The translations under genes and the position numbers were made by a program. Shown here piece after piece: positions 1-64,000 of a stretch of DNA of 64,000 nucleotides. Origin of the DNA: Paludibacter sp. (GTDB lineage: Bacteria > Bacteroidota > Bacteroidia > Bacteroidales > Paludibacteraceae); contig JAFLKK010000013.1 of assembly GCA_019163375.1 (NCBI GenBank), positions 1 through 64,000 of the forward strand. Reading direction: 5' to 3'. The notes beneath the pieces are model-generated. The model was not told the origin of the DNA, did no database searches, and saw nothing but the letters and a program-made list of their open reading frames with translations. Each line of letters begins with the position of its first letter. The stretch's first letter is position 1.

Positions 1-59
1 CAAACAAACAAACAAACAAACAAACAAACAAACAAACAAACAAACAAACAAACAAACAA
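1..59. repeat. CAAA tetranucleotide microsatellite
   Basis: Fourteen uninterrupted CAAA units followed by CAA, running into the left edge, so the true length is unknown. It ends about 22 bases before the -33 box of the promoter for the dehydrogenase at 142. Such tracts can change length by slipped-strand mispairing and alter promoter output; that role is inference. Confidence 0.95.
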
Positions 60-81
60 CAATTATCATAACTGATATTTA

Positions 82-113
82 TTTGTTTGATTCACTCAAA
101 GTCCGTATATTTG
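82..113 (+). promoter_or_regulatory. Promoter of the 2-hydroxyacid dehydrogenase
   Basis: TTTG at 82-85 (-33 box) and TATATTTG at 106-113 (-7 box), 20 bp apart, match the Bacteroidetes sigma-ABfr consensus. The start codon is 28 bases past the -7 box. Confidence 0.6.
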
Positions 114-141
114 TTCTACCACACTATAAACAGATTCAACT

Positions 142-1095
142 ATGCGCGTACTTGTATCCACCCGATTATTAGACGAAGGTTTTACTGAACTCAAGAAACA
201 TTTCGAAGTCATTTTCCCCGACAAAGACGTCTTTTCGAAAGAGGAAGTCATACAACTACTGCCCGGTTGTGATGCTTTTTTGCCAACATTTCAGTTCAAA
301 GTAGACAAAGAAGTGATTGACGCGGCAAAAGAGAGAGTGAAGATTATTGCCAACTTTGGAGTAGGCTACAACAATATCGATGTGAAATATGCCACTAAAT
401 GTGGAATCGTGGTAACCAATACACCCGACCCGGTTGTAGAACCAACGGCGGAGCAAGCATTTGCATTGATGCTGGCAGCAGCACGCCGGATAGCAGAATG
501 CGATCGAAAACTTCGTATCTCAAACGGACTACAGTGGGGAGTTTTGGAAAATCTGGGACAAACACTCTACGGAAAAACGCTCGGCATCATCGGCATGGGA
601 CGCATTGGACAGGCATTGGCACGCAGAGCTATGGCATGCGGAATGAAGGTAGTTTATTACAATCGTACCCGTCTTACTCCCGAATTAGAAACAACTTACC
701 AAACCCGCAAATTAAAACTGTCGGAGTTACTCGCAATATCGGATGTCATTTCATTGCATACCCCACTTACCGACCAGACATGGCATTTAATTGACAGTGC
801 CAGTTTAAAACAGATGAAACCTACCGCCATTATTATAAATACAGCGCGCGGATCGGTGATAGATGAGTCGGCACTGGCAGAAGCTCTGCAAAACCATTGG
901 ATTGCCTCTGCAGGTCTGGATGTATACGAAGACGAACCCAATATCGCTCCTGCCCTACTAAAACTCGACAACGTGGTACTTGCTCCACACAGCGGCACAG
1001 CAACAGTAGATACGCGCAACGAAATGAGCCGTTTTGCATCGCAAAATATTATTCGGTATTTTGAAGGCAGAAATGACATTACCAGAGTAAATTAG
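142..1095 (+). CDS. D-2-hydroxyacid dehydrogenase (NAD-dependent, glyoxylate/hydroxypyruvate reductase-like)
   Basis: A 317-residue protein, the full length of the D-isomer-specific 2-hydroxyacid dehydrogenase family, which reduces 2-oxoacids to D-2-hydroxyacids with NAD(P)H in the cytosol. The Rossmann fingerprint GMGRIG lies near residues 152-157. The catalytic triad is recognisable as Arg236 (NTARGS), Glu265 (YEDEP) and His283 (APHSG). The last motif reads PHSGTAT where PHIGSAT is common, so the exact substrate is open; glyoxylate, hydroxypyruvate or phosphoglycerate-like acids are all possible. It has its own promoter and lies only 82 bases before the sigma factor start. No phosphoglycerate-dehydrogenase ACT domain is present, which argues against SerA. 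Confidence 0.88.
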   Translation: MRVLVSTRLLDEGFTELKKHFEVIFPDKDVFSKEEVIQLLPGCDAFLPTFQFKVDKEVIDAAKERVKIIANFGVGYNNIDVKYATKCGIVVTNTPDPVVEPTAEQAFALMLAAARRIAECDRKLRISNGLQWGVLENLGQTLYGKTLGIIGMGRIGQALARRAMACGMKVVYYNRTRLTPELETTYQTRKLKLSELLAISDVISLHTPLTDQTWHLIDSASLKQMKPTAIIINTARGSVIDESALAEALQNHWIASAGLDVYEDEPNIAPALLKLDNVVLAPHSGTATVDTRNEMSRFASQNIIRYFEGRNDITRVN

Positions 1096-1177
1096 TCATT
1101 CCAATTAAACCTTTTGAGTGAAAATCAGTCAAAGGAGTAAATCTAATAATAGCGCAACCGGCATTTGCCTACTACAT

Positions 1178-1726
1178 ATGACCCAAACAGAAGAAGAGCT
1201 GCAAGAACAATTGAGCAAACCCCACCAACGAACCAAAGCATTTTCATTGGTGGTGCGCACCTATCAGGAGCGACTCTATTGGCATATTCGCAAAATGGTA
1301 ATGTCGCACGACGACGCCAACGATGTATTGCAAAACACATTTATGAAAGCGTGGAACGGAATTGAAGGTTTTAGGGGCGATTCGCAGCTATCAACCTGGC
1401 TTTATCGCATTGCTACCAACGAAACACTTACCTTCTTAGCCAATAAACGACTGAGAAACAATCAATCGCTTGATGATGTAGAAGGAACTTTACTACAAAA
1501 TCTGCAAGCCGACAACTATTTTAATGGTAACGAACTTCAACTAAAATTGCAAAAAGCAATTATTACCTTACCGGATAAGCAGCGGTTGGTATTTAATATG
1601 AAATACTTCGAAGATATTACGTACGAAAAGATGGAAGGAATATTAGGCACATCCATCGGAGCTTTGAAAGCATCCTACCATCATGCCGTAAAAAAGATTG
1701 AAAAGTACTTTAACGAAAATGAATAG
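1178..1726 (+). CDS. ECF-type RNA polymerase sigma factor
   Basis: Residues of the 182-aa product match sigma-70 region 2 (YWHIRKMVMSHDDANDVLQ, then AWNGIEGFRG and STWLYRIATNE) and region 4 (LPDKQRLVFNMKYFED, then an HTH ending near HHAVKKIEKY). Group IV (extracytoplasmic function) sigma factors redirect RNA polymerase to a small stress regulon. The open frame begins with a GTG at 1118, but the ATG at 1178 (MTQTEEEL) gives the usual family N-terminus and is preferred. The next two genes, a small single-pass membrane protein and a secreted CpxP/Spy-like protein, are on the same strand, a common Bacteroidetes arrangement in which the membrane protein may be a non-canonical anti-sigma factor; that is inference. 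Confidence 0.9.
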   Translation: MTQTEEELQEQLSKPHQRTKAFSLVVRTYQERLYWHIRKMVMSHDDANDVLQNTFMKAWNGIEGFRGDSQLSTWLYRIATNETLTFLANKRLRNNQSLDDVEGTLLQNLQADNYFNGNELQLKLQKAIITLPDKQRLVFNMKYFEDITYEKMEGILGTSIGALKASYHHAVKKIEKYFNENE

Positions 1727-1844
1727 AACACACAAATAAACATATTGAAAGCAACAATTCCATTTTCAACAAGTTTTACAAATACTTCAAAAGAAAATGA
1801 CGAGCAATTAAACCAATTGAGCTTCAAATAGTCAAACATACAGT

Positions 1845-2162
1845 ATGAAAAAGAATAATAAAATATCGTTAGACCAAATAGGAAGGGAATTACCATTTAC
1901 GGTTCCTGAAAACTATTTCGAACATTTTGCACTGCAAATCGACGAGCAAATTAATCGTAACTCAGGCTCCAGCCATAGATTTCTGAAACAGTGGATGTAT
2001 GTCGCTGCAGCTTTTGTGGGTATTTTTATGCTCGGACAAACTTTCTATAAAGTTTATCAAATCAACGTAACAGAAAAGGCAGACATCTACGAAGCCTACG
2101 TATTATCGCAAGTAAATGAAGCCTCGATGGTGGATTATTATGTAGATGAACCTGCGAAATAA
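1845..2162 (+). CDS. Small single-pass membrane protein, possible anti-sigma partner
   Basis: A 105-residue protein without a recognised domain. The N-terminal 45 residues are soluble and include FTVPENYFEHF, a motif often seen near the start of proteins encoded beside Bacteroidetes ECF sigma factors. One transmembrane helix follows (about residues 50-68, WMYVAAAFVGIFMLGQTF), then about 35 residues predicted to be periplasmic with an acidic tail. The topology (cytosolic N-terminus, one helix) and its place 118 bases after the sigma factor fit an anti-sigma-like role, but the zinc-binding anti-sigma motif HxxxCxxC is absent. Function is therefore inferred from context only. Confidence 0.7.
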   Translation: MKKNNKISLDQIGRELPFTVPENYFEHFALQIDEQINRNSGSSHRFLKQWMYVAAAFVGIFMLGQTFYKVYQINVTEKADIYEAYVLSQVNEASMVDYYVDEPAK

Positions 2163-2191
2163 CAAAAAAGAACATATTTAAGAACTATATC

Positions 2192-2662
2192 ATGAAAACA
2201 TTAAAATGCTTTATATGGAGTATCCTGATTTTCCTGAGTGCAAATATAAATGCACAGGACATGGATAAATCTCCAAAAGTTGACGACATGCATTCTCAAA
2301 AATGGCAATTTTTGGTTGAAAAAGCACAACTAAGTCCTTCCGACATTGCTAAAGTTCAATCCGTATTTATGCAATACGAAAAAAACATGTGGTGCCAACA
2401 TCAGCAAAACAGAGATTTTTTCAAAAAAACTTTCAAAAAAGACAATAACGTAAAACCAAATTATGCCGAACTTAACGACAGATACGTAGAAATGGAAGTA
2501 AAACAATCGCAAATGCGCAAAAGCTATCATTTCCAGCTACGTAGACTTTTAGCACCTGAAACATTATTCAGATATTATGGTGCTGAGCGGGAATTTAAAC
2601 GTAAATTATTGGAAAATATGCAGGATCACAGAGATCCGAAAGACCGGAAAGATCGGAGATAA
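2192..2662 (+). CDS. Secreted CpxP/Spy-like protein of unknown function
   Basis: A 156-residue protein with a clear signal peptide (hydrophobic run LKCFIWSILIFLSANINA, likely cleaved near residue 21). The mature part is highly charged and alpha-helical, with heptad-like Lys/Arg/Gln-rich helices (KVQSVFMQYEKNMW, RYVEMEVKQSQMRKSYHF, QLRRLLAPETLFRYY) and a basic C-terminus (DRKDRR). This resembles the small helical periplasmic proteins (Spy/CpxP/zinc-resistance type) often encoded at the end of ECF sigma operons, though no LTxxQ motif is evident. It starts 30 bases after the membrane protein and is probably co-transcribed with it. A role in sensing envelope or metal stress is inference. Confidence 0.7.
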   Translation: MKTLKCFIWSILIFLSANINAQDMDKSPKVDDMHSQKWQFLVEKAQLSPSDIAKVQSVFMQYEKNMWCQHQQNRDFFKKTFKKDNNVKPNYAELNDRYVEMEVKQSQMRKSYHFQLRRLLAPETLFRYYGAEREFKRKLLENMQDHRDPKDRKDRR

Positions 2663-2706
2663 ACGAATCGCAGGTAGAATTTTTTTTTGACTTTCTACAA
2701 AAAAGC

Positions 2707-2737
2707 TTTGGAAAAAGACAAAATTATACTATCTTTG
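2707..2737 (+). promoter_or_regulatory. Promoter of tRNA-Cys
   Basis: TTTG at 2707-2710 and TATCTTTG at 2730-2737 with a 19-bp spacer, a near-perfect Bacteroidetes promoter, 15 bases before the mature tRNA 5' end. Confidence 0.75.
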
Positions 2738-2752
2738 CAGTCCCAAAAACAA

Positions 2753-2823
2753 GGTTCGTTGGCCGAGTGGCTAGGCACCGGTCTGCAAAACCGATTACGG
2801 CGGTTCGAATCCGCCACGAACCT
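2753..2823 (+). tRNA. tRNA-Cys (anticodon GCA)
   Basis: Cloverleaf read by eye: acceptor arm GGTTCGT at 2753-2759 pairs with ACGAACC at 2816-2822, discriminator base T at 2823 as expected for bacterial tRNA-Cys. The anticodon loop CTGCAAA at 2783-2789 carries GCA at 2785-2787. The T arm GGCGG/TTCGAAT/CCGCC is perfect. No CCA is encoded. A 270-base open frame that overlaps it is not a gene. Confidence 0.97.
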
Positions 2824-2827
2824 CATT

Positions 2828-2875
2828 AAAACCTTCTTGCTATTGTGTTTTCACAATAATCAAGAAGGTTTTTTT
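2828..2875 (+). terminator. Rho-independent terminator of tRNA-Cys
   Basis: Stem AACCTTCTTG (2830-2839) with CAAGAAGGTT (2861-2870), an inner ATTGTG/CACAAT stem, and a run of seven T. It begins only a few bases past the tRNA 3' end. Confidence 0.9.
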
Positions 2876-2945
2876 CGTTTGCAATCGTTTGCATCCTTTC
2901 TTTTATTTGTATCTAGCACAATTTTCATATTGCGCAGAATTTTCG

Positions 2946-2953
2946 TAAATTTG
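2946..2953 (+). promoter_or_regulatory. -7 box upstream of 4-alpha-glucanotransferase
   Basis: TAAATTTG matches the Bacteroidetes -7 consensus and sits 25 bases before the start codon. No clear -33 box. Confidence 0.5.
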
Positions 2954-2978
2954 TAGCCTATTATTCATTGCTACAATT

Positions 2979-5663
2979 ATGAAGGTTCAATTTAAAATAC
3001 ATTATGTAACTCAATGGGGACAATCAGTCTACCTTATGTTACATTCCCCTGCTCATGAGCAGTCTCAGTCTTCGCAAGCGATTGTTATGCAATGTAATGC
3101 AAGCTTTGAATGGACGGCAGAGGTAAACATCGACAACTCACTCTCTTCCATCACCTATCAATACGCATTACTCAACACCGATAAAGAGTTTGACAATGAA
3201 TACGGAAAAAAACGTATCGTTACCATAAACCCGTCAAAAAAAGACATCTGCATTCAGGATTTCTGGCGTGGTCCATTCGGCGATTCACCTTTCATTACCG
3301 CTGCTTTTTCCGATTGCTTCTTTAAAAGAGAAAAAACAAAGTCGAATACTTTAGCAGCAACCGACAACCTAATGCTACGCCTCAACTGCCCGCAAATGGA
3401 GCCACACCGCCACGTTGCAGTTATTGGCAATCAAGCTGCACTTGGCAATTGGGATGAATCAAAAAAGCTAAAACTCGATGATACAAACTTTCCTGTATGG
3501 CAGGTGACTCTTGACGCGAAAGACTTTAAATTTCCACTCGAATATAAATACCTGATTGTTGACACTGCCACCGACAAAGTACTGGCCTGGGGCGGTGGCC
3601 CTAACCGAATCATCAATTCCGTAAACCAACAGGAATTTACGGTGGTAACCGACGAGCATTTCTTGCGCACCATCCCTTCGTGGAAAGGAACAGGAGTAGC
3701 CATTCCCGTATTCTCGCTTCGCAGCGAAGACAGCTTTGGCATCGGTGAGTTCAATGATTTAAAGAAAATGGTGGACTGGGCAAAGAAAACCGGTCAACGC
3801 ATGATTCAAACCTTGCCTATCAACGACACCATTCTTTATCACACCAACTACGATTCATATCCATACAATGCCGTTTCGGTCTATGCTTTACACCCTATCT
3901 ATCTTCATTTGGATAAATTAGGAAAACTAAAAGACAAAAAACTTAAAGTATACTTCGACGCTCAGAAGAAAGAGCTAAACGAAAAAACATTTTCGGACTA
4001 TGAAAATGTAATTAAGGTAAAATGGGAATTCTTCAAAGCCATTTTCCCTCAGGAAAGTCCTGCTGTTTTCGCGTCCGATGATTACAAAAATTTCTTCGAA
4101 ACTAACAAAGAATGGCTGGTTCCCTATGCCGCATTCTCCTATTTGCGTGACCTAAACGGAACGCCGGAATTCGGCAAATGGCCGACATACAGCCTTTACA
4201 ACAAAGCGGATATAGAAGCATTCTCGGCACCAACAACAGAACATTACCCCGAAATTGCACTATTCTACTTCCTGCAATATCACCTGCACAAACAATTAGT
4301 AGAAGTGCACGATTACGCCAGAGCCAATGGCATCGGATTCAAAGGCGATATTCCGATTGGCGTAAGTCCACGCAGCGTAGATGCATGGGTAGATCCCGAG
4401 CTATTTAACGCCAACGGACAAGCAGGCGCACCTCCTGACGATTTTTCGGTAACTGGTCAGAACTGGGGATTTCCTACTTACAATTGGGAATTAATGGAAA
4501 AAGATGGTTACCAATGGTGGCGCAAACGCTTCCAGAAACTAGCCGAGTATTTCGATGCCTACCGTATCGACCACATATTGGGCTTTTTTAGAATATGGGA
4601 AATTCCGGCAGATGCAGTGTGGGGATTAACGGGTAGTTTTCACCCCGCATTACCTTTCTCCGGTTCCGATTTAGAATCGAGAGGACTGCGCTGGGATCAG
4701 GACAGATTTGTGAAACCGTACCTGAAAGAACATGTTTTATATGCTACTTTTGGGAAATATACCGACGAAGTTATCCGAAAATATTTCGTACCGGACGGCT
4801 GGCAGCAATTCAAATTCAAGCCCGAATTCGATACGCAAAAGAAGATTGAAACCCACTTCGCAACTTTAGGATATAATTTCCGTAAAGAAGAAATTCTTAT
4901 TCGCGATGGTTTGTACGCCATGCATTGCGAGGTACTTTTTGTGCGTGACATGCGCCAACCCGAGAAGTTTCATCCACGTATTTCGATGCACAGCTCTGCC
5001 GGTTTCCGCGATCTTCCTGAAGCTACACGTCGATTACTGGATAAAATATATATTGACTATTTTTATCACCGTCATACTCAGTTCTGGAAACAGCAAGCAA
5101 TGACTAAACTGCCTGCGCTTATTTCGGCCACCAACATGCTGGTGTGTGGCGAAGATTTAGGTATGGTACCCGATTCTGTTCCTGATGTAATGAATGCACT
5201 GGAAATTCTGAGTCTGGAAATTCAACGCATGCCCAAAAAAGTAAATACCGAATTTGCAATGCCTGCTGATGCTCCGTATCGTTCGGTTTGTACCACTTCT
5301 ACGCACGACATGAACCCTATTCGTGCCTGGTGGGAGGAGGACGCCGTGCTGACCCAACGGTTCTACAACAGAGCACTGGGAATGCAGGGTACAGCACCCG
5401 AAACATGCGAACAATGGATAGCTGAGAAAATCATCGAACAACACCTGCAATCTCAAGCTATGTGGATTATTCTGCCTTGGCAGGATTGGATGGCCTTAGA
5501 AACAAAATTATGCCACGAGCATCCGAATGCAGAGCGTATAAACGTACCAAGCAATCCGCGTAATTTTTGGTGTTATCGAATGCACATGACACTGGAGCAA
5601 CTTCTGAAAGAGGATGATTTCAATTCAAAAATCAAAGAAATGATTACTGAATCAGGTAGATAA
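2979..5663 (+). CDS. malQ: 4-alpha-glucanotransferase (GH77) with two N-terminal starch-binding domains, DPE2-like
   Basis: An 894-residue amylomaltase/disproportionating enzyme that transfers alpha-1,4-glucan segments between maltodextrins. Two CBM20-type starch-binding domains occupy roughly residues 1-110 and 130-240; the second shows the typical VAVIGNQAALGNWDESK signature. The GH77 catalytic domain follows with nucleophile Asp531 (YRIDH), acid/base Glu725 (CGEDLG) and transition-state Asp777 (TSTHDM). The tandem CBM20 plus GH77 layout is that of plant DPE2 and its bacterial relatives, about 350 residues longer than E. coli MalQ, and those enzymes act in cytosolic maltose or glycogen turnover. 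No signal peptide is seen. It has its own promoter and is followed 62 bases later by purM with no evident functional tie. Confidence 0.95.
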   Translation: MKVQFKIHYVTQWGQSVYLMLHSPAHEQSQSSQAIVMQCNASFEWTAEVNIDNSLSSITYQYALLNTDKEFDNEYGKKRIVTINPSKKDICIQDFWRGPFGDSPFITAAFSDCFFKREKTKSNTLAATDNLMLRLNCPQMEPHRHVAVIGNQAALGNWDESKKLKLDDTNFPVWQVTLDAKDFKFPLEYKYLIVDTATDKVLAWGGGPNRIINSVNQQEFTVVTDEHFLRTIPSWKGTGVAIPVFSLRSEDSFGIGEFNDLKKMVDWAKKTGQRMIQTLPINDTILYHTNYDSYPYNAVSVYALHPIYLHLDKLGKLKDKKLKVYFDAQKKELNEKTFSDYENVIKVKWEFFKAIFPQESPAVFASDDYKNFFETNKEWLVPYAAFSYLRDLNGTPEFGKWPTYSLYNKADIEAFSAPTTEHYPEIALFYFLQYHLHKQLVEVHDYARANGIGFKGDIPIGVSPRSVDAWVDPELFNANGQAGAPPDDFSVTGQNWGFPTYNWELMEKDGYQWWRKRFQKLAEYFDAYRIDHILGFFRIWEIPADAVWGLTGSFHPALPFSGSDLESRGLRWDQDRFVKPYLKEHVLYATFGKYTDEVIRKYFVPDGWQQFKFKPEFDTQKKIETHFATLGYNFRKEEILIRDGLYAMHCEVLFVRDMRQPEKFHPRISMHSSAGFRDLPEATRRLLDKIYIDYFYHRHTQFWKQQAMTKLPALISATNMLVCGEDLGMVPDSVPDVMNALEILSLEIQRMPKKVNTEFAMPADAPYRSVCTTSTHDMNPIRAWWEEDAVLTQRFYNRALGMQGTAPETCEQWIAEKIIEQHLQSQAMWIILPWQDWMALETKLCHEHPNAERINVPSNPRNFWCYRMHMTLEQLLKEDDFNSKIKEMITESGR

Positions 5664-5724
5664 ACGCAGCAATCAAGCAGAACAACAAAATTATTGAACA
5701 ACTACACAATTCAACAATAAAATA

Positions 5725-6891
5725 ATGAGCGATCAAAGGTATAATTTAAGAGGCGTATCAGCGTCGAAAGAGGATGTGCATAATGCAATTCAGAACATCG
5801 ATAAAGGACTTTACCCAAAGGCTTTTTGCAAAATAATCCCCGATTTTCTGGGCAATGACCCTGACTATTGCAACATTATGCATGCAGATGGAGCCGGAAC
5901 AAAATCGTCATTAGCCTATGTTTATTGGCGCGAAACAGGCGATATTTCGGTATGGAAAGGCATAGCGCAAGATGCACTCATTATGAATATTGACGATTTG
6001 CTCTGCGTTGGAGCTACTGATAATATTTTACTTTCATGTACTATTGGCCGTAACAAAAATCGTATCCCGGGCGAGGTAATTTCTGCCATTATCAACGGAA
6101 CAAACGAAATAGTGGAAGAGCTGCGTGAAATGGGCGTAAACATCTACCCTACCGGTGGCGAAACTGCAGATGTAGGCGATATTGTACGCACTATCATTGT
6201 GGACAGCACCGTTACCTGTCGCATGAAACGCTCAGAAGTTATCAACAATGCCAATATAACAGCAGGTGATGTTATTGTCGGACTTTCTTCGTCAGGACAG
6301 GCTACTTACGAGAAAGAATACAACGGCGGCATGGGCAGCAATGGCTTGACATCGGCACGTCACGACGTATTTGCCAACTACCTGGCCACTAAATACCCTG
6401 AAAGCTACAACGTAGAAATACCACAAGAACTAGCCTATTCAGGCTCCTGCAAATTAACCGATCAAATTGACGGGTTGGGTATCGACGCAGGTAAATTAGT
6501 TCTTTCACCTACACGTACCTATGCACCGGTAGTAAAGAAACTATTATCGGAACTTAGCGGAAATATCCACGGAATGGTACATTGTTCGGGCGGTGCTCAA
6601 ACCAAGATTTTGCATTTTATCGACAATCTGAAAGTTGTAAAAAACAACTTATTCCCCGTCCCACCTCTTTTTCAATTAATCCAAAAAGAGTCGGGAACCG
6701 ACTGGAAAGAAATGTACAAGGTTTTTAACATGGGACACCGACTGGAAGTTTATCTACCGGCCGAGCATGCCGAGAAAGTAATTGAAATTTCTAAGTCATT
6801 TGGTATCGATGCACAAATAGTTGGACACTGTGAGGCGTCGGACAAAAAAGAGCTGTTGATTGAGAGTGAGTTTGGTCGCTTCGAGTACTAA
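5725..6891 (+). CDS. purM: Phosphoribosylformylglycinamidine cyclo-ligase (AIR synthase)
   Basis: A 388-residue AIR synthase, which closes the imidazole ring of the purine precursor using ATP in the cytosol. The AIRS N-domain is recognisable from HADGAGTKSSLAY, DALIMNIDDLLCVGA and PTGGETADVGD; the C-domain contains GDVIVGLSSSGQATYE and MVHCSGGAQTK. It is about 40 residues longer than E. coli PurM, as is usual in Bacteroidetes. It is the last gene of a plus-strand run and ends at a strong bidirectional terminator facing the MarC gene. No other purine genes are in the window. Confidence 0.93.
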   Translation: MSDQRYNLRGVSASKEDVHNAIQNIDKGLYPKAFCKIIPDFLGNDPDYCNIMHADGAGTKSSLAYVYWRETGDISVWKGIAQDALIMNIDDLLCVGATDNILLSCTIGRNKNRIPGEVISAIINGTNEIVEELREMGVNIYPTGGETADVGDIVRTIIVDSTVTCRMKRSEVINNANITAGDVIVGLSSSGQATYEKEYNGGMGSNGLTSARHDVFANYLATKYPESYNVEIPQELAYSGSCKLTDQIDGLGIDAGKLVLSPTRTYAPVVKKLLSELSGNIHGMVHCSGGAQTKILHFIDNLKVVKNNLFPVPPLFQLIQKESGTDWKEMYKVFNMGHRLEVYLPAEHAEKVIEISKSFGIDAQIVGHCEASDKKELLIESEFGRFEY

Positions 6892-6915
6892 AATAAAAGG
6901 TCAACTATTATATAT

Positions 6916-6953
6916 AAAAAAGGTTTCTGAAAATTCATTCAGAAACCTTTTTT
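6916..6953. terminator. Bidirectional terminator between purM and the MarC gene
   Basis: Inverted repeat AAAAAAGGTTTCTGAA / TTCAGAAACCTTTTTT around a short AT loop, with A and T runs on both sides, so it can end transcripts from either strand. Confidence 0.9.
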
Positions 6954-6977
6954 ATTATAAACGTAGCAATTATTCAT

Positions 6978-7553
6978 CTAAAGGAGCGAGCCGATATTAC
7001 TGGTAAACAGTTTTACTGATATGGCCAACAAAATAATTCCGAAAAATTTCCGGAAAATATAAATACCGCCTTCACCAATAATTTTTTCTATTTTTGAAGT
7101 CGATTTTAATACAAAGTATACGAATATTAGATTCAGAATTAAAGCAGCAATAATATTCTCGGTAGCATATTCCGCCCTCAACGAAAGCAAAGTAGTGAAC
7201 GAACCGGGACCTGCGATTAACGGAAACGCGATAGGAACAATGGAAGAACCACCGGATGGCCCCTGATTTCTGAAAATCTCCACATCCAGAATCATTTCCA
7301 GCGAGAATATAAAAATAATCAATGCTCCTGCAACCGCAAACGACTGAATATCAACATTAAACAGTCGAAGAACTCCTTCGCCTGAGAATAAAAAACCGAC
7401 AAGGATAAACAGAGCTACTGCACTTGCTCTAAAAGCATGTACAATCTGACCTTTGCGTTTGATATTTAAAATAATCGGAATCGAACCTAAAATATCGATA
7501 ATTGCAAAAAGCACCATAAAAGCGCTCGTAATCTGAATGAAGCTAAAATTCAT
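6978..7553 (-). CDS. MarC/NAAT-family inner membrane protein
   Basis: A 191-residue hydrophobic protein with about six transmembrane segments. It matches the MarC (UPF0056) family: GSIPIILNIKRKGQ near the N-terminus, then a segment with IVPIAFPLIAGPGSFTTLL, which is the family hallmark (PLIAGPG). Members are small integral inner-membrane proteins; some archaeal homologues transport neutral amino acids, while the E. coli protein's role is unsettled, so the substrate cannot be assigned here. Its start lies 14 bases after the stop of the glycosyltransferase at 7568-8371, so the two probably share a transcript. Confidence 0.88.
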   Translation of the reverse strand: MNFSFIQITSAFMVLFAIIDILGSIPIILNIKRKGQIVHAFRASAVALFILVGFLFSGEGVLRLFNVDIQSFAVAGALIIFIFSLEMILDVEIFRNQGPSGGSSIVPIAFPLIAGPGSFTTLLSLRAEYATENIIAALILNLIFVYFVLKSTSKIEKIIGEGGIYIFRKFFGIILLAISVKLFTSNIGSLL

Positions 7554-7567
7554 ATATGTGTTTCAAA

Positions 7568-8371
7568 TTAGCATTTCTGCCGTTGTAAAATTTCTTTATT
7601 CACTTGCCTTCTTTCTTTATCAAAAACCCAGCCCCACTTATTGAAATATTTAATCATATTTACAATATGAACAATCAATAATTTCATATTTCCATACGAC
7701 TCTTGTGCATGATTATGAACAACTTGTACATTCGGATAATACACCGTTCTAAATTTTCGATGAATGCGTCGGCTAAGATCAATGTCTTCGGGATACATAA
7801 AAAATTGACGATCAAACATCCCCACCCTTCTGATGGCATCAGTCCGCAAAAACATAAAGCAACCCGAGAGGTAAGGCACATCCATGATGTAATCATAACC
7901 TGTATCTCTCAGTTCGAACCGGGCTCTACGCTTGCGAGTCCAACTATCCGGCAAAAACCGGCGAAAAATCAAATCAAATGGTGTTGGAATGAGTTTACAA
8001 AGATACTGAATTTCGCCCGTTGGATAGAGTATTTTAGGCATTAATAATCCAATTTTTGAATTATTATTCATGTAAGTTGCAATTTCTTGGAGAATTTCAG
8101 GCTCAAAGGCAATATCCGGATTCAACACCAAATGATACGGAATAGACTTATTAATAGTTTGCTTGATAGCAATATTATGAGCCACCCCATAGCCTAAATT
8201 TCGGTTATTGAATATATAAGTAGCGTCAAGCTCATTGAATTCTGACTGTTTTACAGGAGAATTATCAACGAGGAAGATAGCAGACACGACTTTCGATTTC
8301 CGCAATGTTTCAACCAACGGAGCTATTTCCGCCGGAGCGTGCTTATAAAGTACAATAGAGACGTTTAGCAT
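7568..8371 (-). CDS. Glycosyltransferase family 2, rhamnosyltransferase-like
   Basis: A 267-residue GT-A fold enzyme. N-terminal beta-alpha motif LNVSIVLYKHAPAEI, nucleotide-sugar region NNRNLGYGVAHNIA and metal-binding region LNPDIAF, then the acceptor motif FFMYPEDIDLSRRIHR. This pattern is typical of dTDP-rhamnosyltransferases (WbbL/RfbF type) that add sugars to lipid-linked O-antigen or capsule intermediates on the cytosolic side of the inner membrane. The presence of rfbB (10554-11609), which makes the precursor on the dTDP-rhamnose route, is consistent but not proof. No transmembrane segment is evident. A promoter-like TACTTTTG lies just upstream on the minus strand. Confidence 0.88.
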   Translation of the reverse strand: MLNVSIVLYKHAPAEIAPLVETLRKSKVVSAIFLVDNSPVKQSEFNELDATYIFNNRNLGYGVAHNIAIKQTINKSIPYHLVLNPDIAFEPEILQEIATYMNNNSKIGLLMPKILYPTGEIQYLCKLIPTPFDLIFRRFLPDSWTRKRRARFELRDTGYDYIMDVPYLSGCFMFLRTDAIRRVGMFDRQFFMYPEDIDLSRRIHRKFRTVYYPNVQVVHNHAQESYGNMKLLIVHIVNMIKYFNKWGWVFDKERRQVNKEILQRQKC

Positions 8372-8395
8372 GCAAATTCAGATTTAGGATACATG

Positions 8396-8403
8396 CAAAA
8401 GTA
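8396..8403 (-). promoter_or_regulatory. -7 box upstream of the glycosyltransferase
   Basis: Minus-strand TACTTTTG (plus-strand CAAAAGTA), 24 bases before the start codon of the glycosyltransferase gene. Confidence 0.45.
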
Positions 8404-8462
8404 ATAATATTTTTGAATTTTTAAGTCTATTTGAATTATGATTACAAAAGTATTTCCAACAT

Positions 8463-8753
8463 CTACTCGTATTTTTCCATTTTATCATCAATACTCACAT
8501 CCTTGCGCGAACTTTGGATCTTAATGTAAGTCATCATCGTTTCAGCCCCGGCTTCGTAACAAGCTTCCTGCGCCAACTTCACCACTTCCATTATTTCATC
8601 ATAACTTCCTTCCATAACGGTTTCAAAAGGAGTTACTTTATATCTCAATCCCGATTTTTCAATTACTTCAATGGCTTTATCAACCAACAAATAAGGATGA
8701 ACGGTAGCGGAAGTGGGCAACACTTGCAATGCAATATTTACTGTCTTTGTCAT
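8463..8753 (-). CDS. Thiamine-binding protein (MTH1187/YkoF-like, PF01910)
   Basis: A 96-residue small cytosolic protein of the PF01910 (formerly DUF77) family. Diagnostic parts are NIALQVLPTSATVHPYLLVD, SGLRYKVTPFETVMEGSYDE and TMMTYIKIQSS. Family members form ferredoxin-like oligomers; some bind thiamine or a related pyrimidine, and others are encoded near transporters. Here the gene has no vitamin-related neighbour, so its ligand is open. It lies downstream of rpsP on the same strand beyond an intrinsic terminator and is probably transcribed separately or by read-through. Confidence 0.88.
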   Translation of the reverse strand: MTKTVNIALQVLPTSATVHPYLLVDKAIEVIEKSGLRYKVTPFETVMEGSYDEIMEVVKLAQEACYEAGAETMMTYIKIQSSRKDVSIDDKMEKYE

Positions 8754-8804
8754 GATTGTATATTTTAAAATGAGTTTTATTATTTGAATCTTTCAAAACG
8801 GGTA

Positions 8805-8835
8805 CAAAAAAACCCGAAATTACTTTCGGGTTTTA
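8805..8835 (-). terminator. Terminator of rpsP
   Basis: Hairpin AAAACCCGAAA / TTTCGGGTTTT with a short loop; on the minus strand the stem is followed by a T run (plus-strand A run at 8805-8812). Confidence 0.85.
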
Positions 8836-8858
8836 TATGATAATTAGTTGACTGCGAA

Positions 8859-9398
8859 TTACTCTGCAGCTTCTTCAGTAGCCGGAGCTTCTTCAGCTTG
8901 TGCTTCTTCAACAACTGCTTCAATTTTAGCAGCAATAGCATCAGCTTTTTTCTTTGCAACTTCAGCGGCTTTTGCTTTGTTCACTTCAGCCTCAACAGCC
9001 AAGCGTGTTTTAGCAGCAGCTTGTTTGTCAGCAGCTAATTGTTCTTTTGTTTTTGAGACACTCGATTCTTTGCTTGCTTTCCATGCATCGAAACGTTTGT
9101 CAGCTTCTACTACATCAAATGCACCTTTTTGAACACCTTCTAATAAGTGTTTTTTCATCAAAACACCTTCTGCAGAAAGAATGTTACGAGTTGTGTCTGT
9201 AGGTTGTGCACCTGTTTGTAACCAATACAACGCTTTTTCGAATTTTAAATCGATAGTTGCAGGATTGGTGTTTGGATTGTACGAACCGATACGTTCGATA
9301 AATTTGCCATCACGTGGCGCTCTGCTGTCAGCGATAACGATATGATAATAAGCATACCCTTTACGTCCATGACGTTGCAATCTAATTTTTACTGGCAT
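8859..9398 (-). CDS. rpsP: 30S ribosomal protein S16 with extended C-terminus
   Basis: The first 80 or so residues are canonical S16: [40 protein letters not shown] and [15 protein letters not shown]16 binds 16S rRNA and is needed for assembly of the small subunit. The protein is 179 residues, about twice the E. coli length; the extra C-terminal half is rich in Ala, Lys and Glu ([20 protein letters not shown], then [11 protein letters not shown]), a low-complexity helical tail usual in Bacteroidetes. The promoter TACCTTTG lies about 55 bases upstream, and the gene is closed by its own terminator. No rimM or trmD is adjacent. Confidence 0.97.
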
Positions 9399-9451
9399 TT
9401 TTTTATTTATTAAATGATTATACCTAACTGCTTTTACTCGAAAAGCGGTTG

Positions 9452-9459
9452 CAAAGGTA
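9452..9459 (-). promoter_or_regulatory. -7 box of rpsP
   Basis: Minus-strand TACCTTTG followed by CA, the strongest form of the Bacteroidetes -7 element, 53 bases from the rpsP start. Confidence 0.65.
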
Positions 9460-9515
9460 ATCTTTTTATTTGAAACTGGAAAGGGTTGACTAAAAACAAT
9501 TTTATTGACCAGTAA

Positions 9516-10430
9516 TTAGTTACAAAGCACCCATGCTGTTTCGAACCTACTATCGGTTTTCCGCAGGTTTTCCATGAAAATCACAGCCGACTCACGAGTA
9601 GTAAATGACTGTACCGCAACACGATAATTTTTCGGAGATGATACAACATTGGCTTTTAAGAACTCCTTGGCAGCAAGTTCCTTACAATAGTTATCGGCCG
9701 ATTCTTTTGTTGGCAAACTAGCCACAACAACATGAAATTTAGCATTTTCAACTACTTCAGGTACCTCAACTACCGAATCTTTAGCAACAGTATCTTGTTT
9801 TACAACAGCCACCGCTTTCTTTTCGAAATGCGCATTGCTATCTTTTATAAACGCAAACGAACTAAAATCGGCATTGTTATTGGATCGACGCACATCATTC
9901 ACCTCGGGTGAGATAAGCAAAAAGCCAAAAACCAGCATTGCTGCTGCAGCATATTTATAAGCCTTAGATGAAGGTAACGTAAACGAAACTTTGCGACGCT
10001 CCTCATCATGTCGAACCATTCTTGTCGAAACACGTACATCAGTTAGTCCAAAATTTTGAGGCAAGAAATCAACACTACCACTCGGTTGAAAATGCGTATT
10101 GCCGGAAGCATTTTGTTGAAAAACGCCCAAATTACCGAACTGAACGCTACCCGCAGTCTGTAATTTCAAATTTATATTCTCAACCGCCCGATCAATCATC
10201 TCCATAGCCATACGATAACTTATCGATTCGGTTTTTGCTATTTCAATAGCCAATAATCCATCGGAATGATGCATTAACGGATTAAATCCAATAGTATCTT
10301 TTGGTGCAACGATACAATTGGGCATAATTACAGCCGATTGATTTTGCACTACAAACCCACCAAAATTTGGCACAACTACATAGTCATGTTGCGCTAAAAG
10401 CTTTTCTATATGTTTACAAATATTTTCCAC
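9516..10430 (-). CDS. HU-like DNA-binding domain / SPOR domain membrane protein
   Basis: Start GTG at 10430 gives MENICKHIEKLL, the usual opening of the Bacteroidetes HU-CCDC81/SPOR proteins. The open frame extends six codons further to a TTG, but that extension overlaps a TACTTTTG promoter box (10434-10441). Of 304 residues, about 1-130 form a HU/IHF-like pair of domains (HDYVVVPNFGGFVVQNQSAV; IGFNPLMHHSDGLL), about 165-190 contain a single transmembrane helix (YAAAAMLVFGFLLISPEV), and the last 75 residues form a SPOR peptidoglycan-binding domain (FHVVVASLPTKESADNYCKE). SPOR domains bind denuded glycan strands at division sites, so the protein may link the nucleoid side of the membrane to septal wall; that link is inference. 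Confidence 0.85.
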   Translation of the reverse strand: MENICKHIEKLLAQHDYVVVPNFGGFVVQNQSAVIMPNCIVAPKDTIGFNPLMHHSDGLLAIEIAKTESISYRMAMEMIDRAVENINLKLQTAGSVQFGNLGVFQQNASGNTHFQPSGSVDFLPQNFGLTDVRVSTRMVRHDEERRKVSFTLPSSKAYKYAAAAMLVFGFLLISPEVNDVRRSNNNADFSSFAFIKDSNAHFEKKAVAVVKQDTVAKDSVVEVPEVVENAKFHVVVASLPTKESADNYCKELAAKEFLKANVVSSPKNYRVAVQSFTTRESAVIFMENLRKTDSRFETAWVLCN

Positions 10431-10433
10431 GTT

Positions 10434-10441
10434 GCAAAAGT
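10434..10441 (-). promoter_or_regulatory. -7 box immediately before the HU-SPOR start
   Basis: Minus-strand TACTTTTG followed by CAAC and then the GTG start at 10430. If used, the transcript would have almost no leader. Confidence 0.4.
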
Positions 10442-10492
10442 AAGACAAAGCATTGAATTGAAAATATTTTATCGCAATAAGTTATCAACAAG

Positions 10493-10523
10493 TTGTTAAG
10501 CATGAAAAAACATTGTATCTTTG
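10493..10523 (+). promoter_or_regulatory. Promoter of rfbB
   Basis: TTG at 10493-10495 and TATCTTTG at 10516-10523 with a 20-bp spacer; the start codon follows 30 bases later. Confidence 0.65.
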
Positions 10524-10553
10524 TGCTATTAATCTCGAAAAAAACAGTAGAAC

Positions 10554-11609
10554 ATGAAGAAAAAAATCTTAATAACAGGTGGAGCCGGATTCATTGGATC
10601 GCATGTAGTTCGCTTATTTGTAACGAAATATCCTGATTATAATATTGTAAATCTGGATGCACTCACCTATGCAGGAAACCTGGAAAATCTGGTCGACATT
10701 GCCGATGCACCAAACTATAGCTTTGTAAAAGGCGACATCACTAATGAACAATTTATTGCCGAATTGTTCAAAACTCAGCAATTCGACGGGGTAGTACACC
10801 TTGCTGCCGAGTCGCACGTCGATCGTTCGATTACCGATCCATTCGCATTTATACGTACCAATGTATTTGGAACGGCCAATTTGCTCAATGCAGCAAAAGA
10901 AGCTTGGAAGGGAAATATGGAAGGAAAACGATTCTATCACATCTCGACCGATGAAGTTTATGGCTCATTAGGCGAAGAAGGTCTTTTTACGGAAGAAACC
11001 GCTTACGACCCACGCAGTCCGTATTCAGCAGCCAAAGCAAGTTCCGACCATTTTGTGCGCGCATATCATCACACCTACGGCTTACCTGTTGTACTTTCAA
11101 ACTGCTCCAACAACTATGGTGCAAATCACTTCCCTGAAAAACTGATACCACTTTCCATCAATAATATTAAAAATAATCGCCCGATTCCAATCTATGGCAA
11201 AGGCGAGAATGTACGCGACTGGTTGTGGGTAAATGACCATGCCCGCGCCATTGACACTATTTTCCACACAGGATTGGTTGGAGAAACCTATAATATAGGT
11301 GGCAACAACGAATGGACCAACATTGATCTGATTCGCGCTTTGTGCAAAATCATGGATGAAAAATTGGGTCGTGAACCGGGCGAATCGGCCAAACTGATTA
11401 CATTTGTAAAAGACAGAGCAGGACATGACTTACGTTACGCTATCGACTCAACGAAATTACAACGCGAATTAGGCTGGAAACCTTCGCTACAATTCGAAGA
11501 AGGATTGGAAAAAACAGTGGATTGGTATTTGGCTAACCAGGGCTGGATGGATAACATCACCAACGGTGCCTATCAAAACTATTATCAAAAACAATACGAA
11601 GAAAGATAA
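10554..11609 (+). CDS. rfbB: dTDP-glucose 4,6-dehydratase
   Basis: A 351-residue extended short-chain dehydrogenase (RmlB). It converts dTDP-glucose to dTDP-4-keto-6-deoxyglucose, the second step towards dTDP-L-rhamnose, in the cytosol. NAD is bound by GGAGFIGSHV (residues 9-18); the active site shows STDEVYG (Thr/Asp/Glu) and the YSAAK Tyr/Lys pair, with RDWLWVNDHARAI and LGWKPSLQFEEGLEKT near the C-terminus. Its own promoter and a strong terminator make it a single-gene unit; rfbA, rfbC and rfbD are not in the window. The rhamnosyltransferase-like gene about 2.2 kb upstream on the other strand may use the final product. Confidence 0.96.
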   Translation: MKKKILITGGAGFIGSHVVRLFVTKYPDYNIVNLDALTYAGNLENLVDIADAPNYSFVKGDITNEQFIAELFKTQQFDGVVHLAAESHVDRSITDPFAFIRTNVFGTANLLNAAKEAWKGNMEGKRFYHISTDEVYGSLGEEGLFTEETAYDPRSPYSAAKASSDHFVRAYHHTYGLPVVLSNCSNNYGANHFPEKLIPLSINNIKNNRPIPIYGKGENVRDWLWVNDHARAIDTIFHTGLVGETYNIGGNNEWTNIDLIRALCKIMDEKLGREPGESAKLITFVKDRAGHDLRYAIDSTKLQRELGWKPSLQFEEGLEKTVDWYLANQGWMDNITNGAYQNYYQKQYEER

Positions 11610-11631
11610 TCACTCTTTCCAAGACTCATAC

Positions 11632-11680
11632 AAATTAAAAGCCCGAACTTGAAAGTGATTCAAGTTCGGGCTTTTAATTT
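11632..11680. terminator. Bidirectional terminator between rfbB and rlpA
   Basis: Perfect inverted repeat of about 22 bp (AAAAGCCCGAACTTGAA arm at 11637-11653, its complement at 11659-11675) with a five-base loop and AT-rich flanks on both sides. Confidence 0.93.
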
Positions 11681-11695
11681 GTTTTTCAGTAGTTT

Positions 11696-12133
11696 TTACT
11701 TTTTCATTTCCAATTTCACCAAATCGGTATTCATCAAAATAGAATCTCGAAAATTATTCACAGGCATCGAATCTAATTTTGTAATTTCAACCTGCGCAAT
11801 TCCTGCACGTACAATATCCAGTTCCTGAGCCGCCCGATAGGACAAGTCGATCATCAATCTTCGACTATGCGGCCCGCGATCGGTTACCTTTACTATTACT
11901 ACCTTATCATTTTTTGGATTGCGCACTTTCAATATCGTTCCAAATGGATAGGTAAGGTGCGCACAGGTAAGACTATCTTTTCTATATTTTCCTCCATCAG
12001 AGGTATGCCTGCCTTCCATTTTATGATGATAATAACTTGCTTTTCCAAGTTTTGACGCTGCTCCAACATTTAGAAACACGACCAAAAACAGGGCTAAAAG
12101 TTTTGTAAAATTTCTTATTCTGATTTTTTCCAT
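11696..12133 (-). CDS. rlpA: Septal ring lytic transglycosylase RlpA-like protein
   Basis: Start at 12133 (MEKIRIRNFTKLLALF) is chosen because it places a signal peptide right at the N-terminus; a longer frame from 12190 has no such logic. The 145-residue product has the double-psi beta-barrel of RlpA: GKASYYHHKMEGRHTSDGG, LTCAHLTYPFGTILKVRN and VTDRGPHSRRLMIDLS, which includes the conserved Asp of the TDRGP motif and the His of the AHLTYPFG stretch. Family members cleave denuded glycan strands or bind peptidoglycan; unlike E. coli RlpA there is no SPOR domain and no lipobox Cys is evident. The gene is convergent with rfbB. Confidence 0.88.
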   Translation of the reverse strand: MEKIRIRNFTKLLALFLVVFLNVGAASKLGKASYYHHKMEGRHTSDGGKYRKDSLTCAHLTYPFGTILKVRNPKNDKVVIVKVTDRGPHSRRLMIDLSYRAAQELDIVRAGIAQVEITKLDSMPVNNFRDSILMNTDLVKLEMKK

Positions 12134-12234
12134 CCACAAATATATCAAAAATAACCTTACCAACCAAGCAATTAAGGAACTTTTAAGCATTTTGCAAACC
12201 GAAAAACAGAATTTTTATGCTACTTTAATAGAAT

Positions 12235-13104
12235 TTACCGGATATTTCCAACCGAGTTTTTTGCAGTATCATGCTTTGTTTTTAAGACATTACTTATCGA
12301 AGAAAATGCCAGTTTAACTTGAGTTTTCAAGGTATTTTTCAACCCCGAACCGACTTTCTCTACAATTACAAATTCGAGCAGATAATCGCCGTCGGACAAA
12401 GGAAGTACAGCATCACAATCGTCATCCTTAATTTCCCAAACTTTTTTATCTACAGCCGGATTCGCCACTCTTCCAGTGGCTGCATACGAGGCAGCCGCCG
12501 CACCACCGCCCGCTCCTCCGGCTAAATTGCCCACACTCGAAACAGCAGCGGAAATAATAGCACCGCCCGGCAATGCACCGCCCAATAAAGATGCGCCCTG
12601 CGCCAACGCACCACCGGCAGCGTGCAAACCGGCATTTACCTTTTCTCCAAATGACTTACTCTCATGAGCAGAAAGTTCTTTAATACTTTTATTGGCTGTA
12701 TTTATCAAATATCCTTCATCCAAAGAAAATAACACCACACATCCACCTTCAACCAGCGTGATATTTATTTTTCCGGCATTCATTTTCTCGCCAAATGTAG
12801 CTCCTTGTGTTTGTTTCGGAACAGTAACATTCATCGAAATACGATTCGGCATACCATTATTTATAGAATTGATATTACTTTGCTGTATATTCCCTCCTTT
12901 CACAGTGCCATCCCAGCCCTTACGAAGTCCCGCATCAGCACTATCTTTTACAACCGTTTTTGCCAATTTTTCATTTACAGCATTCAATCCTTTCTTTTGG
13001 CTATTTTTAGACGGAGAGAAACCCTTATTTACATTTGTACTTTGTGCAATCATGCCGACAACAACAAACGTCATTAAAATAACTGTGATAATTGATTTTT
13101 TCAT
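12235..13104 (-). CDS. Secreted protein of unknown function with Gly/Ala-rich core
   Basis: A 289-residue protein that I do not recognise. Residues 1-20 form a signal peptide (MKKSIITVILMTFVVVGMIA, followed by QS). A short motif occurs twice, as FGEKMNAG at 104-111 and FGEKVNAG at 152-159, which may mark two related modules. Residues about 158-210 are a Gly/Ala-rich, hydrophobic stretch (LLGGALPGGAIISAAVSSVG) that could insert in a membrane or form a flexible spacer. The C-terminal part is charged and ends without an anchor; a CDAVLPLSDGDYLLEF segment suggests a small beta domain. It starts downstream of a 250-base gap and ends 101 bases before the rlpA start; an envelope location is likely, the function is unknown. 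Confidence 0.75.
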   Translation of the reverse strand: MKKSIITVILMTFVVVGMIAQSTNVNKGFSPSKNSQKKGLNAVNEKLAKTVVKDSADAGLRKGWDGTVKGGNIQQSNINSINNGMPNRISMNVTVPKQTQGATFGEKMNAGKINITLVEGGCVVLFSLDEGYLINTANKSIKELSAHESKSFGEKVNAGLHAAGGALAQGASLLGGALPGGAIISAAVSSVGNLAGGAGGGAAAASYAATGRVANPAVDKKVWEIKDDDCDAVLPLSDGDYLLEFVIVEKVGSGLKNTLKTQVKLAFSSISNVLKTKHDTAKNSVGNIR

Positions 13105-13364
13105 GATTTTATATTTTTAAAGTAGTTATGCTTAAAACAAGTTGATTTAATCTATCTTTTGATCAATTTGTAATTATTACAACACAAATAGTTCGAATTA
13201 AGTTTGTTTTTTACACGCGTAATGAGTTATTGACAGCAATAATTCCTGAAGAAAAGAAAACACAGCACTAATTATGAGAGCAAACGATCAGAAAGACATT
13301 CATTTTAAATGAATATTAATTCAAAATAAAATCCGCTCTGACAACAGATTAAGAGCAGTTTGAA
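13105..13364. other. Intergenic region between divergent genes
   Basis: No coding signal. It holds a 17-base palindrome ATTCATTTTAAATGAAT at 13298-13314, which could be an operator for either divergent gene, and AT-rich promoter DNA. Confidence 0.5.
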
Positions 13365-13395
13365 TTGCTCGTTTCAACAAAAAATAGTAACTTTG
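13365..13395 (+). promoter_or_regulatory. Promoter of the DUF1599 gene
   Basis: TTG at 13365-13367 and TAACTTTG at 13388-13395, spacer 20 bp. Because a longer frame would begin upstream of this promoter, it fixes the start of the next gene at 13423. Confidence 0.65.
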
Positions 13396-13422
13396 TGCTT
13401 TCAAAAAAAACAGCATCCCAAC

Positions 13423-13968
13423 ATGAGCCAGACCGAGCAACAATTTGACCAAGTAGCTGCCATTTGCCGCGATATTTTCACTAAAAAAATGAAAGATTAC
13501 GGATCATCATGGCGCATTTTACGTCCTCAGTCTGTAACCGACCAGATTTATATCAAGGCCAACCGCATTCGCAGCATTGAAGTAAAAGGCATATCAAAAG
13601 TAGATGAAGGCATTCGTTCTGAGCTAATTGCAATTGTAAACTACGGCATTATCGGGCTTATCCAATTGGAACTTGGCACCGCTGAAACCGACGATCTGAC
13701 CTACGAGCGTGGCGTAGAGCTGTATACTAAATATGCTTCGGAAGCCAAGAAGTTAATGATGGACAAAAATCATGATTATGACGAAGCATGGCGCATGATG
13801 CGCACCCAATCATATACCGATTTGATTCTGATGAAAATCTACCGTACCAAGCAAATTGAAGATAATCTGGGGAAGACGCTTATTTCGGAGGGTATTGATG
13901 CAAATTATTTCGATATGATTAATTATGCAGTTTTTGGACTCATCAAAATGGAAGAAGCAAAAAATTAA
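13423..13968 (+). CDS. DUF1599 (nucleotide-modification-associated domain 1) protein, tandem repeat
   Basis: A 181-residue cytosolic protein made of two copies of the same domain. Copy one contains KKMKDYGSSWRILRPQSVTD and copy two DKNHDYDEAWRMMRTQSYTD; each then continues with K(A/I)xRxxxIE. The PF07659 domain is also called Nmad1 because it is found near nucleotide-modifying systems in phages, but in Bacteroidetes it sits in a conserved housekeeping context, as here, beside a DoxX-like gene and tpiA. The start at 13423 is set by the promoter at 13365-13395. It ends 11 bases before the next gene, so the pair is an operon. Biochemical role unknown. Confidence 0.88.
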   Translation: MSQTEQQFDQVAAICRDIFTKKMKDYGSSWRILRPQSVTDQIYIKANRIRSIEVKGISKVDEGIRSELIAIVNYGIIGLIQLELGTAETDDLTYERGVELYTKYASEAKKLMMDKNHDYDEAWRMMRTQSYTDLILMKIYRTKQIEDNLGKTLISEGIDANYFDMINYAVFGLIKMEEAKN

Positions 13969-13979
13969 TCCACAAAAGC

Positions 13980-15131
13980 ATGAAAAGAAACTATCGCAAT
14001 AAAAATAAGCAACTTCCTGCACAACAAAAAACGGGCAGCATCCTCTTATCCGTTGCCAGAATACTATTGGGCTTAGTTTTTGTTTTTTCGGGCTTTGTAA
14101 AAGCCATCGACCCACTTGGTTTCACCTATAAAATTGAAGATTATCTCCGCGCTTTTGGTGGAGTGTTTGAACAATTCTCGGTCATTGCTTTTGGAGCAGC
14201 CGTTGCATTGTCTACTTTAGAGCTTCTGATTGGTCTCAACCTAATATTTAAGGTGAAACTTAAATTATCCATTCTACTTGCGCTGCTCTTTATGGCGGTA
14301 ATGACGCCTATCACACTATATATTGCCCTCAAAAATCCGGTATCGGACTGCGGTTGCTTTGGCGATGCACTGGTGATTAGCAATTGGGCTACTTTCTATA
14401 AAAATATTGTGCTAACTGCTTTAGCCGTATTATTATTGATTTTCTACAATAAAATTCTTCCATTATTTATTCCTAAAATACAAACAATACTCATGGTATG
14501 TTTTATCGGAGTTGGAATAAGTTTGTCGGTTTATTGCTACCTTCACTTACCAATTATCGATTTCAGACCCTATAAAATCGGAGTAAACATTCCCAATGCC
14601 ATGGTTGTTCCGCAGGATGCAATTCCGGATAAATACTCCACCACTTTTATTTACAAAAAAAATGGAGTGGAAAAAGAATTCACGCTCGAGAATTATCCGA
14701 AAGGCGATTCCACCTGGATGTTTGTTGATCAAAAATCAGTGCTGATCACCAAAGGCTACCAACCGCCCATTCATGATTTCTCTATCATCAACGCAGCCTA
14801 TGTGGACATCACGGAAGATGTACTTTATAAAGAAGGTTACACTTTCCTATTAGCCATGTACGACCTTAGCAAATCATCCGAAGAAGGAGCGAAGAAAGCG
14901 GAAGTGATTTATCAAACCTCACTCAAAACCGGAACTGCATTTTATGCCCTTACCGCATCGTCCGACGACGAAGTGGCAGCCTTTAAAAAGAAAACAGGAG
15001 TAAGCTTTCCTTTTTGTAAAACCGACCCTATCGCGCTCAAAACCATGGTGAGAGCAAATCCGGGATTGGTGCTGCTCAAAAAAGGAACAGTGGTAGGGAA
15101 CTGGAACTGGAGAGACTTTCTGCCTGAATAA
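13980..15131 (+). CDS. DoxX/MauE-like membrane protein with C-terminal thioredoxin-like domain (BT_3928 type)
   Basis: A 383-residue inner-membrane protein. Residues about 20-180 contain four to five transmembrane helices of the DoxX/MauE kind, with LLGLVFVFSGFVKAIDPLGF and the paired-cysteine motif DCGCFGDAL characteristic of MauE-like redox membrane proteins. The C-terminal 170 residues look like a thioredoxin fold (YTFLLAMYDLSKSSEEGAKK; FYALTASSDDEVAAF; GLVLLKKGTVVGNWNW) but lack a CxxC active site. MauE proteins help supply or isomerise disulfides; here a role in envelope redox chemistry is inference. It sits between the DUF1599 gene (11-base gap) and tpiA (43-base gap), an arrangement I believe is conserved in Bacteroidales. 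Confidence 0.85.
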   Translation: MKRNYRNKNKQLPAQQKTGSILLSVARILLGLVFVFSGFVKAIDPLGFTYKIEDYLRAFGGVFEQFSVIAFGAAVALSTLELLIGLNLIFKVKLKLSILLALLFMAVMTPITLYIALKNPVSDCGCFGDALVISNWATFYKNIVLTALAVLLLIFYNKILPLFIPKIQTILMVCFIGVGISLSVYCYLHLPIIDFRPYKIGVNIPNAMVVPQDAIPDKYSTTFIYKKNGVEKEFTLENYPKGDSTWMFVDQKSVLITKGYQPPIHDFSIINAAYVDITEDVLYKEGYTFLLAMYDLSKSSEEGAKKAEVIYQTSLKTGTAFYALTASSDDEVAAFKKKTGVSFPFCKTDPIALKTMVRANPGLVLLKKGTVVGNWNWRDFLPE

Positions 15132-15174
15132 CGCAAACTAACTATTTCAAACTAAATATTTAAAGTAAAAAAAG

Positions 15175-15930
15175 ATGAGAAAAAACATTGTTGCAGGAAA
15201 CTGGAAAATGAACAAAAACCTACAAGAAGGTTTGGCATTGGCTACTGAATTGAACGAAGCATTGGCTGGTGCAGAATTGAAATGCGACGTGGTAATTGGA
15301 ACTCCATTTATCCACCTTGCAAGCGTAGCTGCTGCTATCGACACAACAAAAATCGGTGTTGCTGCTCAAAACTGTGCAAACAAAGAATCGGGTGCATATA
15401 CAGGCGAAATCAGCGCTTCTATGGTAAAATCTACCGGTGCTGAATATGTTATTCTTGGCCACTCTGAACGTCGCGAGTACTACGGAGAAACCAGTGCTAT
15501 TCTGAACGATAAAGTAGCTTTGACATTGGCTAACGGTATGACTCCAATTTATTGTTGTGGTGAAGCATTGGACGTTCGTAACGCTAACGAGCAAAATGCT
15601 TACGTGAAAAAACAATTAGAAGAAACTGTATTCAACTTAAGTGCTGAAGATTTTGCAAAAATCGTTATTGCTTACGAACCTATCTGGGCTATTGGTACCG
15701 GCGTAACTGCTTCTACAGAACAAGCTCAAGATATGTTGGCATTTATCCGCAGCATTATTGCTGAAAAATTTGGAAAAGATATTGCTGAAGGAACTTCAAT
15801 TCTTTACGGTGGTAGCTGTAATGCTAAAAACGCTCCAGAATTATTCGCTCAACCTGATATCGACGGTGGTTTGATTGGTGGTGCTGCTTTAAAAGTTGCT
15901 GACTTCAAAGCTATTATCGACGCTTTTTGA
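15175..15930 (+). CDS. tpiA: Triose-phosphate isomerase
   Basis: A 251-residue cytosolic TIM barrel that interconverts dihydroxyacetone phosphate and glyceraldehyde 3-phosphate. All catalytic residues are present: Asn9 and Lys11 in GNWKMN, electrophile His96 in ILGHSERR and base Glu168 in [11 protein letters not shown] (loop 6). The phosphate-gripping [11 protein letters not shown] and [10 protein letters not shown] motifs close the protein. Codon use is visibly biased to a smaller set (GGT, GCT, GAA) than in its neighbours, as expected for a highly expressed glycolytic gene. It ends at a strong terminator. Confidence 0.98.
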
Positions 15931-15966
15931 TTGATTTCAACCATCAATTAAGAGAAGCATAATCAT

Positions 15967-16002
15967 AAAAAACAAGTAAATAAATCATTTACTTGTTTTT
16001 TT
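15967..16002 (+). terminator. Terminator of tpiA
   Basis: Stem AAAAAACAAGTAAA / TTTACTTGTTTTTT with a seven-base loop and a T run. Confidence 0.9.
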
Positions 16003-16042
16003 GGTTTTAGACCAACTACGCTTAACTTACAAAGAACCTATT

Positions 16043-16438
16043 ATGAAGATCATTGATTCACAGCTACTATCAGCCGTTACCGAACAAGCAAAAAATAGTC
16101 CACGCCTGAGGATGAACTACAATTTTCACGAAAGCATGGATTCCAAATCGCAACGCCTACTCAACGCGTTGGAGATGGGCACTGAGTTGCCAATTCACCG
16201 CCACCAACATACGGCCGAAACCTATATTTTATTGCAAGGAAGCATTAAAGTGCTATTTTACAATGAGAAAAAGGAACTTATCGATGCTACCGTTTTAAAT
16301 CCATTGGAAGGAAAATTTGGCATCGACATTCCGGCAGGCCAGTTTCACACCATAGAAATACTGGAAAACAGATCGGTTATTTTCGAAGTAAAAGATGGAC
16401 CGTACACTCCGCTCGAAGAAAAAGACATTTTGAGATAA
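16043..16438 (+). CDS. WbuC-family cupin metalloprotein
   Basis: Start at 16043 (MKIIDSQLLSAVTEQA) is the family N-terminus; a longer frame overlaps the tpiA terminator. The 131-residue protein matches WbuC: SPRLRMNYNFHESMDSKSQR, then a cupin with metal ligands in IHRHQHTAETYILLQG (His, His, Glu) and a later FHTIEI His. WbuC-type cupins are found in O-antigen clusters and elsewhere, and their substrate is not well established. Here the gene stands alone between tpiA and a convergent membrane-protein gene, so no pathway can be given; a sugar-nucleotide or polysaccharide role is inference. Confidence 0.85.
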   Translation: MKIIDSQLLSAVTEQAKNSPRLRMNYNFHESMDSKSQRLLNALEMGTELPIHRHQHTAETYILLQGSIKVLFYNEKKELIDATVLNPLEGKFGIDIPAGQFHTIEILENRSVIFEVKDGPYTPLEEKDILR

Positions 16439-16494
16439 ACTCACATCATAAAAAATATCTTCATCCATGGATGACTGACTATTTTATGGCATGA

Positions 16495-16526
16495 ATGCCC
16501 AATCATCCAAGGATGGTTGGGCATTT
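16495..16526. terminator. Bidirectional terminator
   Basis: Hairpin of the type ATGCCCAAnCATCC / GGATGnTTGGGCAT with a two-base loop and a T run, between the cupin gene and the convergent gene at 16598-19360. Confidence 0.8.
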
Positions 16527-16597
16527 TAGGGGATAAATGACTGAGCATCCAAAAACACGGACAATTTTGGCTTTACCATGAGTAAAAATTTACTCAC

Positions 16598-19360
16598 TTA
16601 CTTTTCCATACCATCAATCCAGTTTTTTACTTTTTGATAATTACCCGAAACTAGCTTGACCAAATAAAGACTTTGCTCACGGTAATAATGTTCAATAATA
16701 TAATCAATTAATTCATTTATTTTCTGAGGATTATCAAACCGTTTTTTCAGTTCGTAATAGGCTTCCGTTGGTTTTGGATCAATATCCCTTCGCAGCAAAT
16801 CATTTTTTAGTTTTGTCAGGGTCGAGTCGGAGGATATTAATTGCTCCTCAATGGCCACTTTTGCCCGGTTATTTTCATTTATAAAATAAATCATATCAAG
16901 CATTGCCAACTTTTCTTTCTCTTCATCATTGCAGATTAGCACCGGAATTAACTTGGTCATAATCCGATATTTTACCAGGATAATATTCTTGTACTTACCG
17001 GTACCTTCGATAATTGCGGCCACCACATCCGACCAGATTTTAGCCTGTACAATACTTGGAATCAGCAAACTATTACCCAATGGCGAGAAAGTGGCTGCAA
17101 GCGGCCAAGCCAGTATACTTCTGAAAAAATTACCTCTGATGGTACGTTTATCAAAACCACGCAAGTAATTGTGTGTAGCCAAATAAATCCCATTCGAAAT
17201 ATTGATACAAAAGAACTTAACTCCTTCGAACATCGGACCTTGATGCTCACCCACCCAGATCAAATCAAAATTTGCTTTTACAAATCCGAGAATAGGCACC
17301 GAAAAGCCTGTCCAGAACAGAGAATTGGCAATGTTCGTCCAGTTGATATCGCCATAATGCCACTCGTTAGGTTTAAACCCATTGCCCGAAATCAGGTCGA
17401 CAAACATGTTACGCGAGCCGGTGATGGTAAGCCAAAGAATGGCATACTCCACTCCTACCGTCAGGTAAGCCGGAATGAATCCGATAAGGATAAACAATGC
17501 ATTCTTCATGGCCGGGTTCAAATATTCCCAGGCACGCGGAGGATAAATGGGCTTTTCATTTTTTTCATCGCCCAACAGATTTCTTGTGCCTCTGTTCTGC
17601 ATTCCCAAACAAATAATAGACGGCTTCTCGTTTACTTTGAGTGGAAGCTTTGGTATTTTAGCTAACGAAAATATCAGATTCGAAATTTCGGAAGGTAAGA
17701 TATGATGATGCTTTAAGTAATATTTTCGTTGGTGTTTGGGAATTCGGCTTTCGAGCACAAAACCCATTCCCGGTGCCAGTGTCGACCGGCCGGCGGCATC
17801 ACTTCCAATAGCCGGTATCAGTTTATTTTCTTCAAAATAACGCAGCGCCTCATCAAGCTTTTGTTCATCAAAATTCAGATTATTGCTATTTAAAAGTGCA
17901 ACAACAGCTGCTTTGTCATTCTCATTCAGCAATTTGATATAATTGGCAAACACAACAAAATCAGATTCCTTTGTATCCACCGTACCGTACATATTATAGA
18001 TTTCGGTAAACGATAACATTTTGTAGTTGTCGAGAATTTTATCAACTGCAGCCTGCAAACCATGTTCGAGCGGCTGAATGAATTTTATGCTTCCACCGGC
18101 CTTATTCGCTAATTCATAGATATCCTCGAGACTACTCACAGCCGATTCAGGCACAAAAACCTCATCAGCATCAAAATACTCCATCCGAATGCGCTCCGGA
18201 TCGAGCTGCGTAAATTGCAAACGCAAATCGGTATAGCGCTTATTGATAGATTCAGTTTCGGACCTTGTAAAATGAGCTTCCGATTTATCAGCCATCACCT
18301 TCAACCCGGTTATTTGCAACACCCTGCTTTCCAATACTTTTTTAAGCTTTGGATATACTATCTCACCCAACTGACGGCGCGAGTAAATAACATGACCGGA
18401 ACGTTCCTCTTCTACAGCAACAGAAATAGGATTCAAATAATAAATTGTGTCCGATAAGTAGCCCTCATTAATTACCGGAAGGTGAACTGTGTTGAAAATC
18501 TCAATTAACTGTTCAATATTCTTTTCCCTCCTCTTTTCATTTTCTTCCAGCTCGGTCATAAAATCATTAAACTCAACCGATTTATGTTTTAGAAAAGTTT
18601 TAAATCTTTCCTTCTCGCTCGAAAAATTGGGTAGAATGTATAAATAATGAAAGCGCAAACCATCGGTAAGTGCACTGAATTCCAAGGCAATATTCACTTT
18701 AATGCCTAACACCCTACCGGCTTCAAGCACTTCTTTTACAGCCTCTTCCCTATCCAGATTGTTGTAAACAACGGTTAGTTCCGAAATGCCCTTGATAAAA
18801 GCATCAATCAGCAGTTGCGTGGGTTGTTTCAATCCGTAGGAAGTGCTGTCATGCACATGAAAATCCCAGCCCATTTTCAAATCCTTCAACTCTTGCCCTG
18901 TTTCAGGCACTTCCACAAGATCAAATTTTTGAAGAAAATTACGGATATTTCGCTGATGACCAAACGAAGCTACCGTAAAATCGCGCAACAGTTCCAACTG
19001 CAAGCGTTTATTATCACGGTTTTTCACCACTTCTTTCATAATGGCTAGCTGCACGCGTGCGGCATTCAAGGGCATCACCAAGGAACGGGAATAGATAATA
19101 TGATCGGCTAAAAGGCTAAGACCATGGATCCGTTCGCTGTACTTGGCCGACTCAAGACTTTTGGTAATTTTGAGATACGTTTCTACAATGGTGGTTCGTC
19201 GTCTTTTGAATACTCTGATAAAACCTTTGGGGTGAGAATGAGGTAACTCTCTGATAATATCCGGAGAATCAATCGTATGATTTATGAGCGTACGCATTTT
19301 TTTGAGGTTCGTGGAGAAACTCAAAAAATTCACGATATCATTGTATTTTTTAATCAACAT
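16598..19360 (-). CDS. Large membrane protein with degenerate PHP-like domain, unknown function
   Basis: A 920-residue protein I cannot assign to a named family. Around residue 165 the motif WDFHVHDSTSYG resembles the HxH metal motif of PHP phosphoesterases; it is followed by EAGRVLGIKVNIALEFSA, like the PHP motif that ends in a metal-binding Glu, and near residue 540 by IGSDAAGRS, like the GSDAH motif. The second PHP motif (TDH) is replaced by VYNN, so catalysis is doubtful. Residues about 610-800 hold several transmembrane helices (FILIGFIPAYLTVGVEYAIL; SLFWTGFSVPILGFV; LAWPLAATFSPLGNSLLIP). The C-terminal 120 residues are soluble and helical. The gene follows the CYTH phosphatase gene by 111 bases on the same strand, suggesting polyphosphate or nucleotide chemistry at the membrane; that is inference. 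Confidence 0.7.
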   Translation of the reverse strand: MLIKKYNDIVNFLSFSTNLKKMRTLINHTIDSPDIIRELPHSHPKGFIRVFKRRRTTIVETYLKITKSLESAKYSERIHGLSLLADHIIYSRSLVMPLNAARVQLAIMKEVVKNRDNKRLQLELLRDFTVASFGHQRNIRNFLQKFDLVEVPETGQELKDLKMGWDFHVHDSTSYGLKQPTQLLIDAFIKGISELTVVYNNLDREEAVKEVLEAGRVLGIKVNIALEFSALTDGLRFHYLYILPNFSSEKERFKTFLKHKSVEFNDFMTELEENEKRREKNIEQLIEIFNTVHLPVINEGYLSDTIYYLNPISVAVEEERSGHVIYSRRQLGEIVYPKLKKVLESRVLQITGLKVMADKSEAHFTRSETESINKRYTDLRLQFTQLDPERIRMEYFDADEVFVPESAVSSLEDIYELANKAGGSIKFIQPLEHGLQAAVDKILDNYKMLSFTEIYNMYGTVDTKESDFVVFANYIKLLNENDKAAVVALLNSNNLNFDEQKLDEALRYFEENKLIPAIGSDAAGRSTLAPGMGFVLESRIPKHQRKYYLKHHHILPSEISNLIFSLAKIPKLPLKVNEKPSIICLGMQNRGTRNLLGDEKNEKPIYPPRAWEYLNPAMKNALFILIGFIPAYLTVGVEYAILWLTITGSRNMFVDLISGNGFKPNEWHYGDINWTNIANSLFWTGFSVPILGFVKANFDLIWVGEHQGPMFEGVKFFCINISNGIYLATHNYLRGFDKRTIRGNFFRSILAWPLAATFSPLGNSLLIPSIVQAKIWSDVVAAIIEGTGKYKNIILVKYRIMTKLIPVLICNDEEKEKLAMLDMIYFINENNRAKVAIEEQLISSDSTLTKLKNDLLRRDIDPKPTEAYYELKKRFDNPQKINELIDYIIEHYYREQSLYLVKLVSGNYQKVKNWIDGMEK

Positions 19361-19388
19361 AATTTAGTTACAAGTATTTAGTTACGAG

Positions 19389-19413
19389 CTTGCCTGCAGT
19401 AGGCAGGTTACAA
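19389..19413. repeat. Short imperfect palindrome
   Basis: CTTGCCTGCAGTAGGCAGG lies between the CYTH gene and the PHP-like gene. It resembles in composition part of the hairpin repeat found at 28577, 30083 and 31782, but the match is only partial. Confidence 0.4.
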
Positions 19414-19471
19414 GACAGATCATCATAATTATAAGGATATCTGTTAGCAAATAATCTATTACATCCTCTAT

Positions 19472-19942
19472 CTATTTCCATGTTGAATAAGGCAGTTTTG
19501 TCAGGTTGGAATTGTAATACAGTGGATTTCCCGTTACTTCCTCACCAAGCCACTCGGGTTTTTCAAACTCATCCTCTTCGTGATTTAATTCAATCTCGGC
19601 AAGTAGCAAGCCTTCATTCTCACCGTAAAATTCATCTACTTCAAATACATTATCCCGAAAAATAACGAGGTAACGACTTTTATCAATTGCACCCGGTTCA
19701 CAAAGCAGAAACAACTCTTCAAACTCACTTTTGGTAATTTCCTTTTCCCATTCATACCGACTCATACCCGAAGCATTGCCTTTACCTTTAATGGTCAGAA
19801 AACAGGCATCACCCTTCATTCGAACCCTCACGGCTCGCTCGGGAACAGATGACAGATAGCCCTGTGTAATGCGCGTTACTTGATGGGCAAACTGTTTGAA
19901 ATCGCCCTTAACCAGAAACTTTCGTTCTATTTCTTGTGCCAT
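19472..19942 (-). CDS. CYTH-domain triphosphatase-like protein
   Basis: A 156-residue cytosolic protein of the CYTH superfamily. The N-terminal EIERKF (residues 4-9) is the signature ExExK motif that binds metal and triphosphate; basic strand residues RAVRVRMKG and FLTIKGKG and acidic VFEVDEFYGE and LLLAEIEL complete the eight-stranded tunnel. Bacterial members without other domains are usually inorganic tripolyphosphatases, whereas a minority are class IV adenylate cyclases; the short single-domain form here favours the former. A TATCTTTG promoter lies upstream and the PHP-like membrane gene follows. Confidence 0.9.
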   Translation of the reverse strand: MAQEIERKFLVKGDFKQFAHQVTRITQGYLSSVPERAVRVRMKGDACFLTIKGKGNASGMSRYEWEKEITKSEFEELFLLCEPGAIDKSRYLVIFRDNVFEVDEFYGENEGLLLAEIELNHEEDEFEKPEWLGEEVTGNPLYYNSNLTKLPYSTWK

Positions 19943-19988
19943 CGGAGTAAAATATTTATTATAAAAATGAGAATTTATATTCTAAAAT

Positions 19989-19996
19989 CAAAGATA
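19989..19996 (-). promoter_or_regulatory. -7 box of the CYTH gene
   Basis: Minus-strand TATCTTTG, 46 bases before the start codon. Confidence 0.55.
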
Positions 19997-20072
19997 CAAA
20001 TTTTTTACAAAGTATCGCTTCCCTCCCAATCACTAAAATTGGGGTAGTATAACAATATAATTTATCGTAAAC

Positions 20073-20113
20073 AAAAAGAACGACTGCCTTATAAAGGGAC
20101 AGACGTTCTTTTT
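20073..20113 (-). terminator. Terminator of the S41 protease gene
   Basis: AAAAAGAACG / CGTTCTTTTT outer stem with an imperfect inner stem; a T run follows on the minus strand. It lies 20 bases past the S41 stop codon. Confidence 0.75.
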
Positions 20114-20133
20114 ATTTTTACGAAATAGAGTTA

Positions 20134-21738
20134 TTATTTCTTCCTTATTTGTTCCAAAGCACGTTTTACTGTTTTATCGTCTTTATAAAGCATTGGATAA
20201 AAACCGGTATCTCCCAATGAGTTACGAATAATATAAGCCTTAAGCTGTGTCAATATAATTCGTTTTGAGGTATTGATTTCCTTCCCATTGGCAACAACCT
20301 TTTTGGTGGTGGCAAATTGCACAAAGTCGTTCAGCAAGTTCTGAGCATCAAGGAATTTCTCCATTTGTTGCCAGGTTTTAAATCCTTTGAGTTTCGAACG
20401 ATTTACATCAGTAAATTGAAACGCATATTGGTATAAGTATCCATAATTGATAACTTTATTCAAATAAGGCGTATATTCAGTTGTATCACGTGGCACAAAC
20501 AAGTCGGGCATAATACCACCGCCACCATACACCGTACGACCTCCAAGAGTTTTATATTTCAATGAATCAGCCACATGAATACTATCTTTATTATCGATTT
20601 CGCCATGTTTATACCGGTTTACTAGATCCATTTCATAATCTTCGGCTTTTCCTTTTACATATGGTTTTTGAATACTTCGTCCGGATGGCGTAAAATAACG
20701 TGCTACCGTCAAACGAACTGCCGAACCATCTTTCAACGAAATTTGCTGCTGTACAAGCCCTTTTCCAAATGAACGACGACCGATAATCAACCCTCTGTCA
20801 TTATCCTGAATTGCACCTGAGAAAATCTCACTTGCCGAAGCCGAAAATTCATCGATCAACACCACAACCGGAGTATTGATACAACTTCCTAATCCATCCG
20901 ATTTAGCTTCAGAACGTGGATAGGCTTTTCCTTTCGAATAAACAATCATTCGACCTTCAGGAAGAAATTCATTTACCATATTGATAGCCTGATCCATTAA
21001 TCCACCACTATTTTCGCGCAAGTCGATAATAAACTTTTTAGCACCTTTGTTGCGTAACGCAGTGATTGAATTCAGGAACTCTTTGTATGTTGTAGCCGCA
21101 AATTTATTGACGCGTATAAAACCAACTCCGGGTTCGATCATATAGGCAATATCTACCGAATTTACAGGTATTTCGCCACGAGTAACAGTATAGGAAAGCA
21201 TCTCACGTGTACCATGACGGCGAATGCCCAGCTTCACTTTCGTATCGGCAGGGCCACGGAGTTTCTTCATCACTTTTTCATTGGTAACTGTTTTACCTAC
21301 AAAAGTGGTATCGTTTACCTTCACTATCCGGTCGCCGGCCAGAAGACCTACTTTTTCGGAAGGACCACCACTGATAACCGAGATGATCATCACCGTATCA
21401 TTCTGAATGTTAAACTGAACACCAATACCACTAAAACTACCTTCCAGCTCGCTATTGACATTTTCCAAATCAGCTGCAGGAATGTATACCGAATGTGGAT
21501 CGAGCTTAGACACCAGGTCGGTCATCATCTCCTCAGTTATTTCTTTTACATCCACCGTATCGACATATTCTGCATTGATAATGGAAAGTAATTCATCCAC
21601 TTTGTTATGACCGGTACGTGATAGAAGGCCTGCGATACCAACACCATTAGCTCGACGTGAAAGCATATTGCCTAAAAACAATCCACTCACCAAAGCAACA
21701 AATACCACTAAAACTAATACTAAATTCTTTTTATTCAT
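20134..21738 (-). CDS. S41-family C-terminal processing protease (CtpA-like)
   Basis: A 534-residue periplasmic serine protease. An N-terminal signal anchor (LVLVLVVFVALVSGLFLGNM) is followed by a PDZ domain (SGIGVQFNIQNDTVMIISVI; GLLAGDRIVKVNDTTF) and the S41 catalytic core. The Ser/Lys dyad is visible: Ser301 in SASASEIFSGAIQD and Lys326 in RRSFGKGLVQQ, spaced 25 residues apart as in E. coli Tsp. Such proteases trim C-termini of envelope proteins and degrade misfolded ones. The dCMP deaminase and Mpl genes lie upstream on the same strand (gaps of 62 and 75 bases), a likely transcription unit starting at Mpl, and a terminator follows. Confidence 0.95.
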   Translation of the reverse strand: MNKKNLVLVLVVFVALVSGLFLGNMLSRRANGVGIAGLLSRTGHNKVDELLSIINAEYVDTVDVKEITEEMMTDLVSKLDPHSVYIPAADLENVNSELEGSFSGIGVQFNIQNDTVMIISVISGGPSEKVGLLAGDRIVKVNDTTFVGKTVTNEKVMKKLRGPADTKVKLGIRRHGTREMLSYTVTRGEIPVNSVDIAYMIEPGVGFIRVNKFAATTYKEFLNSITALRNKGAKKFIIDLRENSGGLMDQAINMVNEFLPEGRMIVYSKGKAYPRSEAKSDGLGSCINTPVVVLIDEFSASASEIFSGAIQDNDRGLIIGRRSFGKGLVQQQISLKDGSAVRLTVARYFTPSGRSIQKPYVKGKAEDYEMDLVNRYKHGEIDNKDSIHVADSLKYKTLGGRTVYGGGGIMPDLFVPRDTTEYTPYLNKVINYGYLYQYAFQFTDVNRSKLKGFKTWQQMEKFLDAQNLLNDFVQFATTKKVVANGKEINTSKRIILTQLKAYIIRNSLGDTGFYPMLYKDDKTVKRALEQIRKK

Positions 21739-21800
21739 CTTTAAACATCTATATACAAACTACTTGTATCTTCTGGATTTATATCAACAAAAAACAGTTC

Positions 21801-22229
21801 TCAATCTATTTTACATTCCTGAAAAATAACTTCAATATTGGCACGTTCGAGCAATTCAACCCCGTCCATAATACGGTATTTCTCACCATACACAACTCGT
21901 TTTATACCCGATTGCACGATAAGTTTTGCACATTCGATGCAAGGCGAAGCGGTAACATAAAGAGTGGCATTATCGCTACTATTGTGCGAACGAGCCACTT
22001 TACTTATAGCATTAGCCTCGGCATGAAGCACATACGGTTTAGACACATTATTTTCATCCTCGCAGTTATTTTCAAAACCCGATGGAGTACCATTGTAACC
22101 ATCGGAAATAATCATCTGATTTTTCACTAACAGAGCGCCTACTTTTCGGCGCTCGCAGTATGAATTCTCGGCCCAAATACGAGCCATACGCATATAACGT
22201 TGATCTAATAATAATTGTTTTTCTGTCAT
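21801..22229 (-). CDS. Deoxycytidylate (dCMP) deaminase-like protein
   Basis: A 142-residue zinc-dependent deaminase of the ComEB/dCMP family that makes dUMP for thymidylate synthesis. Zinc and catalytic motifs are seen as HAEANAI (His and proton-shuttle Glu) and PCIECAKLI (two Cys). The family hallmarks KVGALLVKNQMIISDGYNGT and FENNCED are present, the latter providing extra metal or effector ligands in this group. It sits between mpl and the S41 protease. Cytidine or blasticidin deaminase activity is less likely because of the NGTPSGFEN motif. Confidence 0.92.
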   Translation of the reverse strand: MTEKQLLLDQRYMRMARIWAENSYCERRKVGALLVKNQMIISDGYNGTPSGFENNCEDENNVSKPYVLHAEANAISKVARSHNSSDNATLYVTASPCIECAKLIVQSGIKRVVYGEKYRIMDGVELLERANIEVIFQECKID

Positions 22230-22304
22230 AATTAGTTAATAGGGGTATAATTAATTAGTGCAATCGTTTTTGAAATTTGTATTTTATTCTCCTTTAGTGG
22301 GTTC

Positions 22305-23669
22305 TTATTTTAATAGTTCTGTTGCAAAATCCGTCAAATTCAGACCCGAAAAATTACCGGAGCTCATCAGCAGCAAGGCTGAATGATCGTAATTTATTTC
22401 TCTGAGTTTAGCTTGCAAATCCGATAAATCGGTACAAACAATCAGTTTTTTATCCCCAAAAGCCTGTTGAACCAAATCAGGGTTTATCGTTTTAAGTTGT
22501 TTTTGTTGAACAACTTCCGGATTATAATACACAAAAGCCACATCTGCATCGACCATACTATCTGCATATTGAGGCAAAAATTCTTCGGTGAGGCTGCTGA
22601 AGGTATGAAGCTCCATGCAGGCTACCAGTTTTCTATCGGGATATTGATTTTTCACGGCTTTCAGAGTTGCTTTGAGCTTTGAAGGCGAATGTGCAAAATC
22701 TTTAAACGCCACCGAATGGGCTGTTTCGGCTATTTTTTCTAACCGATTTGCAGCTCCTGTAAAACCGGGAATCACAGCATAGAATTGCTCGTCGGTTACA
22801 CCAATTTGTCGGCAAGCCAACCGTGCTGCATCCATATTTTGAAGGTTGTGCTCACCAAAAAACTTCAACGCCACATCACCGTATTTTGTTTCGAGAATGC
22901 TAACGCCATTTTCTATTTTATGTGCCGGGGTATTGTAAGGAAACGGTACAATATCCCGTCGAAGTTTCTCAACCATTTGATTCAGATTTTCATCACCATC
23001 AAAATAAATCAATCGGCCCTGCACCTCCATCAATTCGGTAAACATCCTGAACTGCTCCACATAATTTTCGAAAGTAGGGAACACATTTATATGATCCCAT
23101 GCAATGCCTGTGAGCACTGCTATATGAGGTTTATACAGGTGAAATTTGGGACGGGAATCGATTGGAGAAGTCAGGTATTCATCTCCTTCGAAAACGGCTA
23201 TGCGCGACTCGTAAGATAGTTTCACCATAGTATCGAAACCCTCAATCTGAGCACCCACCATGTAATCGACATCTATTTTAAGCTCTTTCAACACATAAAG
23301 AATCATGGCAGTGGTAGTGGTTTTACCATGACTACCTCCCACCACTATACGCGTTTTGCTACGGGTTTGCTGAAACAGATATTCAGGAAAAGAATATATT
23401 TTAAGCCCTAACTCCTTAGCACGCAACAATTCGGGATTATCGCCGGTTGCATGCATCCCCAGAATAACAGCATGAAGTCCTTTGTGCAAACGATCCGGAA
23501 ACCAACCCATTTTTTCAGGCAATAACCCATGAGTTTTTAAACGGCTATACGCCGGTTCAAAAATTTCATCGTCGGATCCAGTTACCTCAAAATTATTCTT
23601 CTTGCTCACTGCAATAGCTAAATTGTGCATTGCGGCACCACCTATGGCTATAAAATGGACTCTTTGCAT
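22305..23669 (-). CDS. mpl: UDP-N-acetylmuramate:L-alanyl-gamma-D-glutamyl-meso-diaminopimelate ligase
   Basis: A 454-residue Mur ligase of the Mpl type, which reattaches recycled murein tripeptide to UDP-MurNAc with ATP in the cytosol. It opens with VHFIAIGGAAMHNLAIAVSK (UDP-binding Rossmann domain); the ATP-binding P-loop is VGGSHGKTTTTAMIL, and later motifs EGDEYLTSP and AWDHINVFPT match the central domain. KDFAHSPSKLKATLKAVK in the C-terminal domain is typical of Mpl rather than MurC. It heads the mpl, dCMP deaminase, S41 protease run, reading from a TACATTTG promoter. Confidence 0.93.
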   Translation of the reverse strand: MQRVHFIAIGGAAMHNLAIAVSKKNNFEVTGSDDEIFEPAYSRLKTHGLLPEKMGWFPDRLHKGLHAVILGMHATGDNPELLRAKELGLKIYSFPEYLFQQTRSKTRIVVGGSHGKTTTTAMILYVLKELKIDVDYMVGAQIEGFDTMVKLSYESRIAVFEGDEYLTSPIDSRPKFHLYKPHIAVLTGIAWDHINVFPTFENYVEQFRMFTELMEVQGRLIYFDGDENLNQMVEKLRRDIVPFPYNTPAHKIENGVSILETKYGDVALKFFGEHNLQNMDAARLACRQIGVTDEQFYAVIPGFTGAANRLEKIAETAHSVAFKDFAHSPSKLKATLKAVKNQYPDRKLVACMELHTFSSLTEEFLPQYADSMVDADVAFVYYNPEVVQQKQLKTINPDLVQQAFGDKKLIVCTDLSDLQAKLREINYDHSALLLMSSGNFSGLNLTDFATELLK

Positions 23670-23724
23670 ACAAGTTGGTTGGGTGATAGTTTTTACTTAT
23701 TTTTGTCCGGAGATTATTACAACG

Positions 23725-23732
23725 CAAATGTA
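23725..23732 (-). promoter_or_regulatory. -7 box of mpl
   Basis: Minus-strand TACATTTG followed by CG, 55 bases before the mpl start codon. Confidence 0.5.
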
Positions 23733-23831
23733 CTAAAAAGTTCGTAAACATTGATGATAAACAAAACCAGCTTTGCTCTGTAAATTACCTATGAACCTAT
23801 TAGTCATAACCAAATTCAACCCATTACAGCG

Positions 23832-24659
23832 ATGAAATTATATAAAATAGAAACAGGAACTTTTCAGGTGGACGGTGGCGCCGCCTTTGGCGTAGTACCC
23901 AAACGTGTATGGCAAAAACGCTACCCGTGTAACGACGACAATTTCGTTCGATTGGCCATGCGCTGCCTGCTCATCGAAACAGGCGAAAAGCTTATCCTTA
24001 TTGATAGCGGAACAGGCGACAAGCAACTGGAGTATTTAAAATACTATGATTTTGTGGGAGTTATCAACTTTGAAACTGAGCTAAATAAACTTGGATTCAG
24101 TTGCTCCCAGATTACCGATGTGGTGTATACGCATTTGCATTTCGACCATTGTGGAGGAAGTACGCGTTACAATTCTGATAAAACATCCACCGAACTTACC
24201 TTTCCGAACGCTACGCATTGGGTGGGTGAAGCACAGTGGAAAAACTTTCTGAACCCCAATATCCGCGAAGGTGATTCTTATTTTCCGGAAAACGTACAGC
24301 CCATTCACGAAGCAGGCAAACTAAAGATGGTGAGCGAAAATCAATGGCTATGCCCCGATGTAGAATTACGATTATTTAACGGGCACACCGTAGGCCAACT
24401 CGTCAGCTATATCCATTCCAACGAAAAAACCTATGTTTATGTCGGAGATGTGATTCCGATTGCAGCTTGCCTACCTGTGGCATGGATTTCGGCCTACGAC
24501 ACCTACCCTATTACGGCCATGGAAGAGAAAAAAGCCCTACTCGACGAAGCTGCCGAAAAGAAACAGATTCTTTTCTTTGAGCACGATGCCTACACCGAAT
24601 GTTGCACCGTAAAAGAAGTGTACGGAAAGTACCGGGTGGACGAAAGCTTTGAGCTCTAA
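23832..24659 (+). CDS. MBL-fold metallo-hydrolase
   Basis: A 275-residue metallo-beta-lactamase-fold protein. Metal ligands are seen in THLHFDHCGG (HxHxDH), in FNGHTVGQLVSYIHS (His), in VYVGDVIPIAA (Asp) and in FFEHDAYTE (His). The pattern is that of quorum-quenching lactonase or AHL-lactonase-like hydrolases, but this subgroup covers many substrates, and nothing in the context narrows it. It is divergent from mpl and has no signal peptide. A perfect hairpin follows the stop codon. Confidence 0.9.
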   Translation: MKLYKIETGTFQVDGGAAFGVVPKRVWQKRYPCNDDNFVRLAMRCLLIETGEKLILIDSGTGDKQLEYLKYYDFVGVINFETELNKLGFSCSQITDVVYTHLHFDHCGGSTRYNSDKTSTELTFPNATHWVGEAQWKNFLNPNIREGDSYFPENVQPIHEAGKLKMVSENQWLCPDVELRLFNGHTVGQLVSYIHSNEKTYVYVGDVIPIAACLPVAWISAYDTYPITAMEEKKALLDEAAEKKQILFFEHDAYTECCTVKEVYGKYRVDESFEL

Positions 24660-24696
24660 ACCATACCAGAATGGGCAAATATGAATAAAAAACAAA

Positions 24697-24737
24697 GGAA
24701 CGCAAAACAATGATTGATTTTCATTGTTTTGCGTTCC
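24697..24737. terminator. Perfect 17-bp hairpin after the MBL hydrolase gene
   Basis: GGAACGCAAAACAATGA at 24697-24713 is exactly complementary to 24721-24737, with a seven-base loop. There is no long T run, so it may act as a terminator or as an RNA-stabilising hairpin for the upstream gene. Confidence 0.7.
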
Positions 24738-24850
24738 TCAATTAAAATAGCTATTTCCACTGACTAATAAGTAAAATAAACAATCACTTATGTCTTTATT
24801 TGTCACTTTCAGAGAACATATGTAATTCTTAACCACACACTTATAATTCC

Positions 24851-25282
24851 TTAATTCCCATTCATAATATTTATTTCTTTGATATATCTGCCCATTTCGT
24901 TCAATAGCGCAGCATCTACCTTCTTTATATATTTTCCCAATTCGGCATATTTCATTTGGAACGATTTCTTGATAATATCAACTTTGCTATTCAATAATAG
25001 TTGAGTTTTGATATCCTCGAAGGTGTGACCGTACTTCTGCGTTTCGAGTAATAGAGCAACACAACATACCTGACTATTTTCGCCAACACCATTAAGGGTA
25101 AAATCGGAGAAACCTATACCCACTAAAAAATAGTCGCCACTATTAATTTCATCCTCGGTTAATAGCGTATCAAAACCAGCGATGCTATTACGACTGTCTA
25201 TCTCAATTAAGCCATTCAAATCGCCATATTTAGTTCCAACTAAACTTTTTAGTTTAGAAACAATTTGATTGTTGTTTATCAT
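24851..25282 (-). CDS. Hypothetical cytosolic protein, 143 residues
   Basis: I do not recognise this protein. It has no signal peptide or transmembrane helix. The sequence has alternating beta-like and helical stretches: GTKYGDLNGLIEIDSRNSI and DYFLVGIGFSDFTLNGVGE suggest a small beta sheet, and the C-terminal 60 residues (VDIIKKSFQMKYAELGKYIK) look helical. Base composition is more AT-rich than in the neighbouring housekeeping genes, and it stands alone in a gene-poor stretch next to another orphan gene, consistent with accessory DNA. An immunity-type or small regulatory protein is possible but unsupported. Confidence 0.65.
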   Translation of the reverse strand: MINNNQIVSKLKSLVGTKYGDLNGLIEIDSRNSIAGFDTLLTEDEINSGDYFLVGIGFSDFTLNGVGENSQVCCVALLLETQKYGHTFEDIKTQLLLNSKVDIIKKSFQMKYAELGKYIKKVDAALLNEMGRYIKEINIMNGN

Positions 25283-25794
25283 AACTTTACTTTAGGTTTA
25301 TCATTTATACATACTATGACAATTAGAAATAAATACACCACTAGTCCTATTGGAAATATTAGTACTATTTTATTTATGTACAGTCTCTATGCTTTGCAAT
25401 AAAGACTATATAATCCGAGCGATAGGTCGGAGCAATTGTTGTACATTAGAAATTACACAACAAAATTAATAGATATTTAATGAGAGAAACAATTTTCTAT
25501 CAATTATCTTTGGACATTGTTAAAAGCCATATATCTATATACCAAACACATAGCCTTTAAAAACAAACTATTTTTGGACATCTTAAAATTGCATACTGGA
25601 CAAAGGCTAAAAAAGAGGCAAAAGAAGGGGTATTTAATACTTTGCCGCATAAAAAAATCAATCAGGATTATTCAACATATTTATCCAACAACGATTTCAA
25701 CGGTGTAAATAAACGTTGCAATTAGGTTCGAATTTATTAACCCGAGTGTTGATCTTAGTTAAATACGGATATATATATATTCTAAATTACTCAA
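25283..25794. other. AT-rich gene-free stretch
   Basis: About 510 bases with no convincing gene. A 63-codon open frame at 25517-25708 on the plus strand is rich in Lys, Ile and Leu, has no detectable start signals and looks like chance. I see no RNA gene or clear repeat. Confidence 0.5.
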
Positions 25795-26445
25795 TTATCT
25801 ACAATCAAATTTATATAATTCATAATCCTCTTTGATGAAGTTCAAATTTATATTATCCCTTAGCTTAAATACTCCAAGAGTATCAGCAACTGCAATCTCA
25901 CGAATATATTTAAGCAATATGAAATAAGCCTGTCTATTCCAAAAATCATGTATTAGGATTACTAGATTCTTATTTGCATGACATTCTAATATTGTTTTTA
26001 AAGCGCAAGCAATTCTAAATCTCCCATCAATTAAAACAGTATCAATTTCTTTTTTTTCAACAGAACTAAAAACGCTTGAAGAATAATCAGGAAATATCTT
26101 CCTTGAATCTTCATCTATAGGATAACCCAATTCCCGAGTGGGTTCGATATCAACATGAAAGAAATGTAAACGTCTATTATTATGGTATTTTATCAACCAA
26201 TACCTCTGCATTGATCGTATACAGTTCAAGTCCGAATCTACAGAATAGATTTTAGCACTTGAATTGAGTAATGTTCGTAATGTACCACCTCCGGTTCCGA
26301 ACTCGAGATATACCTTTGAATTTGTAATCGTTTTGTCAAACAGTAATATTTCCTTCTCCGACATTACAAAAGAGTAAAAGTTAGGTCTGGGTGAATATCT
26401 GTCAACCTTTTTTACAATGCCAATGAGTTTACTATTTATTTCCAT
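25795..26445 (-). CDS. Class I SAM-dependent methyltransferase-like protein
   Basis: A 216-residue protein with a Rossmann-like core. Motif I is YLEFGTGGGTLRTLL (Gly-rich SAM loop), followed by IYSVDSDLNCIRSM with the acidic residue that should bind the SAM ribose. Later VLIDGRFRIACALKTILECH and LVILIHDF fit the central strands. It resembles orphan methyltransferases found in glycan or capsule clusters, but no such genes are adjacent. The gene is AT-rich and isolated between two long gene-free stretches, consistent with horizontal acquisition. Substrate unknown. Confidence 0.7.
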   Translation of the reverse strand: MEINSKLIGIVKKVDRYSPRPNFYSFVMSEKEILLFDKTITNSKVYLEFGTGGGTLRTLLNSSAKIYSVDSDLNCIRSMQRYWLIKYHNNRRLHFFHVDIEPTRELGYPIDEDSRKIFPDYSSSVFSSVEKKEIDTVLIDGRFRIACALKTILECHANKNLVILIHDFWNRQAYFILLKYIREIAVADTLGVFKLRDNINLNFIKEDYELYKFDCR

Positions 26446-26540
26446 TTCATTCTTCTATACATTTGCGTACTAGGCACTTTTCAATTAGTTTTTACTCTAC
26501 TCAAAATTATTCATCGTTTAGAATTAACTTTTATTCTAAA

Positions 26541-26669
26541 TCATTTCAGCAACGGCAGTAGCCCCACCGTAAGAGACTCCACCGCATTTCCACCAAAGAA
26601 GTTTGTCCCCGGGCAGGTTTTGGTAGCGTCGGTGCCTTCTTCAGCGATTCGTTTTCCGGTATTCAGGTT
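26541..26669 (-). pseudogene. Remnant of an amidase-like gene C-terminus
   Basis: On the minus strand an open stretch of 42 codons, ending at TGA (26541-26543) and preceded in frame by a stop, encodes TGKRIAEEGTDATKTCPGTN and then FFGGNAVESL. The TKTCPG core resembles the zinc-ligand region near the end of N-acetylmuramoyl-L-alanine amidase domains of Bacteroidetes and their phages. There is no start codon or upstream coding sequence, so this would be a decayed fragment. The family call is tentative. Confidence 0.35.
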
Positions 26670-26906
26670 CTATCGTTTTAGGTTTTAATTTTCAAAAATA
26701 TCCGGCAGATAGCTTTTAATACTATCTGCCAGACTAGTCAAGATTATTGTTTCACTTTACTCTCTCTAGTTTACAAACAAAAAAATATTTCAATTTCACG
26801 CCCTAATACCAGTTACAGTGCCATAGGCATTTTTACTTTTTCATACTCGTATTTTTGGGCGATTAATTTTATGTTGCAATATTATAGCTATTTTCATTAA
26901 TAATAT
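26670..26906. other. Gene-free stretch upstream of the kinase
   Basis: No coding frame, RNA gene or repeat that I can support; AT-rich. It leads into the regulatory array that begins at 26907. Confidence 0.5.
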
Positions 26907-26945
26907 CTCACAAGATTCTACTAATTTCCTCACAAGACTCTCACA
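26907..26945 (-). promoter_or_regulatory. Upstream array of 11-bp-spaced TGTGAG boxes (probable response-regulator site)
   Basis: Read on the minus strand, TGTGAG occurs at plus-strand positions 26940-26945, 26929-26934 and 26907-26912. The intervening slot at 26918-26923 holds the degenerate TAGTAG. The start points are exactly 11 bases apart, the spacing used by OmpR/PhoB-family dimers binding one face of the helix. A second array in the opposite orientation lies at 27082-27114, and the OmpR-type regulator itself is encoded at 28670. Confidence 0.6.
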
Positions 26946-27025
26946 TTTAATACAAAAAACATTAACACGAAAATAGATTTCCAAGACACGCAAAGCTGTC
27001 AGCTACAAAAACAAAGAAAATGGGG

Positions 27026-27054
27026 TTGATTTTGATTAAAATTTAGTACTTTTG
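27026..27054 (+). promoter_or_regulatory. Promoter of the histidine kinase operon
   Basis: TTG at 27026-27028 and TACTTTTG at 27047-27054, spacer 18 bp. It lies between the two TGTGAG arrays, giving a leader of about 130 bases. Confidence 0.55.
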
Positions 27055-27081
27055 GCTGCAAATAACAAACTTGAATTTCTC

Positions 27082-27114
27082 TTATGAGAACTCTGTGAGT
27101 TCATTGTGAGATCA
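27082..27114 (+). promoter_or_regulatory. Downstream array of three 11-bp repeats (probable response-regulator site)
   Basis: Three tandem 11-mers abut exactly: TTATGAGAACT, CTGTGAGTTCA and TTGTGAGATCA. They share YTRTGAGWWCW. Their position just past the likely transcription start suggests repression by the bound regulator (autoregulation). The 15-base inverted repeat GAACTCTGTGAGTTC is contained within the array. Confidence 0.65.
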
Positions 27115-27159
27115 CCAAAAACCGGTCATTAAAGCTTACTGATAATGGAGCTTGCGACA

Positions 27160-27175
27160 TCCCGATCTATCGGGA
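27160..27175. repeat. Small palindrome TCCCGATCTATCGGGA
   Basis: Seven-base arms around a two-base centre, in the leader 16 bases before the kinase start codon. It could occlude the translation start or be an operator; palindromes of this kind are common in Bacteroidetes intergenic DNA. Confidence 0.6.
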
Positions 27176-27191
27176 CTGATAACTGAAGAAA

Positions 27192-28535
27192 ATGTCACCA
27201 AAACACATCTCTTATATTGCAGGCATTTGCTTGTTGTTGATTATGGCAACACAAGGGTATCTGGTATATGATTATTTCAAAACAACAGACTTTGCTCTTA
27301 CACGAGAAACCGACGATATATTACTATCTTCATTTCGAAAAGATTTAACATACAGAAACAAAGCATTTGAAAAGTCGAGACACGAGGATACTATAACGAT
27401 AATACCACCCCCGAACAATAAAAACACAATCAAAGTAGATTTAAGAAAGTCTAAATCAAAAGAGAAAAGTGTAATTGGACAGCTCGACTTGGTAATTAAT
27501 ACAGTAGTAAGTACGAATTTTCCTATAAACCTTCGAAATCTGGATAGCATTACCGGAACAATCCTGGCATCCAGACAGATTCATTCGGCATATATTATCA
27601 ACCTGGTTGATCCAACAAACAATCAAGTGCTACAGCAATCTAAAAAAGGAACTATTGGTTCGTTTTTAGTGGTACCGTCCAAACTCTTACAAATAGATTT
27701 AGAAAATAAAAAATCTCTCCAACTCATATTAGTCAACCCTTTTGGAATTATCATCAAACGAATGGGATTATTGCTATTGAGCTCGTTAGTACTTTCGGTT
27801 ATTTGTCTGTTTGCCTTTCGGTTTCTGCTTATTACCCTGGCGCAACAGAAAAAATTGGTGGCATTTAAAAACGAATTTCTGGGAACAATTGCCCACGAGC
27901 TTAAGCGCCCGGTGGCCAGTCTGACAGTGAATCTGGATTGCATGACCATGCAGGCCTTTGCGGATGATAAGGCGAAGCGGGAATTGTTGGTTAGTAAATC
28001 GATAAACGCTACCACTGAGCTGAACGACACGATACGCATGATAGTGGCACTTGCAAAAGTGGAAGAGGGACTGTTGGTACTAAACAAGCAGCAGATAGAT
28101 CTACGACAACTATTCGAAGAACTGAAAACACGTTTCGTAAACAATGCATACAAAGGGGTAGTAATACAAACAGCATACGAGACAGAAGAACTAATGTTGC
28201 TAGCCGATGTTCAATTACTGAGTCAGTGTTTCGCCAACCTGATAGATAATGCTATCAAATACTCAGACAACGAAGTGCAGATTACCATCACCCTCAGAAA
28301 AGAAGCTAACCGGATAGCGATTTGGATAAAGGACAATGGCTTTGGTATTTCGCCCGAAAAGCTACCCTCTATATTTGAGAAATACAGTCGTGCCCATACT
28401 AACAACACTAAAATAAATGGCTACGGAATAGGGCTCAACTATGTAAAAACGATAGTGGAAAAACACAAGGGCGAAGTAAGTGTACAAAGTAAGGTTGGAG
28501 TGGGGAGCGAGTTTATTATAAAGCTGGTCAATTGA
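27192..28535 (+). CDS. Sensor histidine kinase
   Basis: A 447-residue membrane kinase. Two transmembrane helices (about 8-26 and 191-215) enclose a periplasmic sensor region of about 165 residues with no recognised domain. The H-box is FLGTIAHELKRPVASL, with phospho-acceptor His235; the usual HELRTP reads HELKRP here. The catalytic ATPase domain shows N-box NLIDNAIKYS, G1 IKDNGFGIS and G2 GYGIGLNYVK. It should phosphorylate the OmpR-type regulator encoded 134 bases downstream. The signal is unknown; the ABC exporter-like genes convergent with the pair may be regulated by it or help sense the signal, as in two-component/ABC resistance modules, which is inference. Confidence 0.95.
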   Translation: MSPKHISYIAGICLLLIMATQGYLVYDYFKTTDFALTRETDDILLSSFRKDLTYRNKAFEKSRHEDTITIIPPPNNKNTIKVDLRKSKSKEKSVIGQLDLVINTVVSTNFPINLRNLDSITGTILASRQIHSAYIINLVDPTNNQVLQQSKKGTIGSFLVVPSKLLQIDLENKKSLQLILVNPFGIIIKRMGLLLLSSLVLSVICLFAFRFLLITLAQQKKLVAFKNEFLGTIAHELKRPVASLTVNLDCMTMQAFADDKAKRELLVSKSINATTELNDTIRMIVALAKVEEGLLVLNKQQIDLRQLFEELKTRFVNNAYKGVVIQTAYETEELMLLADVQLLSQCFANLIDNAIKYSDNEVQITITLRKEANRIAIWIKDNGFGISPEKLPSIFEKYSRAHTNNTKINGYGIGLNYVKTIVEKHKGEVSVQSKVGVGSEFIIKLVN

Positions 28536-28576
28536 TAGTTGACAGTTAGCATTGACAATAGAATAACGCGAAGCAT

Positions 28577-28636
28577 AATATCGCCGAACTTGCCTCTACC
28601 TACGGTAGATAAATGCGGCAGGCAGGGGCAAATAAC
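28577..28636 (+). repeat. Hairpin repeat, copy A
   Basis: A 60-base element within the kinase-regulator intergenic gap. The core contains TCTACCTACGGTAGA (six-base arms) and outer TTGCC/GGCAA arms, so its RNA can fold. It is nearly identical to 31782-31841 (one mismatch) and shares a 45-base core with 30083-30127 in opposite orientation. Confidence 0.85.
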
Positions 28637-28669
28637 GTGAACGAAGTGAACAAATAACACGCAGTAAAA

Positions 28670-29347
28670 ATGACAAAAATACTACTGATAGAGGATGACA
28701 TCAATTTGGCTACAACGCTTATGGGGGCGTTGGAAATGTTGGATTATAAGGTGCGACATATTTTCAATGGCGACACTATAATCAATGAGTTAGCTGATTT
28801 TCAACCAGAATTAGTTCTCCTGGACGTAAACCTCAACACGAAATTGGATGGTTTCGATATAGGTAAACTAATTAGAAAGAAACATCAAACTCCTATCATT
28901 TTCACTACCTCGCGCGACGAAAGTGAGGATTTAAAAACCGGCTTCAGCATTGCCAATACCGATTATGTGCGTAAGCCTTACCGCATAATGGAAATTGAAA
29001 TGCGTATCAAAAATCTATTATCGAAACAAACTACTGACGAAAAGGGAAGCACATTTCAATTCGGTGATTTTAGTTTCTATCCAGCTGAACAAAGCATAAA
29101 GTACGAAGGCACTAAATTTCATTTGAATAATTACGAAACAGCTGTGCTCGACCTTCTTTGCCAAAACAAGGATACTTTCGTCAGCAAACAAAAGATAATT
29201 GAACTTGTTTGGAATTGCGATCAACCTAAATTAAAAGAAGGCGCTCTGAACAATATACTCAGCAACTTTCGGAAATATTTAAAGCCCGGCACAAGTATCG
29301 AATTAGAATGCAGGGTTGGCCTGGGAGTGAAATTGACGACAAAATAA
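28670..29347 (+). CDS. OmpR/PhoB-family response regulator
   Basis: A 225-residue two-domain regulator. The receiver has the acidic pocket LLIEDD (residues 5-10), phospho-acceptor Asp52 in LVLLDVNLN, a Thr/Ser switch (FTTSRDES) and Lys102 in VRKPYR. The C-terminal winged helix (about 130-225) contains LNNYETAVLDLL, SKQKIIELVW and the recognition helix region LNNILSNFRKYL. It should bind tandem 11-bp half-sites, and two arrays with that spacing flank the promoter of its own operon (26907-26945 and 27082-27114). It converges with the ABC ATPase gene, with only 21 bases between the stops and no terminator. Confidence 0.95.
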   Translation: MTKILLIEDDINLATTLMGALEMLDYKVRHIFNGDTIINELADFQPELVLLDVNLNTKLDGFDIGKLIRKKHQTPIIFTTSRDESEDLKTGFSIANTDYVRKPYRIMEIEMRIKNLLSKQTTDEKGSTFQFGDFSFYPAEQSIKYEGTKFHLNNYETAVLDLLCQNKDTFVSKQKIIELVWNCDQPKLKEGALNNILSNFRKYLKPGTSIELECRVGLGVKLTTK

Positions 29348-29368
29348 TATTTCATCGCTAATCCCTGT

Positions 29369-30064
29369 TTATACCGCAAAATACGCTTCCAATTCTTTCA
29401 AGGTGTCTTCACCGGTTTCAATATCTTTCACCACTTTCCCTTTTTCAAGTACCACGATGCGTTTGCACACCTCGGTAACATGGTTTAAATCGTGACTGGA
29501 AATAAGCATGGTCATATTAAAACGGGTCTGTAAATCGGTCAGAAAACGTTTCAAACGGATTTGTGATGACGGATCGAGAGCCGTGAAAGGTTCGTCGAGA
29601 ATCAACAACTTAGGCTCACCGATAAGTGCAGCTGCAATGCCGATTTTCTTTTGGTTGCCTTTCGAAAAGTCGCGGATCAGCTTCTTTGTTTCCAATATCT
29701 CTCCGTTAAAGAAGTCGCGCATCGTGTCCTGAAATTCAGTAATATCTCCTTCGGACTTATGATGCAACTTACCCACAAATTTGAAGTATTCCTCGGGAGT
29801 CAGGAAGTCAATCAGGAAGCCCTCGTCGAGAAATGAACCGGTCATCGTCTTCCAACTATCGTTGCGCATCACTTTTTGTCCTTCGATAGACACTTCGCCA
29901 TCCGAAGCCTCAATCAGGTCAAGAATCAAGCGAAAAAAGGTCGTTTTTCCTGCTCCGTTATTCCCCACCAAACCAAAGCTTTCACCTTGTGGAATGGTCA
30001 ACAATGGCAGATTCAACACGGTTACCCCGTTGTATACTTTCGTTAATTTGTTTACTTGTATCAT
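29369..30064 (-). CDS. ABC transporter ATP-binding protein
   Basis: A 231-residue ATPase subunit. Walker A is GNNGAGKTTFF, the Q-loop lies near MTGSFLDEGF, the signature motif is FSKGNQKKIGIA (a variant of LSGGQ often seen in ABC-2-type systems), Walker B is LLILDEPFTALD, and the H-switch is ISSHDLNHV. It is the partner of the DUF5687 permease gene upstream (142-base gap), and together they probably form an ABC-2-type exporter. The gap between them contains a copy of the hairpin repeat. Confidence 0.94.
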   Translation of the reverse strand: MIQVNKLTKVYNGVTVLNLPLLTIPQGESFGLVGNNGAGKTTFFRLILDLIEASDGEVSIEGQKVMRNDSWKTMTGSFLDEGFLIDFLTPEEYFKFVGKLHHKSEGDITEFQDTMRDFFNGEILETKKLIRDFSKGNQKKIGIAAALIGEPKLLILDEPFTALDPSSQIRLKRFLTDLQTRFNMTMLISSHDLNHVTEVCKRIVVLEKGKVVKDIETGEDTLKELEAYFAV

Positions 30065-30082
30065 TTACTTCGTGTTATTTAT

Positions 30083-30127
30083 GCCCCTGCCTGCCGCATT
30101 TATCTACCGTAGGTAGAGGCAAGTTCG
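30083..30127 (-). repeat. Hairpin repeat, copy B
   Basis: The 45-base core is identical to copy A in the reverse orientation on this strand. It lies between the permease and ATPase genes, and in their transcript has the same sense as copy A has in the kinase-regulator transcript. Confidence 0.85.
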
Positions 30128-30140
30128 ACTATATTATATT

Positions 30141-30197
30141 GTTACTGATTACTGATTACTGATAACTGATAACTATCAATTGTCAACTATCAACTAT
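30141..30197. repeat. Low-complexity repeats (TACTGAT / AACTATC units)
   Basis: Runs of TTACTGATTACTGATTACTG followed by AACTGATAACTATC and CAACTATCAACTATC units between the permease stop and the repeat copy B. Probably slippage-generated filler. Confidence 0.6.
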
Positions 30198-30206
30198 CAT
30201 CTAAAC

Positions 30207-31691
30207 CTACTCTCCTTGTCGGAATCCTTCGGCCAGTTTGTATTTTCTGTTATTAAACTGATTGACACATAACTTTAGAATAGGCTGACGAAGTACTATG
30301 CCCGCAAACCCTAAGATAGTGAGTACCCACAACGCTACAGTCATCGAAAAAAAGGTTGAAATGACAGTAACTAATATCATTGGAACAAACATAATGGGCA
30401 ACACAATAAGAAAACTTTTGAAGGTAGTACCCTGATAGTTCATGGCCGAGGCCTTCGATAAATCAATCCGTTTGGTATTATAGGTGCACAAATACAACAG
30501 CAGGTATATATTTACCCCGGTATTAAAAATGAAAGCTGCTAAATGCATGTACACAATCTTCATCCCGAAGTAGAAATAAGGCGTGGTAAGTACAAAGCAA
30601 AGAACATTGAATGATAATAACAAATAATAGTTAGCACTTAAATAGGTTTTTACCGGAACATTTTTCGTCATCAGGCTATCAAAATGTGCACTATCCCAAC
30701 TCACCACCCACTGTCCGTACATAAACATCAGCAGCCCTGTCATAAACATGGCTATAAAAAATAGCATTCCACTATTACTGGCATAAACCGGTTGAGTATA
30801 GAACATCAGACCGTACAACAAGAAGAAAGCCGACAAATAGAGCATGCTCTTCGTGCGTTTATGTCGGAGAATAAGTTTTATTTCCAATGCAATCAGTTCG
30901 CCCACTACTCCAAACCTATCCAAGAATGACAGATTAGCATTGAACACTTTATCTCCCTGCATTTTTCTATTAAACCGCTCGGCATAAAAATTCTGAGCAA
31001 AAAACCATTTGTTCAATAGAAATGCGAAAGATGCAGCAGCAAGTGGTAAAATCAAGCCGTAGGGTTTAAAAACAATAAATCCAAACACTGATTTTGACAC
31101 ATGAAAGAGTGAGAAAACTTCAAAGTACTCCAACGCTACGATGACACCAAGAACGGCAATCACCAAAAGGAAAGAAAGGAGATTGGAACCGTATTTACGT
31201 TTCAGAAATGAGGCCATAAAGGAATTGAACCACACCACAAAAATAAAGCTCAACACAAACCGTACAGCAACAGCAGCGCTGTAATACCCCACTACCGACT
31301 TTACAGCAAAGGGCACAACCACTAATAACAAGAAGTAGTTCAGCGGGCTGAAGAGTGCTTTAAGCAATAGAAAATTAATGAGTGACGATCGCTTTATAGG
31401 CAATACCTGATAGGGCGGTAAGTTAACCGTATTTAGTTGTTGCATAAAAAAACGGATGGCTAAACCACACAACAAAATATACAACATGCCACCGTTAAAC
31501 AACTCGGTAGGATTAAGCGTATTATGCGCCTTTTCCAGCAACTCGTTCAGTGAAAAGCCCAAAAACAAAAAAATGACAGACATATACAACGCAAAAATAC
31601 CCAGCAATAAACTTACTGCCAGGTTTCTGTAAAAGCCCTGAGCTCTTACGTTCTTTTTCCATTCTTGCGATACTAAGTGGATTATAAGCAT
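30207..31691 (-). CDS. DUF5687 family ABC permease
   Basis: A 494-residue integral membrane protein with about 12 predicted helices (for example AVSLLLGIFALYMSVIFLFL, LIFPL-type and LYLSAFFLLYGLMFYTQP segments). DUF5687 proteins are Bacteroidetes permease subunits of ABC-2-like systems and are typically encoded next to a single ATPase, exactly as here. Short cytosolic loops and a basic N-terminal region (QEWKKNVRAQGFYRNL) fit. The substrate is unknown; the neighbouring two-component system suggests an envelope-stress or antimicrobial role, which is inference. Its start is followed upstream by repeats rather than by a clear promoter. Confidence 0.85.
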   Translation of the reverse strand: MLIIHLVSQEWKKNVRAQGFYRNLAVSLLLGIFALYMSVIFLFLGFSLNELLEKAHNTLNPTELFNGGMLYILLCGLAIRFFMQQLNTVNLPPYQVLPIKRSSLINFLLLKALFSPLNYFLLLVVVPFAVKSVVGYYSAAVAVRFVLSFIFVVWFNSFMASFLKRKYGSNLLSFLLVIAVLGVIVALEYFEVFSLFHVSKSVFGFIVFKPYGLILPLAAASFAFLLNKWFFAQNFYAERFNRKMQGDKVFNANLSFLDRFGVVGELIALEIKLILRHKRTKSMLYLSAFFLLYGLMFYTQPVYASNSGMLFFIAMFMTGLLMFMYGQWVVSWDSAHFDSLMTKNVPVKTYLSANYYLLLSFNVLCFVLTTPYFYFGMKIVYMHLAAFIFNTGVNIYLLLYLCTYNTKRIDLSKASAMNYQGTTFKSFLIVLPIMFVPMILVTVISTFFSMTVALWVLTILGFAGIVLRQPILKLCVNQFNNRKYKLAEGFRQGE

Positions 31692-31700
31692 AGTTTTTTT

Positions 31701-31770
31701 TCAGTTAGCAGTAAACAGTGATCAGTTAGCAGTTAGCAGTAATCAGTTAGCAGTAATCAGTTAGCAGTAA
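31701..31770. repeat. Tandem CAGTTAGCAGTAAT-type repeats
   Basis: About five imperfect copies of a 13-14-base unit built from CAGTTAGCAGTAA, in the DUF5687 upstream region. Units are contiguous and lack spacers, so this is not a CRISPR array. Confidence 0.75.
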
Positions 31771-31781
31771 CAATATAATAT

Positions 31782-31841
31782 AATATCGCCGAACTTGCCT
31801 CTACCTACGGTAGATAAATGCGTCAGGCAGGGGCAAATAAC
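31782..31841 (+). repeat. Hairpin repeat, copy C
   Basis: The 60-base element matches copy A with one mismatch at 31823 and lies between the gamma-carbonic anhydrase stop and the DUF5687 start. Relative to transcription of these minus-strand genes it is in the antisense orientation. AACGCGAAGC motifs flank it and copy A. Confidence 0.85.
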
Positions 31842-31902
31842 CATTAATATCGCGAAGCTAATAACGCGAAGCAATTAACCATTTATCATTAATCATTTAT
31901 CA

Positions 31903-32418
31903 TTATTCTTTGTACCAACCGGCATACATTGCATAGTTATGAGCAATTTTTTTATTTATTTCGTTGGTTTGTTCGGGCTCCACGTTTTTTACAAACTTAG
32001 CCGGAACACCTGCCCAAAGGGTGTAAGGAGGAATAATGGTTTTGCTAAGCACCAAAGCACCTGCCGCAACAATTGCACCCTCACCTACCTCGGCATAATC
32101 GAGCAAAGTTGCACCCATGCCTATCAAAGCATAGTTGTCCACCTTTGCACCGTGCACCGTTACATTGTGCCCGATAGATACATAATCGCCAATCTCCACC
32201 GTCGATTTTTCGAACAAAGTATGAATCACGGAGCCGTCCTGTATATTTGTATGATTACCAATCCGGATAGAATTTACATCACCACGCAACACTGTATTGA
32301 ACCAAATGCTGCAACCCTTTCCCATTACCACATCACCCACTATTGTAGCATTTTCAGCCAAAAAACAATCCTCTCCAATTTGCGGATCAAAACCCCGCAC
32401 CGATTTTATTAATGCCAT
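31903..32418 (-). CDS. Gamma-carbonic anhydrase family protein (hexapeptide-repeat)
   Basis: Start ATG at 32418 (MALIKSVRGFDPQIGEDCF); an upstream in-frame TTG adds only three residues. A 171-residue left-handed beta-helix of the YrdA/PaaY/CaiE type. The three zinc His ligands are visible in DGSVIHTLFEKS and SIGHNVTVHGAKV. Repeating hexapeptides such as IGNHTNIQDG and VEIGDYVSIG build the trimeric helix. Family members either hydrate CO2 or have lost that activity and act as acyl or other transferases; here the presence of all three His residues keeps activity possible. The promoter TATCTTTG lies upstream. Confidence 0.88.
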   Translation of the reverse strand: MALIKSVRGFDPQIGEDCFLAENATIVGDVVMGKGCSIWFNTVLRGDVNSIRIGNHTNIQDGSVIHTLFEKSTVEIGDYVSIGHNVTVHGAKVDNYALIGMGATLLDYAEVGEGAIVAAGALVLSKTIIPPYTLWAGVPAKFVKNVEPEQTNEINKKIAHNYAMYAGWYKE

Positions 32419-32487
32419 ATTACTCAAAATTCTTTATTTATAATGCATAATTAAGATCTATTTCTGTTCAGAGCTTAATTGAAGTTA

Positions 32488-32495
32488 CAAAGATA
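32488..32495 (-). promoter_or_regulatory. -7 box of the gamma-carbonic anhydrase gene
   Basis: Minus-strand TATCTTTG followed by TAAC, 69 bases before the start codon. Confidence 0.5.
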
Positions 32496-32578
32496 CAAGT
32501 CTTAATAGAAAACAGAAAAATATTAAGGGTTTATTTTCATCAAAAAAGCTAACTGTCCTAAAATAAATCGATTCCCGC

Positions 32579-32609
32579 TTTGGCAAGTTAAATATATTTA
32601 CTAGATTTG
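32579..32609 (+). promoter_or_regulatory. Promoter of the CPBP gene
   Basis: TTTG at 32579-32582 and TAGATTTG at 32602-32609, spacer 19 bp, followed by CA. Confidence 0.65.
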
Positions 32610-32661
32610 CATCCGCATTAACAAACCTATCATTCATCTAAAAAGAATAAAACAAAAACGT

Positions 32662-33612
32662 ATGAAACATTTAGAAAGAGCCCTTGATGGGCAAAACCAA
32701 TTTTGGAAGTATCTGCTAAACTTTGTAGCAGGATTTGCGGCCTCGAATATTATCGGAGCTATACCATTAGGATCGGTTATAGCCTATAAAATAGCCACAA
32801 GCGGTGGTACAATAACCCCAAATCCGCACAACGCAATGGATTTGAGTGTATATGGTATTTCGCAGAACGTAGGCTTTATACTACTTATGATTCCGTTTGT
32901 ATTTGCATTAACTACCACCCTTATACTGTTCAAACCACTCCACAAACGCTTGTTGGCGGAAGTGATAAATGGCACTAAGCAAATTCGTTGGAAACGGTAT
33001 TTTAGCGCCATGGGAGTCTGGTTTATCATTTGCCTGCTATACCTGGCAATGGATTATGCCCTTAACTCGACAAACTATAAACTACAATTCGATGCTTCCA
33101 AGTTTATACCACTAGTACTTCTGTCGTTGCTTTTTATACCTATCCAAACGGCTTACGAAGAGCTTCTGTTTCGTGGATATTTCACGCAAGGTATTGCAGC
33201 TTGGACAAAAAACCGTTGGGCGGCTATCATTATTCCCGCATTACTTTTCGGACTTATGCACTCGTTTAATCCCGAAGTAAAGGAATACGGATTTTGGGTA
33301 GCCATGCCTCAATATGTTATTTTCGGGGTGCTATTCGGGCTTATGACTATTTTAGACGATGGAATTGAAATAGCCATGGGAGCTCATGCTGCCAACAATA
33401 TCTTTTCGTGCTTGTTTGTTACCAATGCAGCATCTGCCCTACAAACTCCTGCCGTTTTCAATCAACTAAACATCAATCAAAGTAAAGAAACGTTGGCACT
33501 TACCATTATGGGCATCTTGTTCATAATCATCTTCAGTAGACTATACAAGTGGAATTTTGCTGTATTAAACAAAAAAGTAGAGATGGAAATCCCTGAAGTC
33601 ATAGAAGAATGA
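32662..33612 (+). CDS. CPBP family intramembrane protease (Abi-like)
   Basis: A 316-residue protein with about eight hydrophobic helices. The catalytic motifs of the CPBP/CAAX (ABI) family are present: EELLFRGYF (EExxxR), GLMHSFNPE (FxxxH-type) and GAHAANN (HxxxN/D). In eukaryotes such enzymes remove residues after prenylated Cys; in bacteria they are linked to bacteriocin self-immunity or other membrane proteolysis. No bacteriocin-like gene is adjacent, so the role is open. The promoter is good and the gene ends at a strong terminator. Confidence 0.9.
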   Translation: MKHLERALDGQNQFWKYLLNFVAGFAASNIIGAIPLGSVIAYKIATSGGTITPNPHNAMDLSVYGISQNVGFILLMIPFVFALTTTLILFKPLHKRLLAEVINGTKQIRWKRYFSAMGVWFIICLLYLAMDYALNSTNYKLQFDASKFIPLVLLSLLFIPIQTAYEELLFRGYFTQGIAAWTKNRWAAIIIPALLFGLMHSFNPEVKEYGFWVAMPQYVIFGVLFGLMTILDDGIEIAMGAHAANNIFSCLFVTNAASALQTPAVFNQLNINQSKETLALTIMGILFIIIFSRLYKWNFAVLNKKVEMEIPEVIEE

Positions 33613-33635
33613 TCTATTGATTTTTAGAGAATATA

Positions 33636-33670
33636 GAAACGACCGCCTCGTAATTCGAAGCGGTCGTTTC
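33636..33670. terminator. Bidirectional terminator
   Basis: Inverted repeat GAAACGACCGC / GCGGTCGTTTC with an inner partial stem, between the CPBP gene and the transglutaminase gene. Confidence 0.9.
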
Positions 33671-33686
33671 CTTTCTAATAAAATCG

Positions 33687-36600
33687 TTATTTTATCGCAT
33701 ATTGTTTATTATCCGATTCACCCACACGATTTAAAAACTCGCGGAATGCACTGTACTGTTCAACAGTAACTTGTTCCGATTTACGGCTTATTCTGCGTTT
33801 TACAATTAGCTTTCCCGGAACTTTTGTATTGTATGTCAAATCATAACTTGCATTGGCACACTCGAAATGAATGTTCTGCGGAATTTCGACAAATTGTTTT
33901 CCCTTTGGCAAGTTGATGGTTATCTCTTCCGAACTGGTATCATCCGATAGTAGCGACCACAACTCAAGAGGATATTTACGGGTCTCTTCAGTCACAGCTT
34001 CCAGTGGAATTTGCTTTTCGGTCCATGGCAAAGTCATAATTTTCATACCTGCCACCTCCTGCATTGCATTCTTTACATCCAATTTATAGTCAATTATCAA
34101 ACTATCAGCCAGGTTATCCAGATTTGTGTATTTCAAATCCGTTACTTTTACCGGTACACTAAATTCCGAGGCCACATCCTGATTCATATTTTTCAATTGC
34201 TCCTCACTACCGATATACCGACATCTGTTACGCACCGAAGAGGCCCAGGCCGCAAACTGAATAGTTTGTCGCACGATTTGCATATCATTATTATTCAATG
34301 TAATAACATGAGTACGTTTGGTTTGATTCTTTGGTCTGAATGGCATTTCGAAGCGAATCAACTTGTCACCAAAAGGTTCATTGGCCAAAGGAATAGGTAA
34401 TATTTCCGAATTGAGATCAACCAAAAGTGCTGCTCCAAAAGGTAACATATTATCGGTCAACTCCAAATAGTATTTTTTAGTATCAATATTCAATTGTGCA
34501 ATGCAATGATTAAAATCGTTGGCAGGAAGCACCATGGTAGAGTTGCCATAATTACGGGTAGATATCAACACCAGGTTGGCATTTATTCCCACTTCCTGAC
34601 AAAGCGCTACGAACAATGTAGAGACATCTTTACAGTCGCCCAAGCGGGTGGTAATGGTTCTGGAGGCTTTTTGCGGAATAAAATTACCATGCATAAACGA
34701 CACATTAGAATAGGTTATATTCTCCAGAATGTAATTATAAAACAACTTGGCTTTTTCCAAAGGACTCACATTTTCATTCCCTTTAAGTACTTTTGCTACT
34801 GTTTCTTTGAGCACATAGTCGGTATTGAATTTACTGTATGTCAAATCCTTATACCAATCGCTAATGTACTTCCAGTTTGGAATACTGCTGTAGTACAAAA
34901 CCGGCGAAATATCGGAAGCAGCACTCATATAAGGCTCATCTTTTATCGATGGTTGGTTTGTGGTTTCCCATTGATAGAGTTTCATATTCTCTACTTCGGT
35001 TATGGTCGGATCAATTTTTCCGTTTGCAATCACATAGTCGAAACTCTTGTCTTTCGGAGCAAGAATGCTATAACGATTTAGGATAGAAGGAATTCCATAT
35101 TGAAATGAGAAATGACTAAACAAGTGTTTTGAAAGTTTACCTGTGGAAAGATCCTGTGTGCGATACACCAAATGAAGCACATCATTTACTTCCAGATTGG
35201 TAAACACTACATTGTTGTCGTCATCCGTTTCGGCTTTCCCTTTTGTGCCGTTAGCTTTAAACACTTCGGCTTTATCAATAATCAGTTTTTGGCTGTTTCC
35301 ATTATAGCTGATACTATATTCCTTCCAATTTTCGATACCCGATTGATTAAGAATTTTCACAGCCACCTCGTATCGATATTCTTTTGCACCTTCGGGATAA
35401 AACACCAATTGATAATCGTTCAGCAGCATTACCGAGTTATCTTGCGGATACTCTTTAGTGGTTGGTGCTTTGGCAATTATGTCCGAAATATCATTTTTTG
35501 GAAAAAACTCACTTAACTCCTTTTTATTTTCTGACAACCGCAACTGCGAGCGCGAATCGTAAGAAGTGGGGCCATAATAAATTGATTTGCGAAAACATTC
35601 TTTCGCGTTCTCCTCATCCTTGAGGCTTTTATAAATATAACCGCGCGTATTATAAATATTTGGCAAATAAGGCGACAGTCCCATTATCTGATCGTTTACT
35701 GCCAATGCTTCTTTGTATCGTTGCATGCGGAACAATTCAGAGCACAAATTATCGATATAGCCGGTTGCATACGGCATATTATCAATCCGTAGTTTTAGTG
35801 CTGCTATCCCTTTATCTGCATTTCCCTGTTCGATATAAACCTTCGACAAGGTTTCGAGAGCTGAGCTATTGAAATAGTTCTTGCAATAATTCTCAACCAC
35901 CGCAACGGATGATTTAGGATTATTTGTCACATTTTTTTCAATCATGTAGTTTAGGTTCATCAAGTCGGCACGCTCCGGATACTTTTTATACATCGTTTTA
36001 GCCATAGCAATAACATCATTGTACCTTTTTTGATGCGAGGCCAGGTTTATCTCCCAGTCTTCGGTAACCATACTTTCACCATACAATCCTTTCACTTTAT
36101 TACATATCTCAATCGCTTCGGTATATTTTTCCGATTTTACAGCTTCGTTGAACGATTCCTGCAAACCGATAAAAGAGTTTGGATCCAATCGCTTAATGTT
36201 TTCCATCTCTTTATCGTAGTCGGTTTGATTTCTGGCTCTGGTATACGCCTCAGCCATCCGATACGCAAGCAATGAAGAACTTGGAATCAGCGTCTCCAGT
36301 ACTTTTAAGGCTTTTGTGGCCTCGTAGGCTTTGTCGTTGCGCAAATAGGTCTCGCCCAACAACAAATTATTCAACGGATTAGAGGGCGACTGTTTCACTT
36401 TCTCGATAAAAAACTCTTCGGCAAAGAAAGGCAGCAAATCAGTGGTGGTGGTTTTTGTCGACTTGGTATAATCGACATAATTAGCCACATCCACCAGTCC
36501 CTGTATTGGATTTGCGTCGGCATCTGTAAGTCGAATCATAAAGTTTGCACCCGATATTTCGCTTTGTCCGATTTGTACCAATATCCTGTTATTACCTTTA

Positions 36601-37448
36601 TTTAGTTTCACTTTAGTGGCATAAATATCTAAATCACAGTTACGCTCGTCCGAAACCATCGATACCAGTTCATCATTCACCCACACTTTTAGCGAGCCCG
36701 AAGTACCTGCTCTCAAATATATTTCCTGATCGACAGGGCTGGTCACAAAAGTTTGAGCATACTGAATGGTATTATTCAATACAAAATAATAGTCGAAATA
36801 AAACCAGTTGTTGGGTTTATTGCACGTTGGCGTGTACCATTTTACATCCGCATCTACTTTATTTTTGAATGTATCTGCGGCAGTAGCTTTACTCACCGCA
36901 CCCCAGTCCTTGGCAAACCCACTTCCCGAGGTGTTATCGAAGCTGCCAAGCACTTGCCAATGACTCAATGCTCCCATTTTGGCATATAATTCTGTTGCCT
37001 TTTTATCATTATTATTGTTGGTGTAATGCGAACCTAAACGCGAATAGATAATGGCTTTCAGCGTTCCATTCATCTTAGGGTCAGCTACAATTTTCTCCAA
37101 GAAACTCACTTTTTTCTGAGGCATCAGGTTGTCCGACTCAAACAGAAATGGCAAACCACTCATCGAATAAAGGTAGGGATAGGGATTCGTACTTGATTCG
37201 TAGAACTTACAAAAATTGTCGAAAGCAGCATCCAGCTTATTTTCCGACCAATCCAGACAGCAAAGACTAAGCAAGGCATCCGTCTTTGTATCTGCATCCA
37301 AGGCAGCCTTATTAAACAGATTACGTGCTTCTACCCTATCATTTTTACCAAAAGCAGTCCACGCATTTTGGTAGTCCTGTGTTGCGGCAACTAACACAGC
37401 ATTAAAAGCAATAAATTGCAACAGCAAAAGAAGTCCTAATTTTCTCAT
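33687..37448 (-). CDS. TPR / DUF3857 / transglutaminase-like exported protein
   Basis: Start ATG at 37448 (MRKLGLLLLLQFIAFNAVLV, a signal peptide); the two codons before it start with TTG. A 1253-residue protein. Residues about 25-620 hold tetratricopeptide-type helices (TPR units such as AYEATKALKVLETLIPSSSL and EALAVNDQIMGLSPYLPNIY), residues about 680-890 the DUF3857 beta domain, and about 900-1010 a transglutaminase-like fold with Cys941 (LGDCKDVSTLF), His984 (DFNHCIAQL) and Asp1002 (ELTDNML). The complete triad suggests catalysis, possibly a papain-like protease or cross-linker of envelope or extracellular proteins. It is a single-gene unit between two terminators. Confidence 0.88.
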   Translation of the reverse strand: MRKLGLLLLLQFIAFNAVLVAATQDYQNAWTAFGKNDRVEARNLFNKAALDADTKTDALLSLCCLDWSENKLDAAFDNFCKFYESSTNPYPYLYSMSGLPFLFESDNLMPQKKVSFLEKIVADPKMNGTLKAIIYSRLGSHYTNNNNDKKATELYAKMGALSHWQVLGSFDNTSGSGFAKDWGAVSKATAADTFKNKVDADVKWYTPTCNKPNNWFYFDYYFVLNNTIQYAQTFVTSPVDQEIYLRAGTSGSLKVWVNDELVSMVSDERNCDLDIYATKVKLNKGNNRILVQIGQSEISGANFMIRLTDADANPIQGLVDVANYVDYTKSTKTTTTDLLPFFAEEFFIEKVKQSPSNPLNNLLLGETYLRNDKAYEATKALKVLETLIPSSSLLAYRMAEAYTRARNQTDYDKEMENIKRLDPNSFIGLQESFNEAVKSEKYTEAIEICNKVKGLYGESMVTEDWEINLASHQKRYNDVIAMAKTMYKKYPERADLMNLNYMIEKNVTNNPKSSVAVVENYCKNYFNSSALETLSKVYIEQGNADKGIAALKLRIDNMPYATGYIDNLCSELFRMQRYKEALAVNDQIMGLSPYLPNIYNTRGYIYKSLKDEENAKECFRKSIYYGPTSYDSRSQLRLSENKKELSEFFPKNDISDIIAKAPTTKEYPQDNSVMLLNDYQLVFYPEGAKEYRYEVAVKILNQSGIENWKEYSISYNGNSQKLIIDKAEVFKANGTKGKAETDDDNNVVFTNLEVNDVLHLVYRTQDLSTGKLSKHLFSHFSFQYGIPSILNRYSILAPKDKSFDYVIANGKIDPTITEVENMKLYQWETTNQPSIKDEPYMSAASDISPVLYYSSIPNWKYISDWYKDLTYSKFNTDYVLKETVAKVLKGNENVSPLEKAKLFYNYILENITYSNVSFMHGNFIPQKASRTITTRLGDCKDVSTLFVALCQEVGINANLVLISTRNYGNSTMVLPANDFNHCIAQLNIDTKKYYLELTDNMLPFGAALLVDLNSEILPIPLANEPFGDKLIRFEMPFRPKNQTKRTHVITLNNNDMQIVRQTIQFAAWASSVRNRCRYIGSEEQLKNMNQDVASEFSVPVKVTDLKYTNLDNLADSLIIDYKLDVKNAMQEVAGMKIMTLPWTEKQIPLEAVTEETRKYPLELWSLLSDDTSSEEITINLPKGKQFVEIPQNIHFECANASYDLTYNTKVPGKLIVKRRISRKSEQVTVEQYSAFREFLNRVGESDNKQYAIK

Positions 37449-37657
37449 TACCAAATCAGTATTAAATTATTTATTCTATTAGATCTATTTTGTAAAATTA
37501 TTTTTCACTTAAAAACAAAGATGAGAAATTATTTTTATTTTCACAATAACAGGGAAGATTATTTTTAAAGATTTTAATTGAAATTTTCTCCATTTGGATA
37601 GTAAAAAAATATTTAAAAATAACGAAGTAAATATTTTCCAGTATTAAGTAAATTACA

Positions 37658-37665
37658 TATTTTTG
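37658..37665 (+). promoter_or_regulatory. -7 box of the lipoprotein gene
   Basis: TATTTTTG followed by C, 64 bases before the start codon. The rest of the 281-base divergent gap is AT-rich and shows nothing else I can support. Confidence 0.45.
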
Positions 37666-37729
37666 CTGTCGTAAAATTTAATTCTCCTAATAAAAACGAC
37701 TGTTATTTTAAAACTAAAACGAAACGAAA

Positions 37730-38452
37730 ATGAAGAAAATGCTTATTTCCATTGCTATCAGCTGCCTGCTGATGACCTCCTGCGTTACCTACCATCACGG
37801 AGCAATAAGTTCCGCAGCTGTAAGCAGAACAGTAAAATATCAAGACATTGCCATCGGTGTATCGCAGATAAATAAATTCTGGGGATTTGGCGGAATTTCA
37901 AAAGATGCTTTGGTGCTGGAAGCTAGACGAGAAATGACTAAAAACAGACCGCTTGGGGCTAAAGAGCAATATTTAAACTTTACGGTTGACTTCAAATACA
38001 CTTTTTGGCCTATTGTTAGCCAAACAAGAGTAACCATGTGTGCCGACGTGGTAAGCTTCACGAACGATTCCACCGGTGAAGTATACAGCACTAAATACAA
38101 AGAAAAACTTCTAGGAAAGAGTCTCACCAACGAATTATTCGCAATTGGAGATTCAGTGATCTTCAATAAAACACATGAAGGTGTGATTATTTCAATTGAA
38201 GATGTTGATATTGTAAGAGTACTTTATAAGTCGAGATCTGACAAAAACAGAACAAAACGAATCTCAATAAATAAAATTTACGCTACAAACAAATCATTTT
38301 CAACACTTAGTCCCAAAACCTGGTATACCTACTCCAGTGGTCTGAATAATGATCAAAAAAACACAGCCTATATTATGGGTCTTGGATTAAAATCATTAAT
38401 TGTAAAAGACAGTTCTAATTCTATTGAAGTTATTGACTATCAAAAAAGGTAA
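37730..38452 (+). CDS. Putative lipoprotein of unknown function
   Basis: A 240-residue protein with a lipoprotein signal peptide: MLISIAISCLLMTSC, the final Cys (residue 18) being the likely lipidated residue. The mature region contains FKYTFWPIVSQTRVTMCADV and DSTGEVYSTKYKEKLL, which look like beta strands of a soluble domain, and a later SRSDKNRTKRISINKIYATN region. I see no family signature. It would be anchored to the inner leaflet of the outer membrane. It stands alone and ends at a terminator shared with the fumarate reductase operon. Confidence 0.72.
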   Translation: MKKMLISIAISCLLMTSCVTYHHGAISSAAVSRTVKYQDIAIGVSQINKFWGFGGISKDALVLEARREMTKNRPLGAKEQYLNFTVDFKYTFWPIVSQTRVTMCADVVSFTNDSTGEVYSTKYKEKLLGKSLTNELFAIGDSVIFNKTHEGVIISIEDVDIVRVLYKSRSDKNRTKRISINKIYATNKSFSTLSPKTWYTYSSGLNNDQKNTAYIMGLGLKSLIVKDSSNSIEVIDYQKR

Positions 38453-38472
38453 CTGAAACATTTCAAACAAAA

Positions 38473-38520
38473 AAAATACCGCCTCGTAACGATAATAAAA
38501 TCGAAACGAGGCAGTATTTT
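38473..38520. terminator. Bidirectional terminator
   Basis: AAAATACCGCCTCGT / ACGAGGCAGTATTTT arms (one mismatch) with an A run and a T run, between the lipoprotein gene and frdB. Confidence 0.85.
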
Positions 38521-38572
38521 GTATATTATATTCACAGAATAGCCGAAACTACTCTGTGAACAAATCAATTTT

Positions 38573-39328
38573 CTAGTCCTGGAATTTTGCTACCAAAAAC
38601 TCACGGTTCAAACGTGCAATATGCGAAATAGAAACGTTTTTAGGACATTCGGCTTCACAAGCACCAGTGTTGGTACAGTTACCAAATCCTAATTCGTCCA
38701 TTTTTGCTACCATTGCTTTAGCACGGTGAGCTCCTTCAACTTTTCCTTGTGGAAGTAATGCCAATTGGCTTACTTTTGCCGCAACGAATAGCATAGCAGA
38801 ACCGTTTTTACAAGCAGCAGCACAAGCACCACAACCGATACATGAAGCAGCATCCATAGCTTCATCAGCTATATCTTTTCCAATAGGAATAGCATTTCCA
38901 TCAGGAACACCACCGGTATTTACATTTACATAACCACCAGCCTGAATAATTTTGTCGTAAGCACCACGATCTACCATCAAATCTTTGATAATAGGGAATG
39001 CAGCCGAACGCCAAGGTTCGATAGTGATAGTCTGACCATCATTGAAATTACGCATGTGCAACTGACAAGTAGTAATTTCGCCATCTGGTCCGTGTGGATG
39101 TCCATTGATATACATACTACACATTCCGCAAATACCTTCGCGACAATCGTGATCGAAAGCTACCGGCTCTTTACGCTCAGCAACCAATTGTTCGTTAAGT
39201 ACATCCATCATTTCGAGGAATGAACTATCGGTAGAAACATTATCTATTTTATAGGTCTCAAATTTGCCTTTGGCTTTTGGACCAGCTTGACGCCAAACTT
39301 TTAGCGTTAAATTTATCGTTTTGTCCAT
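38573..39328 (-). CDS. frdB: Fumarate reductase / succinate dehydrogenase iron-sulfur subunit
   Basis: A 251-residue electron-transfer subunit. The [2Fe-2S] cluster motif is CREGICGMC (with a fourth Cys in TTCQLHM), and two further clusters are bound by [11 protein letters not shown] and the [12 protein letters not shown] segments. It relays electrons between the flavoprotein FrdA and the membrane cytochrome. It is the last gene of the run frdC, frdA, frdB and starts 10 bases after frdA ends. In fermentative Bacteroidetes this enzyme mainly reduces fumarate with menaquinol to make succinate; sequence alone cannot separate that from succinate oxidation. Confidence 0.95.
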
Positions 39329-39338
39329 ATCTTTTTAG

Positions 39339-41315
39339 TTACGCTTTATAATTACGTTGTTGACGGTGAATAAACTCGTAGTCGAGAGCTTCTTTAAGCA
39401 ATGTAGGCTCTTCACCTTCACCGTTAAATTTCCAGCAAGAAGCAAATGAGAATTCTTCATCATTACGCAATGCTTCGCCTTCAGGAGTTTGGTATTCTTC
39501 GCGGAAGTGACCACCACAAGATTCTTCGCGTTGCAATGCGTCGCGTGCCATCAGTTCGCCAATTTCGATAAAGTCAGCTACACGAAGTGCTTTTTCCAAC
39601 TCGGCGTTCATATTGTCAGCAGCTCCCGGGATAAATACATTGCTCCAGAATTCTTTACGAACTTCTTTTATTTTTTCCAATGCATGTTCCAAACCGGCTT
39701 TATTACGACCCATACCAACGAAATCCCACATGATAAGACCCAACTCGCGGTGAATAGTATCTACTGATTTTTTACCCTGAATGCTCATCAATTTCTTGAT
39801 TTTGTCGCTCACTGATTTTTCAGCATCAGCAAATTCAGGTAAATCAGTACTCATGCGAGGCACTTGAATCTGATCGGCCAAATAATTTTGAATAGTGTAT
39901 GGTAATACGAAATATCCATCGGCCAATCCTTGCATCAATGCAGAAGCACCCAGACGGTTCGCACCGTGGTCAGAGAAGTTAGCTTCACCAATACAGAACA
40001 ATCCTTTTACAGAAGTTTGTAGTTCATAATCAACCCAGATACCACCCATAGTGTAGTGAATAGCAGGATAGATCATCATCGGTGTGTTGTATGGATTATC
40101 GTCAACGATTTTTTCATACATTTGGAAAAGGTTACCGTAACGGGCACGAACCACATCTTCGCCAAGGCGATTGATAGCAGCCGAGAAGTCGAGATATACA
40201 GCTAAACCTGTGTTACCAACACCGTAACCGGCATCGCAACGTTCTTTTGCAGCACGTGAAGCCACGTCGCGGGGAACTAAGTTACCAAAAGCAGGATAGC
40301 GACGCTCCAAATAATAATCGCGTTCGTCTTCTTTCAAATCAGTTGCTTTTTTCTTTCCTGCACGGATAGCTTCAGCATCTTCTTTTGATTTTGGAGTCCA
40401 GATACGACCATCATTACGCAATGATTCAGACATCAATGTCAGTTTCGATTGAAACTCTCCGTGTACCGGGATACAAGTAGGGTGAATTTGAGCGTAAGCA
40501 GGGTTTGCAAAATAAGCTCCTTTTTTGTACATTTGAACTGCAGCAGAAGCGTTCGAAGTCATTGCATTGGTAGATAAGAAAAATGCATTTCCATAACCAC
40601 CGGTTCCAACTACTACGGCATGAGCGAAGAAACGCTCTACTTTACCGGTAACCAGGTTGCGGGCAATGATACCGCGGGCGCGACCATCAATTACTACCAC
40701 ATCCAACATTTCGTAGCGAGAATATAATTTTACAGTTCCTTTACCAATTTGGCGACTCAAAGCTGAATAAGCTCCAAGCAACAATTGTTGTCCTGTTTGT
40801 CCTTTAGCATAAAAAGTACGTGATACCTGAGCACCACCAAATGAACGGTTGTCCAACAAACCGCCGTATTCGCGAGCAAAAGGAACACCTTGAGCTACAC
40901 ATTGGTCGATAATACCGTTCGACACTTCTGCCAAACGATACACGTTGGCTTCACGAGCGCGGTAATCACCACCTTTAATTGTATCGTAGAAAAGACGGTA
41001 AACAGAGTCACCATCATTTTGATAGTTTTTTGCAGCATTGATACCACCTTGTGCAGCGATAGAGTGCGCACGACGAGGAGAATCCTGAATACAAAAGTTT
41101 AATACGTTGAAGCCCATCTCAGCCATTGATGCAGCAGCCGAAGCTCCGGCCAAACCTGTACCTACAACGATAACATCAAGACGACGTTTGTTGGCAGGGT
41201 TCACCAATTTTTGATGTGCTTTATAATTGCTCCATTTTTCAGCTAACGGTCCCGCAGGAATTTTAGCGTCTATTTTAGTTGTTTCTACCGCAGTAGATTC
41301 TTCTTTCTTTGCCAT
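39339..41315 (-). CDS. frdA: Fumarate reductase / succinate dehydrogenase flavoprotein subunit
   Basis: A 658-residue FAD enzyme. The dinucleotide-binding motif is [20 protein letters not shown] near residue 50; FAD attachment is expected at the His of [11 protein letters not shown]. Substrate-binding and active-site parts include [17 protein letters not shown] and [16 protein letters not shown]. About 70 residues longer than the E. coli enzymes, matching the B. subtilis/Bacteroides-type (quinone-linked, single cytochrome) subfamily. Located at the cytosolic face of the membrane with FrdB and FrdC. Confidence 0.96.
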
Positions 41316-41346
41316 ATTATAATTTGCTATTTTTAAAAATTTACAA

Positions 41347-42024
41347 TTAGCAGCCTGAACCGCATCCTAATAGATAATACACAGGAACCGCCATAAACAT
41401 CAACACTACAATAGTAGAGATAACATTAGCAATCACTTTTACACGTGGTAACCATGTTTTGTTGTTCAATCCTAACGATTGTAACGCACTCCAGATACCG
41501 TGTGTTAAGTGCAACCATAAAGCTGCCAGCCAAACAATGTATACAACACAATACACCCAATTGCTAAACAATTGTTGTACATAAGCGGCTCCATCAGCCG
41601 GGTGAAAATCACCTGTATGGATACCTGTTAATTCTACAAATTGCATTTTGAACCAAAAGTTGTACATGTGCAAAACAAGGAATCCAAGTACAATTGCACC
41701 CAACACCAACATGTTTTGCGAAGACCAGCTAACACCTTTTTGGTTGTTTTTAACTGCGTAACGTTCGGCTCCACGAGCACGCATGTTCTGGAAAGTCAGA
41801 TACAACGCATACAAAATGTGAATCACAAAGCCACTCGCTAAAATACTTGTAGCAACAAGGGCATACCAATTTGCACCTAAAAATTCACATATCGCATTAT
41901 ATCCTTCGGGCGAAATAATCACCACAAGATTCATAATACTGTGAAACAGCAAAAACAACACGAGAAATGTTCCCGTGATACTCATAACAAGCTTCCGCCC
42001 AATAGAGGAATCAATTAACCACAT
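41347..42024 (-). CDS. frdC: Fumarate reductase / succinate dehydrogenase cytochrome b subunit
   Basis: A 225-residue di-haem cytochrome b558-type anchor with five predicted helices ([79 protein letters not shown], and a C-terminal helix). Candidate haem ligands are His residues in [20 protein letters not shown] and LHLTHGIWS. The single-subunit anchor agrees with the B. subtilis-type complex. It ends in a short Cys-rich tail (LLGCGSGC), which I note as unusual. It heads the operon, with a TATCTTTG promoter 50 bases upstream. Confidence 0.93.
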
Positions 42025-42073
42025 AGATTTTTGTTTTAGTTTGAAATTTATTTAGTAGTTCGTAATTTTAAAT

Positions 42074-42081
42074 CAAAGATA
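42074..42081 (-). promoter_or_regulatory. -7 box of the frdCAB operon
   Basis: Minus-strand TATCTTTG, 50 bases before the frdC start codon. Confidence 0.6.
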
Positions 42082-42445
42082 ACCAATAGATTATAATTAT
42101 TTATCAGTTTTTAAAAAAGTCCCACAAAATTAGTGATTTGATTTCGATAATGCAAACTATTACGGAAAAAATTCTTTAATTAGACGTTAATTTAAAATCA
42201 TAAATAACACACAAAATAGTCGATCCAAAACAACATTTAAACATCAAACAGCGTTTAAAGAATATGTAGAGATTATTTTCCCACTAAATCAGAGTTTTAA
42301 GTTCAAGCAAGTCATCAAAAAAAAAATTCATTCTAACTGAATTAAAATTAATTTGATTGCATTTATTTTCACCTGAGCCTAATAATTAACCTTTATATTT
42401 GGCCATTACAAATTGGAATGATTTCAATCTTGCAATTTTATATTG
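42082..42445. other. Long AT-rich gap between frdC and hydG
   Basis: No coding signal in about 360 bases. The only structure I note is the inverted repeat TTTAAAC (10-base gap) GTTTAAA in 42236-42259, which might be an operator for either divergent operon. Confidence 0.5.
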
Positions 42446-42479
42446 TACCTTTGCACTCTGATTCAATCGGATTTCCGAT
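42446..42479 (+). promoter_or_regulatory. Promoter and inverted repeat upstream of hydG
   Basis: TACCTTTG at 42446-42453 is a strong -7 box. The perfect inverted repeat ATCGGA-TT-TCCGAT at 42466-42479 lies just past the expected transcription start, where a repressor or redox sensor could act. No convincing -33 box is visible. Confidence 0.55.
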
Positions 42480-42544
42480 CAATAATTAACCCAGATCATT
42501 CCATCAGACTCATTCCGACACATTAGATTCAACCTGAAAACAAA

Positions 42545-43972
42545 ATGAAATTTACCCCCGAAACATACCGTATTCCCGACAAGCCAATGACTTCATTCAT
42601 CGACAGTGAAGAAATTTGGAACTATATTCACACAACTATTTCTACCAAAGAAAAAGTACGCGAAATAATTGTAAAATCGCTTTCAAAGAAACGACTAAAT
42701 CTGGAAGAAGTTGCTGTACTAATAAATGCCGACGACCCCGAATTAATTGAAGAGATAAAAGAAGGCGCTAAAACCTTAAAGAAAACTATTTACGGTAACA
42801 GAATTGTGCTTTTTGCACCACTTTACGTGGGAAGCAAGTGTGCCAACAACTGCACCTATTGCGGTTTCAGAGCATCAAACAAAGAGGTGGTAAGGAAAAC
42901 ACTTAATGATCAGGAATTGATCAGTGAAGTAGAAGCATTGGAAGAAAACGGTCAAAAACGTCTGATACTGGTGTACGGCGAACACGCACATTACAGTCCC
43001 GAATATATTGCACACACCGTGAAAGTTGCCTACAGCGTAAGAAAAGGCAACGGCGAAATCCGCAGAATAAATATCAATGCTGCACCCATGGAAATTGATG
43101 GTTTCAAAACAATAAAAGAAGCGGGCATTGGAACTTTTCAGGTTTTTCAAGAAACATATAACCGGGAAGCTTATAAAACCTATCATCTGAGTGGCAAAAA
43201 AGCCGACTTTGACTATCGCTTAACTTCGCTGGATCGTGCTCAGGAAGCAGGATTGGACGATGTGGGAATCGGTGCACTGTTTGGACTTTACGATTGGCGT
43301 TTTGAGGTACTGGGACTTATTCGCCACACCAACCATTTGGAGGCTTGCTATAACGTTGGACCTCATACTATTTCGTTTCCACGAATAAAAGATGCCTCGT
43401 CGCTTAATTTGGGTGATAAATACTTCGTTTCCGACGAGGACTTTACGAAGCTAATTGCCATTTTACGACTGGCTGTTCCCTACACAGGAATGATTCTGAC
43501 GGCTCGTGAACCAGAAAAACTACGAAACGAAATTATACAATATGGCGTTTCTCAAATTGACGGTGGAACAAAGCTCGAGTTGGGCAGTTATTCAAAAACT
43601 GAGAAAGAGGAGCAAAATTTAAACAACGAGCAGTTCAAAATAAACGATGACAGATCGCTAAATGATATTATCGACGAATTGCTCGACCAGGAAATGATTC
43701 CTTCGTTCTGCACATCGTGCTATCGTCGCGGACGAACGGGTGAACATTTTATGGAATTCTCGGTGCCGGGATTTATCAAACGGTTCTGTACCCCGAACGC
43801 CATATTGACCATGGCAGAATACATCGAAGATTATGCTCCCGAACAAACGGCCATAAAAGGATGGAAAGCGATAGAAAAAAATATCGAGACACTTGAAGAT
43901 GATAAAATCAAAAAGTCGGTGCTTGAAAAAATTGAAAAAATAAAAGCAGGAGAAAGAGATTTGTACTATTAG
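42545..43972 (+). CDS. hydG: [FeFe]-hydrogenase maturase HydG (tyrosine lyase)
   Basis: A 475-residue radical-SAM enzyme that cleaves tyrosine to make the CO and CN ligands of the H-cluster. The N-terminal SAM cluster is CX3CX2C at Cys99, Cys103 and Cys106 (SKCANNCTYCGF). The HydG-specific C-terminal auxiliary cluster is CX2CX22C at Cys389, Cys392 and Cys415 (CTSCYRRGR and KRFC), which distinguishes it from ThiH. It heads the hydG, hydF, hydE operon (70- and 17-base gaps). The structural hydrogenase is not in the window. Confidence 0.97.
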   Translation: MKFTPETYRIPDKPMTSFIDSEEIWNYIHTTISTKEKVREIIVKSLSKKRLNLEEVAVLINADDPELIEEIKEGAKTLKKTIYGNRIVLFAPLYVGSKCANNCTYCGFRASNKEVVRKTLNDQELISEVEALEENGQKRLILVYGEHAHYSPEYIAHTVKVAYSVRKGNGEIRRININAAPMEIDGFKTIKEAGIGTFQVFQETYNREAYKTYHLSGKKADFDYRLTSLDRAQEAGLDDVGIGALFGLYDWRFEVLGLIRHTNHLEACYNVGPHTISFPRIKDASSLNLGDKYFVSDEDFTKLIAILRLAVPYTGMILTAREPEKLRNEIIQYGVSQIDGGTKLELGSYSKTEKEEQNLNNEQFKINDDRSLNDIIDELLDQEMIPSFCTSCYRRGRTGEHFMEFSVPGFIKRFCTPNAILTMAEYIEDYAPEQTAIKGWKAIEKNIETLEDDKIKKSVLEKIEKIKAGERDLYY

Positions 43973-44042
43973 ACCCCTAAATCTCCGTCAGCCGACGGAG
44001 ACTTTAAGAACCAAGTTTCTATAAAATATAAAGAATACGAGA

Positions 44043-45272
44043 ATGAACAAAGGAAAAGACATAAAACCACATATCGGCATTTTTGGCCGTCGCAACAACG
44101 GTAAAAGTTCGTTCATCAACTTATTGGTGGGACAAGACCTCGCCATTGTATCCAACCAGGCCGGAACCACTACTGATCCGGTAAATAAATCGGTAGAAAT
44201 ATTTGGCATCGGACCGGCCATCATTATCGACACAGCAGGAATTGACGACAGTGGGGAACTTGGCGATAAAAGGGTAAAAAAAACCATGGAAGTGGTCAAA
44301 AAAGTAGATTGCGCCATTTTACTGTTGGCCAACAATCAATTCGGAGAATACGAGACTGATCTCATTCAGAAATTCAAGCACTTTGACATCCCGTTTTTGA
44401 TTGTACACAATAAAAGTGATTTGGAGAACATCGGCTCTAAAACCGTCGAAACAATTCAATCTGCCTGCCAAGCCGAAATCATCGAGTTCAGCACCATCAA
44501 AACAACGAATTACGACAAACTTATTGACCTTATAAAAAGAACCATTCCTCAAACGGCTTATCAAAAACCATCGCTCTTTGCTGATCTGGTAAAACCCAAA
44601 GACGTGGTATTGCTCATCACACCCGTGGACAGCGAAGCACCCGATGGACGAATGATTCTACCTCAGAACATGGCTATTCGCGATGTATTGGACAATGATT
44701 GTATTACAGTTGTAATCAAAGAAACTGAGATTGAGGATTTTCTAAAACTGGGCGTTAAGCCGGCATTGGCCGTAACTGACAGTCAAGCATTTGGAATGGT
44801 CTCGAAATTAATCCCCGAAGATATACCTCTAACCGGCTTCAGCGTTGTATTTGCCCGTCTGAAAGGTGATTTCGATAAATACCTGGAAGGAACCTCGCAT
44901 ATCTCGAACTTAAAAGATGGAGACAAGGTTCTGATTTTAGAATCGTGCACCCATCAGGTGAGCTGCGATGATATCGGTCGATTTAAAATTCCCAACTGGT
45001 TATTGAAATTCACCGCTAAGAAATTAGAGTTTACTGTAGTTTCGGGACTTTCGGAAATAACGGAGGAGATTAGCAATTTCGCCATCATCATTCAATGCGG
45101 AGGTTGCATGGTAACAAAGAAACAATTACAAAGCCGATTGAAACCAGCCATCGACGCCGGAGTACCTGTAACGAACTACGGATTGGCCATCGCCTATATG
45201 CATGGCATTTTTGACAGAGCTACTGCACCATTTCGAAAACCCACAGCCCACAAAAAGGGAATAATATTCTAG
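44043..45272 (+). CDS. hydF: [FeFe]-hydrogenase maturation GTPase HydF
   Basis: A 409-residue scaffold protein. The N-terminal GTPase domain has P-loop GRRNNGKSSF (residues 15-24), switch/G3 DTAGIDDSGEL and G4 HNKSDLE. The central dimerisation region and the C-terminal cluster-binding domain follow; cluster ligands are expected at Cys in SCTHQVSC and at the CGGC of IIQCGGCMVTK. HydF accepts the diiron precursor built by HydE and HydG and transfers it to the apo-hydrogenase. It is encoded between the two radical-SAM maturases. Confidence 0.96.
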   Translation: MNKGKDIKPHIGIFGRRNNGKSSFINLLVGQDLAIVSNQAGTTTDPVNKSVEIFGIGPAIIIDTAGIDDSGELGDKRVKKTMEVVKKVDCAILLLANNQFGEYETDLIQKFKHFDIPFLIVHNKSDLENIGSKTVETIQSACQAEIIEFSTIKTTNYDKLIDLIKRTIPQTAYQKPSLFADLVKPKDVVLLITPVDSEAPDGRMILPQNMAIRDVLDNDCITVVIKETEIEDFLKLGVKPALAVTDSQAFGMVSKLIPEDIPLTGFSVVFARLKGDFDKYLEGTSHISNLKDGDKVLILESCTHQVSCDDIGRFKIPNWLLKFTAKKLEFTVVSGLSEITEEISNFAIIIQCGGCMVTKKQLQSRLKPAIDAGVPVTNYGLAIAYMHGIFDRATAPFRKPTAHKKGIIF

Positions 45273-45289
45273 TTCTTTTAAACAACGAA

Positions 45290-46384
45290 ATGTCTATACA
45301 CGAAATTCTAGAAAAACCTGAATTCACGAAAAGTGATATTGTACAGCTTTTGAGTGCAAGTGGCGAGGATGAAAAACTACTTTTCAAACATGCCGCCAGC
45401 GTAAAAGAAAAGAGCATTGGTACTACTGTGTACCTGCGTGGCCTGATTGAAATGTCGAATGTGTGCGCTAAAGATTGCTTATACTGTGGTATTAGAAAGT
45501 CGAATAGTCGCGTCAACAGGTATTCGCTCGACGAGAAAGAAGTAATGACCGCCATCGAATTTGCATACAAAAACAGATACGGCTCGGTGGCTATTCAATC
45601 GGGCGAAATAAACAGTCCGGCATTTACTGACAAAATCAACCAGATTCTCAAAGCATCAAAAAAACTGACTAACGGTGAAATTGGCATCACACTTTCGTGT
45701 GGCGAGCAATCGGAAGAAACCTACAGAACCTGGTTCGAAAGCGGAGCGCATCGCTATTTATTGCGCATCGAGTCGTCGACGGAAGAGTTGTACAGCAAAA
45801 TTCATCCAAATGATAACAGTCACAACTTTAGTAGACGACTAAACGCCCTTAGAATACTAAAGGAAATTGGGTACCAGGTGGGAACAGGTGTAATGGTTGG
45901 ATTACCTTTTCAAACATTGGAGCATTTGGCCGACGACCTTTTGTTTATGAAAGATTTTGATGTAGATATGTGTGGCATGGGCCCTTACATCGAACACAAA
46001 GACACACCACTTTACGCTTACAAAGACGATTTACTACCATTGAATGAAAGATTCAAACTAACACTCAGAATGATTGCCACTCTAAGAATTATGATGAAAG
46101 ACATCAATATAGTGGCTACAACCGCTTTACAAACTATTGACAAAATAGGGCGTGAAAAAGCAATTCAGATTGGTGCCAACATCCTCATGCCCAATATTAC
46201 GCCCGGAAAATACCGTGACAGCTACGCACTTTACGAAAATAAACCCTGCACCGACGAAAATGCCGATGACTGCAAAAATTGCATTGATGTGAGAGTTCAT
46301 TTGGTCAATCATCAGGTGGGTTATGCTGTCTGGGGCGATTCGCAACATTTTAAACGAAAACAGAAAATAAACAAAAAGTCCTGA
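45290..46384 (+). CDS. hydE: [FeFe]-hydrogenase maturase HydE
   Basis: A 364-residue radical-SAM protein with its cluster motif at Cys59, Cys63 and Cys66 (CAKDCLYCGIRKSN). It resembles biotin synthase-like HydE rather than BioB because of GVMVGLPFQTLEHLADDL and the MCGMGPYIEHKDTPL region. It is proposed to build the dithiomethylamine-bridged precursor from a cysteine-iron complex. The C-terminal CTDENADDCKNC is a Cys-rich stretch found in some HydE proteins as an auxiliary cluster site. The TGA stop lies inside the terminator hairpin. Confidence 0.95.
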   Translation: MSIHEILEKPEFTKSDIVQLLSASGEDEKLLFKHAASVKEKSIGTTVYLRGLIEMSNVCAKDCLYCGIRKSNSRVNRYSLDEKEVMTAIEFAYKNRYGSVAIQSGEINSPAFTDKINQILKASKKLTNGEIGITLSCGEQSEETYRTWFESGAHRYLLRIESSTEELYSKIHPNDNSHNFSRRLNALRILKEIGYQVGTGVMVGLPFQTLEHLADDLLFMKDFDVDMCGMGPYIEHKDTPLYAYKDDLLPLNERFKLTLRMIATLRIMMKDINIVATTALQTIDKIGREKAIQIGANILMPNITPGKYRDSYALYENKPCTDENADDCKNCIDVRVHLVNHQVGYAVWGDSQHFKRKQKINKKS

Positions 46385-46412
46385 ATGGAATAACATTCAG
46401 GACTTTTTGTTT
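46369..46412. terminator. Bidirectional terminator overlapping the hydE stop
   Basis: Inverted repeat with arms ACAAAAAGTCCTGAATG (46371-46387) and its complement at 46394-46410, loop of six bases. The hydE stop codon (46382-46384) is inside the 5' arm. It separates hydE from the convergent miaB. Confidence 0.93.
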
Positions 46413-46428
46413 ATTATGTCAAATTAGT

Positions 46429-47799
46429 TTATTCAACCACTTCACCAATCAAAGCCGCCGACGAAGCGCTCAACACTTTCACCTGAATGGTTTCGCCAAT
46501 GCGACGACCCAGACGTGGAAAAATAACTACTTTATTTTGCGATGTGCGTCCAAAAAGTTGCTCCTTCGAACGTTTGGAGAATCCTTCCACCAACACTTCG
46601 AATGTTTTGCCAACATCACGTTGATTTCCCTGATTGGTCAATTCGCGTTGCACCTCAATAATTTCGGCCAGGCGGCGCAATTTTTCTTCTTCAGAAATAT
46701 TATCGGGTAAATTTTTAGCAGCGAATGTTCCCGGGCGTTCAGAGTATTTAAACATAAACGCCAAATCAAAATTTACTTCGCGCAAAAGCGATAGCGTTTC
46801 CTGATGATCCTCTTCTGTCTCGCTATGAAAACCACAGAAAACATCGGTACTTATCGATGCTTCCGGCAAAATACGACGAATGGCGGCAATGCGTTCCAGG
46901 TACCATTCACGCGTATATTTTCTGTTCATCAATTTCAATATAGAATTACTCCCCGACTGCACCGGCAAGTGAATGGATTTACACAGATTAGGGTACTGCG
47001 ATATCGTTTCGAGTGTGCGGTCGCACATATCCTTAGGATGCGAAGTAGAAAAGCGGAAGCGAATCTCCGGGGCTGCTTCGGCTACAATTCGCAACAAATC
47101 AGGAAATTCTAACATTTCACCGTCTTTTTCAAAACGGTAAGAGTTCACATTTTGTCCAAGCAAAGTTACTTCTTTATAGTTTTTTGCCTGTAAATCTTTA
47201 AGTTCATTTAAAATACTTTCCACATCGCGACTACGCTCTCTGCCGCGCGTGTAAGGCACAATGCAATACGAGCAGAAATTATTACACCCACGCATAATTG
47301 AAATAAATCCCGAAATAGATTTACTTATACGTGTGGGTAAAACTTCGCTATAGGTCTCGGTAGTAGAAAGGTCAACGTTGATGGCCTTATTCCCCTGCTC
47401 CACAGTTCCGATGAGATTGGGTATGTCCAGGTAAGCATCCGGGCCCACTACTATGTTTACACCATAGTCGTTTATCAACTCGTCCTTAACTCGTTCGGCC
47501 ATACACCCAACCACTCCCACTATCAGTTTTTTGTTTTTACGCTTAAGCGTTTCAAAATACTTTAGTCGGTTAATCACTTTTTGCTCCGCATTGTCGCGAA
47601 TAGAGCAGGTATTTACAAAAATAGCATCTGCTTCCGTAATTTTGTCGGTGAGTTCAAAACCATCCATTTGCATAATTGATGCTACCACTTCACTATCGGC
47701 CACATTCATTTGGCAACCGTAAGTTTCGATAAAGAGTTTCTTGTCGTTCAAAGCGGATTTAAAGTCCGTTGAAGCAACTGCTTGTTCGTCCATTTTCAT
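46429..47799 (-). CDS. miaB: tRNA-2-methylthio-N6-dimethylallyladenosine synthase MiaB
   Basis: Start at 47799 (MKMDEQAVASTD) is chosen because the longer frame from 47838 contains the gene's own promoter. A 456-residue radical-SAM methylthiotransferase that modifies A37 of tRNAs reading UNN codons. The N-terminal cluster Cys residues are seen in TYGCQMNVADSE, VNTCSIRDN and GVVGCMAER; the SAM cluster is in RGCNNFCSYCIVPYTRGRE; a TRAM domain closes the protein (GETIQVKVLSASSAALIGEV). It is convergent with hydE. Confidence 0.96.
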   Translation of the reverse strand: MKMDEQAVASTDFKSALNDKKLFIETYGCQMNVADSEVVASIMQMDGFELTDKITEADAIFVNTCSIRDNAEQKVINRLKYFETLKRKNKKLIVGVVGCMAERVKDELINDYGVNIVVGPDAYLDIPNLIGTVEQGNKAINVDLSTTETYSEVLPTRISKSISGFISIMRGCNNFCSYCIVPYTRGRERSRDVESILNELKDLQAKNYKEVTLLGQNVNSYRFEKDGEMLEFPDLLRIVAEAAPEIRFRFSTSHPKDMCDRTLETISQYPNLCKSIHLPVQSGSNSILKLMNRKYTREWYLERIAAIRRILPEASISTDVFCGFHSETEEDHQETLSLLREVNFDLAFMFKYSERPGTFAAKNLPDNISEEEKLRRLAEIIEVQRELTNQGNQRDVGKTFEVLVEGFSKRSKEQLFGRTSQNKVVIFPRLGRRIGETIQVKVLSASSAALIGEVVE

Positions 47800-47824
47800 T
47801 ATTTTGATATTTATTTTTGACCCA

Positions 47825-47832
47825 CAAAGGTA
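47825..47832 (-). promoter_or_regulatory. -7 box of miaB
   Basis: Minus-strand TACCTTTG followed by TG, 25 bases before the miaB start codon. Confidence 0.6.
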
Positions 47833-48010
47833 CATCATATAATTTTATTACGAAAGTTCGAATATCCCGAAACTTTTAACTAATACGGAGAGAATATTTA
47901 TTCCCCTAAAAATGAATAAATTAATTCATAAAAAGTATTAAAAGTGCACTTTTTGGAAAATTATTTCGATTTTTTTTCTCAAAACTCTTGCGGGAATGAA
48001 ATATTTTTCT
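47833..48010. other. Gene-free part of the miaB-greA gap
   Basis: AT-rich, no coding signal. It contains the TTG (47988-47990) that may serve as the -33 box of the candidate small RNA downstream. Confidence 0.45.
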
Positions 48011-48024
48011 GACTTTTGCAGAGT

Positions 48025-48105
48025 AAACAAACAGATAAATTTTTCATAGTTAAGGTTTAGGTTAAAATGTGTAATGGGTGGCTGTGAAGTTACCCATTAC
48101 TTTTT
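48025..48105 (+). ncRNA. Candidate small RNA of about 80 nt
   Basis: A promoter-like pair, TTG at 47988-47990 and GACTTTTG at 48011-48018 (one mismatch to TAnnTTTG, spacer 20 bp), is followed about 55 bases later by a perfect nine-base-pair hairpin GTAATGGGT / ACCCATTAC (48071-48100) and TTTTTG. No open frame is in between. It precedes greA by 360 bases. Existence and function are inferred from the signals only. Confidence 0.35.
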
Positions 48106-48343
48106 GTATAAAGTCCTATCAAAAAGAGCGTTACATTTCAAGCTCCAATAAAACAAGCACTTCACTACCCCCACCTATTGTGAACATCTGTCAATGTTTT
48201 AGCCAGCACTATTGGTTTAAATTCACAACTACCATTTTTCAGAAACTCACAAAACTACTGATTAATAGAAAAATAAAAACACAACAATAGCGTTTGTAAT
48301 GAATATGTAATGAAAGAATGCTATTAAACACGTTTCAAAAGAA

Positions 48344-48372
48344 TTGGAACTAAAAAAATGATTGTATATTTG
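48344..48372 (+). promoter_or_regulatory. Promoter of greA
   Basis: TTG at 48344-48346 and TATATTTG at 48365-48372, spacer 18 bp. The leader to the greA start is about 90 bases. Confidence 0.6.
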
Positions 48373-48404
48373 CAATCTATTAAACATAAAAAAAACAAAG
48401 AATA

Positions 48405-48438
48405 GGAGTTCCGGCGTTTATTGTCGGAATTCTTTTTT
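48405..48438 (+). terminator. Intrinsic terminator inside the greA leader
   Basis: Nine-base-pair stem GGAGTTCCG / CGGAATTCT (two G-U pairs) with an 11-base loop, followed at once by six T. It lies between the greA promoter and the greA start codon, so many transcripts should stop here and yield a short leader RNA of roughly 60 nt. Confidence 0.75.
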
Positions 48439-48467
48439 GTTATAAACGTCCTAAAATAAACACAACT

Positions 48468-48938
48468 ATGGCAACAAATTATATGACCGCAGAAGGTTAC
48501 AAAAAGCTTGTTGAAGAACTTAACGAACTAGAAAGAGTTCAACGTCCTGCTATCTCAAAACAAATTGGCGAAGCTCGCGACAAAGGCGATTTATCTGAAA
48601 ATGCAGAATACGATGCAGCGAAAGAAGCGCAAGGTATGCTCGAAATGAGAATCTCGAATTTAAAAGCGATGGTTTCTTCGGCTCGTATGATTGATGAATC
48701 AAAAATCAGCACGAAAGAAGTTCAAATTCTGACTCGCGTAAAAATAAAAAATACGAAAACCGAGCAGATAATGACTTATATGATAGTATCGGAAAGCGAA
48801 GCCAACTTCAAAGAAGGCAAACTTTCGGTTACCACTCCTATTGCCAAAGGTTTGCTGGGCAAAAAAGTAGGCCAGAAAGCCACTGTGTCCGTTCCAAACG
48901 GACAATTGGAGTTCGAAGTAATGGAAATTACACTATAA
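48468..48938 (+). CDS. greA: Transcription elongation factor GreA
   Basis: A 156-residue GreA. It binds RNA polymerase and stimulates cleavage of backtracked RNA. The N-terminal coiled coil carries the acidic tip GDLSENAEYDAAKEAQ (the Asp and Glu that chelate the catalytic Mg); the C-terminal FKBP-like domain contains SVTTPIAKGLLGKKVGQKAT. Length is normal. The leader holds an intrinsic terminator, so its own level may be set by attenuation. A HIT-family gene follows after 12 bases. Confidence 0.97.
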   Translation: MATNYMTAEGYKKLVEELNELERVQRPAISKQIGEARDKGDLSENAEYDAAKEAQGMLEMRISNLKAMVSSARMIDESKISTKEVQILTRVKIKNTKTEQIMTYMIVSESEANFKEGKLSVTTPIAKGLLGKKVGQKATVSVPNGQLEFEVMEITL

Positions 48939-48950
48939 AAAACACTGATT

Positions 48951-49346
48951 ATGGCTACAATTTTTAGTAGAATTATTGCTGGAGAAATTCCATGTTATAA
49001 AATTGCTGAAGATGATAACTTTTTTGCCTTCCTGGACATCAACCCAATGGCAAAAGGGCACACGCTCGTAGTTCCAAAAGTTGAAGAAGATTATATTTTC
49101 AATTTGGATGATAAAACGGTGAGCGATATGATGCTTTTTTCAAAGAAAGTAGCTAAAGCAATTGAAAAATCGGTAACTTGTCTGCGGATTGGAGTAGCAG
49201 TTATTGGTCTTGAGGTGCCTCATGCGCATATTCATCTGATTCCCATCAACAAAGAGGCGGACATGAATTTCAAAAACCCGAAGTTGAAGCTTACGCCGGA
49301 AGAAATGGCTGAGATAACTAATAACATCAAACAAAATTTAGTATAA
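48951..49346 (+). CDS. HIT-family protein
   Basis: A 131-residue nucleotide-binding protein of the histidine-triad superfamily. The triad PHAHIHLIPI is near residues 90-99; the N-terminal FSRIIAGEIPCYKIAEDDNF and AFLDINPMAKGHTLVVPK are typical of bacterial HinT-like proteins, which hydrolyse AMP-lysine or related phosphoramidates. Starts 12 bases after greA and is surely co-transcribed; a greA-HIT pair is common in Bacteroidetes. Followed by a strong terminator. Confidence 0.93.
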   Translation: MATIFSRIIAGEIPCYKIAEDDNFFAFLDINPMAKGHTLVVPKVEEDYIFNLDDKTVSDMMLFSKKVAKAIEKSVTCLRIGVAVIGLEVPHAHIHLIPINKEADMNFKNPKLKLTPEEMAEITNNIKQNLV

Positions 49347-49368
49347 CCGCAAGGTTCAAATGTCTATA

Positions 49369-49409
49369 AAAATGCCCTGCAAATTGAAATTCAATTTGCA
49401 GGGCATTTT
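49369..49409. terminator. Bidirectional terminator
   Basis: Long perfect inverted repeat built from AAAATGCCCTGCAAATTGAA and its complement, with A and T runs. It closes greA-HIT on one side and the pectin locus on the other. Confidence 0.9.
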
Positions 49410-49451
49410 CGTTTTTAAGCTATCAATGGTAAAAGTTGACAACCAATATAT

Positions 49452-50777
49452 CTACTTTAATTCATAAGCACCAAGATCAGGCGCTTTTCCGGAGTAGTTG
49501 AATCCAAGCTTGACTCCACGATCAATTAATATACTTCCTTTTTTGAGCTTTAGAAAATTAGTATCGGGCAAACATCCATCAGCCTTACGTGGAGCTGTGA
49601 GCAAAGATGGATCGAGGGTCAGAAAGTCAGTTTTAGAAACTTTCCAGGGCATATTGAACGAATTGTTAGCTAGTTCACATTGAGCAGTATCGATATTTTG
49701 AGTCTCATAATTTTTAGCACCAAAGCCCAAATTGTTTTTCAGCACATGCTTGTAGCCCGGCACATCAGTTTTATTGTCGTGCAATCGGTTCAACATATTG
49801 TAGTTGGTTCCGTTCTCATAAGCTGTATTGTTGTACCAATAACTTCCGCCCAGTTGGTGATTAGAATAAAACCCATTGGCTTTGTTGCGCACCGCCACAC
49901 AAAACTGAACGGTATGACTTGGAATGACTTCCGGCAATTTATCTTCGGGTGTTTTTCCCCAACCACCCGCTTTAAACCCATTGCCATCGGCCAGTGATTT
50001 AAATGCGGTTGAATATCCGTTGTAAAACGCCCAGCAGTTTTCGAAAGTAACCGATTCGTGCGCGCGAATGCAATCATAACCATCGTCGCTATTGAACCAT
50101 GCCCGACAGCCACGAAAAACATTTCCCGTACTGCCAAGTGAAGGATGGCAACCAAAGCCGTCAGAATTTCCACCTTTTCCGCCTTCGGATGTAAAGTCGT
50201 AATTGCGATACGCGTCACAATTCAGGATCAGATTATTTGAGCCTTTCGTCAGATAAAAGCCAATGGCTTGTCCGTCGTGCATCGACAGTTGTTCGTAGAT
50301 ATTGTTGCTGCCTTCGTTGTGAAAACACTCCGATTGGGTATGATTGAGAATGGTCACCTGAGTGCCCACCACTTCTAATCCTTTGAAATGAATCCACGAT
50401 CCGGAAACACTAAATACCATCACGCGAAGTCCCTCAGGTTTTACATATGACAAATCGAAAACAGGTTTTTCACCCGGATATGCCCAATAATTAATCCTCT
50501 TTCCCGGTTTTCCACTTTTATCGAGCACATTGACCATCGCCCAAATGCCTTGTTTTAGCGCAATTGTATTTTCGGAAATTAAATACTTTCCCCCTCGAAC
50601 AAAGACAGTATCACCTGCTTCAACTAGCTGTTGTGCCCGCATAACTGAAGCAAAAGGACTGATCTTTGTTCCTGAATTTGCTACATCATTTCCTATTGGA
50701 GAAACATACAATACTTTGGAGAAAGCAGTCGGCATCATCAGCAAGCCAAGCAACAACAATATATATCGAATTTTCAT
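49452..50777 (-). CDS. PL9-like pectate/rhamnogalacturonan lyase
   Basis: A 441-residue exported parallel beta-helix protein. Signal peptide MKIRYILLLLGLLMMPTAFS; the DUF1565-like start ASVMRAQQLVEAGDTVFVRG is typical. Calcium-binding Asp residues fall in GGNSDGFGCHP and FNSDDGYDC, and the catalytic Lys is probably Lys269 in GNGFKAGGWG; this layout is that of PL9 lyases such as Pel9A. PL9 enzymes cut polygalacturonan or, in Bacteroides loci, rhamnogalacturonan I by beta-elimination. The surrounding RG-I genes favour RG-I as substrate. It is the last gene of the locus. Confidence 0.85.
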   Translation of the reverse strand: MKIRYILLLLGLLMMPTAFSKVLYVSPIGNDVANSGTKISPFASVMRAQQLVEAGDTVFVRGGKYLISENTIALKQGIWAMVNVLDKSGKPGKRINYWAYPGEKPVFDLSYVKPEGLRVMVFSVSGSWIHFKGLEVVGTQVTILNHTQSECFHNEGSNNIYEQLSMHDGQAIGFYLTKGSNNLILNCDAYRNYDFTSEGGKGGNSDGFGCHPSLGSTGNVFRGCRAWFNSDDGYDCIRAHESVTFENCWAFYNGYSTAFKSLADGNGFKAGGWGKTPEDKLPEVIPSHTVQFCVAVRNKANGFYSNHQLGGSYWYNNTAYENGTNYNMLNRLHDNKTDVPGYKHVLKNNLGFGAKNYETQNIDTAQCELANNSFNMPWKVSKTDFLTLDPSLLTAPRKADGCLPDTNFLKLKKGSILIDRGVKLGFNYSGKAPDLGAYELK

Positions 50778-50824
50778 TCTTCTTCGTTTAAAAGTAATTG
50801 TACCTAATTAAAAGTACTTTGCAA

Positions 50825-53800
50825 TTAATTTTTCTCGTAAATTTCCGCTTCCACAATTCGGAGTTGCCCTTTCGTATTCTTATTTTTGGGGTCTTTAAAT
50901 CCGTCCAGTTCTTTATTACCGTTCACCTCAATCATATTTTGAAATGCATCCTTTTCTTTTCCGGCACCAGTAAGACGAATTGTCAGGGTTTTTCCTTTGG
51001 TTGGAGTTACCGGAATCGTTACATAACCCAGGCTCTGAGCAGTTTCACCTTTCCATACAATCTTTTTATCCACCAAAATCTCCATTTGATAACTCAATGA
51101 ACGCCATCCGGTAAGTTTCAGACATACTTCTGACACCAATGACTTTTGAGCTAACTGATAGGTAATCCAACCTGTAGAAATTTTACCGTCATTGGTCCAT
51201 TCGCTCAATTCGTTGTCATCGTAGCTCATCGCCACTTTATCTGAATTTGCTCCGGCTATGGCCGAAACAATGTCCACAGCTTTACGACTCACTTTGAATG
51301 ATGGAGTTGCAGGAGTCTCACCACGCGAAAGGTTTGAAGGAAGACCTTCGGATGGAAGAATGGTACTTAGTCCGTTTTCAGCTTTAAACGCTACCGTTTC
51401 GAAAGTAAGAACTGCACTTTTTAATCCTTCTGAAGCAGCGGAAACTGTTACTTTCCCGGCTTGAGTAGTTGTACGAATCAATGCACGGTTAACGCCACAT
51501 TCAGCAGGTAAAGTCGTCGACATAACATAATTATCCTTGCCTTGCCCAATACCTCCACGCCATTCGGCAGGTCCCGAAAGATCGAAATTCACCATCGGGT
51601 GTACATTCGCACAGCGTTGTCCTTTAGCATCAACAGCTTCTACCTGTACCAACACCATATCAGCTCCATCCGCTTTTACCGCAGTCGGGCGATTGATGAA
51701 TGTCAGTTTCAATGCGGTAGGTGCACCGACAGTAACTTTCAAATCATTACTTTGTTCTTTCCCTTTTCCATCTGAACTTACCGCTTTCAATTCACCGGCT
51801 TCGTACTTCACATTTTTGAAAGTATGAAGGAAATTATAGCTTTTCTCACCAACACCTATTGACTTACCGTTGAGGAAAAGTTCCACTTTATCCGACGGAG
51901 AAACTACCATCACATCCTTCACTGTACCCGGAGCGTAATTCCAATGTCCAATAATATAGGTATGATATTTTTCAACATCAACCCATCCATCCCACATCAC
52001 TTGATGGGCATAATATGCATCCTTGGCGATACGCATGGCATCCACCTCTCCGCTCCGGCGATAATTTTCCTCACCGCGGCAGTGTGTATTGGTATCCGAA
52101 AAGACAATATTCAATCCACCACTACTTACACGTTTTCCTGTTCCCGGACGACAAATAAAATAGTCATTCCAGCGGATAATATCTTCTTTTGCAAACGAGT
52201 CCTGATTTCTGTTATAATCACTCGCATCGGCATTTTTATAAAGTGGACCTGCACCATTTTTATGAAAAGGAGCTGTAAATTCATCCCAGTATTTGCGTAA
52301 AGCTTCATCGCGGCAATATTCCGTAGCAATAAGTGGTTTACCAGCGCTATGATTTATATACAACATTTCTCCACCATATTCAGCTATTTTACTGTCGAGC
52401 ATTTCGCGCGAACCGATTGCGCGTCCACCATGTGGATCGTATTTGTCGCAGATAACTTTCATCTCAACCATATGTTCTTCGCTGATTGATTCATTACCGC
52501 ATTCAAGTAAAATCACACTCGGATTATTTCGGGTATAAATAATAGCGTCTCGCATTAGTTCTGTACGCTGTTCCCAACGGCGACCTTTCACATCGGATTC
52601 AGCATCACCGGCAGGAAACATTTGCAGTAGCCCAACGCGGTCACACGACTCAACATCCTGCTTCCACGGCGTAACATGCATCCAACGAACCATATTTCCA
52701 TTGCTTTCCACCATCAATCGGTTGCTGTAATCGCTTAACCAGGCAGGAACCGACATACCTACACCCGGCCATTCGTTACTGGTGCGTTGTGCATAGCCTT
52801 TCATTTGAATTATTCTGTCGTTAAGACTAACCATTCCATTCTTGAATTCGGTTTTGCGGAATCCGGTACGCGTTTTCACCACGTCCACTACTTTGCCATC
52901 TATTTTTAAACTTGTATACACGTCGTACAAATATCCGTAGCCCCAACTCCAAAAGTGTATATCTTTCATATTGGAAGACGCAGATACTATTGCAGTTGCA
53001 TTCGGTTGAACAACAACTTCACTTCCCGTAAAACGAGCTGTTTCTTTTCCATCCAAGTCGGCAACAACAACTTCAAACTCTACTTTTTGAGGATTTGAAC
53101 TTTCATTTTTAATCTCCGACTCAGCATTTATAGTTGCCTCTTTCTTTTTGATGTCAAAGTCTGTAGCATAGATATAAGTTCCCGTTGTTTTCAAATTGGA
53201 ATAAAGCGGCAAGGTTTGGTATACAGGGCTTGTCACATGTAGGAATACATTCTTTGGAATACCTCCATAATTAGCGTTGAAGTTTTTATTATTCCACTGG
53301 AAGGGACTTTTACTGGCTTTTTCGTGATACGTCCAGCTGTTATCCACCCGAACGGCTATCACGTTATCAGCATCGTAATTGATGGCTGAAGAAATATCAA
53401 AACCAAAAGCCATAACGCCATTTTCGTGCATACCTATAAATTTTCCGTTTACATACACTTCGGCAGCAAAACGAACTCCTTCAAATTCGAGAAATGCTTT
53501 TTTCCCTTTATCAGAACCGGCAAAACGAAAATGTTTTCTGTACCAAACCACCGTATCGGTTAGTTGCTCAATATGCACCCGAAAAGCTTCATCCTCGTTA
53601 AATGCGTGAGGAAGTGTTATTGACTTCCACGAAGCATCGTCGAAATTGGCATCCTTTGCATTTGAAATATCCCCCACTTTTAATTTCCAATCGGAATTAA
53701 CAGTATAAATCACACGGGGATTGGCCGGAGCACTGTACTGCTGAGCACCAACACAAGTCAGCGTAAACAAAAAAGAAATGATTAGATAAAATCGGTTCAT
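50825..53800 (-). CDS. Glycoside hydrolase family 2 (beta-galactosidase-like)
   Basis: A 991-residue exported enzyme with signal peptide MNRFYLIISFLFTLTCVGA. After the sugar-binding domain (WYRKHFRFAG; FEGVRFAAEVYVNGKFIGMH), the immunoglobulin-like domain and the TIM barrel are seen. The acid/base is probably Glu437 in ECGNESISEEH and the nucleophile Glu494 in IATEYCRDE. C-terminal Ig-like and discoidin-like beta domains follow (LSEWTNDGKISTGWITYQ). In RG-I loci GH2 enzymes commonly remove beta-galactose side chains, but beta-glucuronidase or other specificity is possible. Confidence 0.88.
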   Translation of the reverse strand: MNRFYLIISFLFTLTCVGAQQYSAPANPRVIYTVNSDWKLKVGDISNAKDANFDDASWKSITLPHAFNEDEAFRVHIEQLTDTVVWYRKHFRFAGSDKGKKAFLEFEGVRFAAEVYVNGKFIGMHENGVMAFGFDISSAINYDADNVIAVRVDNSWTYHEKASKSPFQWNNKNFNANYGGIPKNVFLHVTSPVYQTLPLYSNLKTTGTYIYATDFDIKKKEATINAESEIKNESSNPQKVEFEVVVADLDGKETARFTGSEVVVQPNATAIVSASSNMKDIHFWSWGYGYLYDVYTSLKIDGKVVDVVKTRTGFRKTEFKNGMVSLNDRIIQMKGYAQRTSNEWPGVGMSVPAWLSDYSNRLMVESNGNMVRWMHVTPWKQDVESCDRVGLLQMFPAGDAESDVKGRRWEQRTELMRDAIIYTRNNPSVILLECGNESISEEHMVEMKVICDKYDPHGGRAIGSREMLDSKIAEYGGEMLYINHSAGKPLIATEYCRDEALRKYWDEFTAPFHKNGAGPLYKNADASDYNRNQDSFAKEDIIRWNDYFICRPGTGKRVSSGGLNIVFSDTNTHCRGEENYRRSGEVDAMRIAKDAYYAHQVMWDGWVDVEKYHTYIIGHWNYAPGTVKDVMVVSPSDKVELFLNGKSIGVGEKSYNFLHTFKNVKYEAGELKAVSSDGKGKEQSNDLKVTVGAPTALKLTFINRPTAVKADGADMVLVQVEAVDAKGQRCANVHPMVNFDLSGPAEWRGGIGQGKDNYVMSTTLPAECGVNRALIRTTTQAGKVTVSAASEGLKSAVLTFETVAFKAENGLSTILPSEGLPSNLSRGETPATPSFKVSRKAVDIVSAIAGANSDKVAMSYDDNELSEWTNDGKISTGWITYQLAQKSLVSEVCLKLTGWRSLSYQMEILVDKKIVWKGETAQSLGYVTIPVTPTKGKTLTIRLTGAGKEKDAFQNMIEVNGNKELDGFKDPKNKNTKGQLRIVEAEIYEKN

Positions 53801-53869
53801 TATTCTATAGTATATGCGTTATAATTATTGTAAAAATATTTGGACTAGATTCTGTAACTCCATACGAAG

Positions 53870-55219
53870 TTACTTTTTCAAATACTTCTTCGGAACGGGA
53901 ATGACACAGATATTCATTGAATGATTATCTTCCGAAAGCATGGCCGATTGAATTTCTATCTTCGTGCCATCAGGACTAAACGTTGGGTGCGGGTGATCGG
54001 CTGCTGTGGCTTTGTGACCCGTTGAGAGCAGCACCATTTCGTGCGTACGTCTGTCGATTAGATAGATATTGCGGGCAAAGTCATCGCCCACCACAAAGTG
54101 CTTGTCGGCAGAACCGTTCACGTGCCAAAAGCCGCTCCCACTTGGTGTTTGTCCGGCAATGGTCATTTCGCGTGTATTGATATTTACAATTCCCAGTCCT
54201 GACGGTTTTTCTCGGGTTCCCGAATCACCCCAACCGGCATCTTGTCCTGGATTGACTCCATTGACATCAGTTCCTTTTACAACGGTAGTATCTGATTCTA
54301 TTTTAATTTTACGATGTCCCATAATGGCGATAGCCACTTCATCGGGGCTGATGACCGCTTCGTGCGTAATCCATTCGTACGAGGCTTCGGGGTAAAGCGG
54401 ACGTAAACCCGAACCATCGGAATTCACTATCCAGGTACGTTGAGGAGACTTTCCACCGGTTTCCCAACAGAAGATAATTTGTCCGGGTACCCAGGGATTG
54501 GTTTGAATGTGCCCCACCTGAAACGGAACAGAAACGACATATTTCAGCTCACCTGTTTTCACATTCATACCTGCTATTCCTGCGGGTCCTGCTCCCATTT
54601 TCCGCGGGCCAAAACTAGGTTCAATTTTCACATCCGCGGCCAGGTGCTTTTGCGCTTCAGCTTTCCCAACCCGAAACCAAACCCATTCCTCGCCACCGTC
54701 CAATGCCATATCCCCACCCGCTTCAAGTTCGGGTGGTGTGATGCCACAAACGCGTTGATAGGTAGTTGCCGGCTTCAAAGTTCCGGCTTTACTGTCAGCA
54801 AACAATTTAGCAAGATCTACTTCAATAATTGAAAGAGAACTATTTATCGAATCAGTTCCCTGTTTACGCATAAAGTAAAGCTTCATGGATTTGCGGGCTA
54901 CATTGAGCATTCCGCTATAACCGCCTTCGCTTACCTGAACCAGGTCACCGGTTTTTTCATTCACAGCCATAGCTTCGCCTTTTACTCTTCCCGAACGAAA
55001 GATCAGCCATTTACCATCGGATGTCCATTGATTGTGAGTTTGGTAAATCTTCGAATCCCCAGCAGGCGTACTTGTCAGGAAGATCAATTTATTTCCGGTT
55101 ACGGGATCTTTTATTTCTTTTCGCTCAGACGGAAAACGTTTACCTATTTGTGCTTGTAACCCTTGAGTAAACATAAAAGAGACCGCTATCAGAAAGGCAA
55201 TTACCTGTGTTTTTTTCAT
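53870..55219 (-). CDS. Oligogalacturonate lyase-like protein (PL22-type beta-propeller)
   Basis: A 449-residue seven-bladed propeller protein. Signal peptide MKKTQVIAFLIAVSFMFTQG. Candidate catalytic/metal residues include His in VGHIQTNPWVPGQ and ITHEAVISP, and the GHRKI region, fitting PL22 oligogalacturonate lyases that degrade short galacturonides to unsaturated monomers. The exported location differs from the cytosolic E. coli-type Ogl, and the family also contains close relatives acting on rhamnogalacturonan pieces. It is 15 bases upstream of nothing but the GH28 stop, i.e. tightly spaced in the operon. Confidence 0.78.
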   Translation of the reverse strand: MKKTQVIAFLIAVSFMFTQGLQAQIGKRFPSERKEIKDPVTGNKLIFLTSTPAGDSKIYQTHNQWTSDGKWLIFRSGRVKGEAMAVNEKTGDLVQVSEGGYSGMLNVARKSMKLYFMRKQGTDSINSSLSIIEVDLAKLFADSKAGTLKPATTYQRVCGITPPELEAGGDMALDGGEEWVWFRVGKAEAQKHLAADVKIEPSFGPRKMGAGPAGIAGMNVKTGELKYVVSVPFQVGHIQTNPWVPGQIIFCWETGGKSPQRTWIVNSDGSGLRPLYPEASYEWITHEAVISPDEVAIAIMGHRKIKIESDTTVVKGTDVNGVNPGQDAGWGDSGTREKPSGLGIVNINTREMTIAGQTPSGSGFWHVNGSADKHFVVGDDFARNIYLIDRRTHEMVLLSTGHKATAADHPHPTFSPDGTKIEIQSAMLSEDNHSMNICVIPVPKKYLKK

Positions 55220-55233
55220 GAGTATTTGTATGT

Positions 55234-56607
55234 TTATTTATTTTCATTGAAATTAATCACATTCTCATGAATATGCCTCTGGTCGTCCCGAATAGTATCC
55301 GCCACTACATTTTTCAGAAAGATATTTTCAACCGGCAACTCTTTTTGACCCAGAATTTTGGATTCTAATTTCACATTTGCAGCCTTTATATTTTCGAGAT
55401 AAATATTTTTTATCGGCGTCAGTTTGCGAACATAAGTTGGCACCAAATCTTTCCATTGATAAAGCACATCGGTTTCTATGCCCAAAATACCCAAGTCCAT
55501 TTTCCCTGCCTTGATATTCTTTATGTAGATATTGTTCACATAGCCACCCATGCGTTCATTTGTTTTGATAAATACTATGTGAAACATTTTAGCTCCATTG
55601 TTCACAACACAATCGTGAACATACACATTTTCGATACCGCCCGACAGTTCACTTCCAACTGCAATAAGTTGGTGCCCGTTCTTTACCGTACAATTACGAA
55701 TAACAAGATTCTTAGTAGGTACCTGAATGCGCCATCCTTCCTGATTACGACCCGATTTAATGGCAATCGCATCGTCGCCCTGATTGAATAGACAATCCTC
55801 CACCAGAATATTCTGACTCATTTCAGGATCAAAACCATCGTTGTTATGACCATGTGCATACACATTTAATTTGCGTAACAGAATATTTTTCGACAGGTAC
55901 ATGTGAATCGTCCAAAAAGGACTATTGACGATAGAGAAACCTTCGAGACGAATGTTTTCACATCGATTGAACTGAATCAGATGTGGACGCAGATGGGCTG
56001 TGTCATTCACCATCAAACGTTCCCCTGTTGGTACATTCTGATACGACATATAATACAGGCGTTTCAGGCTTTCCATGTGTGGACGAGGTCTTGCACCCCA
56101 AATTTTCCACAAATCCATTTTGGCTTTGATGGTTCCTTCGCCGGTGATAGCAATGTTCTGACATTTCCAAGCATAAATGAGCGGTGAATAATTCATACAT
56201 TCCATACCTTCCCAACTTGTATTCACAGCCGGCAGATAGTCATTCGGATCATCGTCGAAAAGTAAAACAGCTCCTTTACTCAGGTGGAGATTGACATTAC
56301 TTTTCAAATGAACTTTACCGGTGAGCCATTCGCCTGTAGGAATCACAACTATCCCTCCTCCAACACTATTGGCTTTGGCAATAGCTTTGGCAATGGCTTG
56401 CGTGGTTTTTTGTTTATTGCCAGGCACAGCTCCAAAATGGGTTATCGGAAATGTCTGACATTTTTTGAAATCGGGCACACTGATATCAGGCATCTCAAAT
56501 GGAGCTTTGACTTTTATTTTGGTCAGTGCAACTGAACTTTCATTTTTCTTAAATGAACTCAATAGCAATATAAAAACGAATAAGCCGGGAATAATAATCT
56601 TCTTCAT
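55234..56607 (-). CDS. GH28 polygalacturonase-like enzyme
   Basis: A 457-residue exported beta-helix hydrolase. Signal region FVFILLLSSFKK; GH28 signature parts are VLFDDDPNDYLP, GHNNDGFDPEMSQNILVEDC and NQGDDAIAIKSGRN. The catalytic Asp residues lie in NNDGFD and GDDA; the His that follows reads NGHQLIAVGSELSGG where GHGG is common, a small variation. It should hydrolyse alpha-galacturonosyl linkages, either in homogalacturonan or in the RG-I backbone. It ends 15 bases before the PL22 start. Confidence 0.87.
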   Translation of the reverse strand: MKKIIIPGLFVFILLLSSFKKNESSVALTKIKVKAPFEMPDISVPDFKKCQTFPITHFGAVPGNKQKTTQAIAKAIAKANSVGGGIVVIPTGEWLTGKVHLKSNVNLHLSKGAVLLFDDDPNDYLPAVNTSWEGMECMNYSPLIYAWKCQNIAITGEGTIKAKMDLWKIWGARPRPHMESLKRLYYMSYQNVPTGERLMVNDTAHLRPHLIQFNRCENIRLEGFSIVNSPFWTIHMYLSKNILLRKLNVYAHGHNNDGFDPEMSQNILVEDCLFNQGDDAIAIKSGRNQEGWRIQVPTKNLVIRNCTVKNGHQLIAVGSELSGGIENVYVHDCVVNNGAKMFHIVFIKTNERMGGYVNNIYIKNIKAGKMDLGILGIETDVLYQWKDLVPTYVRKLTPIKNIYLENIKAANVKLESKILGQKELPVENIFLKNVVADTIRDDQRHIHENVINFNENK

Positions 56608-56610
56608 ATT

Positions 56611-57354
56611 CTATTTCAAAAGCCCTTTTAAAGCTAGTTTTTGCTTTTTTACTTCTTTTACAAATAATCCTGCTACTTGTAACGCTCCGCTACGATTCAA
56701 ATGAGTAGAATCCTGCACGCCATCCTTTCTGTTGGAATATTCTCCCGGTTTACAGAAGAGGTACAACGATTTCGATTTCTCAGAACCCAGACTTGTAACA
56801 AGCATTCTTGTCTTTGCTTCCATGTCGACATAAGGTGTTCCGGTTTCAAGTGCTATCTCGCGGGCAGCAGTAATGTACGCTCCGTGGGTATCTTTCAAAC
56901 CATCCTTTCCATCAAAATGGCGGCGAACTATAGAAGAGCAAATAATCGGATTCGCACCTTTGGCACGCGACTCGTCGATATATTTTTTCAATAATTGCTT
57001 GTAGGTGGTGGAAGGATCGGTATGCAATTTCTCTGCAGGCTTTTCGTCGTTGTGCCCAAACTGAATAATCACATAATCGCCGGGCTGAATACTGTCGTAA
57101 ATGGCCGTCCAGCGACCTTCATCCAAAAAACTTTTGGAACTACGCCCGTTTAGAGCATGATTATGAACCGTAACATTCGTTTTCACAAACTCGTTCATCA
57201 CCATTCCCCAACCGGTTTCGGGAGCTTTATCTGGCTGTTTGTTGGCCATGGTAGAATCACCAATCATCCATACATTCACCTTGTCGGCATTTTTGAATGA
57301 TAAAATCATCAATGTAGCCAGACTAAGAACCACAAGTGTTTTTAAATTTTTCAT
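56611..57354 (-). CDS. Rhamnogalacturonan acetylesterase (CE12), single-domain
   Basis: A 247-residue SGNH hydrolase with a signal peptide (TLVVLSLATLMILSFKNA). Block I is WMIGDSTMANKQ with the catalytic Ser34; block II NGRSSKSF; block III IQFGHNDEKP; and the Asp/His pair is in DSTHLNRSGA. These are the CE12 hallmarks of enzymes that deacetylate galacturonate in RG-I. It is 3 bases upstream of the GH28 start and 1 base downstream of the next GH28 stop, so translation is likely coupled. Confidence 0.9.
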   Translation of the reverse strand: MKNLKTLVVLSLATLMILSFKNADKVNVWMIGDSTMANKQPDKAPETGWGMVMNEFVKTNVTVHNHALNGRSSKSFLDEGRWTAIYDSIQPGDYVIIQFGHNDEKPAEKLHTDPSTTYKQLLKKYIDESRAKGANPIICSSIVRRHFDGKDGLKDTHGAYITAAREIALETGTPYVDMEAKTRMLVTSLGSEKSKSLYLFCKPGEYSNRKDGVQDSTHLNRSGALQVAGLFVKEVKKQKLALKGLLK

Positions 57355-57355
57355 T

Positions 57356-58609
57356 TTACTTTTTTAAAACAACGGGGCTACCATTTACTATTACGTTCTC
57401 AATTTTCACTCCCGTATATTTGCATTTTAATCCAGCCTCCTTGGCTGTAGCTTTTATATTTTTCAACTGGATATTTGAAACTTTATCCAAAGGATTTCCT
57501 GCAATTTCACCAAAGGTATTACATTGTACATTGATATTTGACATTGAAATATTCCGAATGATACCATAAGGTTTCTCTTTGCTACCTTCCATTGTGAAAA
57601 ATTGAGTCCAGGGCTTTACATCGATAATAGTTCCACATTTTCCGGTTATATTCTCAACAGTTATGTTTTCGAAAATTTGGTAGGTGTCGGGCCTCATTTT
57701 GAGTCTCAATATAGGCGTATTGCTATCAATAGTACAGTTTCGCACCGTGATATTGCGGGCATGAATGCTCTCGCTTCCCAGTGTCAACAATCCGTGCGAT
57801 TCCCCAAATGCACAATCTTCGACCAACACATCTTCCACAATTCCATTATCGGAAAGTTTATGGGCATATGGTCCTTTCCCTCCTTTGATACACACTCCAT
57901 CGTCATTCACCGAAATATAGCATTTACGAATGGTTACCCGCTTACAAACATCGATATCCACACCATCGGTACTAGGCGCTTTCACCGGTCTGAAAGGCGA
58001 GCGAATATCACAATTTTCGATGAGCACATCATTACATTGATACAAGTGAGTGGTCCAAAATCCTGAATTATGCAATTTAACCCCCGAAATAGTCACGTTA
58101 TTACATCCCCAAATAAAAAGTAGTCGTGGACGATGCACTTCGAGATTGGTAGCAGATTTTCCTTTTAGTTTCATCGAATCACGATACGCCCAGAAGTATT
58201 TCCAGTATTTCAATCCATTGCCATCTATTTTTCCCGGACCGGATATAGCGAAACTATCTACATGATATGCATTGACCAAAGCTGCATAATAATGAATACT
58301 TTTCCCTTCCATACGCGAAGGAATCAATGGATAATCGGCAATATTATCGGAACCCTTCAGAACGGCACCTTCCGTCAAACGAAGTTTGGTATTCGGTTTA
58401 AAAAAGAGGGCTCCCGAAAGGAAAACACCTTTCGGAATCACTATCGTTCCACCTCCATCGGTCGACGCTTTGTCAATAATCGATTGAATAGTCCGCGTAT
58501 TCATTCGGGTACTATCCACATTCACTCCATAATCAGTAATCACATAGTCAGCCGATTGAGCCGACAAAAAAAACACTAACACACACCATCCTAAAAATAT
58601 TCTTTTCAT
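57356..58609 (-). CDS. GH28-family enzyme, second copy
   Basis: A 417-residue exported beta-helix hydrolase (signal MKRIFLGWCVLVFFLSAQSA). Catalytic motifs are STDGVDIDVCKRV, SVNDDGVCIKGGKG and ESHGLLTLGSESIH (Asp, AspAsp, His). It lacks close resemblance to its neighbour at 55234-56607 outside these motifs, so the two probably act on different linkages, for example exo-acting on rhamnogalacturonan oligosaccharides versus polygalacturonan. It starts 85 bases after the CE12 gene at 58694-60013. Confidence 0.88.
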   Translation of the reverse strand: MKRIFLGWCVLVFFLSAQSADYVITDYGVNVDSTRMNTRTIQSIIDKASTDGGGTIVIPKGVFLSGALFFKPNTKLRLTEGAVLKGSDNIADYPLIPSRMEGKSIHYYAALVNAYHVDSFAISGPGKIDGNGLKYWKYFWAYRDSMKLKGKSATNLEVHRPRLLFIWGCNNVTISGVKLHNSGFWTTHLYQCNDVLIENCDIRSPFRPVKAPSTDGVDIDVCKRVTIRKCYISVNDDGVCIKGGKGPYAHKLSDNGIVEDVLVEDCAFGESHGLLTLGSESIHARNITVRNCTIDSNTPILRLKMRPDTYQIFENITVENITGKCGTIIDVKPWTQFFTMEGSKEKPYGIIRNISMSNINVQCNTFGEIAGNPLDKVSNIQLKNIKATAKEAGLKCKYTGVKIENVIVNGSPVVLKK

Positions 58610-58693
58610 ACACCTTGGTTCTTATAGTATCATTTTCGGTTTCAAAAATGACCTTAACTTTAAAATTTATCTTTTCTTCTTTTCGTTTTGAAT

Positions 58694-60013
58694 TTAATTG
58701 CCATCCGGCTTAATGAGATTTACCGATGGACTTTCGTACCAATGGAAATCGGTTAGCGCATCAGGATGAGCGGGATCGAAAACAGTAACCGGATCAATCA
58801 AGAATCGGGTCAGATCAAGTTTACTCTGAATAATCGCCGAAACGATACAACGCGATAACTCGTAAGCGCCGTATGGATTAAAATGTGTATCATCGACAAG
58901 GGCTTTGTCCTGCCCAGGATAAGTATTGGCAGGATAATGCACAAAGGCTTTCTTGGAATTCTCGGACCCCATGGCTTCATAAAACACCTTACTCATTGCA
59001 TTCAAATCAATTAGCGGCACCATTTCTTCGGCAGCCGTCTGACGCATGGCATCAGGGTAGTTTTCGAGCGTGTTGATAATTTTTCCGTTCTCGTCAAAAC
59101 GACGACGGTTCATTGATGTTACCAAAACTGGTTTACCTCCTTTTTTCCGGGCCTCGGCAATATACGATTTCAATTCATCTTTGTAGGTTGTAAAAGCATC
59201 CAGATGATTTCCACCCGGTTTTTGATCGTTGTGCGTAAATTCAATAAACAAATAATCACCGGCTTTCATCTGGCTCAACAGTTTCTGCAATCGTTTCTCG
59301 CGTTTGAAAGCCAACAGCGTTTCACCCGATTCGGCATAATTGGCGACTACCACATTGGGCTTCAAAAAACGGGGAAACATTTGTCCCCACGAAGCCCAGG
59401 GCTCATATTCCTGATCAGTAACGGTAGAATTTCCTGCCAGAAAGATGGTTGGTAATTCATCCGCTCTCTTTATCTCAATAGCCGAAACGCAGGGATGCTC
59501 GCCATTAAACTCAAGGGTAAGTTTATTGTCGAAATTAAGGTATTTCAATTCGCGTTCTTTCAATTTCACCTGTTCGGTATCATTAATTCGGGGTGTGCGA
59601 ACATCAACAATAATAGTTTTCTTCACGCTTTCGCCTTTCACGGTTTTGATTTCTTCGAGCATCAGTCGGCGCGATTCGGCTTTCAAAGTGGTGGAAGTCG
59701 CTTCAGGTGATCCTCCCAGCGTTAGCTCAATTTGATAGTGTCCTTCAGGAAGTTGTACCTCAAAATAAAAAGGTTTGTTGCTACTTACAAAATGAGACTT
59801 CACAGCACTAATCTCATTTGCCTCTATTTTACCCGAAGGGATTAATCCATATCCCTTTTCTGCAGAATATAGCGTTGATGGTTCAACTTTTATCCAGCCT
59901 TTTTGAGCTTTTCCGGTTCCAAAATCGAAACGAAAGAGAGATTTTTTTTCTTTAGCCTGACTGGTTGTCAAGGACAAAACGACGGTTATGGCGATGAATA
60001 TGAATTGTTTCAT
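58694..60013 (-). CDS. Rhamnogalacturonan acetylesterase (CE12) with N-terminal beta domain
   Basis: A 439-residue exported SGNH hydrolase. Signal peptide (KQFIFIAITVVLSLTTSQA), then a beta-sandwich of about 160 residues (FRFDFGTGKAQKGWIKVEPS; FYFEVQLPEGHYQIELTLGG), then the CE12 domain from about residue 190. Block I reads FLAGNSTVTDQ, with Asn where the usual GDS has Asp; block III is IEFTHNDQKPGG; DDTHFNPYGA carries the Asp/His pair. The second CE12 of this locus, it may target different O-acetyl positions. It starts 3 bases after the PL11 gene stop. Confidence 0.88.
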   Translation of the reverse strand: MKQFIFIAITVVLSLTTSQAKEKKSLFRFDFGTGKAQKGWIKVEPSTLYSAEKGYGLIPSGKIEANEISAVKSHFVSSNKPFYFEVQLPEGHYQIELTLGGSPEATSTTLKAESRRLMLEEIKTVKGESVKKTIIVDVRTPRINDTEQVKLKERELKYLNFDNKLTLEFNGEHPCVSAIEIKRADELPTIFLAGNSTVTDQEYEPWASWGQMFPRFLKPNVVVANYAESGETLLAFKREKRLQKLLSQMKAGDYLFIEFTHNDQKPGGNHLDAFTTYKDELKSYIAEARKKGGKPVLVTSMNRRRFDENGKIINTLENYPDAMRQTAAEEMVPLIDLNAMSKVFYEAMGSENSKKAFVHYPANTYPGQDKALVDDTHFNPYGAYELSRCIVSAIIQSKLDLTRFLIDPVTVFDPAHPDALTDFHWYESPSVNLIKPDGN

Positions 60014-60016
60014 TTA

Positions 60017-61903
60017 TTATTTATTTTGAATTTTCTTGACAAGCACAATGTTGGGTTGCGCCGCTTTTTTCATCCCCGTGCCCAGAAAAAATCCGGTATG
60101 CGGAGGTTGGTTATAACCGACATTCTGAGTAGCAATAGCCAAACGGTATTGCGGATCGTGCATCAGTGTAACAATGCGATGAGCAGTTGGAATGGTAGTT
60201 GTGTAAATTCGTAGATTTCTATTGTCCGTTGTACGTAAAATAAGTTCCTCACGCCAATCGCCAAATAAATCGGCACTTAAAGCCGGAGTTGCTTTTGTAC
60301 CATTGTTGGAAGCACAGCCTTCGGCAGTAAAAATGCGGCCCACTTTGTATTTATCAATGTAATTTTTATCGAGCAATTCGCGACTAACATCAGCATCCCA
60401 CCAAATAAGGAAGTTGGTTGATGTAGGTGCATCACCTATCCGGTTGCCTTTCATATCCAACAATCCTCCCGAACCTGAAAACCACATCTCAGCTCCCGGA
60501 TTTTCAGGATAAATATCTTCGGCCACACCGCGGCCTGCATCCTTGTTCATTGACCCTTTATACAGCACTTCTCCGGTCATAGCATCATAAACGGCAGCTC
60601 CGGCACCTTTTGTTCCTTCCTCAATTTCATGAACACCAAATACCTGAAGTCCTGCACGATTTGGCACCAAATGACCCACATGAATAGCATCCCCATGACG
60701 AAAACCGGTAGAAAACAGACCTTTGCCATTGTCATCAACCACCATGGAGCCATAGATGATTTCATCTTTTCCATCGCCATCTACGTCAGCCACGCTCAGG
60801 TTATGATTTCCCTGTCCGGAGAAAGGGTTCTCACCATCTTTGCTATCGAAAATCCAGCGGGAAGTGAGTTTCCCATTTCGCCAGTCCCAGGCAGCGAGCA
60901 CAGTTCTACCATAGTAACCTCTGCACATCACTACACTTGGGTGAACACCATCGAGATAAGCCACACAAGCCAGGAAGCGTTCGCTCCGATTTCCCGTATT
61001 GTCACTTCCTCCATTGCCACCGTGCCCATTCCAACCATTTAAAGGGTAGCGGTTCGGAATATAATCGGTAGTAGCCAGAGCCTCACCTGTTCGTCCGCTG
61101 AAAATGGTAAAATATTTGGGTCCGTCCAGTATTTTTCCGTAGAAAGTCCCACTGTTTTTATCCAGATTACGATAATCTTTGGTTGAATCGCCTATCACTT
61201 TTCCCATTCCATCAATGGTTCCATCGGCTGTTTTACATGCAAATTCAGCAATTCCATCACCGTCGAGGTCGTAGACCATAAACTGTGTATAATGAGCTCC
61301 TTCACGAATATTCTTTCCCAGGCTTATCTGCCATAGAAATGTTCCATCTAACTTGTATGCCTGAAAAACAGGTATCCCCGATACGCCGGATGAAGGAGAA
61401 TCTATTCCACGAGCTGTTTGATGAAGAATAATCTCATATTCGCCATCACCATCCAGATCACCTACCGAGACATCGTTAGGGTTATATCCTTCGGGGGTTT
61501 TAAGCGGAATATTGATATATTGCTGAACCGGAGCATTTGCTTTTATAGTAAAAGGTTTACTTGCCTCCTGCTCCACTCCACCGAGTACCGCTTTTACAAA
61601 ATAGGAATTCTCTATGCCAAAATTCTGTTTTCCAACCTGACAGTTCGTGCTTTCTTTTATCGGCGTTTGATTTAATTTGACCGGTTTATCATTTCCACTC
61701 CGGCGATAGAGATTAAATGCAATATCATCAGGCTCGGTACCCAATAACCGCCAACCTACATAAACCGAATCGCCGGGACAACGAACAGCTGTAACAGCTC
61801 TGTCAAGGTTCTCCATTTGCCGCTGCGCCATTAATCGGGGAGCATTAATAAGCGTAAGAAATGCTAGAAAAACAGAAATCGTGATTTTCGAAAGACCTTT
61901 CAT
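60017..61903 (-). CDS. Rhamnogalacturonan lyase (PL11)
   Basis: Start at 61903 (MKGLSKITISVFLAFLTLIN, a signal peptide) is preferred over an upstream in-frame ATG. A 628-residue beta-propeller lyase that cuts the RG-I backbone between rhamnose and galacturonate by beta-elimination. PL11 hallmarks: YVGWRLLGTEPDDIAFNLYR, DLDGDGEYEIILHQTARG, and Ca-binding DVDGDGKDEIIYG-like repeats. The C-terminal part contains ADLFGDWREELILR and GTGMKK. This is the principal backbone-cleaving enzyme of the locus. Confidence 0.93.
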   Translation of the reverse strand: MKGLSKITISVFLAFLTLINAPRLMAQRQMENLDRAVTAVRCPGDSVYVGWRLLGTEPDDIAFNLYRRSGNDKPVKLNQTPIKESTNCQVGKQNFGIENSYFVKAVLGGVEQEASKPFTIKANAPVQQYINIPLKTPEGYNPNDVSVGDLDGDGEYEIILHQTARGIDSPSSGVSGIPVFQAYKLDGTFLWQISLGKNIREGAHYTQFMVYDLDGDGIAEFACKTADGTIDGMGKVIGDSTKDYRNLDKNSGTFYGKILDGPKYFTIFSGRTGEALATTDYIPNRYPLNGWNGHGGNGGSDNTGNRSERFLACVAYLDGVHPSVVMCRGYYGRTVLAAWDWRNGKLTSRWIFDSKDGENPFSGQGNHNLSVADVDGDGKDEIIYGSMVVDDNGKGLFSTGFRHGDAIHVGHLVPNRAGLQVFGVHEIEEGTKGAGAAVYDAMTGEVLYKGSMNKDAGRGVAEDIYPENPGAEMWFSGSGGLLDMKGNRIGDAPTSTNFLIWWDADVSRELLDKNYIDKYKVGRIFTAEGCASNNGTKATPALSADLFGDWREELILRTTDNRNLRIYTTTIPTAHRIVTLMHDPQYRLAIATQNVGYNQPPHTGFFLGTGMKKAAQPNIVLVKKIQNK

Positions 61904-61951
61904 TACTGTAGAAGTTGTAGTTGTGCAATTAGTAGTACTGTTCACTTAAAA

Positions 61952-63520
61952 TTAAAAATTATCCGTTCTGAAGTTCGGAGTCCACAATCCTTCTTTGTTT
62001 AGGAGGCTTGCCGGAGGATTCGTTGCCCAACAATAACGAACGGCAATTGGTTTCAGCACTTCTTTGCTCGACACAACCACTGTTTTACCATCTATCTTGG
62101 CATCAGCCCACATCCATTTTTTGTCCTCGCCACAAATGGCAAAGCCGGTCAGTTTTCCATCTTTTGCTATCAATCCTTTACCTACATGGTCAAAGGAGAG
62201 ACGAACAGTGCTGCCCTCCACTTTGTAATTTTTGTACATTGGTCCTGAATATTCTACCTTTTCGCCGTACACTTTGGCTCGAGCAGCTAATCCAAGACGG
62301 TAACCGATAACTTGTTTATTTTTGGGGTGTACATTTTCAGGATCATTGCCTGCATTTTCGATGGCCACTGCCATAGCTGTGTTAGGGATAGAGAGATTTT
62401 GCATTTGAGCTTCGCGAACTGTCATCATCGAATTGTCCTGCACCGGTTGCGTCATTGGCTTGCCAATATTCGCCAACTGTACATACAGAAATGGGAAATT
62501 ACCTTGCGTCCAACGCGTTCTCCAATCGGCTACCAAAGTTTCCATAATTTCGCGGTAGACTTTTGCCGAAGGTCCGTTCGATTCGCCCTGATACCACAAT
62601 GCTCCCTTGATAGCATAAGGAATCAACGGGTCTATCATGCCGTTGTAGCAAACGTACGGATTGTGTTGATCCAGTTCCGGGTTAGGGTTTCTGGGTGCTT
62701 TGGGCTTTTTCGAATTCACATCGCCGGCAACTGCTTGCGCTGCAGCCAAATCGCCTTTAAATTTGACAAGGTCCTCTCTGTATTTTGGCAATGCAACAGC
62801 ACTATCGGCAACAAACTTATCCCATTTCTGAGTATACGCATCGAGCAATGGTTTTAAGTTTGGACGCGCCTCCAGAGCCGGTTTGCTTATCCACGTTTCG
62901 GCAGTACTAGCACCAAAAGCCGAAGTTATCATACCCACGGGAATGTGGAGCTTTTGATATATTTCACGTGCAAAAAAGTACGCTACCGCTGACAAATGCC
63001 CAACGGTTTTAGGAGAACAAACTTCCCATTTACCAACAACTTCTGACTTTACCGTATGCGAAGGAGTAAAATCAACATCATAAACTCTAATTTGAGGATA
63101 GTTAGCCTCCGCCACTTCTTTATCTTCATTCAAAACGCCACACCAGTAGCGATCTTCCTTTGCAACGGTCATGTCCATGTTCGATTGTCCGGAGCAAAGC
63201 CATACTTCACCCACATAAACATCTTCAATAGTGATGATATTTTCGCCTTTTATTTGAAGTTTGTAAGGACCGCCGGCTTTTTGTTTTGGTAAGCGAACCA
63301 ACCATTTACCGGTAGCATCTGTTGTAAAAGTCTGAACTGCTTTGTTCAATGTAACAGTAACCTGTTCGCCGGGCTTAGCTGTTCCCCAAACAGGAATGAG
63401 GATATTTCGTTGTAAAACCATATGTTCGGCAAACAAGCCGGCTGGTTTTACGGTTGCCAAAAGCGTTGAAGAAGTGAATACGCCTAAAGTGAAAAGTAAA
63501 AATCGTATTGATTTGGTCAT
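61952..63520 (-). CDS. Sialate O-acetylesterase-like SGNH esterase
   Basis: Start at 63520 (MTKSIRFLLFTLGVFTSSTL, signal peptide); the frame extends further upstream but overlaps the mutarotase gene and has no family match there. A 522-residue enzyme of the SASA/CE20-like group. Block I Ser is in WLCSGQSNMDMTV, block III region in LWYQGESNGPS, and the His in ENVHPKNKQVIG. N-terminal beta domain VWGTAKPGEQVTVTLNK and a C-terminal beta domain flank the catalytic part. In pectin loci such enzymes remove O-acetyl groups from side chains or backbone; the exact substrate is open. Confidence 0.85.
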   Translation of the reverse strand: MTKSIRFLLFTLGVFTSSTLLATVKPAGLFAEHMVLQRNILIPVWGTAKPGEQVTVTLNKAVQTFTTDATGKWLVRLPKQKAGGPYKLQIKGENIITIEDVYVGEVWLCSGQSNMDMTVAKEDRYWCGVLNEDKEVAEANYPQIRVYDVDFTPSHTVKSEVVGKWEVCSPKTVGHLSAVAYFFAREIYQKLHIPVGMITSAFGASTAETWISKPALEARPNLKPLLDAYTQKWDKFVADSAVALPKYREDLVKFKGDLAAAQAVAGDVNSKKPKAPRNPNPELDQHNPYVCYNGMIDPLIPYAIKGALWYQGESNGPSAKVYREIMETLVADWRTRWTQGNFPFLYVQLANIGKPMTQPVQDNSMMTVREAQMQNLSIPNTAMAVAIENAGNDPENVHPKNKQVIGYRLGLAARAKVYGEKVEYSGPMYKNYKVEGSTVRLSFDHVGKGLIAKDGKLTGFAICGEDKKWMWADAKIDGKTVVVSSKEVLKPIAVRYCWATNPPASLLNKEGLWTPNFRTDNF

Positions 63521-63629
63521 GATATTGAAATAAAGTGTCTGAGGTTGACTTGAAGTTGTTCTTTGTTGTTGTACGGACTCATTCGACTTACAAAAACAAC
63601 GAAAGTTTAAGCGATTGAAAACGATAGTT

Positions 63630-63944
63630 CTACTCCATATAGAATAGTTCGGGCAATGCAATAGAAACAGGCGAATTATCAGGATTTGATTCCATAATAT
63701 CTGCCATATATGCCCACCATTTTTGCACAATTTCGGTCGAACCCAGATCTTGAGAACCACCTTCACCACTGTTTTTTTGTACTGCAAAGAGAATATTGGT
63801 TTCCTTATCCCAGAAAATAGAATAATCGTACACACCGGCATCTTTCAACAGTTTTGATAATTCCGGCCAAATTTCATTGTGGCGTTTTTCGTATTCGGCT
63901 TCAAAGCCGGGTTTCAGAAACATTTTAAAAGCTGATCTTGTCAT
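63630..63944 (-). CDS. rhaM: L-rhamnose mutarotase
   Basis: A 104-residue cytosolic enzyme that interconverts alpha and beta anomers of L-rhamnose before isomerisation. Tyr18 and His22 in YEKRHNEIWPEL correspond to the active-site residues of E. coli RhaM, and the Trp-Trp pair is in KWWAYM; the N-terminal FKMFLKPGF is typical. It is the first gene of the visible run and lies 110 bases before the SGNH esterase. It shows that released rhamnose is used by the cell; other rhamnose genes would lie beyond the edge. Confidence 0.94.
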   Translation of the reverse strand: MTRSAFKMFLKPGFEAEYEKRHNEIWPELSKLLKDAGVYDYSIFWDKETNILFAVQKNSGEGGSQDLGSTEIVQKWWAYMADIMESNPDNSPVSIALPELFYME

Positions 63945-64000
63945 TGTTTTGTGTATTTAATTATTTAACCGAGAAAATAGGTGCAGTAGTATCTTGTTTT

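Follow-up and report, generated by a model that had tools for sequence, protein, structure and literature searches.

The window, a stretch of 64,000 nucleotides from a Paludibacter sp. genome, carries a histidine kinase gene followed on the same strand by a response regulator gene, with two arrays of 11-bp repeats, two presumed promoter boxes on opposite strands and the remnant of a peptide gene upstream of the kinase (Table 1). The regulator gene starts where the initial annotation had put it, and the OmpR/PhoB affiliation of its product, also proposed there, was borne out by matches to a receiver domain (PF00072, 61.0 bits) and a winged-helix Trans_reg_C domain (PF00486, 33.1 bits), each exceeding its cut-off. 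Among NCBIfam models, the best 25 of 85 for the kinase and of 69 for the regulator all scored far under their cut-offs. The best models for the regulator were RprY (107.5 bits; cut-off 370) and the Bacteroidota PhoB (105.7 bits; cut-off 270). Both scores are so far under the cut-offs that the regulator falls outside the two equivalogs, although the RprXY and PhoRB systems of Bacteroidota provide its best models. When the kinase sensor domain was compared with the sequences of solved structures, the best match had an E of 0.86. Two genes at 29369-31691 run convergently to the regulator gene; one encodes an ABC ATPase, the other probably an ABC permease, and no link of this pair to the arrays was seen.

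Table 1. Features of the kinase-regulator locus in the window
Feature	Position	Strand	Remark
Terminator-like hairpin, 14 pairs then ATTTTTG	26700-26734	-	
Remnant of GG-leader peptide gene: start codon, three codons, stop	26833-26844	-	
Presumed -7 box TAATATTG, divergent promoter	26877-26884	-	22 nt after last TKAG core
Minus array, four 11-bp units read leftward	26902-26945	-	Presumed regulator sites; register kept in 16 loci
Units of the minus array	26935-26945, 26924-26934, 26913-26923 (degenerate), 26902-26912	-	
Presumed -7 box TACTTTTG, kinase-regulator operon	27047-27054	+	Consensus TAnnTTTG (PMC7366714)
Accessory plus array within the predicted kinase leader; three rightward units	27083-27110	+	
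Histidine kinase, 447 aa, HisKA and HATPase_c	27192-28535	+	
OmpR/PhoB-type response regulator, 225 aa	28670-29347	+	

On the minus strand, TGTGAG occurs at 26940-26945, 26929-26934 and 26907-26912, with a degenerate unit, TAGTAG, at 26918-26923; the plus strand carries TATGAG at 27083 and TGTGAG at 27094 and 27105. Every hexamer position given in the initial annotation was recovered in this way, on both strands, and TACTTTTG was found where a promoter box had been placed between the arrays. The arrays had also been described as facing each other, which is incorrect: they point away from each other, as the reading direction is leftward for the minus array and rightward for the plus array. With at most one mismatch, the tandem motif TRTGAGN5TRTGAG was found four times in the window, compared with a mean of 0.77 in shuffled sequences (0 of 100 shuffles reached four). 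Three of the four matches are exact; all three lie at this locus, and they are the only exact matches in the whole 4.66 Mb genome. The wider regulon envisaged in the initial annotation left no sign in the window's genome, as places with up to one mismatch were not more frequent than in a reversed control (35, the three local ones included, versus 45). A loose pattern of three units, one that the window's own arrays do not match, had one place elsewhere in this genome and none in its control.

Bacteroidota promoters are described as having TAnnTTTG at -7 and TTTG around -33 (PMC7366714), and the last unit of the minus array sits about where a -33 element would be. The tie between the conserved array and the presumed divergent box on the minus strand is absent from the initial annotation, which had considered the box on the kinase side.

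For a comparison across loci, the kinase was used as query, and matches at E 1e-50 or better in 22 of 48 genomes of the genus yielded 24 loci; G010 and G013, which have the regulator and only the end of the kinase on a short contig, stand outside this number. Three of the loci (L090, L100, L101) have no DNA upstream of the kinase, leaving 21 usable ones, to which four (L257-L260) were added from a sensor-domain profile search of 393 Bacteroidales genomes. Locus counts are therefore given on a base of 25. In the sequence up to 450 bp upstream of these 25 orthologous kinases, pairs of the hexamer T[GT][AT]GA[AG] at 11-bp spacing occurred 31 times, where 300 shuffles gave a mean of 0.37 and never more than 3, and pairs were also enriched at 22 bp (16) and 33 bp (7). 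With the window left out, the corresponding counts were 29, 15 and 6. Weaker excesses at 9, 13, 20 and 31 bp reflect, we think, two overlapping phases of the loose hexamer. Recurrence of the 11-bp spaced motif upstream of orthologous kinases, on which the initial annotation had made its reading depend, was thus observed, at 15 of the 25 loci.

These 15 loci, which combine a -7-like box with an array, were aligned on the box together with L204, which supplies the second half of the G030 locus. In the resulting 16 loci, TKAG units start at columns -59, -48, -37 and -26, and the last TKAG core lies exactly 22 nt before the minus-strand box. The A of every unit is present in all 16 loci and the G in 16, 15, 14 and 12, unit by unit, while the box reads TAATATTG in 15 loci and TACTATTG in one. 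Compared in pairs across array and spacer, the loci have a median identity of 0.53. No array in this register was found at ten of the 25 loci (L083, L087, L088, L093, L094, L098, L104, L258, L259, L260).

Judged by this sequence comparison, the minus array is the conserved one of the two. The plus array is clear in the window (L081), L084, L092 and L095, where its position is downstream of the -7 box of the kinase. In L085 such an array is doubtful, its score of 15.0 being equalled by background in three other loci. In L096, L097, L099, L102 and L103, the sole array ends about 7 bases from an opposite-strand, kinase-type -7 box. Both placements would suit damping of the receptor operon. The autoregulation suggested in the initial annotation may operate through the plus array, but a clear plus array is a feature of only 4 of the 25 loci.

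At 17 of the 25 loci, a gene for a peptide of 38-44 aa with a double-glycine (GG) leader lies on the minus strand, divergent from the kinase, as compared with 1 of 66 control loci (70 unrelated kinase loci minus those with less than 800 bp upstream). The mature part comprises 14-19 aa, and the 14 aligned members share in it a G preceded by D or N; L259 has H before the G. Nine of the 16 array loci carry the GG peptide behind the box (L084, L085, L089, L091, L092, L095, L099, L257, L204), and the distance from box start to peptide start codon is 36-38 nt in seven of these nine, the exceptions being L257 (52 nt) and L092 (127 nt). The seven other array loci have no intact GG peptide (the window, G002 with a broken one, G016 and four loci without a peptide ORF), and array and box therefore outlast the peptide. 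Over all 25 loci, an intact GG peptide is missing from eight: it is broken in the window, G002 and G064, G016 has an ORF without GG, and G070, G005:C55, G017 and G015:C79 have no peptide ORF. Nine of the 17 peptide loci, in turn, have no array in this register, and the site of the regulators may have changed in these clades.

Several loci show individual features. In L098 (G064), an A-run that follows the leader closely, some 209 bases before the kinase gene, interrupts the peptide reading frame; a true break and a sequencing error are both possible. Tandem peptide genes were seen in G037 (L257, three) and G003 (L093, two), and G068 (L237/L238) has two peptide copies at the end of C25 and one at the start of C20. 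Two loci have a minus-strand gene for a DUF6261 protein close to the peptide gene (L106:4447-5157, L105:3394-4158).

A profile of 14 peptides gave 19 matches below E 1e-6 in 15 of the 48 genus genomes. A single one, in G063:C33, lies away from a kinase locus or probable kinase locus, the split loci of G030 and (probably) G068 being treated as kinase loci in this count; the match in G002 contains stops. An apparent trans copy in G030:C4 was rejected, because the contig ends inside the kinase gene and the kinase locus is thus split over two contigs. Likewise, the copies at the end of G068:C25 were not retained as trans copies, as they are probably part of the locus with which G068:C20 begins. 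In the window's genome, the profile found no peptide of this family at E 0.05 or better. Among the 393 Bacteroidales genomes, the sensor profile detected four loci from outside the genus at E 2.8e-48 or better. All four carry the peptide, three having been first met in this search and one (G037) earlier. The weaker sensor relatives G305 (E 4.8e-17) and G152 (E 8.2e-13) have no such peptide; across 395 genomes of the phylum, the sensor profile returned only these two and the window.

At seven loci, a same-strand gene for a C39-peptidase ABC exporter (PCAT) follows the peptide gene at a distance of less than 2 kb. These are G029, G003, G006 and G068:C25, together with G034, G030 and G067, where one or two genes intervene. 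In G003 and G006, the reading frame of the exporter is split. A domain search of the G029 exporter recovered the C39, ABC membrane and ABC ATPase domains, and the next genes in G029 and G034 encode an HlyD domain. Genomes with the kinase have a PCAT more often (17 of 22) than the remaining ones (5 of 26; Fisher p 1e-4), and so do genomes with the peptide (13 of 14, versus 9 of 34 without; p 5e-5), both values being uncorrected for shared descent. The window's genome has one PCAT, which lies on another contig among other genes and is unlinked to the locus. A 145-aa protein is encoded between peptide and exporter in G034, G067 and G030 (L244:7654-8091, L243:4141-4578, L239:7786-8223), and its G034 copy has an HNH endonuclease domain.

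In the window itself, kinase, regulator, array and box are intact and the peptide ORF is broken. The first ~20 bases of the remnant align with relatives, with divergence thereafter, and the region contains two terminator-like sites, compared with a shuffle mean of 0.3. As kinase, regulator, arrays and box remain next to a broken peptide, the locus appears to be either a mute receiver or a system in decay. In a kinase tree (midpoint root, for drawing only, with many weak inner branches), loci outside the main group carry the peptide, which makes several losses with retention of the receiver the simplest reading. The GG label required five changes on this tree, and as few were obtained in 34 of 500 shuffles.

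We favour, with modest confidence, a two-component system that is induced by its own peptide, present in Paludibacter and in a small number of further Bacteroidales, in which the OmpR-type regulator would activate the peptide promoter. To the arrays, the fixed box distance, the divergent peptide genes, the nearby exporters and the breakage in the window, which are read directly from the sequences, this model adds DNA binding, the direction of regulation, export and the match between ligand and receptor as predicted elements. The arrays would be binding sites of the regulator encoded at 28670, and we infer that this regulator activates the divergent promoter: in its phosphorylated form, it would bind head to tail on the four-unit minus array and switch on the TAATATTG promoter, which in relatives would drive the GG-leader peptide gene. 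The PCAT-HlyD exporter would then cut and export the peptide, and the mature peptide would act as ligand of the kinase, giving rise to a positive feedback loop; the peptide is proposed as the ligand sensed by the kinase because of the gene arrangement. Where a plus array is present, the regulator would damp its own kinase-regulator operon. The whole would amount to a Gram-negative, ComCDE-like form of peptide quorum sensing or autoinduction, of which the window's species would retain a mute receiver or a decaying version.

In favour of this model are the four TKAG units at a constant distance from the box, the peptide start codon at 36-38 nt in most array loci with a GG peptide, the excess of GG peptides over control kinase loci, the peptide at all four close sensor relatives outside the genus, the near-confinement of profile matches to kinase loci, and the PCAT distribution. 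Against it count the incomplete overlap of array and peptide (9 of 16 array loci), the lack of a peptide in G305 and G152, and, in the window, the broken peptide and unlinked PCAT. Sensor and peptide distances were correlated (partial r 0.45, p 0.0002). When close relatives were thinned to a single row for each clade, the correlation dropped to 0.22 (p 0.11), and the leader gave nearly the same values as the mature part. Receptor-ligand covariation, not being robust to thinning, was therefore discarded.

Tentatively, and with slightly less than even confidence, we suggest that these loci represent a quorum-sensing family of peptide pheromones in Gram-negative Bacteroidales. A HisKA kinase would detect a divergently encoded GG peptide handled by PCAT-HlyD, and the OmpR-type array of four 11-bp units would amplify the signal. 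The signal would have been lost several times with receptor and array kept, so that the window's species would listen without a voice or use the promoter for a short RNA.

In the ComCDE and BlpCRH systems of streptococci, a GG-leader peptide, a C39-peptidase ABC exporter, a kinase and a regulator are encoded in one locus, with an HPK10 kinase and a LytTR regulator. The loci described here resemble these systems in combining a GG peptide, a C39 exporter, a kinase and a regulator and in the presumed feedback onto the peptide gene; the GG peptide and the linked exporter occur in relatives (17 of 25 and seven loci, respectively) and not in the window. They differ in their Gram-negative Bacteroidales hosts, HisKA kinase, OmpR-type regulator, divergent promoters and TAnnTTTG-like boxes. 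With a HisKA/HATPase_c kinase and a Trans_reg_C regulator, the system may thus work like ComCDE, yet it is no member of that group. As in PhoB/PhoP-type tandem operators, the predicted sites are 11-bp direct repeats adjoining the gene of an OmpR/PhoB-family regulator; unlike those operators, they comprise four TKAG-core units at one fixed distance from a Bacteroidota-type box. In one case given for OmpR-type tandem sites, 7-bp motifs are separated by a 4-bp spacer (PMC4832192).

GG-motif precursors together with PCATs also occur in the Bacteroidales clusters of PMC10352776. Of the nine clusters described there, one (BGC5) includes genes for a kinase and a regulator, and possible signalling is suggested; the survey started from RiPP enzymes, whereas the constant partner here is one kinase family with an 11-bp array. 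No description of this system was found in the peptide-signalling literature searched, in which subscription journals and preprints were thinly covered, and none of five signalling terms occurs in PMC12632263. In the usual account, as put in PMC8895600, peptide signals with kinase receptors belong to Gram-positive and small molecules to Gram-negative bacteria. A defined unit of peptide, exporter, kinase and regulator, together with its predicted operator, would open peptide signalling in Bacteroidales to direct tests. Lineages that, like the window's, have lost the peptide and retained the receiver would provide a natural example of populations that are signal-blind or that eavesdrop.

The two-component system might instead sense something else, such as envelope stress or a competitor, with an antimicrobial or other GG peptide as output and not as signal. 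GG precursors with PCATs in Bacteroidales are described as RiPP or bacteriocin candidates in PMC10352776, and among the 14 peptides there are weak matches to the leader models lant_leader_L1a (three) and bacteriocin_sig (two), the best at E 0.0032; persistence of array and promoter box where the peptide is gone would also agree with an output role. However, the pheromone models BlpC and ComC likewise match weakly, at two of the 14 peptides each, the mature part is short, and the peptide family goes with one kinase family. Moreover, the longer ORFs listed at nine peptide or exporter loci, few of them checked in Pfam, included no evident modification enzyme. We consider such an output role unlikely, if far from negligible.

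The arrays could also be bound by another OmpR-type regulator of the cell and not by the adjacent one, given that the window's genome (G000) encodes many (24 matches at E 0.001 or better). This appears improbable, as exact tandem motifs occur in that genome at this locus only and the genus array, which was sought at kinase loci, was found upstream of this kinase-regulator pair. Finally, the minus-strand promoter might mainly make a short regulatory RNA, with the peptide as a secondary passenger. In the window, the box is followed by the terminator-like hairpin with no ATG ORF of at least 20 aa between, and a structured element of ~110 nt comes directly after the box in L097, L103 and L082 and further on in L096. 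The window, however, is without this element in a pattern search, and what most often occupies the position is a GG peptide gene (17 of 25 loci), which leaves a principal RNA function improbable.

The ~110-nt element is dispersed (GCGGTRCAGTC...AGTGAAC...GACTGTACCGC; L219-L235, from position 1501 of the matched strand, about 110 nt each), and may be an RNA or a mobile element. In Rfam searches of 12 orthologous kinase loci, including L082, L084, L096, L097 and L103, the element had no match at E 1 or better, and only a tRNA and an overlapping opposite-strand match were returned; at the window locus, one match at E 0.5 was far under its cut-off. The pattern GCGGTRCNGTN{8,30}AGTGAAC occurs at 17 places in 12 of the 48 genus genomes, versus one in the reversed control, and six of the 17 are at kinase loci; the L224 match looks like chance. 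Thirteen of the 17 elements were folded and share nine outer pairs, in which 16 one-sided changes keep G-U pairing and none is two-sided.
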